A DNA stretch of 64,000 nt, taken from the NCBI GenBank assembly GCA_022376465.1, contig JACDTU010000004.1, positions 1,612,001 to 1,676,000 on the forward strand. The letters run 5' to 3'. A model generated the notes under the pieces. The model was given only the letters and a program-made list of their open reading frames with translations. It was not told where the DNA came from and did not search any database. Made by a program: the position numbers and the translations under genes. This DNA is from Cubamyces lactineus. Lineage: Eukaryota > Basidiomycota > Agaricomycetes > Polyporales > Polyporaceae. Each line of letters starts with the position of its first letter. Position 1 is the stretch's first letter. This document shows positions 1 to 64,000 of the stretch, piece by piece.

Positions 1-765
1 GACCCACAGCAGTCCATAGACCTGCTCTTCTGGAATGGCATGAAGTCTTGACGCTCTTCCATGAGATGGGACATGCGCTGCATTGTGCGTCTATAGCATC
101 TGGAACTGACCGTCAATACTCACTATCTCGTAGCTATGATCGGCAGGACTGAGTATCAAAACGTATCCGGCACTCGTTGCGCTACCGATTTCGTCGAACT
201 CCCATCCATCTTGATGGAGCATTTCTTGACCTCCCCGGTTGTTCTGGGTCTCTTCGATCCGCAAGGATCCCTCCCGGCCCACCACAAAGGCGACTATCAT
301 GAAGATCCATGCCGCTCCATCGACACCTACACGCAGATCCTCCTTGCAATACTTGACCAAGTGTATCACTCTCGAACGGTACTGTCCGAAGGCTTCGATT
401 CTACGGCAGCGCTAGCAGAGCTGTATCGCACGCAAGGGCTCATCCCGTACGTGGACGGTACCTCGTGGCAAACACAATTCGGTCATCTTTTCGGGTATGG
501 CGCGACATATTATTCATATCTGTTCGACCGTGCGATCGCTTCTCGAGTATGGCGTAACCTTTTCGCTAGCGATCCCTTGAACAGGGCCGTAGGAGAACGA
601 TACAAAGCCGAAGTGTTACGCTATGGAGGTGCTAGGGATCCATGGGAGATGGTAGCAAAGCTTCTGTCCTTACCGCATCTGCAAAAGGGCGACGGAGAGG
701 CGATGTCGGAAGTTGGCAGATGGAGAATAGAGGATGATATCGCCATGCCCGCTGGAAGGCATTGA
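1..765 (+). CDS. OCT1 (mip): Mitochondrial intermediate peptidase, C-terminal part (5' truncated by window)
   Basis: M3-family zinc metallopeptidase that removes an octapeptide from a subset of imported mitochondrial precursors in the matrix. The window holds only the 3' end. An exon finishing at 84 encodes FHEMGHALH with the HEXXH zinc motif (HEMGH at 58-72). An intron occupies 85-133 (GT...AG, 49 nt). The last exon, 134-765, reads [13 protein letters not shown]..., the usual substrate-pocket segment after HEXXH, and includes the downstream H-[FY]-[GA]-Y-G-A-x-Y-Y-type motif ([16 protein letters not shown]). An AG at 18-19 may be the acceptor of an earlier intron, so the true exon edge could be near 20. 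It ends at TGA 763-765, tail to tail with HD2. In many Agaricomycetes this gene borders the HD mating locus, which is what is seen here. Confidence 0.95.
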
Positions 766-1221
766 AGTGTTACGTTGAGTGGTGTATGTACATAACACCG
801 TTACCACCGGACGTCGAGACGCTACCTTAGCATTATCCCTTCGAATAGGAGAGGTCATGACTGTAAACGGGTTTACTAGATCCAGTTCGAACCGAACCCC
901 GTGCCAATGCTCTGGAAATAGAAGAGCGACGGCGGCGACCGTGACGGTATGTTGCCTACTCCGTGGAATACGTGAGGATGATGATATACATGTACTCATA
1001 CGACATAGTATACATAACATGTAGCGATCCAGTAACATAGGGAATAATGATACACAAAGCAGCGATAGCAAGAACGAGCCCGACGATGAAACGTTGTAAG
1101 CAAAACAAAGCGATGGTTTCAAAGCATGAACGGAAACGACCCGAATAATAGACAAATGTGCTAGCCAAGCGAGGAACTTGTAGGAAAAGCTGGGGTGGGG
1201 TGGATGGGGCCACGATCAACG
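766..1221. other. Intergenic, convergent 3' ends
   Basis: Spacer between the stop of the intermediate peptidase gene and the stop of HD2. Reading frames here are short and have no recognisable product. I see no RNA gene or repeat. It probably holds the two 3' UTRs. Confidence 0.5.
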
Positions 1222-2960
1222 CTACGACGACGCAGCGAGAGGCGCCAGGATCGATATGTAATCCGTGGAGGCCTCGAGCATAGACTCCCAAGATAACACA
1301 TCACTATGCCATACGGGCCATATCGGCGACCGCTCGTCCCAAGACTTTGTATGTGCGATACCAGGTCCCGGGGCAACGGTGGGAAGCCTCGATGACAATG
1401 ACGGAGGGGTGGCAATTGGTGATCCGGTGTCGCTGTCAGAAGCACTGGACGACAGAGAACTTATCGAAGACATTCTGGGGAGAGAAAGCCCGCGGGTCGA
1501 CACGGAATCCCGAGGATAGAGCACGTGTGTAGGGGGATGCTTGGGTACACGGCGAGGTAGCGCACGCTTCATGCGTTGAGTTGGGCCTCTGTGGACTCGG
1601 ACGCTACAATCCGGGCTCGCGTCGGAGCAAGAGCGCCTTGTTACTGAAGGGTGATCGGAAAGGGGAGATATAGACGAGGGTGCAGCGTTGACATGCGCCG
1701 AGATACGGGCAGAGCTGGGGAACCTTCGACGGGGTGGAATGCAAGCGGGATGTGGTGCCTTGGGACATCGCGTGACGAATCCGATGCAGCAAAATGTACC
1801 GGCTGATTGAGCCCCAGGATGCTGTTGCTGCTTAGACGACGTCTCGTCGGATATCTTCATCCTTGCCATGGATTCGATTACTTCAGAGATGTCAACATGC
1901 GTTTCTTGGATACCTCGGATCTGTTTTCGATGCGGCCAGGGTGTGGAGAACTGCTCCTGACTCGAGTTGACGGGGAATGGATCATACGAACACAACGGAG
2001 GGTATGGCGATGGGAAGGCATGGGGTGGTGCGACGAGGTTGAACTTGTGGGGACTTTCGCTTTCAGACGTCGGACGATCCTTCGAAACAGTTTCACGACT
2101 TGACTAGGTTCACAGTGCATGCTGGACTTACAATATATGGCTCAGAGCTGTCCTCTGTGCACTCTAACGGTAGCGCTGCCTCGACCAAACGGTTCTCCAA
2201 TTCATCCATGAGAGGAACGCTTGCATCACGTTTCTTGAGCTCCTTTCCTTCCTTTCTGTGTCTACTTCTACGGTTCTGGAACTGCCTCGGCGTTAACATG
2301 CTGCAAGCGTAGAGCACACGCATACATACCCATACATGGATCTGCCTATAGTCCATGTCACACTTCGCAGCGAGCTCGTGCTTGTCCAGCCTGGATGGAA
2401 ACGCATTGTTGTCGAAGAATGCTTCCAGGAGCGGTATTGCCGCCTACATTCACATCAGTAGGTGAAGGTGATCAAAAGGAGGAACGCACTTGATTGAACG
2501 GCCGTCTGCGTGAAGACGGCGCGGAGTCGCAGGCCTTTTGCTTGAATGCGGCTTGAGCCCGCAAGAAACGAGGCGCAAAGTCTTCTAGAATATATGATGA
2601 CCAGCGATGGAGGGTTTGCTGATAGATCGTTACGTATGCTGATAGCAACAGGGAGAAGGCTTTGTCGTCTTCGTAGTATGAAGCACGAGTTCGCAACAAC
2701 TGTCGTCGCTCCGCAAAGTCGACCAAGCACCTGGTCTTCAGGCGCTGCGAGAAACGGGCCCATGCAGCCGCTACTTGATGGGTAGTGGACTCATCTAGGC
2801 CAAGTTCAATGAGGCGCGAGTGAACGGAGTCGGGTTCTGGTAAGATCAAGTCGCGTAGGGGTAAAGTAGCAGATGTTGCACTTGATGGTGGAACACGCGA
2901 TGCGAGTTTTCGTGTAGTGGTGTGGGCTCTAGAGCCGATGCGGCGGAGGGTGGGCAGCAT
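1222..2960 (-). CDS. HD2: HD2-class homeodomain mating-type transcription factor
   Basis: One partner of the HD1-HD2 heterodimer that forms after mating of compatible nuclei and switches on dikaryon development. Model: exons 2490-2960, 2330-2443, 2132-2281 and 1222-2079 (minus strand), 530 aa, all phases closing. The N-terminal ~150 residues are the variable region expected to govern partner choice. A canonical homeodomain spans about residues 151-208, starting RRRPFNQ and containing the recognition-helix signature WFQNRRSRHRKEG; an intron falls exactly between W and FQNRR. After it come a basic stretch (KELKKRD) and a long Ser/Pro-rich tail ending AASS. The WFQNRR form, as opposed to the WF-N-RRR form of HD1, marks it as HD2. 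The third intron (2080-2131, acceptor AAG) is the least certain; a TAG acceptor would make it only 28 nt. It is divergent to HD1, 300 bp away. Confidence 0.9.
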
Positions 2961-3260
2961 TGTGAGGGAGAGATGAGGGAATCAACGGATCCTAGGTGCG
3001 CTCGATCTCACAGTACTTACAGGATGAGGACAATGGGGAAGCATCGTGGGAATGCGTTTGTTTGTTTCGCTTTGTTCCCATTGTTCGACTACGCTATATC
3101 AGGCACTCACGTGAGCGCTTACTGCTTAGCCACATACTGACCAGTGACTACATTATCTACCTCAGTTCACGACCGCCTCGTCGTTGCTTCGTCATCCTCT
3201 GACCTACACGTTCGTCTGATTTGTGCTTATCGCTGGGTTACTTGGCCTCCTCTGCTTAAG
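2961..3260. promoter_or_regulatory. Shared divergent HD2/HD1 promoter
   Basis: The 300 bp between the start codons of HD2 (minus) and HD1 (plus) must carry both promoters. No TATA box is convincing on either side. I could not assign operator motifs by eye. Confidence 0.6.
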
Positions 3261-4859
3261 ATGCTGTCGCTCCAAGATCGTCTTATCCTCGCTGAGGATG
3301 AGTTCTTCGCTGCCCTAGCCGAAGGTGATGCAGCACTATCTACCTTCAACGAACGCTGGGAGAAACTGGTAGAAGATTTGAACGAGGCTGCCGACTCTAT
3401 TGGCTTAGACGTGGAAACTTCTCAGCTAGCACACACAACGGCTCTGCGTCTAATCACCTTGGCCGATACCTCCATCGAGCTATACGCGAACTACAACACC
3501 ATCACCTCTCAGCTGATGGGCCAAATAGACGAGCTCATGTCCGAGTTGACGCTCTCGGACGTGTCCCGGTAACTGCTCTCCATTAATGGTCGTAAGAACG
3601 TCAAGTCTTATACACTCTTCCTAGGGATTTCAGAGGTCGTACGAAACGGCGTCGAGACCAGACCTATTCCGGCTCCCGTTCCCGTTCCCGTTCTGCATCT
3701 CCCTCCGTTGTATATCATAAGAAGCGACGGTGCGTATACCGGTCAATGTGTGTGATATCTACTCAACGGTTCACTTGACTAGGTTGGCCACGCTCAATCC
3801 CCTTTCACCGACATCTTGCTCGCACCACGACCCATCATCAATGCCGTCTCCCTTGACATCTTCTCCCCAAATATCTGTCCCTTCATATCCTACACCCAAT
3901 CCACCAACTCCTATCGATCATTCGAGACACCACAATGTTGGAAAACGCCGATTCTCCGATACGGACACTTTGTTGACTTGCCATCCAGCGAAGAAGCGCC
4001 GTGTGGGTCCCCGATTGCATGCCGTCTCCGATTCTTTCCAGCTCAAATCGGCAGCGAACCCCACAAGCGAGGCACGCGTGGGAGAATGTCGTCAACCTGG
4101 AATGGTCCCGGGCTTTGTGGACCCTTCAGAAGAAAATGTGCTTGCTGCATTCCACAGGAGCCCACGTCCGGGCAATCCTCACGTTGGAGACGGTATCAAT
4201 GGTGCGCATGCCATTCATCTCCGTCTGTATATTACTAACATTTGACAGTTTTGTCGATGGACCTCAACGCGACGTATAACCGAGACAATGATCTTGGACT
4301 CGACACGAGACATATGAACGCCTCCGACTCCGAACTAGACGCCATCTTGGAATCCCTGCTCGGCACCGGCAGTACGCTGGCCAATCTCCCAGCGCTCTCC
4401 CCTACAACCCCGCCTCTCCTTACACCCGACCTTTCGCCATATCTTCCGGCCGTGTCTTCAGTAGGCAGCAGTGTTGAAGATCTTCTGGAAGGCACCCTTG
4501 GTCCCGCATTATCGGTTTCCCACAAGGCCAATCTTTGCAGTCTGAATCCGTCGTTGCACATTGCGGACGATCTGGCAGTTGCGCTATCCGGGTCTTACGA
4601 TCTGCAGCCGCTCATAGGACAGACGTCCAATATGGACAGGTTCATCAGTGATGTCTCCATCACGCCTTCGTTCGCCAGCGACGTCACGCAACACGCGATC
4701 TTCTCCACCGACGGTTTGGGTGCATTCTGCGGGTCCCCCTACCGATCTCTCTCTGCTCTCTCTGCTCCCCAATCCCCTTCACCCGTCGCGTCCTCGGGTT
4801 CGGATAACTTCTTTGAAGTAGCTTTGAGCGATTTGTTTGCTGTATCCCCCAGTATCTGA
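3261..4859 (+). CDS. HD1: HD1-class mating-type protein lacking a homeodomain
   Basis: Assigned to HD1 from three things: divergent position beside HD2 and the mip gene, an N-terminal ~100 aa helical region of the HD1 type (MLSLQDRLILAEDEFFAAL..., with AHTTALRLITLAD and DELMSELTLSDVS blocks), and a C-terminal half with basic nuclear-localisation clusters (KRRRDQ, HKKRR, AKKRR) and an acidic/Pro/Ser activation-like tail. Model: exons 3261-3568, 3625-3729, 3783-4201 and 4249-4859, 480 aa, closing in phase. Where HD1 proteins normally continue into a ~60-residue homeodomain ending WF-N-RRR, this one passes through a 56-nt intron straight into DFRGRTKRRR and a Ser-Arg run. No frame in the locus encodes a WFxN helix outside HD2. 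The HD1 homeodomain has been reported as partly dispensable in Coprinopsis, so the product may still work as the HD2 partner. The in-frame extension to 3144 does not begin with ATG, so 3261 was chosen. Confidence 0.8.
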
Positions 4860-5742
4860 CATCCGCGAACAGGAGTTCTTCCATAGACCCCTTTCCCCCT
4901 TAGTATGACCAACTATCAGTTACTTGTACGATATCCACTCGATGATTGTCTCAATTCCGTGTAGCATCACTACTCGTATTATCGCGCGTACAATCAGCTC
5001 ATCGTCATGCTCTTTTGCTCTCGTTCGTCGTCCTTTTTAGTCCCATGTACTTTTGGACATTTTCATAATGGACCTGGGGAATGTTATATACCCGATTGAT
5101 AACGATAGGATAGAGTCTAACGTGGGCGCTGCGACGGAACATGGGCATATCCGTACTCCGGCTACCATCTTGTTCATATATCCATATCCCACCTGTGTCT
5201 AGCTATTTAGAATGCGTGTCTGTGTATCATGGCTGCGCACGGACGCGAGAATAGGCTGGATAGTGGATGGCACGAGGATGGTACGGATGTGGCACTTTGC
5301 AGCCAAGCGCCCTGGCATTTCTTCAACAGGTTGCCCTCCTCGAGGCTTTAAGATAGGCCCAACGTTACCGTAGATTCGACCACATCACATGACAACCGCG
5401 TGATATGTCGACCTCCAAAACGACGCCTTCCGCCTCGATTTTTGCGGAGAAAAGCGGCCATGAAGCCTCGTAGAGGATCTCAGAGGCGTCTGCAGCTCCT
5501 TTGAAGTCTCATCGAGGGGGGTGCAAGGGAGCGAGAGGCGTTGTGACAGGCGTGACATAGTGGGTCGAATAGGGCCTATCTTACACGCGACGAAATACTT
5601 TCTCGCTGTATGTGACGTGATGCCTCCTTGCCTCGTTCATAAGGCAACGAGATGCGGATGCCCACTTCTGAGGTCAAACTACTAGACAAGACGTTGTACA
5701 CAAGTCTCATTCACGATAAAGGGCATCGATGTAGACTCTACC
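4860..5742. other. Intergenic spacer right of HD1
   Basis: About 880 bp between the HD1 stop and the stop of the DUF7721-type gene (convergent). No frame over 60 codons and no recognisable repeat or RNA gene. Confidence 0.5.
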
Positions 5743-6685
5743 CTACATGAATTTCGAGGCCTGCGTTTGCGATAAGTCTGGCGAAACCAATGCGACATGC
5801 TCCGATCAGGCTTACCATGCTCATGAGCCCCCCAAGTCCCCCGCTGTTTTCGCCTCCAATGGAACCACCGCTGAACTTAGATTGGACAAGTAGTTTCATC
5901 ACCGTCATGGCGGCACTGTTGACAGCATCTTGCTTGTTACCAGAAGAAACACCGCCAGATTTATCGAACAGTTTCGATGCTTCGGCCATAGCCAAACTGA
6001 TAAGTTGCGATTGCGATCCTCCACTACCGTTTCCGGAGGTGAATTGCTTGAGAACCTATGTGTCCATTAAGCCGCTTCAGTTGTGCACGTTGTATGGAGA
6101 TGACCGCACACACTTGCAATGCAGCTGCGCTACCAAGTGAGCCAGCGTTCAAGGAACTGGCGGACCCCTCTTCGTACGCCTTACGGTGAGCATGTTGCAC
6201 CCCGTTCTCGTCGATGGGTTGCTCATGTTCGCTCTATAGTTGACATCTATCAGAAGCGTCGCTCAAAAGTATATCACGACGATACAAGCCTTGTTCTGTT
6301 TGATGAAGCTGAGCGCGCTCGAGAATAACGAGTTGTCGCCGCTACCCTCACGGCTCGCAGTGTTCACGACTTCATCATCATCGACTGTACCAATAGACTT
6401 TAGCGTCATCGTGTTCAATGCTCAAGACGTATACATACACTGGGGTCTATCATACTCGCTGGAGGAGTGCGGCGCATTGTACTCATGTCCGCCGGTCTTC
6501 GAGACGTCCGCTTCACATTGCGAGATCGTTATTAGTTCTCGCGAACCCGCCCGTAGTACGACGGCACTTACAGTGAGATCGTTGGTAGGCATCCATGCCC
6601 TGCTTAGCAAGATTCATAAAGCTGTCCTGTATTCATCGATTTGTGTCAGTATCGCCCGTCATAAGAGGACGCCAACACAGACCAT
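5743..6685 (-). CDS. DUF7721-type fungal protein, candidate beta-flanking gene
   Basis: Small fungal protein of unknown function, 204 aa in seven coding exons: 6683-6685, 6572-6626, 6439-6510, 6278-6384, 6114-6233, 5816-6055, 5743-5760. The first coding exon is just the ATG, giving MDSFMNLAKQGMDAY. The middle carries FSSALSFIKQNK and QPIDENGVQHAHRKAYE. The C-terminus has the family block SGNKQDAVNSAAMTVMKLL followed by a Gly-rich run and ends GGLMSM-ASKFM, with ASKFM on an 18-nt last exon. These blocks match what I know as DUF7721 proteins. The donor of the 6234-6277 intron is uncertain: GTGATA gives a 5-residue insert, while a GC donor 15 nt earlier would remove it. Position next to the HD pair suggests the 'beta-fg' locus marker of Agaricomycetes; that identity is inference. 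Confidence 0.8.
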
Positions 6686-6986
6686 GACTGTATCGATGAA
6701 GCTGGGGTGATTGTGGAGAGCAGCAAGCGCAGCGGGCGATGGCGACGACGTTATGGGCGTCTATCTCAAGCATCGGTGCATCGCCGCAGGGTCCGAGATC
6801 GGATCGGGGGCCCAGTAGGGCAAGTGCTGTGGTTGTGCCTCCTGCGTGCGGGAAAGCGCCGAGCCGCCCCCGAGCGAGCGTCTTACTCTCGCCTTCTGAC
6901 ACATCCCTTCTCCTCCGTTCTCGACGCGCCCCCGTTTATATAGCTCGTTCGGAAGCTTTTCGACGGAGAGGTGATATCCAGCCGCA

Positions 6987-9345
6987 ATGTCCTCCTCAGC
7001 TCACTCTAACGACCCTTCGACGCTCACACAGAATCCCGATGGCGTCGCGGCGCTGCTCTCTCCAGGGGAGCCTGCGCGTGAAGCGGTACGCCCAGCTTCT
7101 GGGCGGTCCAGTATGTCAGGCACAATAACCTCTGAAAAGAACGGCGAACCGGATGGTACGAAGAAGGATGGTCGAAATAAGACAGAAGATGAAGCCCAGG
7201 ACGACGACGTAATAGTCGTGGGCTGGGATGGTCCCGACGATCCCGCAAATCCGCGAAAGTGCGTTTCATTGTCTCTCTTCGGTTATGCTAATAGCTCATG
7301 GAGGATGATTAGTTGGCCGCTTAAGCGGAAGTGGACAGTCGCTTTGACCGTGTCGTCGTACACTTTCATCTCGCCTATAGCATCGTCCATGGTCGCGCCG
7401 GCAGCTAGCCAAATAGCGCAGGCGTTCAACATCCACCATAGCTTCGAAGGCAATCTCACCATCTCGATATTCGTTCTTGCATACGGTATATCCCTTCGTT
7501 TTTGAGCGTAGTCGAGTAGCTGACGCGTCAGTAGCTTTCGGACCGTTATTTCTTGGGCCATTAAGCGAGGTCTTCGGTCGAGCTCGGGTGCTACAAGCAG
7601 CAAACTTCTTTTTCTTCGGTACGTGCTCTGTATTCTTAGATCGATATGTCCGTATCTCATCGACATATGTAGTCTGGAATCTCGCGTGCGGCTTTGCCCA
7701 GAACGAGGCCGAGCTCATGGTCTTCCGCTTTCTCTCCGGCTTCGGCGGAAGCGCGCCTCTAGCGGTGAGCATCCCGTAACATTATATCCAAGCGTCGTCG
7801 TTGATCTGATCAATACCTCAGTGCGGAGGTGCAGTCCTCAGCGATATGTGGGCACCAGAAGAGCGTGGTCAAGCGATCGCGGTATACTCGCTCGCACCGT
7901 TGCTGGGACCAGCCATCGGACCCGTAGCGGGAGGCTGGATTGCAGAACGATCGACATGGCGATGGGTGTTCTGGTCGACTAGCATCGCCGCAGGCCTCGT
8001 GGGCATCCTCGGCGTCTTGACCCTTCCAGAAAGTGAGCGAACACCCTACCATGGCCTCTTTGTCCTCTCGCATTGATAATGCCATTTGTACAGCTTTCGC
8101 GCCGACTTTGCTCCAGAGAAAGGCGAAGAGGATCCGCAAGCAGATGGACGTCGAGAAGGGCCCGGTCAAAGAAGTGCGGACGATCTTCGAGAAGTCGGGG
8201 CAGACAAAGACGTAAGTCCATGTGGTTGATCCAACAAAGCGTCGGATGAGCTCAATGATCTTTGTGCCCAGCTTCAAAGACCTCATTGTCGTTTCTTTGT
8301 TCCGGCCTTTCATCTTGTTCGCCAAAGAGCCTATTATCCAGCTGGTGTCCCTCTACCTCGCGTTCATCTACGGCGTCATCTATCGTAAGCACGCACGTGT
8401 TCTGATCTGGCCGCAAAGATAGCTGAACCTGGTGCGCGCAGTGGTCATCACGACTATCCCGCCTGTATTCACAAATGTCTATCACGAGAGGCCTGGCTAC
8501 GTCGGCTTGCACTACATCGCGCTCGGACTCGGTAGGCACTCTCGTCATCCTCACTGATCGTGCGCAGTCGATCTCACAAACCGTGTCATCCCCAGGCCTG
8601 TTCTGCGCATCCCAGGGAAACGCGCGTATGCTCGACAAGGTGTACGTGATGCTCAAGAAGCGCAACAACGGCCAGGGCGAACCTGAGTTCCGACTGCGTG
8701 AGTGGCCTTGTTCGTCACCCAAGTGTATGCGGTAAATACTCATCGCATCCGGCCCGTCGTAGCGACGGTTATGCCTGGGACCATTCTCATTCCAATCGGC
8801 CTCCTGATGTCTGGCTGGGGCGCTCAGGAACACGTTCATTGGATCGTCCCCGACATCGTGAGCACACTTCTATCTTCTCGATGCCCACTTCAGATAGAGA
8901 CTAATCGTCGATGTCTATCATAGGGCTACGCGATCATCGGTGCGGGCATGGTGCTCATCTTCCAGGGCATGCAGACGTACGTCATCGACTCGTTCACGAT
9001 ATACGCCGCGTCAGGTATGTCGTCGTCTCTGCACCCTTCCATATTCCTCGTTTACCAGCGTCTCATCCCACCTCACGTCGCAGCTCTCGCCGCGGTGTCG
9101 TTCTTCCGCTCGATGGCAGGCTTCGGCTTCCCGCTGTTCGCGCCCGCCATGTTCGCCGCGCTCGGGTACGGCAAGGGCAACACGATCCTCGCTGCATGCG
9201 CATTCGCAGTCGGGTGTCCTGCGTAAGTGTATTCTCTACCCATCCGCTCGTTGGGTCGGTTCGCTGATGGTCGCACAGAATGTGGCTCTTCTGGACGTAT
9301 GGTAAGAAGATTCGCAGCATGAGCCATCACGCGCGGAAACAATGA
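6987..9345 (+). CDS. DHA1-type MFS transporter
   Basis: Twelve-TM major facilitator of the drug:H+ antiporter 1 type, probably in the plasma membrane; substrate unknown. Thirteen exons (6987-7258, 7313-7485, 7535-7618, 7673-7764, 7822-8032, 8094-8211, 8272-8384, 8442-8531, 8596-8697, 8763-8857, 8924-9014, 9084-9222, 9279-9345) give 548 aa in perfect phase. A hydrophilic ~95-residue N-terminus leads to NPRNWPLKRKWTV, the typical start of TM1. Motif A is GPLSEVFGRARVL. TM5 carries the motif C region (LAPLLGPAIGPVAGGW). The protein ends GKKIRSMSHHARKQ. It is divergent to the DUF7721-type gene, 301 bp apart. Relatives export polyamines, mycotoxins or azoles, but nothing here fixes the substrate. 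Confidence 0.9.
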
Positions 9346-9702
9346 GCGGCTTTGCCCTGGGCTTCGCTTCTGGCTTTGGCATATTTATGCCGACCTGAAA
9401 GAAGATATGACTATGCCCGCGCTCGGTACTTTCTGGGTCTGCAAAGTACTGAAAGTATTTGCAACGTAATCTCTCCTACTCTACACTAATACCCAAGTAA
9501 TGTGTTCTCGTTCTCTTGTTCATACCATTGCTCTCGCGCATGCTTTTAGTATATTCATCACGCCCCGGCGGTCATGGCTCTTTCAGACCTTTAGGAACGT
9601 TGAACAGATCTCCTATATATTACAATGGATCATATATTACAATCAAGTATTCATACAATCTACGGGTGTGGAGTAGGATCAAATGCTTCGGGTATGCGAC
9701 TC

Positions 9703-10578
9703 TTACACCTCAGCGACCTTGGTGCTCTGACCATTCGTTGTAGCGGGGTACGGGTTGCCAACTACATGAGGGCCGGACTCCAGAGGCGCAGTGGTAGCTG
9801 GAGGCTCCGAGGGCCGACCAGTCGTCGAGCTACTAGTGCTTGTCGTGCCGGTAACTACGCTCTTCGCCTTCTCGATGTGTGGCTGAGCGGCAGCGGCAGC
9901 GGACTGAACGTACGGCTTCGCGGTCTCCGCGGCGGACTGGACGTAGGGCTTCGCCGCCTCCTGGGCAGACGCGAGGTACTGCTTGCCTGTCTCAACGGCA
10001 GACTGGACGGTGGAGGTCACACTCGAACCGCTGGTTTGCTGAGTACCACTCTGTTGGCCGCCGGAGACATACGACTATCGAATGGACGTCAGCTTCAAGC
10101 ATTCACGCGTGAGTATACAAGGGCGAGGCTTACCTGCGCGGTGGCAATCGCGCTGCTGGCAAGGTTCTTTGCCTGCTCGACGTAGCTCGCAGCGGTAGCC
10201 TTCGCCGACTGGACGTCAGCAGCGCCTTGCGAGGCAGCGACATCGGTCTTGTGGCTGAGGTTCTCTTCGAGTTGGTTCACTGCAGAGACAGCCTCGGGCT
10301 CCTTGATCTGTGTAGGGTATGAGGGTCGTGTGAAATGGGGAACTGTAATGATTTACGCTACCTGAGCAGTTGTAGCCGCGTCAGTGGCGGCGTTGTGCAG
10401 CTGGTTCGCGTTCTGCTGCACCTCCTGCGAGAGGGTGGCAGTAGAGGCCTCGGTCTCAGCGAGGGCTGCGGCGGTGGAGTAGCGGGCGTCGCTGCTGTAG
10501 CAGAGTTAACATTTATAATATCGAACAGAGACGCGTATGCGTCACTTACTTGCCGGTGGGGAGAGTTGCGGTGGACAT
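9703..10578 (-). CDS. LEA-like Ala-rich amphipathic-helix protein
   Basis: Hydrophilic 235-aa protein in four exons (10550-10578, 10362-10494, 10134-10307, 9703-10074). It is mostly Ala, Gln, Thr, Ser and Lys, with no hydrophobic core, signal peptide or TM segment. The second half carries near-perfect 13-residue repeats of the type ETAKPYVQSAA (twice, plus degenerate neighbours) that would form amphipathic helices, and the tail is Ser/Thr/Pro-rich. This composition is that of late-embryogenesis-abundant proteins (desiccation or heat protectants) or lipid-surface-binding helices such as perilipins; I cannot distinguish the two. A TATATATA run lies about 118 nt upstream of the ATG, consistent with strong or inducible expression. 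Function is inferred from composition only. Confidence 0.75.
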
Positions 10579-10695
10579 GATGGAGTCGAAGTTGTTGTGG
10601 AGAGTGGTATAAGTCAGATAGCTGGCGTTTGAGTCGTGACGAGTTCGTGAAGCAGATGGATGGTGTTTGTGCTGACTCCATGGCTTGTAAGACGG

Positions 10696-10703
10696 TATAT
10701 ATA
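10696..10703 (-). promoter_or_regulatory. Possible TATA box of the LEA-like gene
   Basis: An 8-bp alternating TATATATA about 118 nt upstream of the ATG at 10578, within a short symmetric GGTATATATACC. Spacing fits a fungal core promoter with a 5' UTR of roughly 80 nt. Confidence 0.4.
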
Positions 10704-11478
10704 CCGACTGGCAAGGGACGTCGCTGGAGCATGAATGGCAGCAAAGACGTCACTCGCCCCGCCCATCCACTGCCATGGCTAGTAACACACACAAACAGGC
10801 GCCCAAGTCGTCACCGAGGTCTGCGTGTGCATTGTCGGTGACGTCATGCGGGGTACGATTTCACAGTCCGTGCGCAGCCCTCTATTCGACATTCAACTAC
10901 GCAACCTGGTGGTACTATGAAGTGCAGTATTCGTACGAGTCTATCGTCTATGGGTACGCAGTCCGACCAATGCATGCAGGGGAGCTGGATTGCAGATGAA
11001 TCCCAGCTACTACGGTATCGTCGCCCACCGGCATGCACCTCACACGACTATTGTCCACGGCAGTTACAGCTATCTAGAAACGAGTGGACGGTGACTTTGG
11101 ACCGATTCTGTGCTGGAAAATGAGGAGGAAGCGGGGTATGTGCACGAACGAAAGGTATGCATGTCAACTGCACGAAACCGATGGACGACCGAGACCGGGA
11201 GAAGCGACGTGCGTGCGCGGAACATGACGAGGCAGAAACACCGGAGATGGATGCAGGCGGAGAGGCAGGAATCATGAGAAAGAGAACGAGTGCACTTGAA
11301 CTTGCAGGGGAACAGAGAGAATGAATGCGTGGGGGATCGAGACTGAGAGCCATAGAGAATGAAGCGCACAAGGCAATAATGAAACAGACAACAACACAAC
11401 GTCGAGAAAATAAGATTACAGAATGAAAAGAGAGCTGCAGGTGATCACGGCATGCATATGGACAAGTGGCCCTGGCGA
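10704..11478. other. Intergenic region between LEA-like gene and glycogenin 3' end
   Basis: About 0.8 kb holding the distal promoter of the LEA-like gene and the 3' flank of the glycogenin gene. The frames are short and unconvincing, and no repeat or RNA gene was seen. Confidence 0.45.
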
Positions 11479-14400
11479 TCATATGTGACGCCTTGGACCC
11501 TCGTCCTCGTCGAACGAGCCAGAGCGCAGGAATCGAGCTAGAACTTCTTCAGATGAACGCTTGAAGACGTCCACACCGCGAGCGGGATCCCACACGCGTC
11601 CTCCTTTGCGCACCGGGCCCATAATCGGAGTATTCTCCGGCGTCTCCACGGGGCCTTGCGTAGACGGAGAAGAGGCCACGGCAGTATCGTTCGAGGACGT
11701 CCGTTGCAGAGGAGGCGAGAAGGGAGAGGCGAGGCGCGTCAACTGCGGGGACTGGCGCGGAGAGGAACTGGCCGACGGACCAACGACGGGCGAGCTTGGC
11801 TTCGACAACCCCGGCTTCGGAGATCCAGTGAGTCTGCTCGGGGGGAACTGGGCAGATGACAAACGGCGCGGGGGCATCATCGCCTTCGGAGAGGATGGTC
11901 CCTTCGGAGAAGGGACTTTTGGAGGAGACAACACCTTCGGAGAGGCGACCTTCGGGGGAGACGGAAGCCGGAGGGGACTTGCAGTCCTTGGGGGAGTGTA
12001 CGTCCGTGGAGACCCCAAAGTCTGAGGAGACCTGAGGCCTGTAGGTGATGCGGATGAGGGGAAAGGCATGACGGGGCCTGGAGGATGCGTAGCAGTAGGC
12101 GTCGCGACCGCCATCTGGTCAGGATCCCGCTTGAACTCGCGCATCGCGACCGGCGGGAGTAAGCCGACCGCCGAAGGCAGTTGCGGCCACTGCCTAGTCG
12201 CCATTCCGGTACTACGACTGAGTTTAGGTTCGGTGTCTTTCTGCGTCGCCGCTGCGACTTCTTCCGCCCATACGTTGACCTGCACGCCCATGCTTCGTGT
12301 CTCGATTCGGTCCGTTTGTATACCACGACCCCGGTACTTCTTGCCCTTGACGGAGGTGATCGACGCGTTACTGCCGGAGCGCGAGCGGCGGCCCGGAGCC
12401 TGGCCGCGCTCCCGGCTGCTCTCACTGTCCCAGCGTGCGGTCTGCCCTGGGGCGTCCTCGTCCTCGTCACCTTCATCCTCATCATCGCCATCCATACTGC
12501 TCGCATCTTGTTGCTCCTGGAACTCACGCTCGCGCTCCTGGTCCCACCTGCGCCAGCCCTCGTCGTGCTCCGGAGGTGGCGGTTGATGGATGGAATGATG
12601 GGGACGAACCAACTTCTTAGCGTAGTGCTGTATGCTCGGCACAGTATCCCATGCGTTTTGGTACGTGACGTTGAAAGGCAGTCCGATGGGTGGGGATGAC
12701 GCGTGCATTTGCTGCACAATGCGTTCTTGCTTGTGGACTGGCTTGGGCGCAGGAGGCTCGTCAATGAAGTTGGCCACAGGAGGTGGAGAATCCGAAGCAG
12801 GGAACACGCGGCGAGGAGCGGGCCTCGGTTTTTCCTCCCAAGGGAATATGGCGTGCAGCTTGCTTGGGTCAGGGGCAGGAGGTACAGGCGGAGAACCAGG
12901 GGATTCTATGGGCCGACCAATCACACCCTCGTACTGACCCTCCCAAAGTAGCTGCTCGGGTATGCCCCCTGCGGGGGGAGGGTTGAAGAACGTTTCAGAG
13001 CTCGGACCAGGCAAATGCGGCGGATACGACTGGTGAGTCGCGTCATGTCCTTGGCTCACAGCCTGGTCCCATACGTTAGGAAAGTAAGTATCCGCAGGGA
13101 AGGCAGATACTGGCGGGGGAGTCTTCGGAGGCGGTTCCAGAGCAGGGTTCCAGGTGACTTTGGGAGGAGAGGCGGGACGAGGACGTGGGTGATCGAGGGA
13201 GCGTGATTCAGTATGCTGAGGCTGAGGCTGGGGTTGATGTTGATGCGGATGCTGGTGCTGATGCTGAGAATGGAGGAGGGGGGCACGGTGAAGTTCAGGA
13301 CGGTGATGATGTGAAGCGCCTGGCTGAGGAGCATGGATGGGTGGAGAATGTCGAGTATGAGGAGGGGAATGATGGCCTCGAGGAGAATGGTGCCCGCGAG
13401 GTGAATGAACGCCTCGAGGCGAGTGTACACCGCGGGGGGACTGATGACCATGGCGAGTCAAGACGGAGGGACTATGTTGTCCGCTCTGTCGCGTTGCATC
13501 CCGGTGATGGGTATGGTGTGTATGGTGATGACGCTCTGCAGGTGTATGGTTCAACTGGTCGCCTTGATGACGAGGCGGCTGGTGTACATGTAGCGAGGTC
13601 TGAGAGGGGCGCTCAGCCTGTAGGGAAGTCGCGCGGGGCCGTTGAGAGTCTGGCGCTCTCCACGATGGCTGCCATGGCGGGGTATCTCCTTGGTCGTCCG
13701 ACTGTTCGCTCTCCTGGGGTCGGGACTTCGGTGTCTGAGACCAAAAACGCCGATCACCTTGCGGCGACCAGTGACCCGGCATCGCACCCGGATGGACCCC
13801 AAGACTGCCCCCGGCCTGGAAATACGATCCACCCTGCTGACGCGCGGAAAGGTACTGTTGGAAGTAACGCTGCTGGGTATCGGAGTCCTGCCACTCAGAG
13901 TCGTCCTGTGGGTGTTGTAGAGGATAGTGGTAGTACGACTGCTCCTTTCCTGGTCCCTGCAAATGATAAGGCGTTGAAGCCTCAGAAGGCGGCAACGAGA
14001 GGGGAGCATGGTACGGTGCACCGGGTACCTCATTGGGAAGCGGAGTAGGAAGAGTCTCCATCCTAGGTACGTCCCCGCCCTCGACAATAGTGAAGGGCTG
14101 TGTGGGAGTGAGGTTCTGGTCACCACGCTGGTCGTGGTCGCCGTCCTTCCTACCCTCGTCCTCTTGAGGTGGAGGTTGCTTGCGCGGTCGCATCAAGTCT
14201 ACGCGACCGTCCAGAGGCATTGACCGGTACTCGCCCACTTTTGGTCGCTGCTCCGATTCTTGGCTGGACAGGTTGTAGCTATTGATACCCTCGACAGCGA
14301 TCTTGCGTAGGTCGTCCAAGCCAAGCGCACTACCGGCCACAGGCGCAGAATCCGGTGGACCCATCTCCGCGCCAAACCCGAAGGAAGATGCCGAGTCCCA

Positions 14401-15588
14401 AACCGAGTCGTACCGGGTGAATTGGAAGTTGGCCTGCTCAGGAGACTCTTCAGAACGATAGTTCCTGTCATACACGTCGAACCAGCGATCGACGAGCGAG
14501 TCGTAATCGTACGCCCTGGTGCTCGAGTCCGGAGAATTGTTCGAGGATTGGCCGTACTTGGTACCCGGAGCGCGATACGTGATAGAAGCCCACGGCTTAT
14601 TGGGACCAATGAAATGAATTGCAGAGATTTTAGACCCGAAGCGTTCATATGCAGGCGCGTAGCTGTTCACGCTCGCTCAGCTGGCTGGTCATATGATGAT
14701 GATACGGCGGTACTCACGTGTATGCAGCAGTTGGCGTCGTGTTATACGTAAAACTGAGCCTATGCCAGTTGTCACCTCTCCATTCGTTGAGGATGCCTTG
14801 GTCTCCGCCGTCCCAGGTACCCTTCGTTTTGAGCAGATCCATCAGCTCTCTGAACTTGTCTTCTCCTGGGGTGAGAACAAGGACTCCGGAGTTGAAAATG
14901 TCAGGCCAACCGACATCGGGTACCGCCGCAAATTCTTGAGGGAGGGCGAGAAGATGCGAAAGAGGCCGTATCGGGAGGACATCCGCGTCCAGGAAGACAA
15001 TCTTCGAGTATTGCGACAAACGAAAAACATGCAACTTGGTGAGAACATGACTGAGATCCGGGCGTCCTGATAACGCAGAATATGCGGCCCATTAGCATTG
15101 CACGGCGACCCAGAATCAAAATGCGCATGAATAGATGACTATATGCGCCTCTGTAGGAGCATATAGTCACCCCGTGACATCAAGCGGACGACGCCACCCA
15201 GTGCGTCCTCGGAATATGCACATAGTTTGTACACAGAGACTCCCGAGACGCTTAGGTGCGCGTAGATGGCATACAGACATGCGAAGCAAATCGCCGTAGG
15301 ACTTGATATCAACGCAGTGGACCATAACGTACCAAGCAGTTGCAGACCCTTCCCATCTTCCTGTTCTATGACTTCAACACCGATAACAATGTCAAAAGCC
15401 CTTCGCAAGAGCTTGATGGACGACACGTCGACCGTCTCTGGAGTGACCAAGCATACTGTTTGGAATGGGACCTCGGGAGGGACGGGGGGAGACGGATGAA
15501 GCTCCTTGAGCGCAGCCGCAACAGCGAGAGCACCAGGTAAATAGTGATCTGAAGTTACCAGTGTTGCGAAAGCATAAGGATTGTCCAT
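11479..15588 (-). CDS. Glycogenin (GT8) with very long disordered C-terminal region
   Basis: Self-glucosylating primer of glycogen synthesis. Three exons (15333-15588, 14718-15066, 11479-14662) give 1262 aa. The N-terminal ~270 residues are the GT8 fold: MDNPYAFATLVTSDHYLPGA, manganese-binding DAD at residues 112-114 in KIVFLDADVLP, FNSGVLVLTP, and GDQGILN. The remaining ~980 residues lie almost wholly on one 3.2-kb exon. They are Pro/Ser/His/Gln-rich, with tandem SPRG-(V/H)-H units, an HQ/PQ run and repeated SP-PK-V units. The C-terminus has WDPARGVDVFKR from residue 1226, matching the conserved C-terminal glycogenin motif that recruits glycogen synthase. Intron 1 (15067-15332) is 266 nt, five times the local norm, and contains a hairpin. 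Glycogenin genes are reported near the HD locus in other mushrooms. Confidence 0.9.
15136..15169. repeat. Inverted repeat (hairpin) inside glycogenin intron 1
   Basis: Arms TGACTATATGC (15136-15146) and GCATATAGTCA (15159-15169) are perfectly complementary over 11 bp around a 12-nt centre, and 3 more pairs can form inside after one mismatch. It lies in the middle of the oversized 266-nt intron. Confidence 0.8.
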
Positions 15589-16934
15589 GAGCGCAAGGCT
15601 CGAGCGAGAACGGCGTCGACGACGCAAAGGAGGAAGACGAGGGCAACTTGAAGTCCAGGCGCCCGTTTCTTACCTTCTCGTCCCGTCTCGCCGATAATCT
15701 TATCTTACGTAATCAATGATACTAACCTTCATCAAAATTCTCCCTGCGAACCCCAGTCCAGCCCCAGGCGCTTCCCCACGGCACATCCCCAGCAGGTACC
15801 GCGGGGAAACCGTTTCTGCGTGCTTCAACTGTGCATGCCGGTCCTGCGATACATTCTCAGCATGGAGGCTTAGCATCCTTCAATAGCTTTCAATGGTGTG
15901 TTCACCGTGAAAATGAACTCATCTGTGAGATGTCGCAATACCGTACTATGTGCGGCGGTGGGCGATCTTCTGATGCGGCGGCGTATTTTCGAAGTTACGA
16001 ACCAATGGGAGCAATTATCATCGACCAAATGAATTCAGCACTAGTGCATCATTCTCATGCCAGGCTATGCGTGTATCCACCGGTGACTTCATGGGTATCG
16101 AGAGTGGGATGGATGATAGGTTGATAAGGGTCTAGAATGGCAAAGGTGTTCAACTGGGACGTTCGAACCCATGAGATAGTATCAAATGCGGAGGCCTCCA
16201 AGCTTGGACATCCAGATATTGTATCGACACCGCTCATTTGAGACAATGCTGATAACCTTCTTCTGATATGACTGAGGGCTCAGAAATCCATCAACTCCGG
16301 TTGAGCTGTTCTCCGAATAGCAACGGGCAATACACTCTGGCAGTACATACCTGACTGAGTGTGCAGTACAACGATGGACCAGCGCGACTATCATCTTCGC
16401 CAAAGAAACGAGCATTGAGTTGCTAGAGGGTGCCCTACTCTATATATTTGTGGTACAATTGCGTACGTTCCCATGGATGTACGGTGGCAGGCGTGGTAAA
16501 GAACCTGGGAAGGTGACGGTCTGCTAACTGTATCGGTTTGCAATTGGCTTGACCAGAGCGAACCGATTCCTACGAAGCGAAGGGAATTCAAAGGATGTCG
16601 CACGACGATAGTGCATGAGTACAGACTGACATCCCTCGAGCATAGATGTGCATAGTATGGTTCGCTAAGGCGACATTGCAGGGAGTCAGCAGTTCAGTTT
16701 ATACTGTGGTGGGACTAGAGATGTCGATACAATGCATGGGCGCTCCAACGTAGATTCTGATCTGAACTTGCTATGCAATGAGTCACGTGGGACGACGTAG
16801 TTGACAGACGCGCATGATTGCAGCCTGCTCCCTCTCTGTTCTCCGAGTTTGAACGCGCCCTCGCCGTCCGTCGCCTTGGACGACGCTGCTCGTCTGTTGC
16901 CCCCACCGCTCCTGTCGCCGACCAGAATGTCCTC
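15589..16934. other. Intergenic region, divergent promoters
   Basis: About 1.3 kb between the glycogenin start (minus) and the kinase start (plus). No frame shows a family. GTTCGAACCC near 16165 resembles a tRNA T-loop but has no matching stems. Otherwise featureless by eye. Confidence 0.45.
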
Positions 16935-19467
16935 ATGCCTGCTATGGCTTTACGCGCTGCCCTTTTCCCACCTGTCGTAAGACACTCCTTACTCTCCCGA
17001 GGGGGCCATCTTGCCTGCCGACGCGCGCCGAACTGGTCCAAGGTCTCGCACCTCCACGCCCAGTTTGGCTCTCGCTCCAGCTATCACAGCTCATTCTTCT
17101 CAAGAAAACTCCTCTGGATTGTGCCTGTGGCTGGTGGCCTGACTGTGTATGCCGCTGCCCGGAGGCCTGCCGAACCTCACAATGTCTTTGCTTCTCCCAC
17201 CCTCATTCCATGTCCCGCACCTGCACCGGAGACTCCGGAGACCGTGATCATGTCACCCTCTGAGTCCGATCGCTCTCTTTTAGGACGAATCTTGACGTTC
17301 TTGCGCGAACGGCTTATCGAGCCCATCCTCACCGCAAAGCGTTTCGTCTACTTATGCTGTGTGTTTGTTCCCGTCTTCCTGGCAGCCCCAATGCTTCTCG
17401 TCGGCCAACCGGAGGAGAAATATGGTGGTGATAAATGGGGTGCGGTCTGGTGGTATGGGTTCCTTACAAGTCAAATGCAGCGTGCCGGGCCTACATTCAT
17501 CAAGGTAAGTAACCAAGGACTCCCCAGTCTATGACCCAATGCACGTCTCCGCCCGCATGATTTGCGCGCAAATTCGCCTCCGTTGAACTCCATACATCAC
17601 AAATTTACGGCATATGATGTGTATTACTTTACTAGACTCTCTAGTCTGTTAAGTCTCGGCGACATTGGGTAGAGACGGTTTCTGACATTCCTTGATAGCT
17701 TGCGCAATGGGCAGCATCGCGTGCGGACCTCTTCCCTGCCCTTCTATGTGAGCGAATGGGTGCTTTGCATTCCCGCGGAAAAGCACATTCCCTGTCGCAC
17801 ACCAAGAAAGTTATTCAAGAAGTCTTCCAACGACCATTCGAAGAGGTCTTTGAAGAATTCGACGAGATACCTATTGGGACGGGCGCGATCGCTCAGGTGA
17901 TACTTCAGTAGCTGATGCTATACCATCTACTTACCTTCCTCTTCTCTAGGTCTATAGGGCGACTCTCAAGCAAGACCTCATACCGCCCTCACATCTTACG
18001 CCAAAGCGACAGGGCAAGCGAAAGCCGGTATTACCTCCTGCACTCCGGAATGAACCAATTCCTTCGGTCCCCACCGCATCTGTAGCTATCAAAGTCCTTC
18101 ATCCGCACGTCACGAAGATGATCAATAGGGATCTGAGCATCATGGCATTTTTCGCGAATGTCATCACGCTTTTCCCTGGGATGCAGTGGCTCTCGCTACC
18201 GGAAGAGGTCGCAGTGTTCGGTCAGATGATGCACGAACAGCTTGACCTACGTATAGAGGCGGAGAACTTGGCGACATTCGAGAAGAACTTCGAGACTCGC
18301 AAGCTACCTGTCACGTTCCCTCGTCCGCTCAAGATATGGAGTACGAAAGATCTTCTAGTAGAAGAGTTTGAGAATGCGTTGCCTCTAGAGCTGTTCCTCA
18401 AGAATGGTGGCGGTCCGTACAACGACACACTTGCCGAAGTCGGCCTAGATGCCTTCCTGGTAAGCTCATTCCCTATGCCGTGCACAGTCTAGGGTTTATT
18501 GATAGCTCTACAGAACATGTTACTCCTAGACAACTTCGTACACTCTGACTTGCATCCTGGTAACATTATGATCAAGTTCACACGGCGGCCTGGACCAACA
18601 CTCGAGATGGAGAAGTCGTGGACCTCTATCTTGAAGCGAATTTCAGGCACAGTCCCGGGCGTCGTGGACATCCCAGCGAGTCCCCCACCGACTGTCACGC
18701 CGGATGACATCGTGAACGACCTCCGTATCCTATCCGGAGAGCCCGAGAAATGGCGCGCAGCACTCCAACGGGTCCATGAGCAGGGCTGGCTCCCCGAAAT
18801 CGTGTTCGTTGATGCTGGACTCGTGACTACGCTCAATACTGTCAATCGCAAGAACTTCCTAGACCTCTTCCGCGCCGTCGCGGAATTCGACGGATATCGT
18901 GCGGGCGTTCTCATGGTTGAGCGTTGTCGGACACCCGAACTCGCGATCGATGTCGAGACGTTTGCGCTGAGGATGCAGCACATCGTGTTGAATGTGAAGC
19001 GGAAGACGTTCTCGCTCGGGCAGATCAAGATCTCTGACATCCTGACGGAGGTGCTTAAAGCCGTCCGAAAACACCACGTGAAGATGGAGGGCGACTTCGT
19101 GAACACTGTGATCTCCATCTTGCTACTCGAGGGTATTGGCCGCCAACTCGATCCCGATTTGGACCTGTTCAAGAGCGCGCTTCCGATATTGAGGCAGCTC
19201 GGGCGGCAGATGTCGACGCAGGAGACAATGACGCAGTTGCCTTCTGGAGACGTTGGCGCATTCTTGAAGGTTCGTTACCGCGCTTGCCGTTTGTGCTTGT
19301 ACTCATGAAATTCTTAGTTGTGGGTGTGGATGGAGGCGAGAGAGCTCGCCTCAGCAGCCTTTGTAAACGCCGACGATCTGGTCAAATACGACTGGTACGT
19401 TCGACTGCACCAGCTGTGAATCCGTTTGCTGATGACCCTCTGCCCTAGGCTTACGCCCGCAATATAG
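16935..19467 (+). CDS. Mitochondrial UbiB/ADCK-family atypical kinase, ADCK2/Cqd1-like
   Basis: Member of the UbiB protein-kinase-like family; yeast relatives (Coq8, Cqd1, Cqd2) act in the inner mitochondrial membrane on coenzyme Q synthesis and distribution. Six exons (16935-17504, 17699-17896, 17950-18459, 18514-19269, 19318-19394, 19449-19467), 709 aa. An Arg-rich N-terminus is a likely matrix signal, followed by hydrophobic segments near residues 60 and 135. The family's KxGQ motif appears as KLAQWAASRADLFP at about 190-203, the A-for-G variant typical of ADCK2. The Ala-rich nucleotide loop is GTGAIAQVYRATL (~250-262), the catalytic Lys lies in VAIKVLHP, and the loop HSDLHPGN (436-443) is followed by FVDAG. 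ADCK2/Cqd1 assignment rests on the KLAQWA variant and the long insert after HPGN. ATG 16935 or 16944 is the start; the frame upstream has no ATG. Confidence 0.88.
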
Positions 19468-19634
19468 ATAGCGCATAGCGCGTTAGGACCCTTAGCAGCA
19501 ATTCTTGGACATTCAGCATACTTGTAGACTAGAGTACCGCAGCAAGCATAATTCCGCCACTCAATGAGATAATTCACTGATATCCAACGGGCGCTAGAGA
19601 TTGGTATGGTATTGGTTTCTTGTAACGTCTCGTA

Positions 19635-20620
<986 letters not shown>

Positions 20621-20851
20621 CTCGTCAAACATCCAAATCAAAAGTCGAAAGGTGTAAAAGGATACATTTGGTATGTATTACATTGATCGACTTCATGCAC
20701 ATGCATTCTCCAAGTTTCATCCAGCCACTTCATACATATTGCTAACGCACCAGCACAGAACGAAGATGAACCCGTAGCTGTATGTGGTGCTTGACTTCAG
20801 GATTCTAGTCTAATCCGTTGTAGGATACTGACCGCCGATCGTCATTCGAAG

Positions 20852-22500
<1,649 letters not shown>

Positions 22501-22893
22501 GGTGCGCGGTCTAGGGATTGGGTGGTTGGGTAGATGGCGATACGAACGACCGCTGTGCGAGGTCCTGGCGTTGACGATAGGCACACGGGCACAGGAGAGC
22601 TTGGCTTGAATCCGACTACATGCAACGTTTATAAGAGTCATGGACGAGGCTGATTGCACGCGTGTCTATGTAAGACGGCGTTCTGCCGTTCTGTCATGGG
22701 TAAACGCTCACCGGGGATGCAGCAAGTCGCAGCAGCCCTGCAACAGCGGTATGGGTATGTAGCCGGTGAGTACCCGGTCCGGCCTAATCGCCACGAGGTC
22801 GATGGCGTCATGCTGATCCCTGTCCGATTTCCTCGGAGTCGCCTCCAGTACACCCATCTCATACTCTGCAACAACTCCACGAGTCCATCCACG
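22501..22893. promoter_or_regulatory. Divergent OYE / fructosamine-kinase promoter region
   Basis: 393 bp between two start codons on opposite strands. A frame runs upstream of the kinase ATG without a family match, so it is treated as leader. No clear TATA box. Confidence 0.45.
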
Positions 22894-24033
22894 ATGCGTG
22901 CGCACAGTGTGTTTCAAGCGGTCGCACAACGTCTGCTTGGCCCAGGTGTCTCCCTAACACAGGACAGTACCTCGCTTCGTGCATCTAACGGACAGCGCTA
23001 CTACGCCAAGATTGGGAGTCTGGACGACAGGGACCAATTCATTGGTGAAGCAGAGTCTCTCAAGGCAATGGAGCTCGCCGCGCCTGGTCTTTCCCCTAAG
23101 CTTATCGACTGCGGTTTTATCGACGCTGGAACCAGGGAGCGCGACAGCGACGTAGGCAGGCCGTATTTCCTGTCCGAATACAAGGATATTGGCACCCTTA
23201 CAACAGCTGCGGCGAAGACTCTGGGAAAGCGGCTTGCTACCGAGCTGCATGCGTACAAAAGTCCAAACGGGTTCGGGTTTCATGTACCCACGTACTGCGG
23301 ACGAACTCGCCAAGAAAACGGGTGGTTTCAGTCGTGGCCAGAGTGCTTTGATGCCCTAATGGCTGGCCTCGAGGAGAAGCTAAGGGCTCAAGGGGGCTAC
23401 GAAAGCCTATGCAATCAGGTAAAGGAAGTGAGAGAACGGTAAGGCATGGAAGAGGGTTCATACAGTCACCATGCACTGAAACAGTCCCGGGTATCAGTGT
23501 CATACCGGCGCTGCTTGAGCCACTCGTAATCCAACCTGTACTCCTTCATGGTGATCTATGGGTACGTCCCTCCACCTCTCGTACACCCATAGACTGTGCG
23601 ACGATAGCTTCAACACCAGAGTGGGAACACTGGAATTGACCGGTCCACCGGGAAGCCTATTATCTACGATCCCTCGTCCTACTTTGGCCATAACGAGGCC
23701 GAGTGAGTGTGCCGTGCATTCCGTGCTTCTTGTCATAAGTTGACTGAATGGCGTCCAGCCTGGCAATTGGCCGCATGTTCGGAGGCATCCCTGAGTCCTT
23801 CTACACGACTTACCATCAGTACCTCCCGAAGTCCGAGCCACAGGAACAGTATGGCCTTCGGCAGGACCTGTATCAATTATACCACTATCTGAACCACACC
23901 GTCCTGTTTGGGGTACGTGCTACGAGCTGCGCTGTAAACAAAATCAATGTCTTGACGATAGCGGAATGAGCAGGGTGGCTATGCGGGCAGTGCTCGCCAG
24001 AAAATGGATCGGCTACTCAAGGAGGTGTCTTAG
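22894..24033 (+). CDS. Fructosamine/ketosamine-3-kinase family protein
   Basis: Predicted small-molecule kinase of the fructosamine kinase family (protein-kinase-like fold), which phosphorylates ketosamines on glycated proteins or amines so that they decompose (deglycation). Five exons (22894-23438, 23498-23561, 23620-23702, 23759-23912, 23974-24033), 301 aa, the usual length (~300). Motifs: YYAKIG (ATP-binding Lys), LATELHAYKSPNGFGFHVPTYCG with the family G-F-x-x-P-T-x-x-G signature, catalytic HGDLWSGN (199-206) and metal-binding YDPSSYFGHNEADL. The first intron acceptor was placed at ...TATCAG because only it joins VRERVIPALLEPL in frame. No signal peptide; cytosolic. Fungal members may act on plant or food Amadori compounds, which is inference. 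Confidence 0.92.
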
Positions 24034-24364
24034 ATACAAACTCTTCGGGAGATATCTCAATGTGTACAAATACAACTGTAGTATGAACACCTGCGTAGCT
24101 GGAACGACACGACTGTAACTGTATCTTTCTCACATATACTAGACCACCACACTCGATGTTGATAGAGGAAACTTTGTTATTTCGCGTCGTACTCGAAGTA
24201 CATGTGGAGCCCAGGATGACCGAAACGCCAAACAGAAGAGAAATCAGAGATACCGAAAACCACGACCCTTTTATGCTCTAGCGGATGACCGCGTCGCATC
24301 TGTGGGAGTACGATGAGTAAGTCCTCATCGAACAGAGTGACTCCGGCAAGACTTACTGGGACGC
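24034..24364. other. Convergent 3' flanks
   Basis: 331 bp between the stops of the fructosamine kinase and cellobiohydrolase genes. No frame or repeat of note. Confidence 0.5.
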
Positions 24365-25845
24365 TCAGTAGGTCGAGCCGATGGGACCGAACTTGATGTT
24401 CGAGAAGGTGACCGAGGAGCTGGCCTCGCTGGCCTCGATGGTGGCGGGGATACCCGAGTTGGTCGGGCAGGGGCCACGAGAGACACCGGGGTTGGTGGCG
24501 GGGACGTCGGTGGGGTAGTCGCTGTCGAGCCAGAGCATGTTGGCAGCGTGGTCGTCCCAGATACTCATGACGAGGGCCATGCCCTTCTGGAAGGAGGTGC
24601 CCATGGTCGCAAGACCGCCGAGCTTCTCGAAGGTGTTGGTGTCGCCGAAGACCTCCTTCTGGGCATTGCAGAACGCGTCGGTGACGGAGTCGAACTCACC
24701 CAGGCCGGGGATGTTCGTCTTGGAGTTGGCGATGACGCGTCCGTTCTGGACGTAGAGGCGGCGGATCTCGTTGAGCGTGCCCGTGGACTGGTTGTTGTTC
24801 GTAAGGAACTGAGTGACGACCGTGAACTTCTGGTTGGTGTCGACCGTCTTGCCGGGCCCGAGGAAGGTCTGGTCGCCCATGCGGAACGAGTTGAAGTCGC
24901 AGCCGTCCTTGTCGCAGATGCCGTCGTAGCGCTCGTCGCCGTCACCGCAGTCGGTGCCCTCGCAGCGGGTCTGACCCTGGACGGAGCAGACGTGGGGCGT
25001 GAACGCAGCACCGTTCATGTTCGCCTCCCAGACGTCCATCTCGTTACAGCACGTGCCGAACTGGCCAGTACCCGCGTTGGGGTCAGAGGGAGAGCCCTCC
25101 CAGCCGAGGATGTTGGCCTGTACGAATCACGTCAGGGTCGATCGCACTGAAAATGAGGAGAATTACGCTTACCTCACCGTTGATGAACTTGATGTCCTGA
25201 GGACACTGAGTGTCGCAGTAGCCAGTACCGTACTTGGAGCCGGCCTTGTTGGACGGGAAGCGAGCCTTGCCACCGTCAGCGTCCATCTCGACGAAGTAGA
25301 GCGCGCCGTTGAGGCCGCAGGGGAGGTTCGACATGTCGACGTCGAAGGTGAACTCCTGGTTGTTCATGTTGAACATCTCGTAGTTGTTGTCGTTCTGGTC
25401 CATGAGGTAGACACGGGAGCCGATGTTCTTCGAGTACGGGCCCTGGGTCACGAACTTGAGCGTGAGCGCGTTGCCGTTGGTGGTGATACCGTAAGTGCCT
25501 GTATGTCTGTCAGCATCTGTGCGCGTTAGCAGTATGCTTGGTATGCGGCTTACCAGCGTAGTCGGCACCGTCGAGAGCACAGTTGCTGGCGCAAGTGACA
25601 GGGTCGGGGCACAGAGACGCGTCCCAGGTGTTGCCGGTGTAGCAGTTGGTGCTGCTACCGGTAGCGTGGAGCCAGCGCCAGTTGGAGTCGAGGACGACGG
25701 TGTGCTGCTGGGTCTGGCAGTTGTTGGCCGACGTGCACTGCTGGACAGTGAGGCGGGGGTGGCTTTCCGCCGTGAGCGTGCCAATCTGCTGACCGTAAGC
25801 GGTCGCGAGCAGAGAGAATGCGAGGAGAGAGGCTGCCGGGAACAT
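24365..25845 (-). CDS. GH7 cellobiohydrolase I, catalytic domain only
   Basis: Secreted reducing-end exo-cellulase that releases cellobiose from cellulose. Three exons (25554-25845, 25173-25498, 24365-25117), 456 aa. An 18-residue signal peptide (ending TAYG) precedes [15 protein letters not shown], the classic mature N-terminus beginning with Gln. The catalytic triad sits in [10 protein letters not shown]232 nucleophile, D234, E237 acid/base (precursor numbering). Many Cys residues fit the ten-disulfide GH7 core. The protein stops at [12 protein letters not shown], right after the last strand of the catalytic domain, with no linker and no CBM1. Codons are strongly GC3-biased, as in highly expressed genes. 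A TATAAG lies 81 nt upstream of the ATG. Together with the MFS carriers it points to a lignocellulose feeder. Confidence 0.97.
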
Positions 25846-25925
25846 GTCGATGAGGAAGTACCGAGGACGAGTTGTCGAGAGGCGATTGCTGGCTCGATGG
25901 AGACTGTCGACGAGACATGCTCCCT

Positions 25926-25931
25926 CTTATA
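25926..25931 (-). promoter_or_regulatory. TATA box of the GH7 gene
   Basis: GGTATAAGAGG on the minus strand, 81 nt upstream of the start codon at 25845, a normal place for the TATA box of an inducible secreted cellulase. Confidence 0.6.
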
Positions 25932-27804
25932 CCTTTTGCGATGCGCAGATTGTAAACTCTTGCGGACCTGACGAGGTCGCCAGAGAGGCCGTACTGCGTG
26001 CGATAGAGCGCGTACACCTCTGCCACAGACGCGTACTACCTCGCGTCGTTGAAGGCGTTCAAGACACGGTAACGCGTCACGCCGAGGAGTGTCCGAGCGG
26101 GTCAGTTGGTGCTTGGCGTCCCGCCCGCTTCTTTTCGCGAGTATGTGAACTGCTGACGGGCACGCCTACCGAGGAGGTCCCGAGCTTTATGGGGTAGGTA
26201 GGCTTCAGCAATACGTTGATAAAATTATCCCGGTCGTCTTTGCATGGGTGCCCTCCGGGCCATGAGCGCGATGAGCGGTCGTTATATCCGATGACCAGCC
26301 GTACGCCTTGTTTCAATCAGCTGTCGGAGGCTTCAAATGCCAAACATCGAACAACCGCTGTCGCATCCCTGCGAGGTGAGGGCCGACAATGAGCTACGCC
26401 AGCCGGAAGCGTTACACATGTCGTGCCAAGCCAAAGTGGAGAAAAGGAATTCGGAACCCGGACAAACTCGAAGCCTGCGAGTTGTATACGGCGCCGGACA
26501 ACGGATCAAGATTCGCGCTCCTGTGCAGCGGTACGCATGTGACTGCTTCTGTAGGAGGCAGGTGTTGTGGTTGGCAATGGCAGTGGTGAACGATAAATCT
26601 CGAGTATAGCCTGGGAGATCATCAGCTGACTTTATAATATATAGTATCCAAAGCCGTGCGCTCCGTCTCACTGAGCCCGCAACTGGGAATCATCTTCAGA
26701 TATATGGCTGTGCTCACATGTCGCATGCTCGCAGGTCGTGAGGAATGATGCATGCTGCTCCGAGGGCAACACTTCGTATCTTGTGCTGTCTCCTCGAGCC
26801 GGATAATGTCGGTTCAAGAGAGGTAGAACCGAAGACAACCCGCCTCGAGGACCGCCGCGAAGCTCGTCGTCGAGGCGAGTAGTCAGATCAACTTCTCCGG
26901 ATTCCTCGGTAGGCACTGTCAACGTTGCCGCATGACCACTGGCGATCTGCACCGGCAACTCTTCCCGAGTTGCAAGTTCGTGACGGGTGTCCGTATGTCC
27001 ACATGTCTCTAGTTTGGTGACTTCGCGGAGTACGCCTGCCCAGCTGTCTATGACGGGTTTAGAAAACGAAGCATTATCATCAGGTTTGCGGATATGTATT
27101 GTGGATAGATCATACATCCTACAGCATATACAGAAGGGCTTCGTCTTGAGGAGCTCTTATATGGGCCACTCTTATGCTGATGAATGATACGGGCCGCTGC
27201 AACGGTCCCCAGTGCAACAGTTGTGCAGTAGTTTTACTCACCATGGCAGAGCCACTGGCATGCACTTGGCTAGCGGGAGGCCTTTGTTGTTGGTTAGGCC
27301 ATCAATGCTAGTGCAGCGTCTACGGTAGAAACGTACGTCGTTTTAATTAACTGGTACAAATAGCCTTCCATGCAACAAGAGTTCAATTCTTGAGCTGAGG
27401 TTGATTCCAGGTTGTTGCTTGATCCATGTTACCGCAATTGAACCCTCTGTCAGATAAGTACGAAGGGTATACGTAGCGGCGAGGAGTATTGGGACGACGA
27501 CAATGACGGACGCGAACATGAAAGCTCGGCGCTAATCTGTCTCAAGGGCGTCTAAACATTGGTCAGCATAGACAAGACCGTGGACGCGTTCCACCCTGTC
27601 GCCAGGACCGTCTTCGCCACCGTCCACATTCTGCTTGGCTCCTCATTCTCCCTGCCCTTGTCGGTCTTCATATCTAGTACCGCACTCTGTGTACAGAAGC
27701 TGTCTGCTCGTCAACTGCGCTGGTCTAGTGTCTTTTCGTCGCTCTCTTTGGCCTGAAGTTGGAAAGTTACTGCTTTCTCTGAAGTGTTCAGTTGGGTGGA
27801 CAAA
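25932..27804. other. Intergenic region upstream of the GH7 and RPB2 genes
   Basis: About 1.9 kb between divergent start codons. No frame has a recognisable product; the longest (26668-27117, minus) has neither a homologous motif nor splice support. The left half is expected to hold distal cellulase regulatory sites. No repeat or RNA gene was recognised. Confidence 0.45.
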
Positions 27805-30800
27805 ATGAGCCAAGGTATGCCCCAGTCTTCACATCCACGGGTTATTGGGTGTAACAGCTATGTGCAGACTTTGAGACCACGCAGCAGTCATTCTATGATG
27901 ACGGCTATGGGATGGACGGTGAGGGCGAGGAGTACGAGGAGATCACGCAGGAGGATTGTTGGGCGGTCATCACCAGTTTCTTCGACCAGAAGGGTCTCGT
28001 GCGACAGCAATTGGACTCGTTTGACGAGTTCGTTCAAAACACTATGCAGGAGCTGGTAGACGAGAACGCGGACCTCATCCTTGACCAAGCGGATCAGCAT
28101 ACTGGACACGAAGCCGACGTCACTCGACGATACGAGATCAAGTTCGGACAGATCTACCTCTCCCGGCCGACGGTGACGGAGGCGGACGGCTCAGTAGTAC
28201 CGGTCTTTCCTCAAGAAGCACGTCTGCGGAATCTCACCTATTCAGCTCCCCTCTACATCGAGATGAGGAAGAGGGTGCTATTGGGCCGTGAAGATCCCGA
28301 TAGCGCTACGGGAGACATGATATGGGAAACAGAACAGGAAGATAGGGAGGAGGACACTAGAAAAGTGTGGATCGGCAAGGCGAGTATCTGTGTCACTTTC
28401 GCAGGACGTTGTCTCATTGAATGTGTATAGGTCCCTATCATGCTTCGATCCACATTCTGCATCCTCCACGGTCTTGGTGACGACGAGCTTTACGATCTCA
28501 ACGAGTGCCCGTACGACTCTGGAGGGTACTTCATCATCAACGGTTCAGAGAAGGTCCTCATCGCACAGGAACGCATGGCAACGAATCACGTATATGTCTT
28601 CGCCAAGGCGCAGCCCTCTCCCATCAGCTTCCTTGCAGAGATTCGTAGTGCCGTAGAGAAAGGTGGGAAGACGATCAGCCAGTTCCAAGTGAAGCTGTAC
28701 CATCGTAGTCAAGAGCGCTCGGTAGGTATCAACTGGTGCATCTACTGACTGCCCACTCAATGGTTTGCGTCGTACAGCTTGGAAACGTTATGAAAGCTAC
28801 AATACCCTACATCAAAGTCGACATTCCGATTTGGGTCGTTTTCCGTGCGCTTGGCGTCATATCAGACCGCGACATTCTCGAGCATATCTGCTACGACATG
28901 CAGGACAACCAGATGCTGGAAATGCTGAAGCCCTGTATTGACGAAGGTTTCGTCATTCAGGACCGCGAGGTTTGTGAGGGGGTAACACCGTCATCAAACC
29001 AGCACTGACATCGTGCAGATTGCACTCGACTATATTGGTAACCGTGGCACTACGACTGGTCTCAACAGGGAGCGCCGTCTGCGTTATGCTCAGGAGATTC
29101 TCCAGAAGGAGATGCTTCCTCATGTGTCGATGGCTGAAGGGTCCGAGTCAAAGAAGGCGTACTTCTTCGGCTACATGATTCACCGTCTCCTCCTTGCCGC
29201 ACTCGAGCGGAGAGACCTCGATGATCGTGATCATTTTGGCAAGAAGCGCTTGGATCTCGCCGGTCCTCTCTTGGCCAACTTATTCCGTATGCTGTTCCGC
29301 AAGCTGACAAAGGATGTGTACCGGTACTTGCAGAAGGTCAGTATCTTGTGTGGTTCGCTGCGGTAACATACTGACCATCACCATCACAGTGTGTGGAGAC
29401 ACACAAGGAATTCAATCTTTCGCTTGCTGTGAAACACAATACCATTACCAACGGACTGAAGTACTCCCTTGCTACCGGCAACTGGGGAGATCAGAAGAAG
29501 TCCATGTCGTCGAAGGCGGGTGTCTCGCAGGTGCTCAATAGGTATACCTATGCGTCGACACTATCTCATTTGCGTCGGTGCAACACACCTCTTGGTCGCG
29601 AGGGCAAGATTGCGAAGCCTCGTCAACTGCACAACACGCACTGGGGTATGGTCTGCCCGGCTGAGACCCCCGAAGGCCAGGCTTGCGGTCTTGTAAAGAA
29701 CTTGTCTCTTATGTCTTGTATCTCTGTGGGTTCCCTTTCCGCCCCTGTCATCGAGTTCTTGGAGGAGTGGGGACTGGAGTCACTGGAAGAGAACGCGCAC
29801 TCGTCGACGCCTTGCACGAAAGTCTTCGTCAATGGTGTCTGGATGGGTGTCCACCGGGACCCGGTCAACCTCGTGAAAACGATCAAGAAGCTCCGTCGGA
29901 AGGACGATATCAGCCCCGAAGTATCCGTCGTCCGCGACATCCGGGAACGCGAACTACGACTTTACACGGACGCAGGCCGTGTCTGTCGTCCGCTCTTCAT
30001 CGTCGAGAACCAACAGCTCCTCTTGCAGAAGAAGCACATTGAGAACCTCGTACGTGGACAGGAGGACCCCGAATTCGACTACAAGTGGGACAATCTGATC
30101 AAGGACGGTGTCATTGAGCTCCTGGACGCAGAGGAGGAGGAAACGGTGATGATCTGCATGACGCCTGAGGACCTCGAGAATTCCAGGCTTCGCGCAGCCG
30201 GCATAGACCCTCACGCAGACGACGGCGAAGTCGACCCATCCGCTCGTCTGAAGGCACCAACCAACACACACACTTGGACCCATTGCGAGATTCACCCTAG
30301 TATGATCCTAGGCGTCTGTGCGAGCATCATCCCCTTCCCCGATCACAACCAGGTACGTTCCTTCCCACCCCGTTGACCGCTTTTTTGACCCCTTCTGCAG
30401 TCTCCACGTAATACATACCAATCTGCCATGGGCAAGCAAGCGATGGGTATCTACCTCACCAACTTCTTGGTTCGCATGGACACGATGGCGAACATCCTCT
30501 ACTACCCTCAGAAGCCGCTTGCGACTACGCGGTCTATGCAATACCTCCGCTTCCGGGAGCTGCCTGCCGGCCAGAACGCTGTGGTGGCTATTCTGTGCTA
30601 CAGCGGCTACAACCAGGAAGATTCCGTCATCATGAACCAGAGCTCGATTGACCGAGGTCTGTTCCGTAGTATGTACTACCGGAGCTACATGGACCTCGAG
30701 AAGAAGAGCGGTGTTCAACAGCTGGAGGAGTTCGAGAAGCCGACTCGCGACACGACGCTCCGGATGAAGCACGGCACGTACGACAAGCTGGAGGACGACG

Positions 30801-31959
30801 GTCTCATTGCGCCTGGTACCAACGTCAACGGCGAGGATATCATCATCGGGAAGACGGCGCCTATTCCCCCTGACAGCGAAGAGCTCGGCCAAAGGACACG
30901 GACTCACACGAAACGTGACGTTTCGACACCATTGAAGAGCACCGAGTCGGGCATTATCGACCAGGTCCTCATCACGACCAACTCGGAAGGTCAGAAGTTC
31001 GTCAAGATCAGGGTGCGTTCCACACGTATCCCCCAGATTGGCGACAAGTTCGCCTCCCGTCACGGTCAGAAGGGTACCATCGGTATCACGTATCGCCAGG
31101 AGGACATGCCGTTCACCGCGGAGGGCATTACGCCTGACATCATCATCAACCCCCACGCTATCCCGTCCCGTATGACAATCGGTCACTTGGTCGAGTGTCT
31201 GCTTTCCAAGGTCGCGACGCTCATCGGAAACGAAGGCGACGCGACGCCGTTCACGGAGCTGACCGTGGAGGCCGTCTCCCAGTTCCTGCGCCAGAAGGGC
31301 TACCAATCTCGAGGCCTGGAGGTGATGTACCACGGCCATACCGGTCGCAAACTCCAGGCGCAAGTGTATCTCGGGCCCACGTACTACCAGCGTCTGAAGC
31401 ACATGGTCGACGACAAGATCCACTCTCGAGCTCGTGGGCCTGTGCAGATTCTCACTCGCCAGCCCGTTGAGGGTCGTAGTCGTGACGGTGGTCTGCGGTT
31501 CGGAGAGATGGAACGTGATTGTATGATTTCGCATGGTGTGGCTGCGTTCTTGAAGGAGCGTCTGTTCGAGGCTAGTGATGCCTACCGACTGCATGTATGC
31601 GATATGTACGTCTCCTCTGATATGCTCACCAGCATGAACGGCATACTGACGACTCTGTTTCAGCTGCGGTCTCACGGCTATCGCCAACCTCGTACGTATA
31701 CTAAACCAATGGCTGCGTAGGCGAATTACTGACATACCTATGCCTACAGAAAAAGCAGACGTTCGAATGTCGCGCGTGCAAGAACAAGACTGCATGTTCA
31801 CAGATTTACATTCCTTATGCCGCCAAGCTTCTCTTCCAGGTGAGCTCCCTCTTTTCTCGTGCTCGCTTCGTCGTGACTCATCCTCGCCCATAGGAACTGC
31901 AAAGTATGAACATCGCAGCGCGCTTGTACACCACGTCGACAGGTCGTATCAGGGACTAA
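27805..31959 (+). CDS. RPB2: DNA-directed RNA polymerase II subunit RPB2
   Basis: Second largest catalytic subunit of RNA polymerase II. Ten exons (27805-27814, 27868-28379, 28431-28721, 28778-28969, 29019-29336, 29390-30352, 30401-31605, 31664-31691, 31750-31839, 31894-31959), 1224 aa, the same size as yeast Rpb2. Seen in order: VPIMLRS and [17 protein letters not shown] (lobe), NNx-rich fork segment with [32 protein letters not shown] hybrid-binding region, [10 protein letters not shown] with the conserved Lys/Gly, [12 protein letters not shown], and the C-terminal zinc clamp with cysteines in VCDICGL and FECRACKN split over three exons. Intron 28380-28430 has a GC donor (AAG|GCGAGT), confirmed by uninterrupted GKVPIMLRS. 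The first coding exon is only 10 nt. The gene is convergent with PTM1, 90 bp apart. It is a housekeeping gene and standard phylogenetic marker. Confidence 0.98.
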
Positions 31960-32049
31960 GCCATGGACTCTACCACCAGCCCGCTCGGGTTAGAGATGAT
32001 TCGCGTGTACTCTACATATGCCATATTAGATACGAGTCCTTATGTGTAA

Positions 32050-34433
32050 CTAATCGTCCTTCATCAAGCCCTCGCGCTCATGCTCTTCTCCCTCGTGCCG
32101 TTCGCCGCGGCGCTTTTTGGGAGCAGCATCCTCGTCATCACTCTCCTGCCCTTCGTCTCCGATCTCGAAGACTACGGCGTCTTCGCCGACAGGGCGCCCG
32201 ACGAGCGTCGCTGCGTCGTCGTCGCCGTCCGGCATACCGCGCGCTTCTGTGCGCCGCTCGAGAGATTCGAGGTCATAGTCTTCGGCATCCTCTTCGTTTT
32301 GAGCAATCTCGTCGAACATCGCTAATGTGCAGCAGGGAAGGTAAGTTGAGAGTGAAGCATAGGGAAAAGATAGGTACATATCTTCTGTTGTTCGGCGAGG
32401 GGCGCCAGAGCCACGAGATAGCGACGAAGTCGACGAGATATAGAAGAGTCAGCCATCCATCTAACAGCCACCACTGAATCTTCCAGGACTTCGCGCCGTA
32501 GTCTAATAATCGTGGTCAATACGTGTAATTCGGCGTGGGAGTAACCGTGAACATACCCTCTGCCAGGCGTCCAGAGAAGGTCAAAGACGAGACGACGAAG
32601 AATATGGCAATGATCACAACGGTCATCAACAGAATCCGGTGAAGCCAAGTGAACATCGAGAGCTTGTAACGCTGCTTGCGCGCAGCCAATTGCGCAATAG
32701 TTGCTAGCCCCGCCAGTTAGATGGTGGTATGGGTCCACGAAGGATTTCGCTCACCATTCAGCGCATATATAATCCAGAGCAGGAAGGCGCTTAGGGTAAA
32801 AGCCAAAGGAATGACGAAGAGTAGGAGAACGAAAGCAGACGCAGATTCGAGTTCTAGCTCGACGATCCCGACAGCATACAAGACTGAGCATATGACTTAG
32901 CATTCATGAATCATGTGAAGAATACGCTGCACGAACCTCCAAACACAAAGTGCGCTCCGGCGAGCGATTGACACTTCAGCATGGTCCTTCCTAGCGTTTC
33001 TTTGACCACGCTGAGGCCGAGAGAAACTACCAACAGCAGGAAGAATGACAGAGCGTTACGGCCTGCATCAAAGATGGCAACTAGAGTCATCTGTGGTGAG
33101 CATACTACGCTGCACAGTGAACCAAGTGAGACTAACCGACTATCAAGAACACAGTTGATGTTGTGCCCTCGCCATGAGCATTCAGATACCGGTAGTATGC
33201 TGTGGCAGCTGATGTGAACACCTGGGAATGCACGACTAGACATGAAACACATACCCCAGTTGGCAAGCATTTCGATGATCAAGAAACCAAAGAGGCCCGA
33301 GAGGTAATACTGCGAACAAGTCGTCAGTCTGGTAATGACGAGGGGCCGGGATTTACAACGAACCTGGATGGGGAGAAGGTCTTGGACGTTTTGCCAACAG
33401 AGCCAACCCCAACCAATAGCCAATGCCGAGTAGACGAGGAACATGGCGAAGTAGAACTATGAAGTCATGATTAGTGAGAAACGAGATAGAAGTTGGCCCG
33501 TTCCATACGTTGACTTTCGGGTAGTCCGATGCAGGCAGCTTGCCATCGAACGTGTTGCGGAACAACACAGTGCCTTGGTACTTGGGGTGTTCGGCGCTAT
33601 CAGAGGAAGCATCCGAGTTGGAAGGTACTACCGTGATAGGAACGACCGCTGGTGCGTGCAATGTTAGGGCCTATTGGAGAAGACCGGAGACAAAACTCAC
33701 CAACACAGTAGTAACCCGTCTTTCGTACTATGTACTGAATAGGTTCACTGTACCACAATATACCAGAGGGGCTAGGATTGGACGCCTGCCGGACTTGTAC
33801 CTCAAAGTCCCTGCGCCACGGGGAGGTGTAGTTTGCATCCTCTTCGGATAGTGTTGGGTTACCCGCAGGGTTATCCCAGAACCCGCCGATGGAGACCTCG
33901 GACGAACCATCCGAAGCGCTCCCGTCCCTTGAGAGGCCAACGCGCGCGTACCAGAAGCTCGTATCGTTCAGAGACTTGCCACTAGGAAGGTCTATGATGA
34001 ATCGGCCGAGCTGCGAGCTGTCACAGAAGCCGCCCTTCATCGCGTCTGATGTGCAGACATAAGTATTCTGCTATGTAGCATGCCTTGAGCCGGTGTACAG
34101 GTGATGAGGCATGCGTACTCACAGGCAGCTTGGGACCCGTACGAGAGACAGTCTCCTTGCCCAAGTACCCCACATCACCCCATTCGTATATGACCATGGC
34201 AAGCTGGCCCCTAGAGCCAGAGTCGAATGTCACTGCACCTCATGAGCACACGTCCGACACGCATATAGCTAGTGGCCAGGCACACCGTTAATGTATGTGT
34301 CTTTGCCGCCCCACATGCCGGAGCATACTTGGCGGTCCCAGTCCACATCGGTAATAGGAACTTCGTATGCCGACACGGCGCACAGAGCAAGAAACAAGGA
34401 GCAGAATGGGAGCCATGACCATCGGCAGACCAT
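32050..34433 (-). CDS. Seven-TM Golgi/endosomal protein of the PTM1/GPR107-GPR108 (lung 7-TM) family
   Basis: Membrane protein of the GOST-type family thought to act in Golgi-endosome trafficking. Twelve exons (34286-34433, 34123-34232, 33701-34067, 33509-33648, 33364-33456, 33255-33309, 33141-33208, 32937-33090, 32755-32883, 32557-32703, 32382-32502, 32050-32326), 602 aa. A signal peptide (~22 aa) leads into a Cys-containing lumenal beta-rich domain (~220 aa). Seven hydrophobic segments follow (start FYFAMFLVYSALAIGWGW; VAIFDAGRNALSFFLLLVV; later LTLLYLVDFVAISWLWRP). After the last TM, SPNNRR-LAMFDEIAQNEEDAEDYDL and an acidic/basic tail ending LMKDD are family-typical. Joining SPNNRR to LAMFDEIAQ needs a 55-nt intron with AT...AC ends (32327-32381). 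A GT-AG alternative removes LAMFDE. The other introns are canonical. It is divergent to the sorting nexin gene. Confidence 0.85.
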
Positions 34434-34629
34434 GGCGGTCGGTGAGAGGAGAAGGAGAGTGTTGACGACTGTTGTGCGCAGCGCGGCTGTAGCGTGCACG
34501 ACTGGCGGGGGATGGACGCGATGCACCGCTCTCTTGTGCGTCTGACGTCTGCGACTTGCGCGCGCAGCCGCTTCCGCACGCTGTCTCTCGCTTTCCTCGT
34601 CTTCCACTCAACCCCGCACCGTCTTAGGC

Positions 34630-36505
34630 ATGCTTGGCGACGATGAGGACGTCTTCGACAGTGTAACCTGGGAATCACCAAGTGCACCAGCGGCCTATGA
34701 GGGCGCTTCCGCCGGTCTCTCTGGCCCTGGCTTCCGACAAAGCACCGCAGAGAGCGAGGATGGACGCGACCCACACGATCCCAAGTGGGAGGGTTACCTC
34801 ATCACCAGCGTGAAAGATCCGGTCAAAGAGCTCGCTGAGACGAAGGACGCATACGTCTCGTATCTGGTTTCGGCCAAGGTGCGTCTCGCGTCCCCCCTGT
34901 CGCCACAACGATGGCTTCATTACGCCACGCAGACGAACCTCCCCATATTCTCAACACTTAATCCATCTGCACGAAGGAGATTCCAAGATTTTGTCTTCTT
35001 GCGGACACATCTGGCGAAAGACTTTCCAGCATGCGTCGTACCTCCCCTACCGGATAAACACAGACTAGGTCAGTCCAGTCTATAAGGCCCTTTGCTGTGC
35101 TTGCGTACGACAAAACCTCGCGCAGAGTATGTCACAGGCGACAGATTCAGTCCTGAATTCATGGAACGTCGGCGACTAGAGTACGTACACAGTGTGTAAG
35201 TGCAATGGATTCTTCCTTGACCTCTCTATAGCCTCCATCGCTTCCTACAACGGCTGGCTCGTCACCCCACTCTTCAGAGGAGCACGCTCTTGCGTGCGTT
35301 CTTCGAGTCAACAGAATGGGTATGGTTAGCACTATCGATCCCATCCCATCCTGCTCATATTCGTTCAGCATGTCATCATGCACCAGCATGTAGCGCACCC
35401 TCCAGTGCCCGAACAGTCGTCTGGGGTAATCGACAGCATATCCGATAGCCTTCTAAACGCGTTCTCCCGCGTGCGCAAGCCAGACGAGCGTTTCCTCGCG
35501 ATGCGCGAGAGCGTGGACAAGTTCGAGGAGGGCGTCGCACTATCCGAGCGACTCTTCAACCGCGTACGGAACCGCACCAACGGTGAGTAACCCCACGCGC
35601 CCCTCGCTCCCGTTCCTTCCTAGTGCGTGCGAGTTCTGAGGCTAAAAGAGACGGCAATCCGGAACCGGGTGAAGATTTGACGGGCGACTACCATGACCTC
35701 GCCGTCGCGGTGCAAGGCCTCGGGTTTTTGGAGTCCGGGATCACAGACCCGTTGAACCATTTCTCAAACACGCTGCTCGAGTTCTCTGCGCTCTTGCGCC
35801 ACACAGTAGGTTCCGTTACACCCAAGAATGTCAATCGTCTGTTCACTTACGGGCGTACCTCCGTGTAGACGCAGGTGACCACAGACCCGTTCCTAGTTCA
35901 CCTTCATTCGCTGTTGCAGTATTCGCATGCGAATCGGGCCGTGTTGAAGCTGCGCGACCAGAAGCAGATGGACTTCGAAGAGCTCTCAGAATATCTCTCC
36001 GCAGTGACCGCCGAGCGCGATCGTCTTGCTGCCGTCATCAGTGGCCGGGCCGGGAGCACCGGCCTAGGCCTGGGCGCATACATCAAGGATAAGGTAGATG
36101 CCCTGCGCGGACAGGACGACGACCGGGCGCGCGTCGAACGTATGCGCAAATTGGACGCGAAGATCAAGGAGGTATGTCACCCCAGAACTTAGGCTACAGC
36201 TGGGGGTGCTCACGAGGTCACGCATTATGACAGCTGCAAGATGCGGTGACGACGGCACACGAGACGTCCGATGCGTTCAGCGATGAGACGTTGCGGGAGC
36301 AGAAGATCTTCCAGCGCGCCAAGGAGGCGGAGATGAAAGAGATGCTTGGAAACTACGCTGATGGACAGATCGAGTTCTACAAGGCGGTAAGGCCCCTTCT
36401 TGTTCGACGAACGTTGGATGCCGTCGCTTACGCCGCACCTTATAGGCCATGGAGGAGTGGGAGAGGATTATACCAATTATTCAACGTATACGTGTGGACG
36501 TTTAA
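34630..36505 (+). CDS. Snx4-type sorting nexin (PX-BAR)
   Basis: Peripheral endosomal protein that binds PI3P through a PX domain and curves membrane through a BAR domain; Snx4/Atg24 relatives retrieve SNAREs from endosomes and serve selective autophagy. Nine exons (34630-34878, 34933-35068, 35126-35180, 35232-35319, 35369-35582, 35624-35805, 35875-36171, 36234-36386, 36446-36505), 477 aa. After ~45 acidic/Ser-rich residues comes YLITSVKDPVKE..., then RRRFQDFVFLRTHL and PPLPDKHR, the PI3P-binding core and Pro-rich loop of PX. PEFMERRRLDLHRFLQRLARHP is the last PX helix. The BAR part is helical and charged (ERLFNRVRN, YIKDKVDALRGQDDDRARVERMRKLDAKIKE). It ends MEEWERIIPIIQRIRVDV. No TM. It shares a 196-bp divergent promoter with the PTM1-like gene and is convergent with REV7, 92 bp apart. 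Confidence 0.88.
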
Positions 36506-36597
36506 TTGCGGACTTTCTTGATGTTTTGGCGTCCGTTGTATTTGTAGGTTGCAGCTACTCGCGCGCTTCACACTCTCGTGGGACGACTATCGCGTTA

Positions 36598-37704
36598 TCA
36601 CATGGCTTTCTGCTTGCCCTTTGATTCGGTGACCTTCTCTAATTCTAACTTATACTCGGACTCCTGCACTGCGAGCGAGAGCTAGCAAGCAGTTACGTCA
36701 GTTGAAGTCAAGGACAAGAGCAGGGAAGTTGCATACATTGATAATTCCTGTGTCGACCGCACGAACCATATGAAGCTCCGCAGTGTCACCGGTCCCAGCT
36801 GTTGTGACGGAAGTGGAGGCCGGGATCCAAGGTGGAGGCTCCTGCGGAGAACACAGGGTGAGCCATAGAACCGTGCAGCCCTCGGGGAATGACCACTCGT
36901 ACCTTCCCGTGCGAGGCCGCAGGAGCCTTGTCGTCTCGCAGCTCGATAACGATCGCGAAGGAAAGATCTAGAGGACCGGAAAGTGGTTCGTGAGCAGCAG
37001 GACACGCCTAGTACCTGGATGTAGCTACCGTCGAGGTGGATTTGGCCCAGCTGCGCTTCGATCATGCTGAGCTTGACGAGGAAGGACCGGAAGTACTGAC
37101 CAAGCGAAGCGGCGGAAATTGCGCCCTCGACGCTGTGAGAAGATTCGTGTTTGTTAGAGGAAAATGCGGGACCGTGTAGAACGGGGGTGAGACCTGGTAT
37201 CCTTGTTATAGGATTCGACTTGGAGAGTGTTGCGGAGGGCGAAAATGAAACGCTCGAGGGGCTTCTCTTCTGCGTTCTTGATGACTAGGACGACTTTGTC
37301 GACGGTGCCCTGAGGATCTGTCAGTCGTGTGCGGCGTGGCGTGTCCGATGACTGACGAGGGCGAGTTCATCGGTAATGGCCTTGACTGCACCGGCGATGT
37401 ATTCATTCAGGCCTGGATGACGTGATTGAAAAACAGGCGTATCGTATTTTCTCCGGCGGATGAAGAGGTCCGCTGGGTAGACTTGCCGGACGTAGAGGAT
37501 GGTGTGTATGGCAACTTCGACTGGGAAGGGGATGTGTGTGGATATGTTTAGCTACGGAGATGTGGTAAAGAAGGAACTGGTACCCACTGAATTCAGCCAC
37601 CCCGCGGACAGCCTCTGAATCGACGGGTGGAGTGAGTGTGTACACGTACGCGATACATAAGAAAGACACGTACGATTATATGTCAAAGGAAGATCGCTGG
37701 CCAT
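36598..37704 (-). CDS. REV7: HORMA-domain protein REV7/MAD2L2
   Basis: Accessory subunit of DNA polymerase zeta in translesion synthesis; it also links Rev1. Eight exons (37674-37704, 37588-37614, 37353-37520, 37194-37317, 37029-37132, 36903-36967, 36737-36841, 36598-36681), 235 aa, close to the family size (211-245). The whole protein is one HORMA fold. It starts MASDLPLTYNQAVRGVAEFIEVAIHTILYVRQVYP, followed by FIRRRKYDTPVFQSRHPGLNEYI, DKVVLVIKNAEEKPLERFIFAL, the helix SLGQYFRSFLVKLSMIEAQLG and the safety-belt segment ELHMVRAVDTGIINLSLAVQES. All phases close, and the resulting order matches human MAD2L2 block by block. The first ATG is followed after 31 nt by an intron. It is divergent to the zinc-cluster regulator. 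Confidence 0.9.
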
Positions 37705-38079
37705 ATCGTGTTCCTTGGATGGACATGCTGGTCGACTTCGAACTTACAGGAACGCCGGAATGCGGTCGACACGGGCGCGTGACATGGGGAGACGCGTCGA
37801 GGGCGCGGCCACGTGACGGGTGTGGTGGAGTGTACGCCAAGGGAAGCTGGGAGAGTGGGATGGCTGTTGACGTAGTTGAGTCGTCGTGCCCAATCCAGCC
37901 AACTCATCAGCTCGCTCCCCGTCTGGTCCTGGCGGTGATGTCAGAGGCCAATCCCATCCAAATGGGCACCCTTGCACCCAGCCGTTCAAGCCCAAGGCGA
38001 TACACTCCCACTCGTTTCCAGTCCAGCCCTCTCTGTCGCGCTTTCTCTTTCCTCTCTCACCCTCATCTTCCCTTTCGTC
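37705..38079. promoter_or_regulatory. Divergent REV7 / Zn2Cys6 regulator promoter
   Basis: 375 bp between opposite start codons. The half next to the regulator is CT-rich (tcgcgctttctctttcctc, 38036-38054), a feature of fungal promoters near transcription starts. Confidence 0.4.
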
Positions 38080-41000
38080 ATGCTTGGAGACCGTCCACAT
38101 CAGCCGTCCCAGAGTCTCTCTGAGGATGACGGCGGGGGCGAACCAGGCCCTTCTAGCAAATCATCAAGCTCCAAACGCGGTACGAGAGGTCGGCAGCCAA
38201 TTCCCAGGCGGTGGCGTTTCTTTAGGCCCGTCGTGTTTACTTACGCCCGTTCTCCAGCCTGCGATCGCTGCCGCAAAATCAAGAGTAAATGCGAGCCGGG
38301 TTCTAGTGACAAGTGCAAGAATTGCGAGATAGCCAACACTCGTGAGTCCGCTGCTTTCTCTGCACCGCATTGGAGTATCTAATCAATATTTTTCGGTCTC
38401 TAGCGTGTACCTTCCAAGGTACGAATATCCTGCAGACCCCATGAACGGCGTCTGACTCATACATCTCTACTCAGGCCCGAGCTTCAAACGTGGCCCCCCA
38501 AAGGGTTACATCCACTCTATAGAACAGAGATGGCACCAAGTAGAATGCATTCTGGCCACTATCATGGAGTCCCCTCGTGCACAAGACATCGTCCACGATC
38601 TTCGTGGCGACTCCTTCGCTAGCGCCATCCTTGACCGTGTCCAGGCAGGACCATATGTATGTTGCTCAGACGCATCAGACCCTCTGTGTCCTACCACGTG
38701 CTAACGATTGCGAAGGGTGCAAGAAGCAGGCTAGAGCAAGCTGATACCACCAGCGAGAGCTTCTATCAATCACTTGTTCAGGTACCAGATAGGGACGACC
38801 GACGCTCACGGCGGCAGTCTCGCGTGTCGCGAGAGATCGTCTCTCAAGGTCAGCATATTTAGCAGCCTTTTTGATGTGTTATTGCTCAAGACGTCCACAG
38901 ACCCAACCGCTCTGGCGACACCCACTAGAGAATGGCAAGACCAACTGTCTCGCAGGCTAGCATATGGTTCCCAATGGGCGTATGCATCGACACCTTTGAG
39001 CCCCGTCTCTGGCTCATCGTCTTCCGCTGGGGGCTCAAATGAATACGCAAGGACGCGTCGCCGATTAGATCAACTTGGTCAACACCCACACACCCAGCAG
39101 CAGAACTGGGACAATTTGTATACGATGTCTGACCCGGCGCGTACGTCTCCGAACGACGTGCTATTGATTGCTTGCCGTTGACTCTCATTACTAGAGGCCG
39201 GAGAACCTAACACGATGGACGAAACCGCAGAAGCATTTGGACATCTCTCCGTCGACGAGAACAAGGAGGTAGGCGCGAACGACTTGTATGCACGGCTCAA
39301 AAACTGAGTGATCCCAGTTCCGCTATCACGGACCAGCTTCAGGTCTTCCCTTGCTCGCCCAGAGCCGAAGGAAACCTGGTGACGACCTACAGGAGAACAG
39401 GATATGGTAAGCAGAAGACGTATGTAGGCCCACGCATCACTCACAGGCGTTGCAGGAAATTTAGTGATCGCATTGATCCGGAGATGCATTCGCGAGATCC
39501 GACAAGTGAAGAAGAGGATGTCGCAGTCGAACTTCCGTCTCCAGATATGCAGAGCCACCTTCTACAGCTGTACTTCACTTACGTGCATCCCTTCTTCCCC
39601 GTCGTCCATAAGCAGGACTTCTTGTACCATTACAATGCGTTGTGAGTGATCCATCCACCCTGCCTTCGCGTGCGACTAACAGCGTCATTAGCACGTCAGT
39701 GTCATCGGTTATTTCTCCAAGTGTTCGCTGACAGATCGCACTAACAGCTCCGAAAGTGCACCTCTCGCTGTTGGCAATAGTACTCAACTTTGCCGTCACC
39801 CTATGCAGCGACCGTGCAAAATTTTGCTCCTTGCCATGTTCGCTATCGCCGCAAGGTACTCCAACAGACCCGAGGACCATTTGACTATCCCCGGCAGCAG
39901 TGCATCAAGGGCTGGGCAGCAGTACGCCGAAGATGCCCACAAACTTCTGGGTAAGACCGTGTAACATTATGACGAATATTGACAGCCCTAAACCACGTTC
40001 ACAGATCGCAAGTACCAGACTAGCCGTCCATCGACTTGCCAAGCCTTACTACTTCTAGCAATACGCGAGTTCGGTATGGGTACGTGTCGTGGGATACATG
40101 ATATCCTAAGCCAGGTTCACAGTCGCTCTAGGTGCTATGGACAAAGGTTGGCTATATAGCGGTAAGTCCTGCAACACCTCAATCAAATGGACCATTGCTG
40201 AGAATTTGAGTTAGGTATGGCAATGCGCATGGTAAGGGCTTCTTACGTCACTTCTCCTGCGGGAATCACCTGATCTCTGTTGCTGTAGGCCATCGACCTT
40301 GGCATGAATCGAAATGCCGATAGTTGGACGACGGACGGAAAGACACCAGTCTTCACTGATGCCGAGAAGCAGATCAGGAAACACATATGGTGGTCATGTT
40401 GTATTTGCGACAAGTATGTAGTACTGTTCGCCTCGTTCCCTCTCACATACGGTAGCTGATCATCACGTTTCTTCACCTGCAGGCTATCTGCTGTGTGGCT
40501 AGGGAGACCAATCACTTTCCGCGCTAACGACTACTCTACCCCCGTACCCGACGCGGATGAGGTATGGTTTGATACCGTTAAAACATGATGTCTTCCTTGA
40601 CTCACGTCCTGCCAGGTCGATGAACATGAACCATGGGAGCCGTATCCTCGTGGTAGCCTAGGTAACTATGCTCCTCAGCGTGCGAGGTTGATGACGAGCT
40701 TCCAAGAGGCTTGTCACTTATGTAAGTATTGGTGCGCTCTGTGACAAACTTATGTTCATGAACCTCCACAGCCGTCATCATCACCGACATCATGGATAAG
40801 ATATATCCCGTTCAGCCGTCATCAGAGACGCCACGTCGTGTGCTGTTCGAGCAACTTGAAGCACGTCTCAACAAGTGGCTCATTGGGCTACCTGATCATC
40901 TTCGATTCTCGTCGAACGATAGGAGTGCAAATCCACTGCCCCATGTATTGATGCTGCATATCGAGTATCAGGCTGCCGTTCTGCTGCTTCACCGAGCATT

Positions 41001-42296
41001 GTGCGTAATCAGCAATTTTGTGATGACTTATAGCTCTAACTCTTCGAACAGCTTACCCGCATATGACGAGTGCGTTGTGCTCTCAAAAATGTACTGCGGA
41101 GTGATTTGACGTCTTTTCCAGAGGGGCTACGCAACGTATGGCACAGAGTGACCCATTGGCGCTGAAGGCTTTTGATGTATGCTCTGGGGCCGCCGTACAC
41201 ATCACATCAATGAGTAAGCCGATCGCGTTTGTATTCGCGCAGCTCAATAGACGCATTGATATCCTTCCAGCTGCAATCTACAATGAGAAATTTGGCCTAG
41301 ACAAGGCGCCGCCTTTCCTATCAATCTACCTCCAGGCTGCAGGGTGCGTAACAAACTGCGAGACTGCATTGATGCTCTGCGCTTACCTTTCTCACCATAG
41401 CATCATGCATGTCATTACTCGTATGTTTGTTCGCAACATATCATATGCTGCAGTTGACTGAAGATTCTCCAGTGACACGTCGACCATGGGATCCCCAAGC
41501 CACGCTGGGGTTGACACGTTGTATATCGGCATGCAGTCAGATGGAGGTGAGTATCTCGTCCTACGATAGACTTCAGCGCGATACTCATGTGATATGCGGT
41601 ATACAGAATCTCTGGCCTACCACAACTCGGCTCCGCCGCTTACTCGAAGGTGCCAAAGTTCGACTGGACGATACCATATACACTTACGAAGCCGGACCGT
41701 CGTCCCGACCAAAGCGCTCGGTCGATGAGGCACTTGGTACAACACACGAAAGCGAGATGTCCGGGCGGGAGGCGTACGATATGCAACCCGCGGAACACTA
41801 CCAGCCTCCTGCGGCCTCGCGCCCATGGGATTACGCCCCCAATGCTCGGATGGTCGCGCAAACGCTCGGCATACCCGGCCAAGACGTTTCAGCGTCGCTC
41901 TATCCTGGGTTCCAGTGGTGGCCCACTCAGCTATCGACAACTGAGGGGCTTACGCATATGTCGCTCTCCGCACCTATGGATATGCCTCCTGTGAGCGCGC
42001 CGATGTCTTACGGGACGATGGCGGGCCCCTCGGGGGTTGCGCACGCGCACGTGCAGCAGCCGCAGGCCCACCCGATGCCACCGCAACACCAACATCAAGG
42101 AGTCCACCAGGAACCGTTCACCTTCGGCCAGCCGCACCACCCGCAACATCCCCATGCGTACGGCCAAGGTTCTCAGGATATGCAGGGTCCTCATGGAGGC
42201 TTGAGCTATCCCAGCTACGAGTTTCGCTACCCGAGCCACCCAGGCCACCCGAGCCACCCAGGTCAACCTGGACAACAACAACCTCCGCACCAGTGA
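38080..42296 (+). CDS. Zn2Cys6 binuclear-cluster transcription factor (fungal_trans type)
   Basis: Nuclear regulator with an N-terminal zinc cluster. Exons 38080-38179, 38258-38341, 38404-38418, 38475-38656, 38716-38848, 38901-39140, 39195-39268, 39318-39406, 39447-39641 and further short exons to the terminal exon ending at 42296. The cluster CDRCRKIKSKC...KCKNCEIANT-PCTF is split so that the sixth Cys sits on a 15-nt exon. The linker KRGPPKGYIHSIEQRWHQVE predicts a dimerisation helix. The middle homology region is present (YFTYVHPFFPVVHKQDF, RPCKILLLAMFAIAARYS, AMRMAIDLGMNRNA, QIRKHIWWSCCICDKLSA). The tail is rich in Gln, His, Pro and Gly with GHPSHPG repeats. The acceptor after 39406 is ambiguous by 9 nt, and the intron after 39641 could be one of ~105 nt or two around a 3-nt exon. 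Linker and middle region resemble xylanolytic-type activators; target genes are unknown. Confidence 0.88.
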
Positions 42297-42918
42297 TCCA
42301 CCACCTTCCTGAAGGGTGTCATCGTGGGCCAAATTTTCGTTGAAAGCCCACTCGGAGATCTCTTCCTTCACCTGTAATTTGTAACGCTTCCTATCCTTCT
42401 CCAGGGGGCAGTCGATCCTCGTAGGTGCTCGGCGGTGCTATCGACCGCCTCTCGAGCTCGTCGTGTTTATGCTTTCAGCTTTTGTGTAATGTAGCGATGT
42501 AGCAGTGCTCACTCTCCACTAGTATATAACATCGGTTTTGTGTATGATTGAGCAATCAGCGCTGTGACTATGTATGACACATAAAGTTATATCGTCCGAG
42601 CCATGCCTATGAGCTGGGCCTAAGCTGCCCCAACGTTGTTGATATAGGACATGCTGATGAAGGGGTTGTCAGGTGTCACCGAAAATCAGGCAATCTGCGT
42701 GCGTACTCAGCTGCAGTGAAGACTGAACGACGAATACTGAATCTCTATGTAGTTCCAAGGAGCAAAGCGTTGTTGCGAATCTACTACGGTGACAGCGAGC
42801 ATGTAAGACAAAAAAACCACCCAAATACCGAGCTCTACTCTATCCGATCAGCGATGCCATTATGTTGAATCCGTGAAATCGTGATGTCAGTGTCCATAGC
42901 TCGCCCCAATGGGCGACT
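42297..42918. other. Convergent 3' flanks
   Basis: About 620 bp between the stops of the zinc-cluster regulator and the second MFS gene, AT-richer than the genes. Frames are short. No repeat beyond a short A-run near 42810. Confidence 0.5.
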
Positions 42919-44979
42919 CTACTTCCGCTCGTCGGAAGGTTGTGCGGCAGCTTGTCGCTTCGCTCGCCTCCTTGCACGCCACACGGGCCCGTAGCGCATG
43001 AGGACCCAGTACGTGGGTGAAAAGATGACGCAGATGCCGGACAGGAGGACGTACGTCCATCCCGTGCCTAGCGCCTTCAGGATCAGGTCGATGACGGAGA
43101 CGCAGGCTGCACCTAGCGAGCAACGAATGAGGTTGTTCTACGGCCGCAGTTAGTGATCATGCGTGGGTGCTGAAGAGGCTTGAGAAGACATACACATGCA
43201 GTGATAGCGGAACCGTGTGTGGGTGCGAGATCGACGAGGAGGGTCTGGGCGCCATTCATAATGGACACACAAGACCAACCGACTAGAAGACGTGTCAGCT
43301 CGTATCTAGACATGCTATGGTGGCCGTGCTCACTGATAATTTGCAGGATGAGGGGGCCAGCGATGTTGACGCCTGCCTGCAGACACCAGCCGTACCCGAT
43401 ACAACCGGCCACGAACATGGCGAGGAACGCAGGCATGAGTCGTAGGCGTGCGTACTCTATAGGGAAGTGTTCGTCTTTCGTAACGTCCTCCAGACGTATC
43501 TTCTTCTCGGGGTCGGACTCTACTTGGGCTACGAGCCTGCGCTTGACGCGCTGGTACTCGCGGTCTAAGATCTCGCCGGTTATGACGCCGCCGACCAGCA
43601 TGCCTCCGCCAATGGCGAGGAAGCAGAGGCCTGTGTCGGTCTCTGTGAGGAACGGGTAGGTAGGCTGGAATAGCGTCGAGATGGTTGCTGTGACGCCATA
43701 GAACACAGAGTAAACTAGGGCGTTGAAGAACAGCAGGAGGGATACGTCCGGGTACGTGAATAGAACAAACGGGTTAGCAAACCCGCGTCGCGGCGGGCGG
43801 TCCGATGCCTCGACGCTTTGTGAACTGTGTCCAATGACAGGGATAAGGGGCATATACCCCTTCGGTGGTGGGATGCTGCCGTTGCCGACCATTGCACGCA
43901 AAGTCTCTGGGAGCAATCTGCGACCCCGAGTCAGCTTGCTAGTGGAGATAAGCACTGCCCTGGTAACGTACAATACCATGATTACGGCGCAAACGCCGGC
44001 CGCGATGCACAAGAACCAAAATATGGACCTGAACAGCCCCGAAATCAGTACGACAGCCTCGATGAGAACAAGAGATACACTGCGTACCGCCAGCCCAGCC
44101 GGTCAGCTAGGACACCTCCGATGATAGGTCCAACGCATGGGCCTACCATGGGTCCGATGTTCCACATACCGAAGAAGCTGCCGCGCTCTGCAGGAGCGGC
44201 GATGTCCGCTATCACACCAGCGCCTGGAAGGAAGGTCAGTTGCTGATAACCGTAATCAAAGAGGGTGTCGAGCGGCTTGATACGGACCTAGTGCGACTGT
44301 GCTCGCAGAACCCGCGGCTTGGAGACATCGAAGGAGCATGAGGAGCCAGTAAGCGTTGGTTGGCACGAGCGCGAGGCCCACACATGCGACTGATAGGACG
44401 ACCATGCAGCCGATGAACATAGGTCGCCTGCCCCACCGATCAGAGAGTGTGCCCCAAAACATGGGTGCTTCCATGGAAATTCAATATGGCATCTTCTGCA
44501 AGAGGCTGGATGAGAGTAACTCACAAATCCCTTGCACAACCATGTACACTGTCACCGTCAAGTTGATTAGCTCGACGGATTCATGGAAAGCAGCCGCAAT
44601 GGTTGGTATGGCTGGGAAGTATATGTTGGCTGTGAGGGGGCTGGAGCGGTAATTGCGTGAATATCATTAGTACCAGATATCGGCTCTGAGAGTTTACCTG
44701 AACAAGGCAGCAAATCCTGCGACAGCTACAATGAACCATTTCTCGCGCATAGTATAAACGCTGTATGCTTTGGACTGTGGTTCCGACGCATTCGTGTTCT
44801 TTTCATTATCGTCTAAACAGTCCACATTTCTTTCAGATCGAGAGTCTTCCCAGTGAAAGATAATGAGACCGACCTCGGCCTTTCTGTTCTATCGGGGTGC
44901 CTGAAGAGGCTGGAACTTCGTACGCTGTGGCGTTATCATCGTTTGTAGTAGGCTGAGACGTTGTCCGGTCTGCGGTCAT
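42919..44979 (-). CDS. DHA1-type MFS transporter (quinidine/drug-resistance-like)
   Basis: Twelve-TM drug:H+ antiporter family carrier. Nine exons (44874-44979, 44698-44812, 44525-44640, 44288-44467, 44088-44223, 43972-44028, 43334-43917, 43194-43282, 42919-43137), 533 aa. A ~60-residue hydrophilic N-terminus is followed by MREKWFIVAVAGFAALFSPLTANIYFPAIPTIA, the usual TM1 of the Qdr/Dtr-like group. QGISPMFWGTLSDRWGRRPMF is motif A, and GPMVGPCVGPIIGGVLADRLGWR is the antiporter motif C. The central loop (PPKGYMPLIPVIG...) is long and charged, including EKKIRLEDVTKDEHFP. It ends RAKRQAAAQPSDERK. The first intron was set to end at TTTAG because two shorter options gave introns under 30 nt. Substrate unknown. 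Confidence 0.88.
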
Positions 44980-45426
44980 CGTTCAGAAGGTCCTAAGTCG
45001 TGAAGAGGCTAAACACACGGAAGGGGCATGAGACGAGAGCGCGTGTTCACGACAAATGATGGTTCATGTGTGAGTTAATGTATGCAGACAAAACCCCGCA
45101 TCGGCTCTATTGCCGTCATGAGCGCTTATGAACCTATAGACCGTGATCCAAACTTGCCTTTTCTGGCATTGCACTCTGCCTCGGCCGAGTCTTTTCCGAC
45201 CGGCATCGTCGTGCCGGGTCCCAAAATAGCATGTCGTCGGACTTGTTCTGGAGGATCGTCCACCCTCAGATCGCACTGGAAAGTAGTGCACGGCCGAGGC
45301 CCCGAGAGCGTAATTCGAGTTGTCCGTGAAGGTCGTCTATGAATCCGACACATATAGTAGTACAAAAACACACACCAAACCTAGTAATACACAATCCAAT
45401 GGCAAGACGAACCAAGGTTACATGCC
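44980..45426. other. Intergenic: MFS promoter and CWC25 3' flank
   Basis: 447 bp upstream of the MFS start and downstream of the CWC25 stop, both minus strand. No supported gene. A plus-strand frame at 45082-45342 lacks family resemblance. Confidence 0.45.
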
Positions 45427-46799
45427 TCAGTCGGCCTCCACACGCATCTGCCCACGGCCCCTACGGATCCTATCCTCAAGACCACCAGAACCACCAAAGA
45501 CCTTCTTCTGCTCATACGACAAGAAATCGCCCATACCCTTAGATTTTGCCCTAGCGCGTTCCTCCGCCTCGAGCTCAGCCTTCTCTCGCTCGAGCAACTG
45601 CGAGAGGTGCTCCCGACGTTCGACCGTCAGAGTCGAAGCGTTCGAAGACATCGCAGCCAGTCGTGCCGCGCGGTCCTCTGCGCTCTCGCTCGGCTTCGAT
45701 GACGAGGCGGCACGGGCGGGAGGACTCATCCTCGAACGCTTGGGAGGAGCTGGGTCTGACCGTCGTGGGCTACAGCTGTAGCTTCGTCGGCGTTTCCTGC
45801 TATCGTAGTCGTTCCCATGATGACCAGGTGCAGGGCTCCGAGGGCGGCGGGAGTCGTGAGGGTTGTCATCAGACTCGTCGGAACGAGGCCACGTCCTGAC
45901 CCTGTCGCGAGAACGGTCCGGTGTACGATCACGACTACGTCCTCGTCGGCTGGAGTAGTAGTCGTCGCGGCGGTCGTCATCATAACGAGAGTGCGAGGGT
46001 ATAGGAGAGCGCAGGCGACGGTCAGGACTTGGAGAACGCCGAGACCTGTAATATGCATCGCGAGACGTCGATCGCCGCCTGTCGGGGTGTGGTGATCGTG
46101 AGCGAGAGTCCGCTCGATGCTTGTCCTTGCGGTGCTTGTGCTTATCCTTCTTCCTCTCCTTCTTCTCCTTTTTGTCCTTCTTGATCTTGATCCCCGTCTT
46201 CTCCTGGAGCTCGCGCAATCGGAGAGGGTTGGACATGATAGCCTGGTAGGCAGCCTGCTCTTGCTGCTTGATAGCGAGGAGTGGGTCCTCCCTAATCTTG
46301 GCAGCCATATCTCGAGCAGTGTTGGCGTACTGGGTAGCAATGAAGTTCTTATGGGCTGCACCAACCTATATGCTACGTCAGGATGAATGTATGAAGGAGA
46401 CAATTGAGCAGACGTACTCTCTCGTTCTCGTCTGCAGTCAAGATCTTGTCGACTCGCTTCTTTCCCAGAAGATAATCCTCCAGATCGTTGGCGTTTTGAT
46501 TGCTACCAGTTGCGGGAGTGGCATACATCCATTCCAACTTCTCTTGTCTCTTCTTGCCTGTTTGCTCCTCCTGCAATCTCTGGAGCTCCTGGAGCTGCCT
46601 TTCCTCTTCCTTCTCCTTGCGGAGCTGGTCAAGTTTCTTCTTTTCCTCGAGCTGTGATACAGTGCTCAGCTGCTGCTTACTAACAGACGGTCAGCGTAGC
46701 TGGACTTACAGCTTTCTTCTCCTCGAGCCACACCCGCTCCTGGTTCTTCAGCAGGAGCGGGTGCCACGACTTCTTCATGTTCAAGTCTCCGCCACCCAT
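45427..46799 (-). CDS. CWC25: Pre-mRNA-splicing factor CWC25
   Basis: Spliceosomal protein needed for the first transesterification, joining after Prp2. Three exons (46710-46799, 46418-46651, 45427-46365), 420 aa. The N-terminus [20 protein letters not shown] followed by [10 protein letters not shown] is the Cir_N-type motif, then a charged coiled coil ([19 protein letters not shown]) and [11 protein letters not shown], and the CWC25 block [12 protein letters not shown] and [28 protein letters not shown] Lys-rich stretch ([18 protein letters not shown]) leads to an Arg/Ser/Asp-rich region like SR proteins and ends SLOW-complexity with [17 protein letters not shown] near the C-terminus. The acceptor TATCACAG for intron 1 gives the same spacing after ERVW as in known homologues. 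Nuclear. Confidence 0.93.
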
Positions 46800-46964
46800 C
46801 TTGTCGGATCTTTGCGCGTACGAGAACTACGAGGGTGGTGTTGAAAAGACAGCAGCAGGGAGGACAGATCGCAGCAGAGGATGATGGGGAGAGAGAGACC
46901 GACGGGCGCTATTTGTGCATGTTGTCCTCCGTGGCTCTTGAGCGAGAGTAAGCGCCCAAAACCC

Positions 46965-47972
46965 ATGGCGAGCCTACGAGCGCGAGCGGCGTCGGACAGC
47001 GGACTCATGTCTTCCTCTCCCGATCACCGTCTAGGGGACCTCGAGGCCGGCGAGCTCGACCCCCTCCACGACACTCTCCATGGCCCCGAGCCACCAACCC
47101 CAGCGTATGTCTTCTTCTCCCAGCCTGGTCTCGCCAACTCATGCACACTGGGGTTGACAGTATGCTCGTCTCCTGACATTGCAGGCCTACGCGTTCAATA
47201 TACTCTATGACCCGCGATGAGATCACGAAAGGGATTGCCAACCGCTTCGTTCACTCTCGCACATACATCATCCTCTACCTGGCCATGGCCGCGCTCTCCA
47301 TCACCACAGTCGTGCTTAGTCTCGTGAACGACTGCCCTACTTTGCCATTCTACATCCTGGAGGTCATCATCAACAGTGCCATGATTCTTGAGGTCGTCAT
47401 ACGCTTTGTTGCGTTCGGACGGGTGAGTCTCTACTATACGTCGCGGCTCGCCGCATCTTTCTGACTGTGGCGCAGCAATTCTGGAAGTCCGCATTCAACG
47501 TCATGGACCTGGTCCTGACCGTGTTCTGTGTGATCACACTCATGTTCATTTTCTTCGCTGGATGCGGCAACACGAGCAAAGAAGAAGAACTACTCGACAC
47601 CCTCCTCCTCGTTGCGCGTAACTTCCTCCAGTTTGGCCGCCTTGCTGCGGTTATGCGGCAGTACGTTCTTCACTCGTAACTTACCGCGCATCCGGCTGAT
47701 GCTGATCACGGCATGACAGGTCCGGTCAATCTATCTTTACCCGACCAAAGCCCATCGATCTGTCTGCTGCACGTAGGCAGGGCTACACCCTCGATATCGA
47801 CATGGAAGACGAGGACGAAGAGCTAGGGCGTCCGCTCATTCGTAGCGACGTCGTGTTCGATGCCACCGACCCGCCTGCCCGCACAACTCGTGCGCCCATG
47901 TCGGACATGCCGCGCGCGGTCCAAGCCGTACAGGACCGTGATATGGAAGACGTTTGGGCTGAGTTGGGCTAA
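46965..47972 (+). CDS. Voltage-sensor-like (ion_trans-type) four-helix membrane protein
   Basis: Four exons (from 46965, or 47007 if the second ATG is used, to 47104; 47185-47422; 47476-47660; 47720-47972), 271 or 257 aa. A polar N-terminus precedes four hydrophobic helices: RTYIILYLAMAALSITTVVLSL, FYILEVIINSAMILEVVIRFVAFG, KSAFNVMDLVLTVFCVITLMFIFF and a fourth with spaced Arg (LLLVARNFLQFGRLAAVMRQ). The acidic residue plus Arg in helix 2, N-x-x-D in helix 3 and R-x6-R-x5-R in helix 4 look like S1-S4 of voltage-gated channels. There is no S5-P-S6 pore. The C-terminus is acidic. It could be a voltage-sensor-only protein (as Hv1 proton channels are) or a membrane protein of unrelated use; the first Arg spacing is not the strict every-third pattern. 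Divergent to CWC25, 165 bp apart. Confidence 0.75.
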
Positions 47973-48261
47973 TGCCATCGGCTTCCGTAGTTGATTATTT
48001 ATTCGTTTGACCGCACCCGTCGCATGTGGATAGACATCCCTCAACATTGGAGTTCAACAAAAACTGTGAGTGGTCATATATGGGGCTATCCGCCTGTCCT
48101 TCATGTTGCTGTTGCAATGAGTGTGGGCAGGCCATGGCGTCCTCACGATACTATCATAGATAAGTATGGGCACGATATTGCATGCTGAATTTAACTGTAC
48201 TGACATAGTATCGATGACTACATTTGGCCCTCTCAGCTTCATCCTCTACATTCTGATCACT

Positions 48262-49562
48262 CACGCAGATGTATCCTGAGGTCGCACCACTAGCTTAACT
48301 GCACTGACTTGGTTGTTGCGTAGACGTAGCAGGCCAGCGTCAACCCCACGAAGACCTCCTGGCAGCAGCTCGTAACGATTGGGCTAAAGGCCAATTCAAC
48401 TCAAGAGGTGCGGCATTATAAGTCAACAGCCTAACTGACCTTGATTTCTCCCCTCTCCAGTAGTCCCGGTAGCTTCGCGAGCAAACTCTTCCCAATCGCA
48501 TAGTTGATTGGAGCATGGAAAAGGCCGTGCGCCAAATAGACCTTCTTCTGGGAGTTCGCGTCTGCCCCTGGGATTGGCTCAGGCAAGACGACGACCAAGT
48601 CTCCTTGGGATGATGCGGCTTGGTATGCCGCCGCCAGGGTATCTGTGACTGAGATGGCATCGTAGACCAGGTCGATAGGCCCTCCTGCAATCTCTCGAGC
48701 CTGCTGGGCCACAATCTCCGGCGAAAGTGTCCGGTCGATGACGTGCGTCGCTCCGAATGACTTGAGCAGGTCGGAGTTGTGCAAAGACGCGGTGGTGATG
48801 ATAGGTGCGAAACCGGACAAGCGCGCCAGCTGGATCGCTGCATTTCTTCGGGTCAATGGGACTGCCTGACGCATTGAGGGTCTATGTCACTGACCATATT
48901 GCCCAATCGAGGACGATCCACCAAGGATGAAGATCGGCTTGCCCGCATACTTGCCGAGGCCGCCTTCTTCCCATGGAGCGGTAAGCCTCACAGAAGCTGC
49001 AGCCTCAGCTTGATTGTACAAGGGAAAGGCAGCCGCTATCAGCCCGCTGGGAACGGTGGAAGCCTCCTCGAAGGTCAAATTCGAAGGCATCTGTTGTCGA
49101 CGGTCAGCTCTTACCGCGGCACGATTAGCACGTTACACGCTCACCTTCAGAATAGTGTCGAGAGGGAAGGTCACGAATTGCCGGAACGTGCCATGCATAG
49201 TGTGCTTCACGGCATCGTACCACCCCTGGGCAATACTATTCGCTCACGCAAGTCAGAGTAATGCACCAAGTTGACCCGAGAATCGAATGACGTAGGAGGA
49301 CGCACACTTTGTCGCCGACAGCGTATTCCTTGACTGCCTCGCCGATCTCTACGACAACGCCAGCGGCATCGAATCCCAACGTCGCTGGGTACTCGTCCAC
49401 AAGGAGGCCAAGGTACAGGATTTTCCAGTCAGCGGGATTGAGAGCGGTAGCCTCAATCCGGACCAGGACCTCGTTTGCACCGGGCTTCGGCACGTCAACG
49501 TCCTTGAGGACGTGCGGTCCAAGCTTTGCTTCGACAACGAGAGCTTTCTGCTGGGAAGGCAT
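48262..49562 (-). CDS. MDR-superfamily NAD(P)-dependent oxidoreductase (zinc-independent, enoyl-reductase-like)
   Basis: Five exons (49308-49562, 49145-49225, 48895-49090, 48440-48837, 48262-48384), 350 aa. The GroES-like N-terminus (MPSQQKALVVEAKLGPHVL...VLVRIEATALNPADWKI) has NPADWK in place of the catalytic zinc Cys, so this is a quinone/enoyl-reductase type rather than an alcohol dehydrogenase. LGFDAAGVVVEIG is the family signature. The Rossmann loop is ILGGSSSIGQYG, then IQLARLSG...TTASLHN, and the end PNRYELLPGGLRGV...VSAVKLVVRPQDTSA is the typical closing motif. The acceptor of intron 1 was taken at TTGCCCAG to keep GDK-GWYDAVKH in frame. Cytosolic. Relatives work in detoxification or as trans-acting enoyl reductases of secondary metabolism, but no synthase is present nearby. 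Confidence 0.9.
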
Positions 49563-51210
49563 TGGAAGAGATGGGTAGTTTCGCTGACGGTATGCTGAAG
49601 TTGTTAACGATGTACATCCTTGCAGACGTTACGCGGCTATTTGTACCATAGCTGAATACATTGAGGATGTCCGATCCCCTACAGCGAGGAGATAGCATGT
49701 TGCAAACCCGATGATTACTCAGCTCCGCGCACCGACGTCGTATGGCATCTTGTGCTCAAGAGCTGGCGTTCAGTCGATCGAGCAGCGTTTCTACGACTAG
49801 TCAACGGCTTACTAAGGATGATTGTAATACTTCCGGGCATGGTACAGACGCATATCCGCGATTTTTGTCCGTTGGTCCGCCGCCCTTCTTCGTGCTCTCT
49901 GCCGCTGCGACACACATGCACACATATCCGCTGTGCGCGTTCAGGCCAACTACCCGTGATGAGATATTGCAATGTGGCATCATCACGACGGTGCTGAATG
50001 CAGATGATGTTGCGCGTTCACCGCGCAATATGCCTGCCAGTGAATTGAGAGGCTCTGACTGAGCCAGTCGGACCCGCTCTTGGCAGTACTGCGCAAGCAC
50101 TCCGATGAGCGGAATGATCGAGATGAGGCCCAGTGTACTGTATGGCACATGTCTGGCTCCGTGTGCCTCTGCGATGGAAACGATCACAATCAGGTCGACA
50201 GCCTGTAGAAACTTACCGTGCTTGCGATTCTGGGATGACTTCTGTGAGGATATCCATCGTGAAAGGTCTTACTATTGTTGTACCAGGGCCGCGGCCGAGA
50301 CGAAGGGAGACAACCCCTCCGTATTCGACAGAGCATGCAGACGCTCGGCCACCAGGCCAGTCGCGAAACACACACGCGTTCGGTTCATCATCTGGAAGCT
50401 ACGATATGGATCGCTGCGTGAGCGTTTCGTTGAATGATATTATAAGACACGGACGCACTTGCCTGTTGCGTAATTATACCGCGTCCGGTTAGCTGTCAAG
50501 AAGCCAAAGAATACTCAAGAGCCTAAAAGACTAAGGAAGAAGTGTTCCCAGTCATCTACGTCCTCTACAGGATGCGTCTGGACAGGCGTAGCCTGTGGCT
50601 GCTTGGAGGACATAGTGGTCGCGACAATGCTTCTCCGGAGGGAGCCGACCATGGCCAATGGGACGCTTATACTTTATGGGCGCTTGACCCCATTCGATGA
50701 TACAAAGCGGGCGCTTGTGAACGCGGCAGTGTCGTGTCCCAACCACGATCATACATACATTCCCTCTAGCTGCGAAACAGTCTTTTACCGTTGGTAATAA
50801 TTCAGAGACGGTCGACTTTCATGGACTATGTAACGTGGAGAGCTGACGTTTTCTCGAGGACGGGGAGCGCAAACCGTTGTTATACCCACACATATAGTAT
50901 TCCTACTAACATCACCACCAGGTCAATGCATGCGCCTTGTACAAGACGCAAGAACTCTGACGAGCCGAATGCGTATACCCACGCTCACCTGCGATGAGAA
51001 TAATTTCAACCAAGTTGACTGTGAGTACGGATCGATATTTACTTATCACGCAACTTCTGCTCCTTGTTCTAGGTTCAACGCCACAACGCGCTGCCATCTA
51101 CGGCCCGAGCCTTCTATCTGTGCTCCAGGCAAAGCTTTGAATCACCACCGCTACGCGCTGTAGTGGAAGGGCTTACGAGTTTACCTGGCTCGGCCGCCCC
51201 TGCTCATCGC
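49563..51210. other. Gene-poor interval, left part
   Basis: No frame with family resemblance. A minus-strand frame at 49801-50187 and a 13-codon ATG exon near 50260 with a good GTAAGT donor could be joined, but the product resembles nothing known. Nothing else is supported. Confidence 0.4.
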
Positions 51211-51984
51211 ACCATGGCGTACCGCTAGTACGTTCGAAACTCCTCGTTCTTGCATGTGCACGGTCTAGTCGACGCACTGCACCGCCAACGACCACAACCG
51301 ACGGCGATCATGCTCCACCTGGAAGTTACGTCCAGCTGGCTACCTCAGAAGACGGCCGTCGACGAGGGAAGAGAAGGCCGCCGCAGCTAGTCCGTTCTGC
51401 GGCCATTCCACCTTCTGGCCTGCCGACGGGCATCTACTTCTGCGGCACGGGCAGTGCGCCTGCGCGGACCGCTCGGGTCTACGTACACGCAGGAGCCCCG
51501 AATCTCGACGTTCGTACTTCGACCTTCTCAGCGTGCGTTCTGTCTGTAACTATGGCTTCTCGGGCACGATTCGAGTCGGGCGGTGGCTACGGGCTGTTTG
51601 CGATTCGGTGGTTCGCAGATTCTCATTCGTGCCGAACAGGTGTGTGGTTGGCACAAACTCGACGATGCCTCGAAGAAGCCTTCGGGCTGCTTCAGTGAAG
51701 CCGCGCGCGGACCGCTGTTTGTTACCACACGCTCATACGAGGTGTGCATGGAGCAGATGATCACCGTCAGCTTGAGCCTACTCGACTGGTCGAATCCAAC
51801 ACAGCCGACGGACCCGGGGCAGCCACTGCCACTGGTACACACACTCTCCAGCCCTGAACGCGTGCGCTCGTCACGAGGACGCACGAGCTCCGAGGAGAAC
51901 CGTGGGCGTATTCGCAATCCGCAATCTGTCACCGGTACTTTCCCCCCAAACTCAAGCCGTGCATGGATCTCATATAGAAGCTGA
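51211..51984 (+). CDS. Possible hypothetical gene (weak model)
   Basis: Tentative. An ATG in good context at 51211 (MAYRY) is followed by a 41-nt GT-AG intron, then an open frame rich in Pro, Thr and Arg (TTTDGDHAPPGSY, LPTGIYFCGTGSAPARTARVYVHAG). With a second intron it can be joined to ILIRAEQVCGWHKLDDASKKPSGCF and VTTRSYEVCMEQMITVSLSLLDW, ending WISYRS at 51984. Codon choice is mildly gene-like and splice signals exist. I recognise no family, and the exact exon joins are uncertain; it may be a decayed gene. Confidence 0.2.
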
Positions 51985-54798
51985 TAGACTCGAAACCTGT
52001 GCAGGCACCATGGTCGGTGGCCACGGCCACCCCGGAGTGACTGCGATGCGGACGAGCTCGTGTTTCTCGTGGTGGTCTAGCAGTGCGTATGTCCGGATTA
52101 CACACCGCGGTTCCCGGGTGCGGTTCTGCCCAGATGTCGGGGCACTGTGGCGAGGTGGTTGGGGGAGACTGTGGGTGTGGCGCGTAATGCGTTGTATCAT
52201 TATGCAGATCGTGCATATGTCCTGCACAGCTGCAAATGACGCTGCACTGCTACTAGCAAATTACAGGGAACGTGATCAGCACACACGTCCATCAAGTCAT
52301 CTACTGTATGTGTGCACACATCCGTGCCATACTTACACGGATGCACGTGCGCTAGCCATGTCATCTTGACTGATATGGATTGCGTTGAAACGTCCACCCG
52401 GTGAATGAGTTAGTGCGCGAGCGTCCTAGGAAGCGTAAGTGAGCTCTGACGAGAGGTCCAAATTTTGGCTCTCTCGTCAAAGTTGCAACAGCACCGCAAA
52501 CGCTCAGGGACGAAGACCGACACCCTTCTTTGCCACCCCATGTTAGCACTGCGTCCTGCACATGAGCGCGGCGCGAACCTGGCCCGACCATCATGCATCA
52601 TGCATCACTGCTGCATGTTCATACTGGATGGCGCGATATCACTCGATGCGGCAGACCACCCGCGATGCCGCCGGAGCTGAGCTGTGTCGCGAAGTGATGG
52701 GCTCGCGAGGGCACGTCGGGTTCTATCAGGACGGTCTGATCTCGTACGCAGGCCCGGTATATCGTATACCGTGCAGATAACGGACGCGCCTGATGGCTAC
52801 TCACCTCCTCGTTATTTTGCCATTTGGGTACTGTATTGTAAAAGTAAGTGGTGCTATCAAAGTTCGTGAGCGCGGCCGGAGCGCCACGCGCGTCATAGTC
52901 GCAAACCTGAAAGGCTCTCTGGCATCAACGATTCAACATCGATGCTAGCACTGCACACCCGGGGCATCCTGGGCGAAGGCGCTGGGCGAACCACGCCGGA
53001 AGATCCAGAGAAGCTTCCCCGCCCGCGCGCAGCGTTCGCGCCGACATATGAAACGCAGAAGGCGGGCTAATAACGCCCTCACGGACAGGACGCCTGGGGT
53101 GACGTGCGTTTTGTCGCCGACACGTAGTGGGTGGTGGACGGTAGTGCCTCCGAGACGTCGGTATTACATCCGCGGCACGGTGGGCATTGGGGACCTGGCG
53201 AAGCGTGGATGCCACGATTCGACGGATGTTGTACGCCTCTGAATCGCCCGTAGGCACTTGTACCATTCTGGCGCAGGACGTCCGGAAACCCGGATTGGAG
53301 TGGGTTGTGGTTTGCGTAAGCACGAGGGAGGCTTCTCCCACGCCGGGAAGTGCAAAAATCGATTGTGCTTCATTTCAGGAAAGTGCGCTGGATGGGAGCA
53401 CTATCGCCGGTCATGCGTGGTTGATCCGTTGGAAGGTGCTATTGAGCTCGAGCTTCTTCTGACCATCTGAGTAGTGTAGAGCTTCTCGATTATGGAGCGG
53501 GGAGCGTTAGCATCAGGTACGGTGGGCGTCCGAGAATACGCTCATAGAGTTTTTGTACCTCAGACAGTTACGCTACACTTGTTCAAGTCGCCCGCCCGCA
53601 GTGTCGTCGCACTTGGGTCGGAGGCGCTCCCCGACCACGCCGCTTCGTCATAAGGTTGAGACAAGCGCCACTTGCGGAGTTAGATGGACGTGCGCAGGAC
53701 GAGGTACGCGCTCCTGGAATGGCGGGCAGCATGCAAAAGATCTAGCAAACTTCCGGGGCGCGTGTGGCCATCGGGGCCGAGACGGGCGGAGGGCGGGGAA
53801 GGGAGGCCTGTTGTGCGCAAGACTGGCCGGTCAGGGTGCTGTTATGACGGCACAGGGGAACGGGTAACTAGCGACTGGTTATTCGGCACAATACAGTAGG
53901 TGTCAGCGTATGCAAATCCGGAGCAAGGATGTCGCGCGCTGTGCTGCGTTGCACCTACAGGCGCGCCTCTGCTGTCTACGCGCGCCGCTACGGTTGCGAA
54001 GGGCGCGCCGTCTGGGCTATGGGTCACTCTACAGCATTGAGGGGTCGTCCGGGTAGGTGGATGCCGGCGGGGATGGGTAGAGACTGGTGGGATGGGATTG
54101 ATGAAGGTGGCGTTGGAAGGATGAGAGAGAAGGGCGCATGACTGGGCGCTTAAAGGGGAAGCGGGGGATGGAAAACGGTTTTGTCGGATGGAAGCGCCGC
54201 GGAATGATACGCGCAGATTGGCGCAAGGGACGACATCTCTCTCCAGATCCCCTCCCATCCACGTGCTGTTGCCCTGGTTATCCCTGCCACAATAGCACCC
54301 TCCAGCTCTTCGCACCAGGAGGATGTAGAGGGTGTAGGCTGCAGCGCACTACACGCTACGAACGTGCGCGCATACACCGCAGAGAGAGGTGCTGTGGAGA
54401 GAAAGACGAATGAGTTACATAAATCGAGGAAGCGAATTTATCGGTTTGATACGAGGACTAGAGTGGGCGCCTAAGATGGCGGACGGACTGGTCGACATCC
54501 GCGGTGGCCGTCGCGAGGCTCGTCGGCGCTCTTTCCCTCTTCCTCCTCCCTCCCCGCCTCTCCCTCTCCCCGTCCGGCTTCTCCTCCTGGCTTCTGCTGC
54601 CACATCAACCGCAGAGTATCTCTTGTTCTCGCTCTCAATGCCGGCCTGATTCTCCTCTGGCTCGTCGGTGTCCATCTCCCACCGCAGCCCTCTCCCATCC
54701 CCCGCCCGCTCGAGCCGCCTCCAAATCACTGATCCATCCCTCCAGCTGTACCTTTTATCTCCTCCACATCCACACGCTCCTTTCCTTCTCTCCCTCTT
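51985..54798. other. Gene-poor interval, right part
   Basis: About 2.8 kb with only short overlapping frames on both strands. The last ~300 bp (54490-54798) is strongly pyrimidine-biased on the plus strand with CTCCCTC-type runs, probably the core promoter and leader of the next gene. No transposase, reverse transcriptase, terminal repeats or RNA gene recognised. Confidence 0.45.
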
Positions 54799-57700
54799 AT
54801 GTCCCCCGCAATCTCCTCCCCGCCTCCTCCTCGCCCGTGGTGGTCCCGCTCAAAGCCCTCCAAGGAACAGCTTCGCGCAAATCGCTCCTTCTCGAGCCTC
54901 GCAGATGACAGCGAGAAGTACCCGTCCTCCCCAGCGTCTTCCAAGCACAAGGATGGTCTTCCCTCTCTCAAGTTCAATACTCTCGCCTCTGCAATCGGCC
55001 TCAAGTCCAAAAAGCTCCCTGCCCTCACCATCCAGGATCCGCCCTCCCCCGTAGCACCCTCCCTCCATTACAACCCCAACTCTCGTCCCGGTACGGGCAC
55101 CAGCACCCCGTCTACCTCAGACCATGCTCCCTTCTTCACAAACCGTCCCCCCGCGAAATCTGTATCCACCGTCCGCTCCTCCGAGTACGACTTCGATGCC
55201 GCCTCGGATCCGCACACCACCTCGGAGCCTCGCACCCCCTCGGACCATCCGAGAGACCGCATGTCCTATCAAACGTCTGTCATGACCTTCTCCGAGATCG
55301 ACCCCTTTGCTTCAGGTGGCATTGTTGTACAACATTTACCTCAGGATCCCAACAGACTATCCGTTTACTCCGACTCGTCTATGCTCGATCCTCATCACCC
55401 GAAGAAAGGAGACCTCCCCCATAATAGACGGTCATATGGCTCCTCCTCATCCCAATCACACGGTAGCACATCCGATGCTCAAGTGCTCTCGCCTTTATCG
55501 GTGAGCTCGTTCGGTCGCTCTCCACCTGCCAGGTATGATTTTCTTGCGGACCCCCGGCTTCTCAGACGTAATCTTATAGCCACTCAGCAGGTCTGCGTAC
55601 GATTTGACTCAGCCGAATGATACGTACTTTTCCGGTGCTCCGTCCACCTCGGGCTCCCAAACGCAGAGGACACGGCGGACAAAGACCCCTTCCGGCTCTA
55701 ATTCTTCCAATTCAACGGTGACCCCAGATGGGTTGCGTAATAGGCTGAGTGAACCTGGTGGTCCTCACTTGCCGAAGAAGCGGTCCAGTCCCACCCTGTC
55801 CAGGCCCAGAGGTATGACCGTCGGGGCCGCTGGTGTACGGGATAGTCGTCCCGATGTCCCGCGCAATGTCACCAGGTCGCCAGATATTTCCCTCAGCCCC
55901 ATTCAGCCCCTACAAGTCCGCCGCAAACCGTCCGGGTCGTCTTCCCCCTCTTCCTCCAGCACGCCTTCGCCCTCTCCCGTCACATTCACCCGCAATCGCA
56001 CCGATTCCGCCACCTCGAGCATCGAGTCCCCGGTAGAGCCCTCTCCGACACGACCGTTGGTTCTAGTGCGGAAAGCATCATCTTCGCGCTTCAAGCTCCC
56101 TCCCTTACATGCGGCGCCTCCCATGAGCGACCTACCCCCGCCGCCACCCCTCCCGCGGTCGCCGTATCGCGACCACGATCTTTCTCCATTAGAGTTCCGC
56201 AACTCGTCCAGTTCATCACTGAGCTTGAATTTTGCACCCAGTGTTGACGGCTTCCACGACCACGACCTCGACAACGGCGACGCGTCTTCGCAGTTCATGC
56301 ACGACCCGTATGACCTCGGTCCGTTCGAGATGCGAGACCCTGATCCGAAGGGTAAGCGGAGAAGTCACCGCAACACTTACATCTTGGATGGCGACCTGAG
56401 CCCCACTGCAGGGACCGTAGACTCGAGCCTGCCGTCGCCGCTGAGCAAGTTCCCGCCTGTTCCCGCATTTATACACGGCGACGTCGCAGCGAGTAAGGCG
56501 GGCAAGCTCCTCAAGAAGATGTCCTCCCAGCAGAACCTCACTCAGCGCAACTCTGCAACGAGCTTCGCGTCCTCAGCCTCCCACGACGACTCTTCTACCG
56601 CCCATGGTCACCACCATCACTCGTCCAGCAAGTCTGCGCGCAAACAGCGGTCGTTCCACCATCCACGTGTGCCGCTACCGCCGCTGCCTGGACTCCGAGG
56701 ATCGTCCTCAGGGCATCCATCGGCGAGCTCGGAGACGCTCCCAACTTCCACGTCTCCTATCATCGAACCCCGCCGGGGTAGCGTGACAAGCCCACGGAAG
56801 CGGCTGTTCTCGGGCTCGAGTGCGCGCAGGAGTACATCTTCGCACGGGCCAACCAGCGCTTCGACCGAAGATGACGGCAGGTCAATATTGAGCCTGGAAA
56901 CCACAGACTCGCGACCGGGCACCGGGTCCGCGGCCATGGACCACATTACGTTGTCGTTCGGTGCAGCAGGCAACCCGCTCTCGCTGATGACACGGAACGC
57001 GTGCATATCGCCATCGTCGCTGTGGGAGGACACGAGTAGCCCAAGCGGGGGAAGCAACAGCATGGATGGGAGCAGCAAGCGGACGTCGCAGTCGGAGTAT
57101 GTCCCGCAGTACATTATGTCGCCCGCCGAGCAGTTGAAGCTCGCGGAGAAACTCGCGGACGAGGAGGCGTCTGTGCGCGACCAGCCCGAGCGTGAGCAGG
57201 ATCCGCTGCCAGAGCGGCGGCCGAAGCTCGATCTGCAGCCTGGCGACTTTGGGCTCGCGTTCCGTGCGGGGAAGAACCAGGGCCACAGCTATAAGCAGGG
57301 CGCCGCCGGCCAGAACCGCATGCAAGAAGCGATGGGGGCGGACCCGCGCCAGCAGCGATCGCGCTCGAACTCGGTTCTGTCGCACGCGTCGACGGGGACA
57401 CTCGCGTTCGGGAGCGGAGTCATCGTCGGAGTCGGAGAAGCAGCCGGTATGGGTGGTGCGGGTGGCAGCGTGTCCCGCGGGGCTTCTGTTCTCTCGGCGA
57501 AGTCGGTGGCTTCCGGTTGGTACGCTAACGCGCGCCCCGCGACTTCCCCGCGGAAGCTGTCCATAGCGGATAGTGTGCGCACGACTGGAGGAGGAGGCGG
57601 GATCCCTGCGCGAAGCACGTCGATGCTTGCGCGAAGCCTCAACAAGCCGCCGCCGATTTCCGCACGGCCGTCCACGGCGCAGGCGAGTCTCACCCCGCCC

Positions 57701-58240
57701 ACGTCCCCGACGACGTACAGCTCCCCGAGCTCCAATCCGATGACGAACTCGCCAGAGGTGCCGCCGACGAGCCTCCCGCCACCGCCTAGACGGAAACCAT
57801 CCCGACATGACCTGAGCAACATCAGCAGCCCCGAGCCCGAGCTGTCGAACAAGCGCGTGAGCATCGTGCCGATTAACCCGCTCTCCCCACCGCCCATCCG
57901 TCCGCGTCCCCGACGGCAGCCGTCGTCCGACACGGCATCAACGGAGAAGCCGCCATCCCGCCCGCCGAGCGCATTCGACCGACAGAAGGTCCTGCAGCGG
58001 CGCTCGCTTATGAAGAAGCCGTCATTCCTCGACATTGAGGACGAGTTCGACGGGAGCGCGGAGAACGAAGATGGCCTGGACGGTGATGACGACGACCGGG
58101 ACAGGATCAGTAGGGCGCTGGAGGACGATGCCGGGGCCCCGCCGCTGTCACCCTCGATGGACAGCAGCTTCTTGGACATGGATCGCAAGGATTCCTTCGA
58201 CACCGTGCGGAGCTCGGATAGCGCGTATTATGTATATTAG
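54799..58240 (+). CDS. Large Ser/Pro-rich disordered protein, unknown function
   Basis: Two exons (54799-55532, 55591-58240) joined by a 58-nt GT-AG intron give 1127 aa. Composition is Ser, Pro, Arg and Asp dominated, with no signal peptide, TM segment or catalytic domain visible. Recurrent features are SP/TP sites, poly-Pro (LPPPPPLP), Ser runs, RRxS/RKxS basophilic kinase-like sites (RRKPSG, VRKASSS, RRSLMKKPS), a His/Ser patch (HGHHHHSS) and short predicted helices around QYIMSPAEQLKLAEKLADEE and PSFLDIEDEFDGSAENEDG. These suggest a phosphorylated scaffold, perhaps of polarity or signalling, but that is inference. I know no family for it. Start chosen as the first ATG after a CT-rich leader; upstream frames lack ATG continuity. 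Confidence 0.8.
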
Positions 58241-58905
58241 CGTCGCATTGTCCGTCCGTCGCCTGCTGCTCTCACACACACTCTCACTCACCCCTGCTTG
58301 CTGTATAGCGGCCGCTGCATATTTGTTTTCCACATGCACATGCTTCGATTTCTTCCGCCCCTCGTACTCTCCTTCACGTTTCGCTTCGGTTACCTGCACA
58401 CTGCACACCCCCTTCCCTTCGTTCGTATCTATACCTCTTTATTCCTACGATACACCCACACTGCTCTTTCGCACCTTCGTACTTACTGTGCACACACCCA
58501 TCTTGCTTCGCGCTTGCTTTACTTACATCTGCTAATTCGCCCCGCGGCCTGTTGGTGCCTCCCCCATCCGTGCCGGTGCAGTGCATAACACTGCAAAGCA
58601 TCGGGGGAACTCCTCCATCCACGCACTTGTTGCTGCTTTTCGTTGTCATCTCACCATCGCTTGCTGCATTTGAGAGATTGTACACGTACACAACAACACA
58701 CATGGCATACTCGCCCCTTTTTTGTTACTCGCACACTCACACACACGGACCAAACTCGATGACGGGAAGAGAGAGAAAGAAAAACGTATAGAGATCGCAC
58801 CAGCATGTGTGCGTGGAAGCAATACAAGTATATCGGTAATCGGAAAGATGATCCCCCAGCCACGACGAGCGTTCCGTTCCTCCTGTCTCCTGCCTACTTT
58901 CAAGT
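58241..58905. other. Convergent 3' flanks, CA-rich
   Basis: 665 bp between the stops of the disordered-protein gene and SLA2. Contains CACACA/CTCACT-rich simple sequence (58270-58295, 58730-58750). Overlapping short frames show no product. Confidence 0.5.
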
Positions 58906-61900
58906 TTAATCCGTCTCGTCGGTATGATATCCTGCGCGACGCATCGCGCCCAGTCTGTGGCGAGCAGCGCCGAGCTCCTTCTCCAGGCGCAGGATCTCGA
59001 CCTGCTGCTCCATCTCGCGCCGCTTGAACTCGAGCACGGCCATGTTCTTGTAGTCCACATCCTCTTCCTGCGCCTGCTTCGCGGCGATCGTCTTGACCTG
59101 CTTGACGAGCGCCTTGCACGCGTCCGTGACGGCCTTCGCCGCGAGCTCGAGGCGCTCCTGGGTCTTGGACATGAGGTTCGCCTTCACGCGCGACGCGGCG
59201 ACGAGCTGCGCGGTCGCGGCCGCGACCTCGTTCGACGCGACGATGAGCTGCTCGAGCGTGTGCGTGCCGGAGAGGACGCCGTCGGCGCTCTCGATGAGCA
59301 GGTTCGTCGCGAACGCGACCGAGCGCGCGGCGGAGATGAGGCCCTCCGTCCAGCGGTTGTTGCGCTTGTAGAACTGCTGCGTCGTGCTCGTGCCCTTGCC
59401 CTGCGCGACGATCTCCTGTTGCGACTCCGTCGCGGCCTTAATCAGCCGCGCGATCGCGTTCGTGATCGCCAGTGCGGCCTGCAGGATCGAGTCGTGCACC
59501 TGCAGGTCGACTGCGCTGAAGCGGCTCGAGTCGCGTGGACGTGCGATGAGCTGCTGGAGACGCTCAGTTGCGGCCTCGATGGCCTGAGCAGCACCCAACA
59601 TTTCTTGCTCGACAAGGTCGCCAATGTCGCCGTTCTTCTTGTCCAGGGGACCAGCCTTGCCGCCCTTAGGGACCAGGCCGTCGACGACCTCGGAAAGCTT
59701 GGTGAGCGCCGCGCGCACTTCGCCATTGTTGCGCATGGCGACCTCCTTGCGCTGCGTCGGTAGAGAGAGGAGTTCAAGCTTGTACGAGGAGAGGTTGAGG
59801 AAAGTCCGCAGGCCAACATCGCCGACGTTCTTGGCGACATTGATGAGCTTGTCCGAGACGTCGTCCTCGACTAGTCGGGTGATACCCTTCGTGTTGATCA
59901 GGACATCCGCGAGTGACTGCGCCAGCTCGTTTGCGCCCTTGATGACCTCGACGTGATCACCACCAGGTTCTCCACCAAGGTAGAGGTTGAAGACCGTCGC
60001 AAAGTCCGTGGCATTGTTGATAGCCTTCTCGATCATCGAGAGCGTGTACTCGGGAGTTGAGTTGAGATTTCCGGCCTGCGCGGGCGACTCCAACTCGTAG
60101 ATCGCCTCATCTACCTTCTGCATGCATGCCTTCAAGATAGAGTCTTGGAGGAGATCAGCTGTCGTCGTTCACGGCACAGGGTGCAAAGTCGTACCGATGA
60201 TCTCGTTGAGCTTCTTCTTGTGGTCCAAGATGAGCGTGTCAATCTGAGCGAGCGTCGCCTCCTCGTTGAGACCTTGGTTCTACGGCAACAATGTGAGCGC
60301 GTTGTACGGGTCGTGGTGGAGCCGTCGTACCTGCTGGGCTTCTGAAAGCTGCCGCAGACTCTCGTCCATGCCCTCCTGCAAAATGGCGATCTCTTGATCC
60401 TTCTCTTCACGAAGGCGCTCGAGGTCACCATTGGCACTGTCGAGCTTAGCCAGAAGATCGTCGATCTGGATTTGTTTCGCCTACATGGGCCATGAGTATT
60501 GTCTATTGTAGATAGGCTGCGACAGGGACTTACCCGCAGGGAGTCCTCCAACTCAGTCAGTTGACGGTTGTACTTGGTGAGCACGCTCGAGACTTCGGAG
60601 CTCTTCGACCTGGTAGCATCTTCCGCACGCTCGTTGGCGAAGTTGATCTCGCGGCGAAGCCTGTCAATCTCGTCCTTGTGGGCGGCCTTCTGGCGGTCCA
60701 AGTCAAAGCGAGCACGGTCGCGCTCGCGAATCATATCCGCAAGTTCGAGGTTCTTCGCCTTCAGGTCGCGTTCCATGCGCTCCATCTTGTCGATGGCCTC
60801 CTGCGCGGAGTTCGCCTTGAGCTGCATCTGCTTGTACTTGGCCAGCATGTCGAGATGCTCCGAACGGAGTTGGCTGTAGAGCTTCGCCAGGGCCTCGTAC
60901 TTCTTCTGCCACATGGTGACTTGCTCTTGGAGTTGCCTTATGAGCTCGTCCTTGGACATCATCTGAGAGTTGATGTTGGTCGAGACGCTGCTCAGTTCAC
61001 TCTCCAATGCTTTGACTCTCTGTATGCCATAGGGTCAGAACGCGCGCCTGCCAATGCAAAAGTGAGACGCACCCGGTCATACTGCTCAAGCATGAGTTGG
61101 TCACGCTCATATTGCCCACGCATCGCCAGGAGCTCGCGTTCAAGATCGTGGATCTGCTGGGCCGCCTGGTTGCTATACTGCATCATTTGCTGCTGCATCT
61201 GCTGCTGTAACAGCTGTTCCTGAGCCAAACGTTCCCTCTCGGCTTGCTCTGCTTGTCGTTGCTCGAACTCGCGACGCTGTTGCTCTTCCTGCTCACGACG
61301 TCGACGTTCCTCTTCTTCGCGAGCAGCAACAAGGGCAGCCTGCTGATCCTCGTATTGCTTGAGCAAGCGAGCCTGCTCATTTATTTCTGCTGCATCCGGC
61401 TGAGGGGTAGCAGGCGGCGGCGACTTCGCTGCGGCTGTGGTTGGACGAGCTGGTAAGTCAGGAGCGGTGCCATTGTCCATCAGGTTTGGTGGTTCCTAAA
61501 CATAGATTATCTTTAGCCCGAGAACACCTGGAGCAGTATGTAGCTTGCTTACAGCTCCAAGCTTGGGCACATTGATTAGACCGGTCAGGTACTTCAGGTT
61601 GGAGCACTCGTAGTAAAACTTGCGAAGCGCATAATGCTGCTGGCTATAACGCTGTCGCAGAGGTTCGAGGGCTTCCGTGTCATTCGTTCCTGCATCCCTT
61701 GTTAGCATGCAATCACTCTCTACATAGATCCTGTACCTACTTCTGTGCATCGCACGAAGCATGCTCGTGATGAAGCGATAGATTCCCCAACTCTCCTTGA
61801 CCAAGGGGACGAGCGCCGATATCCTACATTCGTTGCTGGCTGAGTGACGGAAGTGCGCGAAGATCATCCTCTGGAAAGAGTCTATCTGATCCTGGAGCGC

Positions 61901-62728
61901 CATAAGGTCCGAAATGGTCTCGTAGCTGAGAGCTCAATCTTAGTGGTAGAGATGTAGGAATTCCCATTACGACTCACCCCTCGTTCGGATCATCGATGCC
62001 CTTCAGTGTGATGTACTCCTCGTACTCGAACAGACCATTGAATTCGGGTCGCAATCGGTGGAAGCGTAGCTTCGCCAGCAAGAATTGTACATATGTCCTA
62101 ATCAGGGGTCCATATCCTGGGCAAGAATTAGGGTGTTGGAAGGTGCAGTGATTGCGGTGAACATACCACGCGCGGTTTCGTGACCAACTGTTCTTGCACA
62201 AGTCTCCAACCACCCAGTCTGTCCATGCGCTTCTTTGATCGTCTGTGCAATACGAGCCTTGTTGATACACAGACTGTGACTGTAAATTGTATGTACTCAC
62301 CACAGGGTGGCCTTCTTGCAACACTTTGTGGACGGTGATGAGGGCCTTGAATGTCTGGACTTCATCAGACAATATAGGCTGGACTCTCAACCCGGTCCAA
62401 AACGATATGGAAGAGTGGTAGTCCCAAGTGTACACAATGCATTCTGTAGGCGTGCAGAGTTAACAGTGAGGTTATGGGCTGTCCCCGACGAGATGGTACA
62501 CGCACTGCGGACGTGCTTCTGTTTAGGCGCAGTTTCTTCGGGAGACGTTGCCTTCTTGATGTTTACGACGAGCTCTGCCTCCGCCTTGTCCTTATCGACT
62601 GGTCGTGTGGGGTAATGGACTTCATCGCCGTCAATATTGTAATCGCCCTGCCGTCCGCCGCGCGAGCCCGAATACCTGGGGTGACGTATGAGTCTTAGAA
62701 ATTCCAGAGAGCTGGTACCCTGCGACAT
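58906..62728 (-). CDS. SLA2: Endocytic adaptor SLA2/HIP1R (ANTH - coiled coil - THATCH)
   Basis: Links clathrin-coated endocytic sites and PI(4,5)P2 to actin. Eleven exons (62506-62728, 62301-62443, 62167-62242, 61978-62116, 61741-61925, 61553-61689, 61073-61495, 60534-61019, 60331-60480, 60195-60279, 58906-60143) give 1094 aa, closing in phase and near yeast Sla2 size. ANTH domain about residues 45-310: NIKKATSPEETAPKQKHVRK, KALITVHKVLQEGHP, EYITLKGIDDPNEGYETISDLM. A Pro/Ala-rich linker precedes a long Gln/Glu/Arg coiled coil (~360-680). The last ~410 residues are the I/LWEQ/THATCH actin-binding module (IIDSILKACMQKVDEAIYELE ... LEQLIVASNEVAAATAQLVAASRVKA). The intron before DSILK uses an AAG acceptor. 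The N-terminal ~40 residues are the least certain. SURF1 is divergent, 301 bp away. Confidence 0.93.
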
Positions 62729-63029
62729 ACATGACCGGGGTGCAAGCTTGCGCTCAAGATAAGGAACAGATGGGTATAGGTGAAAGCTGAGAGGAGGGAG
62801 CGTATAAGTAGGAGAGTATGAGATGTATGGGCTGCTGTATGGCCCTGGCTGCGCCGCACCTACTCGCGTTTCCCCGGACAAGCGCCGAAGCGCGTCGCGC
62901 CAAGGTCTCGATCCTCGTCGGCGCACAGCCTGCACACCGTACTGGCTGCAGCGGCTCCTCGTCTCTCGACCTCTAGCTCTCTCCCGGACGACATACTGTA
63001 GCTGGTGGCTCCGTCTTGGGTATCTGGGC
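62729..63029. promoter_or_regulatory. Divergent SLA2 / SURF1 promoter
   Basis: 301 bp between the two start codons. A frame continues upstream of the SURF1 ATG but has no targeting features and no homology, so it is treated as promoter and leader. Confidence 0.45.
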
Positions 63030-64000
63030 ATGTTCAAGTCTTTCTCATCTGCTTTCTCCCGAGTCCGCTTTAGTGCCTTCGCCACGCGAAATGTCACGCG
63101 CCCTTCATGTCGGATGGTCTCTACGGAGGGACCTTCCCAAACGTACAGAGCCAAACGAGAGCCGTTGATTACGCCGTTCATGGTCCTGGTTGGCGTTATC
63201 CCAATATTTACGTTTGCGCTGGGGACATGGCAAGTGAAACGCCTTAAGTGGAAAGTCGCTCTCATAGACGATCTCGAGGAGAAATTGGAGCGGGAACCAA
63301 TGCCTCTGCCGCCACAAGTCAAGTATGTACATGCACATGGTGGACTCTCGTAGAACTTACGCGGTCTCTTGATAGCCTTGCGGCCCTACCCGACTTCGCC
63401 TTCCGTAAAGTCATGCTGAAAGGCCGCTGGGATAACGCCCACGCTATCCTCCTTGGCCCCCGTGTAAGAGACGGGATCATTGGATACCACTTGGTTGTGC
63501 CACTCGTGCGCTCGGACGGGTCTACCGTACTCGTCGACCGAGGGTTTGTCACCAAAGAGCTCGCCCAGGCTGCCAGGCGAGTCCAAGACAAGGAGCGGGA
63601 GGAGGTTGAGGTCCTCGGCATGCTGCGCACTGCGCAAGTGCGGAACGCTTTTACCCCTGATAACCACCCAGACAAGGGCGAATGGTACTGGGCAGATGTG
63701 GACGCCATGGCTGCCTATGCGGGAGGCGAGGCAGCTGGTGTCCAGCCTGTATTCATCGAGGAAGTGTTCGGTACGTCAGATAGCTGGTATTTCGTATGGC
63801 ACAATCTGAGTGAAATTCAGAGGGGCATGCTGGCGAAGCGTCCTCACGACTGGCTCATGCGTTGCCCGTCGGTCGATCACCTACTGTCGATATCCGAAAT
63901 TCTCATATATCGTACATAGTGACATGGTAGGTGTATGGTGAGCCCGTCCTGGACAGCGGTCGCTGAATAATTCACAGGTACTCACTGTCGGCATTCACAA
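63030..64000 (+). CDS. SURF1: SURF1/Shy1 cytochrome c oxidase assembly protein (3' truncated by window)
   Basis: Inner-membrane mitochondrial protein that helps insert heme a into Cox1. Exons 63030-63322, 63376-63770, 63821-63926 and the start of a fourth at 63978 that runs off the window. A Ser/Arg-rich presequence (MFKSFSSAFSRVRFSAFATRNVT) is followed by TM1 (PLITPFMVLVGVIPIFTFALGTWQVKRLKWK), with the GTWQVxRLxWK signature. The intermembrane domain follows: GRWDNAHAILLGPRVRDGIIGYHLVVPL, VLVDRGFVTKE, FTPDNHPDKGEWYWADVDAMA. Exon 3 gives GRSPTVDIRNSHISYIVTW, the stretch leading into TM2; the last visible residues are WYSLSAFT. Splice phases close exactly. Confidence 0.95.

Follow-up and report, generated by a model that had tools for sequence, protein, structure and literature searches.

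The window analysed, 64,000 nucleotides of Cubamyces lactineus (Polyporaceae, Polyporales), lies on contig C34 of an assembly of 36.3 Mb in 43 contigs and contains a mating-type locus near its left end. The locus includes an HD1-type mating gene (3261..4859, plus strand) of four exons, encoding 480 amino acids in which a homeodomain was not detected. The exons that we assembled from the sequence (3261-3568, 3625-3729, 3783-4201, and 4249-4859) are separated by three GT-AG introns (56, 53, and 47 nt) and join into a 480-codon reading frame without an internal stop. The deposited C. lactineus protein C8Q73DRAFT_663973 is identical to this reading frame letter for letter (100% over 480 aa). Across an intergenic region of 300 bp between the two start codons (2961..3260), the HD2 mating gene (1222..2960, minus strand) is transcribed divergently. 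Its homeodomain (PF00046, 55.6 bits) occupies residues 151-205 of the model and is split by two introns, one of which interrupts an otherwise intact WFQNRR motif. As modelled, the last HD2 intron (2104-2131) measures 28 nt, shorter than introns usually are; the true one is probably longer and keeps the frame, so that the model may be off by a few codons with the homeodomain unaffected.

Beyond HD2 lies the 3' part of mip, encoding mitochondrial intermediate peptidase (peptidase M3; 97..765, plus strand; PF01432, 158.5 bits), whose left limit at 97 is that of the open frame rather than a proven exon border and whose name follows the locus order in the accessible text of PMC4101180. On the other side of the HD1-type gene, a probable beta-flanking gene (beta-fg; 5738..6685, minus strand) is named solely from the position and orientation given in the accessible part of the same paper. 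Its first exons read MDSFMNLAKQGMDAYQRSH after partial splicing, its 3' limit is again an open-frame limit, and Pfam searches of two pieces of it gave no match. Ordinary neighbours elsewhere in the window are a glycoside hydrolase of family 7 (24365-25126, minus strand), an Rpb2 RNA polymerase subunit (30389-31720, plus strand), and an I/LWEQ (talin-like) protein (58906-60168, minus strand).

In the usual account of mushroom mating type, two homeodomain proteins bind DNA as a pair. The class-defining feature of HD1 is a TALE-type homeodomain, as stated in the part of PMC4101180 available to us, and Pfam, six-frame, and profile comparisons found none in the protein described here. We therefore named the gene HD1-type by its N-terminus and its position, divergent from HD2, and not as a homeodomain protein.

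The only Pfam match listed for the protein at E<=10 was the Mating_N recognition/dimerisation domain (PF12731, residues 5-86, 3273..3518, plus strand), scoring 31.2 bits where the cut-off is 21.4, in a search whose HMMER filters remove most matches above an E of about 0.1. Six-frame translation of positions 2900-4912, with X at each stop, gave Mating_N in one frame, no homeodomain, and no match in the other five frames. Genome-wide scans with two homeodomain families (E<=0.001 and E<=10) matched within the window at HD2 only. When a profile of five HD1-type proteins, the C. lactineus protein and the four relatives introduced below, was compared by hhalign with a profile of four homeodomain sequences, the probability was 0.1%; as a positive control, one of the genome's own homeodomains, left out of the profile, scored 97.2%, although this control is not itself an HD1 homeodomain. 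The WF and WFxN-type patterns that we used had zero matches in the five proteins. The C-terminal Mating_C domain likewise had no Pfam match in any of the five, and a Mating_C scan of the genome returned zero matches, but as it detected no control either, it carries no information. The HD1-type protein is thus without a homeodomain detectable by any test made. A sequence-only reading of this DNA had claimed that the homeodomain was absent from HD1, that no frame between about 2.9 and 4.9 kb encoded a WFxN helix outside HD2, that the N-terminal recognition region was retained, and that an intact HD2 stood next door; these observations all held, and the scan of all frames with homeodomain profiles that it had called for found nothing to contradict them.

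We considered whether the absence could be an artefact, with a homeodomain exon missed in the gene model or lost in assembly. The introns were inferred from sequence, which leaves some room for such an error, but the deposited model is identical, neither the six frames nor the genome-wide scans placed a homeodomain in the window outside HD2, and proteins encoded on other contigs and in other species show the same absence. We rejected a missed exon on the six-frame scan together with the identical deposited model, and an artefact of any kind is very improbable.

The N-terminal part of the protein is the part that is confidently modelled. AlphaFold2, run with the five-protein alignment, predicted three confident helices over residues 4-98, with block-mean pLDDT of 72-93 over residues 1-100, within a model of low confidence beyond them (mean pLDDT 47.8, pTM 0.26 overall). 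A Foldseek search of this low-confidence model against the PDB gave 49 matches at E<=10, none at E<=0.001 and none described as a homeodomain, and was uninformative. The place where a homeodomain would be expected is taken by a linker (residues 104-189, 3626..3936, plus strand) that is 44% serine, threonine, and proline, carries a net charge of +10, and is modelled with pLDDT mostly below 50. Its basic clusters include RTKRRR and KKRR. Further along, a short helix of low confidence is predicted at residues 305-315 (4329..4361, plus strand), where Asp, Glu, and Leu are frequent. LD..L.S stretches align in four of the five HD1-type proteins, that of C. lactineus among them, and the fifth lacks them; the helix is possibly an activation motif.

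The basic character of the linker could mean that a homeodomain remnant, too degenerate for profiles, still touches DNA there. Such a remnant has a precedent in Pycnoporus cinnabarinus, whose HD1 is described as keeping a homeodomain that has degenerated and has a helix II deletion but can still be aligned (accessible text of PMC4101180). Against it stand the profile-comparison probability of 0.1%, the lack of any helix between residues 99 and 304 in the low-confidence model, the failure of the WF and WFxN-like patterns to match any of the five proteins, and a mean pairwise identity of 0.21 in the linker among them. We regard a remnant as unlikely, albeit the least unlikely of the alternatives to outright loss.

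To place the protein among its relatives, we used searches that depend on five-residue words in common, which gives close relatives an advantage; two of them scored a list limited to about 8,000 candidates, so that the lack of more hits means little. Among the matches listed, four other relatives were found: Ganoderma adspersum (557 aa), Trametes cubensis (412 aa), Trametes polyzona (488 aa), and a fourth of 499 aa. A profile search with four of the proteins added no relative among the matches listed, and a search with residues 1-110 only added T. polyzona. Since this last search scored the N-terminus only, its hits were not selected for homeodomain absence, and all three hits other than the query (the C. 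lactineus protein, G. adspersum, and T. polyzona) lacked a homeodomain. The comparison with related polypores that had been suggested from the sequence alone went the same way throughout: a Pfam homeodomain was found at E<=10 in none of the four other relatives. Mating_N was present in all four, in one above and in three below the curated cut-off.

All five proteins have the same layout, in which a conserved N-terminus is followed by a linker that cannot be aligned, then by the conserved KRR.S...GPRLHAVS box and a variable tail. Mean pairwise identity is 0.52 over residues 1-103, falls to the low linker value over residues 104-189, rises to 0.58 over residues 190-222, and is about 0.2 beyond. 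The basic box itself (residues 190-222, 3937..4035, plus strand; KRR.S ... KKRRVGPRLHAVSD) has 12 of 33 columns invariant in the five proteins and is a probable nuclear localisation signal joined to a conserved motif. That motif, GPRLHAVS (residues 213-220, 4006..4029, plus strand), follows directly on the basic cluster and stays invariant in all five proteins while the preceding linker and the following tail align poorly. Pfam searches at GPRLHAVS in the five proteins gave no match other than a non-significant viral-capsid match (E 0.84) in one relative. Because the N-terminus and the basic box are conserved across three named genera while the linker drifts freely, protein conservation, though no formal test of selection, argues that the HD1-type protein is being maintained and is not decaying.

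These comparisons bear directly on the possibility that the gene is a degenerating, non-functional HD1 allele. The loss of the class-defining domain would fit such decay, but the 480-codon frame is open with three GT-AG introns, N-terminus and basic box show conservation, the four other relatives have the same layout and also lack a Pfam homeodomain, and no other place in the genome matches Mating_N at E<=10. A degenerate allele, which had been put forward as the alternative to natural loss, is accordingly improbable, more so than a homeodomain remnant in the linker.

The whole-genome scan just mentioned (Mating_N, E<=10) led us to reject a second HD1 or another allele within the assembly, as it matched at the HD1-type locus only. 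Comparison of the full protein with the genome gave, besides the four exons of the gene itself, a single weak match on contig C39 (E 0.004, 31% identity, residues 122-206), which covers mostly linker. We also asked by eye whether another homeodomain gene could be a displaced HD1. This inspection covered part of the genome's homeodomain matches, and the loci seen resemble general homeodomain regulators, with one TALE gene on contig C3 in addition; none of them matches Mating_N, and we rejected them as candidates.

Two of the homeodomain genes on C34 (1542382-1542498 and 1558649-1558759) lie approximately 70 and 53 kb to the left of the window, on the mip side. By eye they look like general regulators, and they recall the distant third HD gene that Wolfiporia is reported to have on the same chromosome. 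Elsewhere on C34, at 476200-477532, three homeodomain matches fall within 1.4 kb on one strand, two homeodomain-like motifs being in one open frame, and this is possibly one gene with several homeodomains. All 15 STE3 matches at E<=0.001 fall on contig C14, where positions 394427-426723 hold a cluster of STE3 pheromone receptor genes, about five by position, which is the probable B mating-type locus. STE3 genes on C14 and the HD locus on C34 fit a mating-competent tetrapolar fungus, separate contigs being no proof of unlinked loci.

Together, these results favour, with a probability of about 0.8, an intact HD1-type gene that has lost its homeodomain, probably long ago and across the Trametes-Ganoderma lineage, with HD1 serving in recognition, import, and activation and HD2 alone binding DNA. 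The known roles of the same parts in Coprinopsis, as also given in the accessible text of citing papers, lead us to propose the following steps. The helical N-terminus of HD1 would pair with an HD2 of different mating type, the basic box would carry the pair into the nucleus, the variable tail would help to activate transcription, and the HD2 homeodomain alone would read the DNA. The loss itself would be old and common to the Trametes-Ganoderma lineage, a shared state that is supported by five proteins among the matches listed in searches favouring close relatives. We conclude that the HD1-type protein is probably functional; in all likelihood it works as a partner-recognition subunit, and related fungi have already yielded reports of this kind of protein. 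We would venture a broader proposal more tentatively, at somewhat less than even odds: that a single old loss took place in the Trametes-Ganoderma lineage, that each heterodimer of the A mating-type switch has since had just one DNA-binding domain while HD1 was remade purely for recognition and activation, and that GPRLHAVS is functional in its own right.

For the sequence-only reading, which had proposed natural loss of the dispensable half at this locus, the outcome is divided. Its view of HD1 as an intact dimerisation/activation subunit fits best with the open frame and with the conservation of N-terminus and basic box in relatives. Any sense that the loss is fresh at this locus, or that the case is new, is not supported: the relatives found share the state, and missing or degenerate HD1 homeodomains are published for other Polyporales in the accessible text of PMC4101180, PMC10607315, and PMC9503964. 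The finding is much less surprising in this light.

If one partner has no homeodomain throughout a lineage while its recognition part and basic box are kept, this would be a natural parallel to laboratory deletions in Coprinopsis. The HD1 homeodomain of Coprinopsis cinerea is reportedly not essential in the HD1/HD2 heterodimer, as work attributed to Kues in 1994 and to Asante-Owusu in 1996 is said to have found. A homeodomain-less HD1 makes it testable how a heterodimer with one homeodomain finds its target. It is also a warning for annotation, in that an HD1 search based on the homeodomain would miss the C. lactineus gene and the relatives found here. The division of labour proposed for C. 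lactineus resembles that in the Coprinopsis HD1/HD2 heterodimer, as described in the accessible sources; the difference is that natural Coprinopsis HD1 proteins carry the homeodomain.

The literature that we found, in a coverage that mostly leaves out subscription papers, consists of species-level remarks and holds no clade-wide account of the HD1 homeodomain. Outside Polyporales, HD1 homeodomains are described in the accessible texts for Pleurotus, Agaricus, and Trichaptum. Within the order, homeodomain features are reported for Polyporus umbellatus HD1 from SWISS-MODEL models (accessible text of PMC11766841), and loss can therefore not be assumed across the whole order. The available part of PMC4101180 recounts that earlier work on Postia placenta had searched for the HD1 motif without success. 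The accessible passages on Ganoderma lingzhi, Sparassis crispa, Wolfiporia cocos, and Taiwanofungus camphoratus make no statement on the HD1 homeodomain.

The C. lactineus protein, with its HD1-type N-terminus, no detectable DNA-binding domain, and an intact HD2 beside it, has the features of a homeodomain-less Polyporales HD1, and three published cases come close to it in the parts of the papers available. In Wolfiporia hoelen, neither the WFXNXR nor the three-helix motif was detected in HD1, and the conserved domain and motif were detected in HD2 (PMC9503964); the difference is that this species is bipolar and has its third HD gene on the same chromosome. Pycnoporus cinnabarinus shares with C. 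lactineus membership of Polyporales, a related N-terminus, an intact HD2 homeodomain, a place for HD1 beside beta-fg, and a defective HD1 homeodomain, and its a1-1 protein of 495 aa is close in length to the 480 aa found here. Its homeodomain, with degeneration in helix III in addition to the deletion in helix II, can still be aligned (PMC4101180), whereas no remnant was detected in C. lactineus. For Grifola frondosa, which mating crosses helped to identify as tetrapolar, an HD1 C-terminal domain is reported (PMC10607315), in contrast to the missing Pfam Mating_C match in C. lactineus. In other respects the likeness is close: the Grifola HD1 has a nuclear localisation signal but lacks a DNA-binding domain, its HD2 is intact, and the gene has four exons in the same gene order and orientation. 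As far as their accessible texts go, the Pycnoporus (PMC4101180) and Grifola (PMC10607315) papers make the same functional argument on HD1, that of the former, citing Asante-Owusu 1996, being that function can survive a defect in the HD1 homeodomain as long as that of HD2 works.
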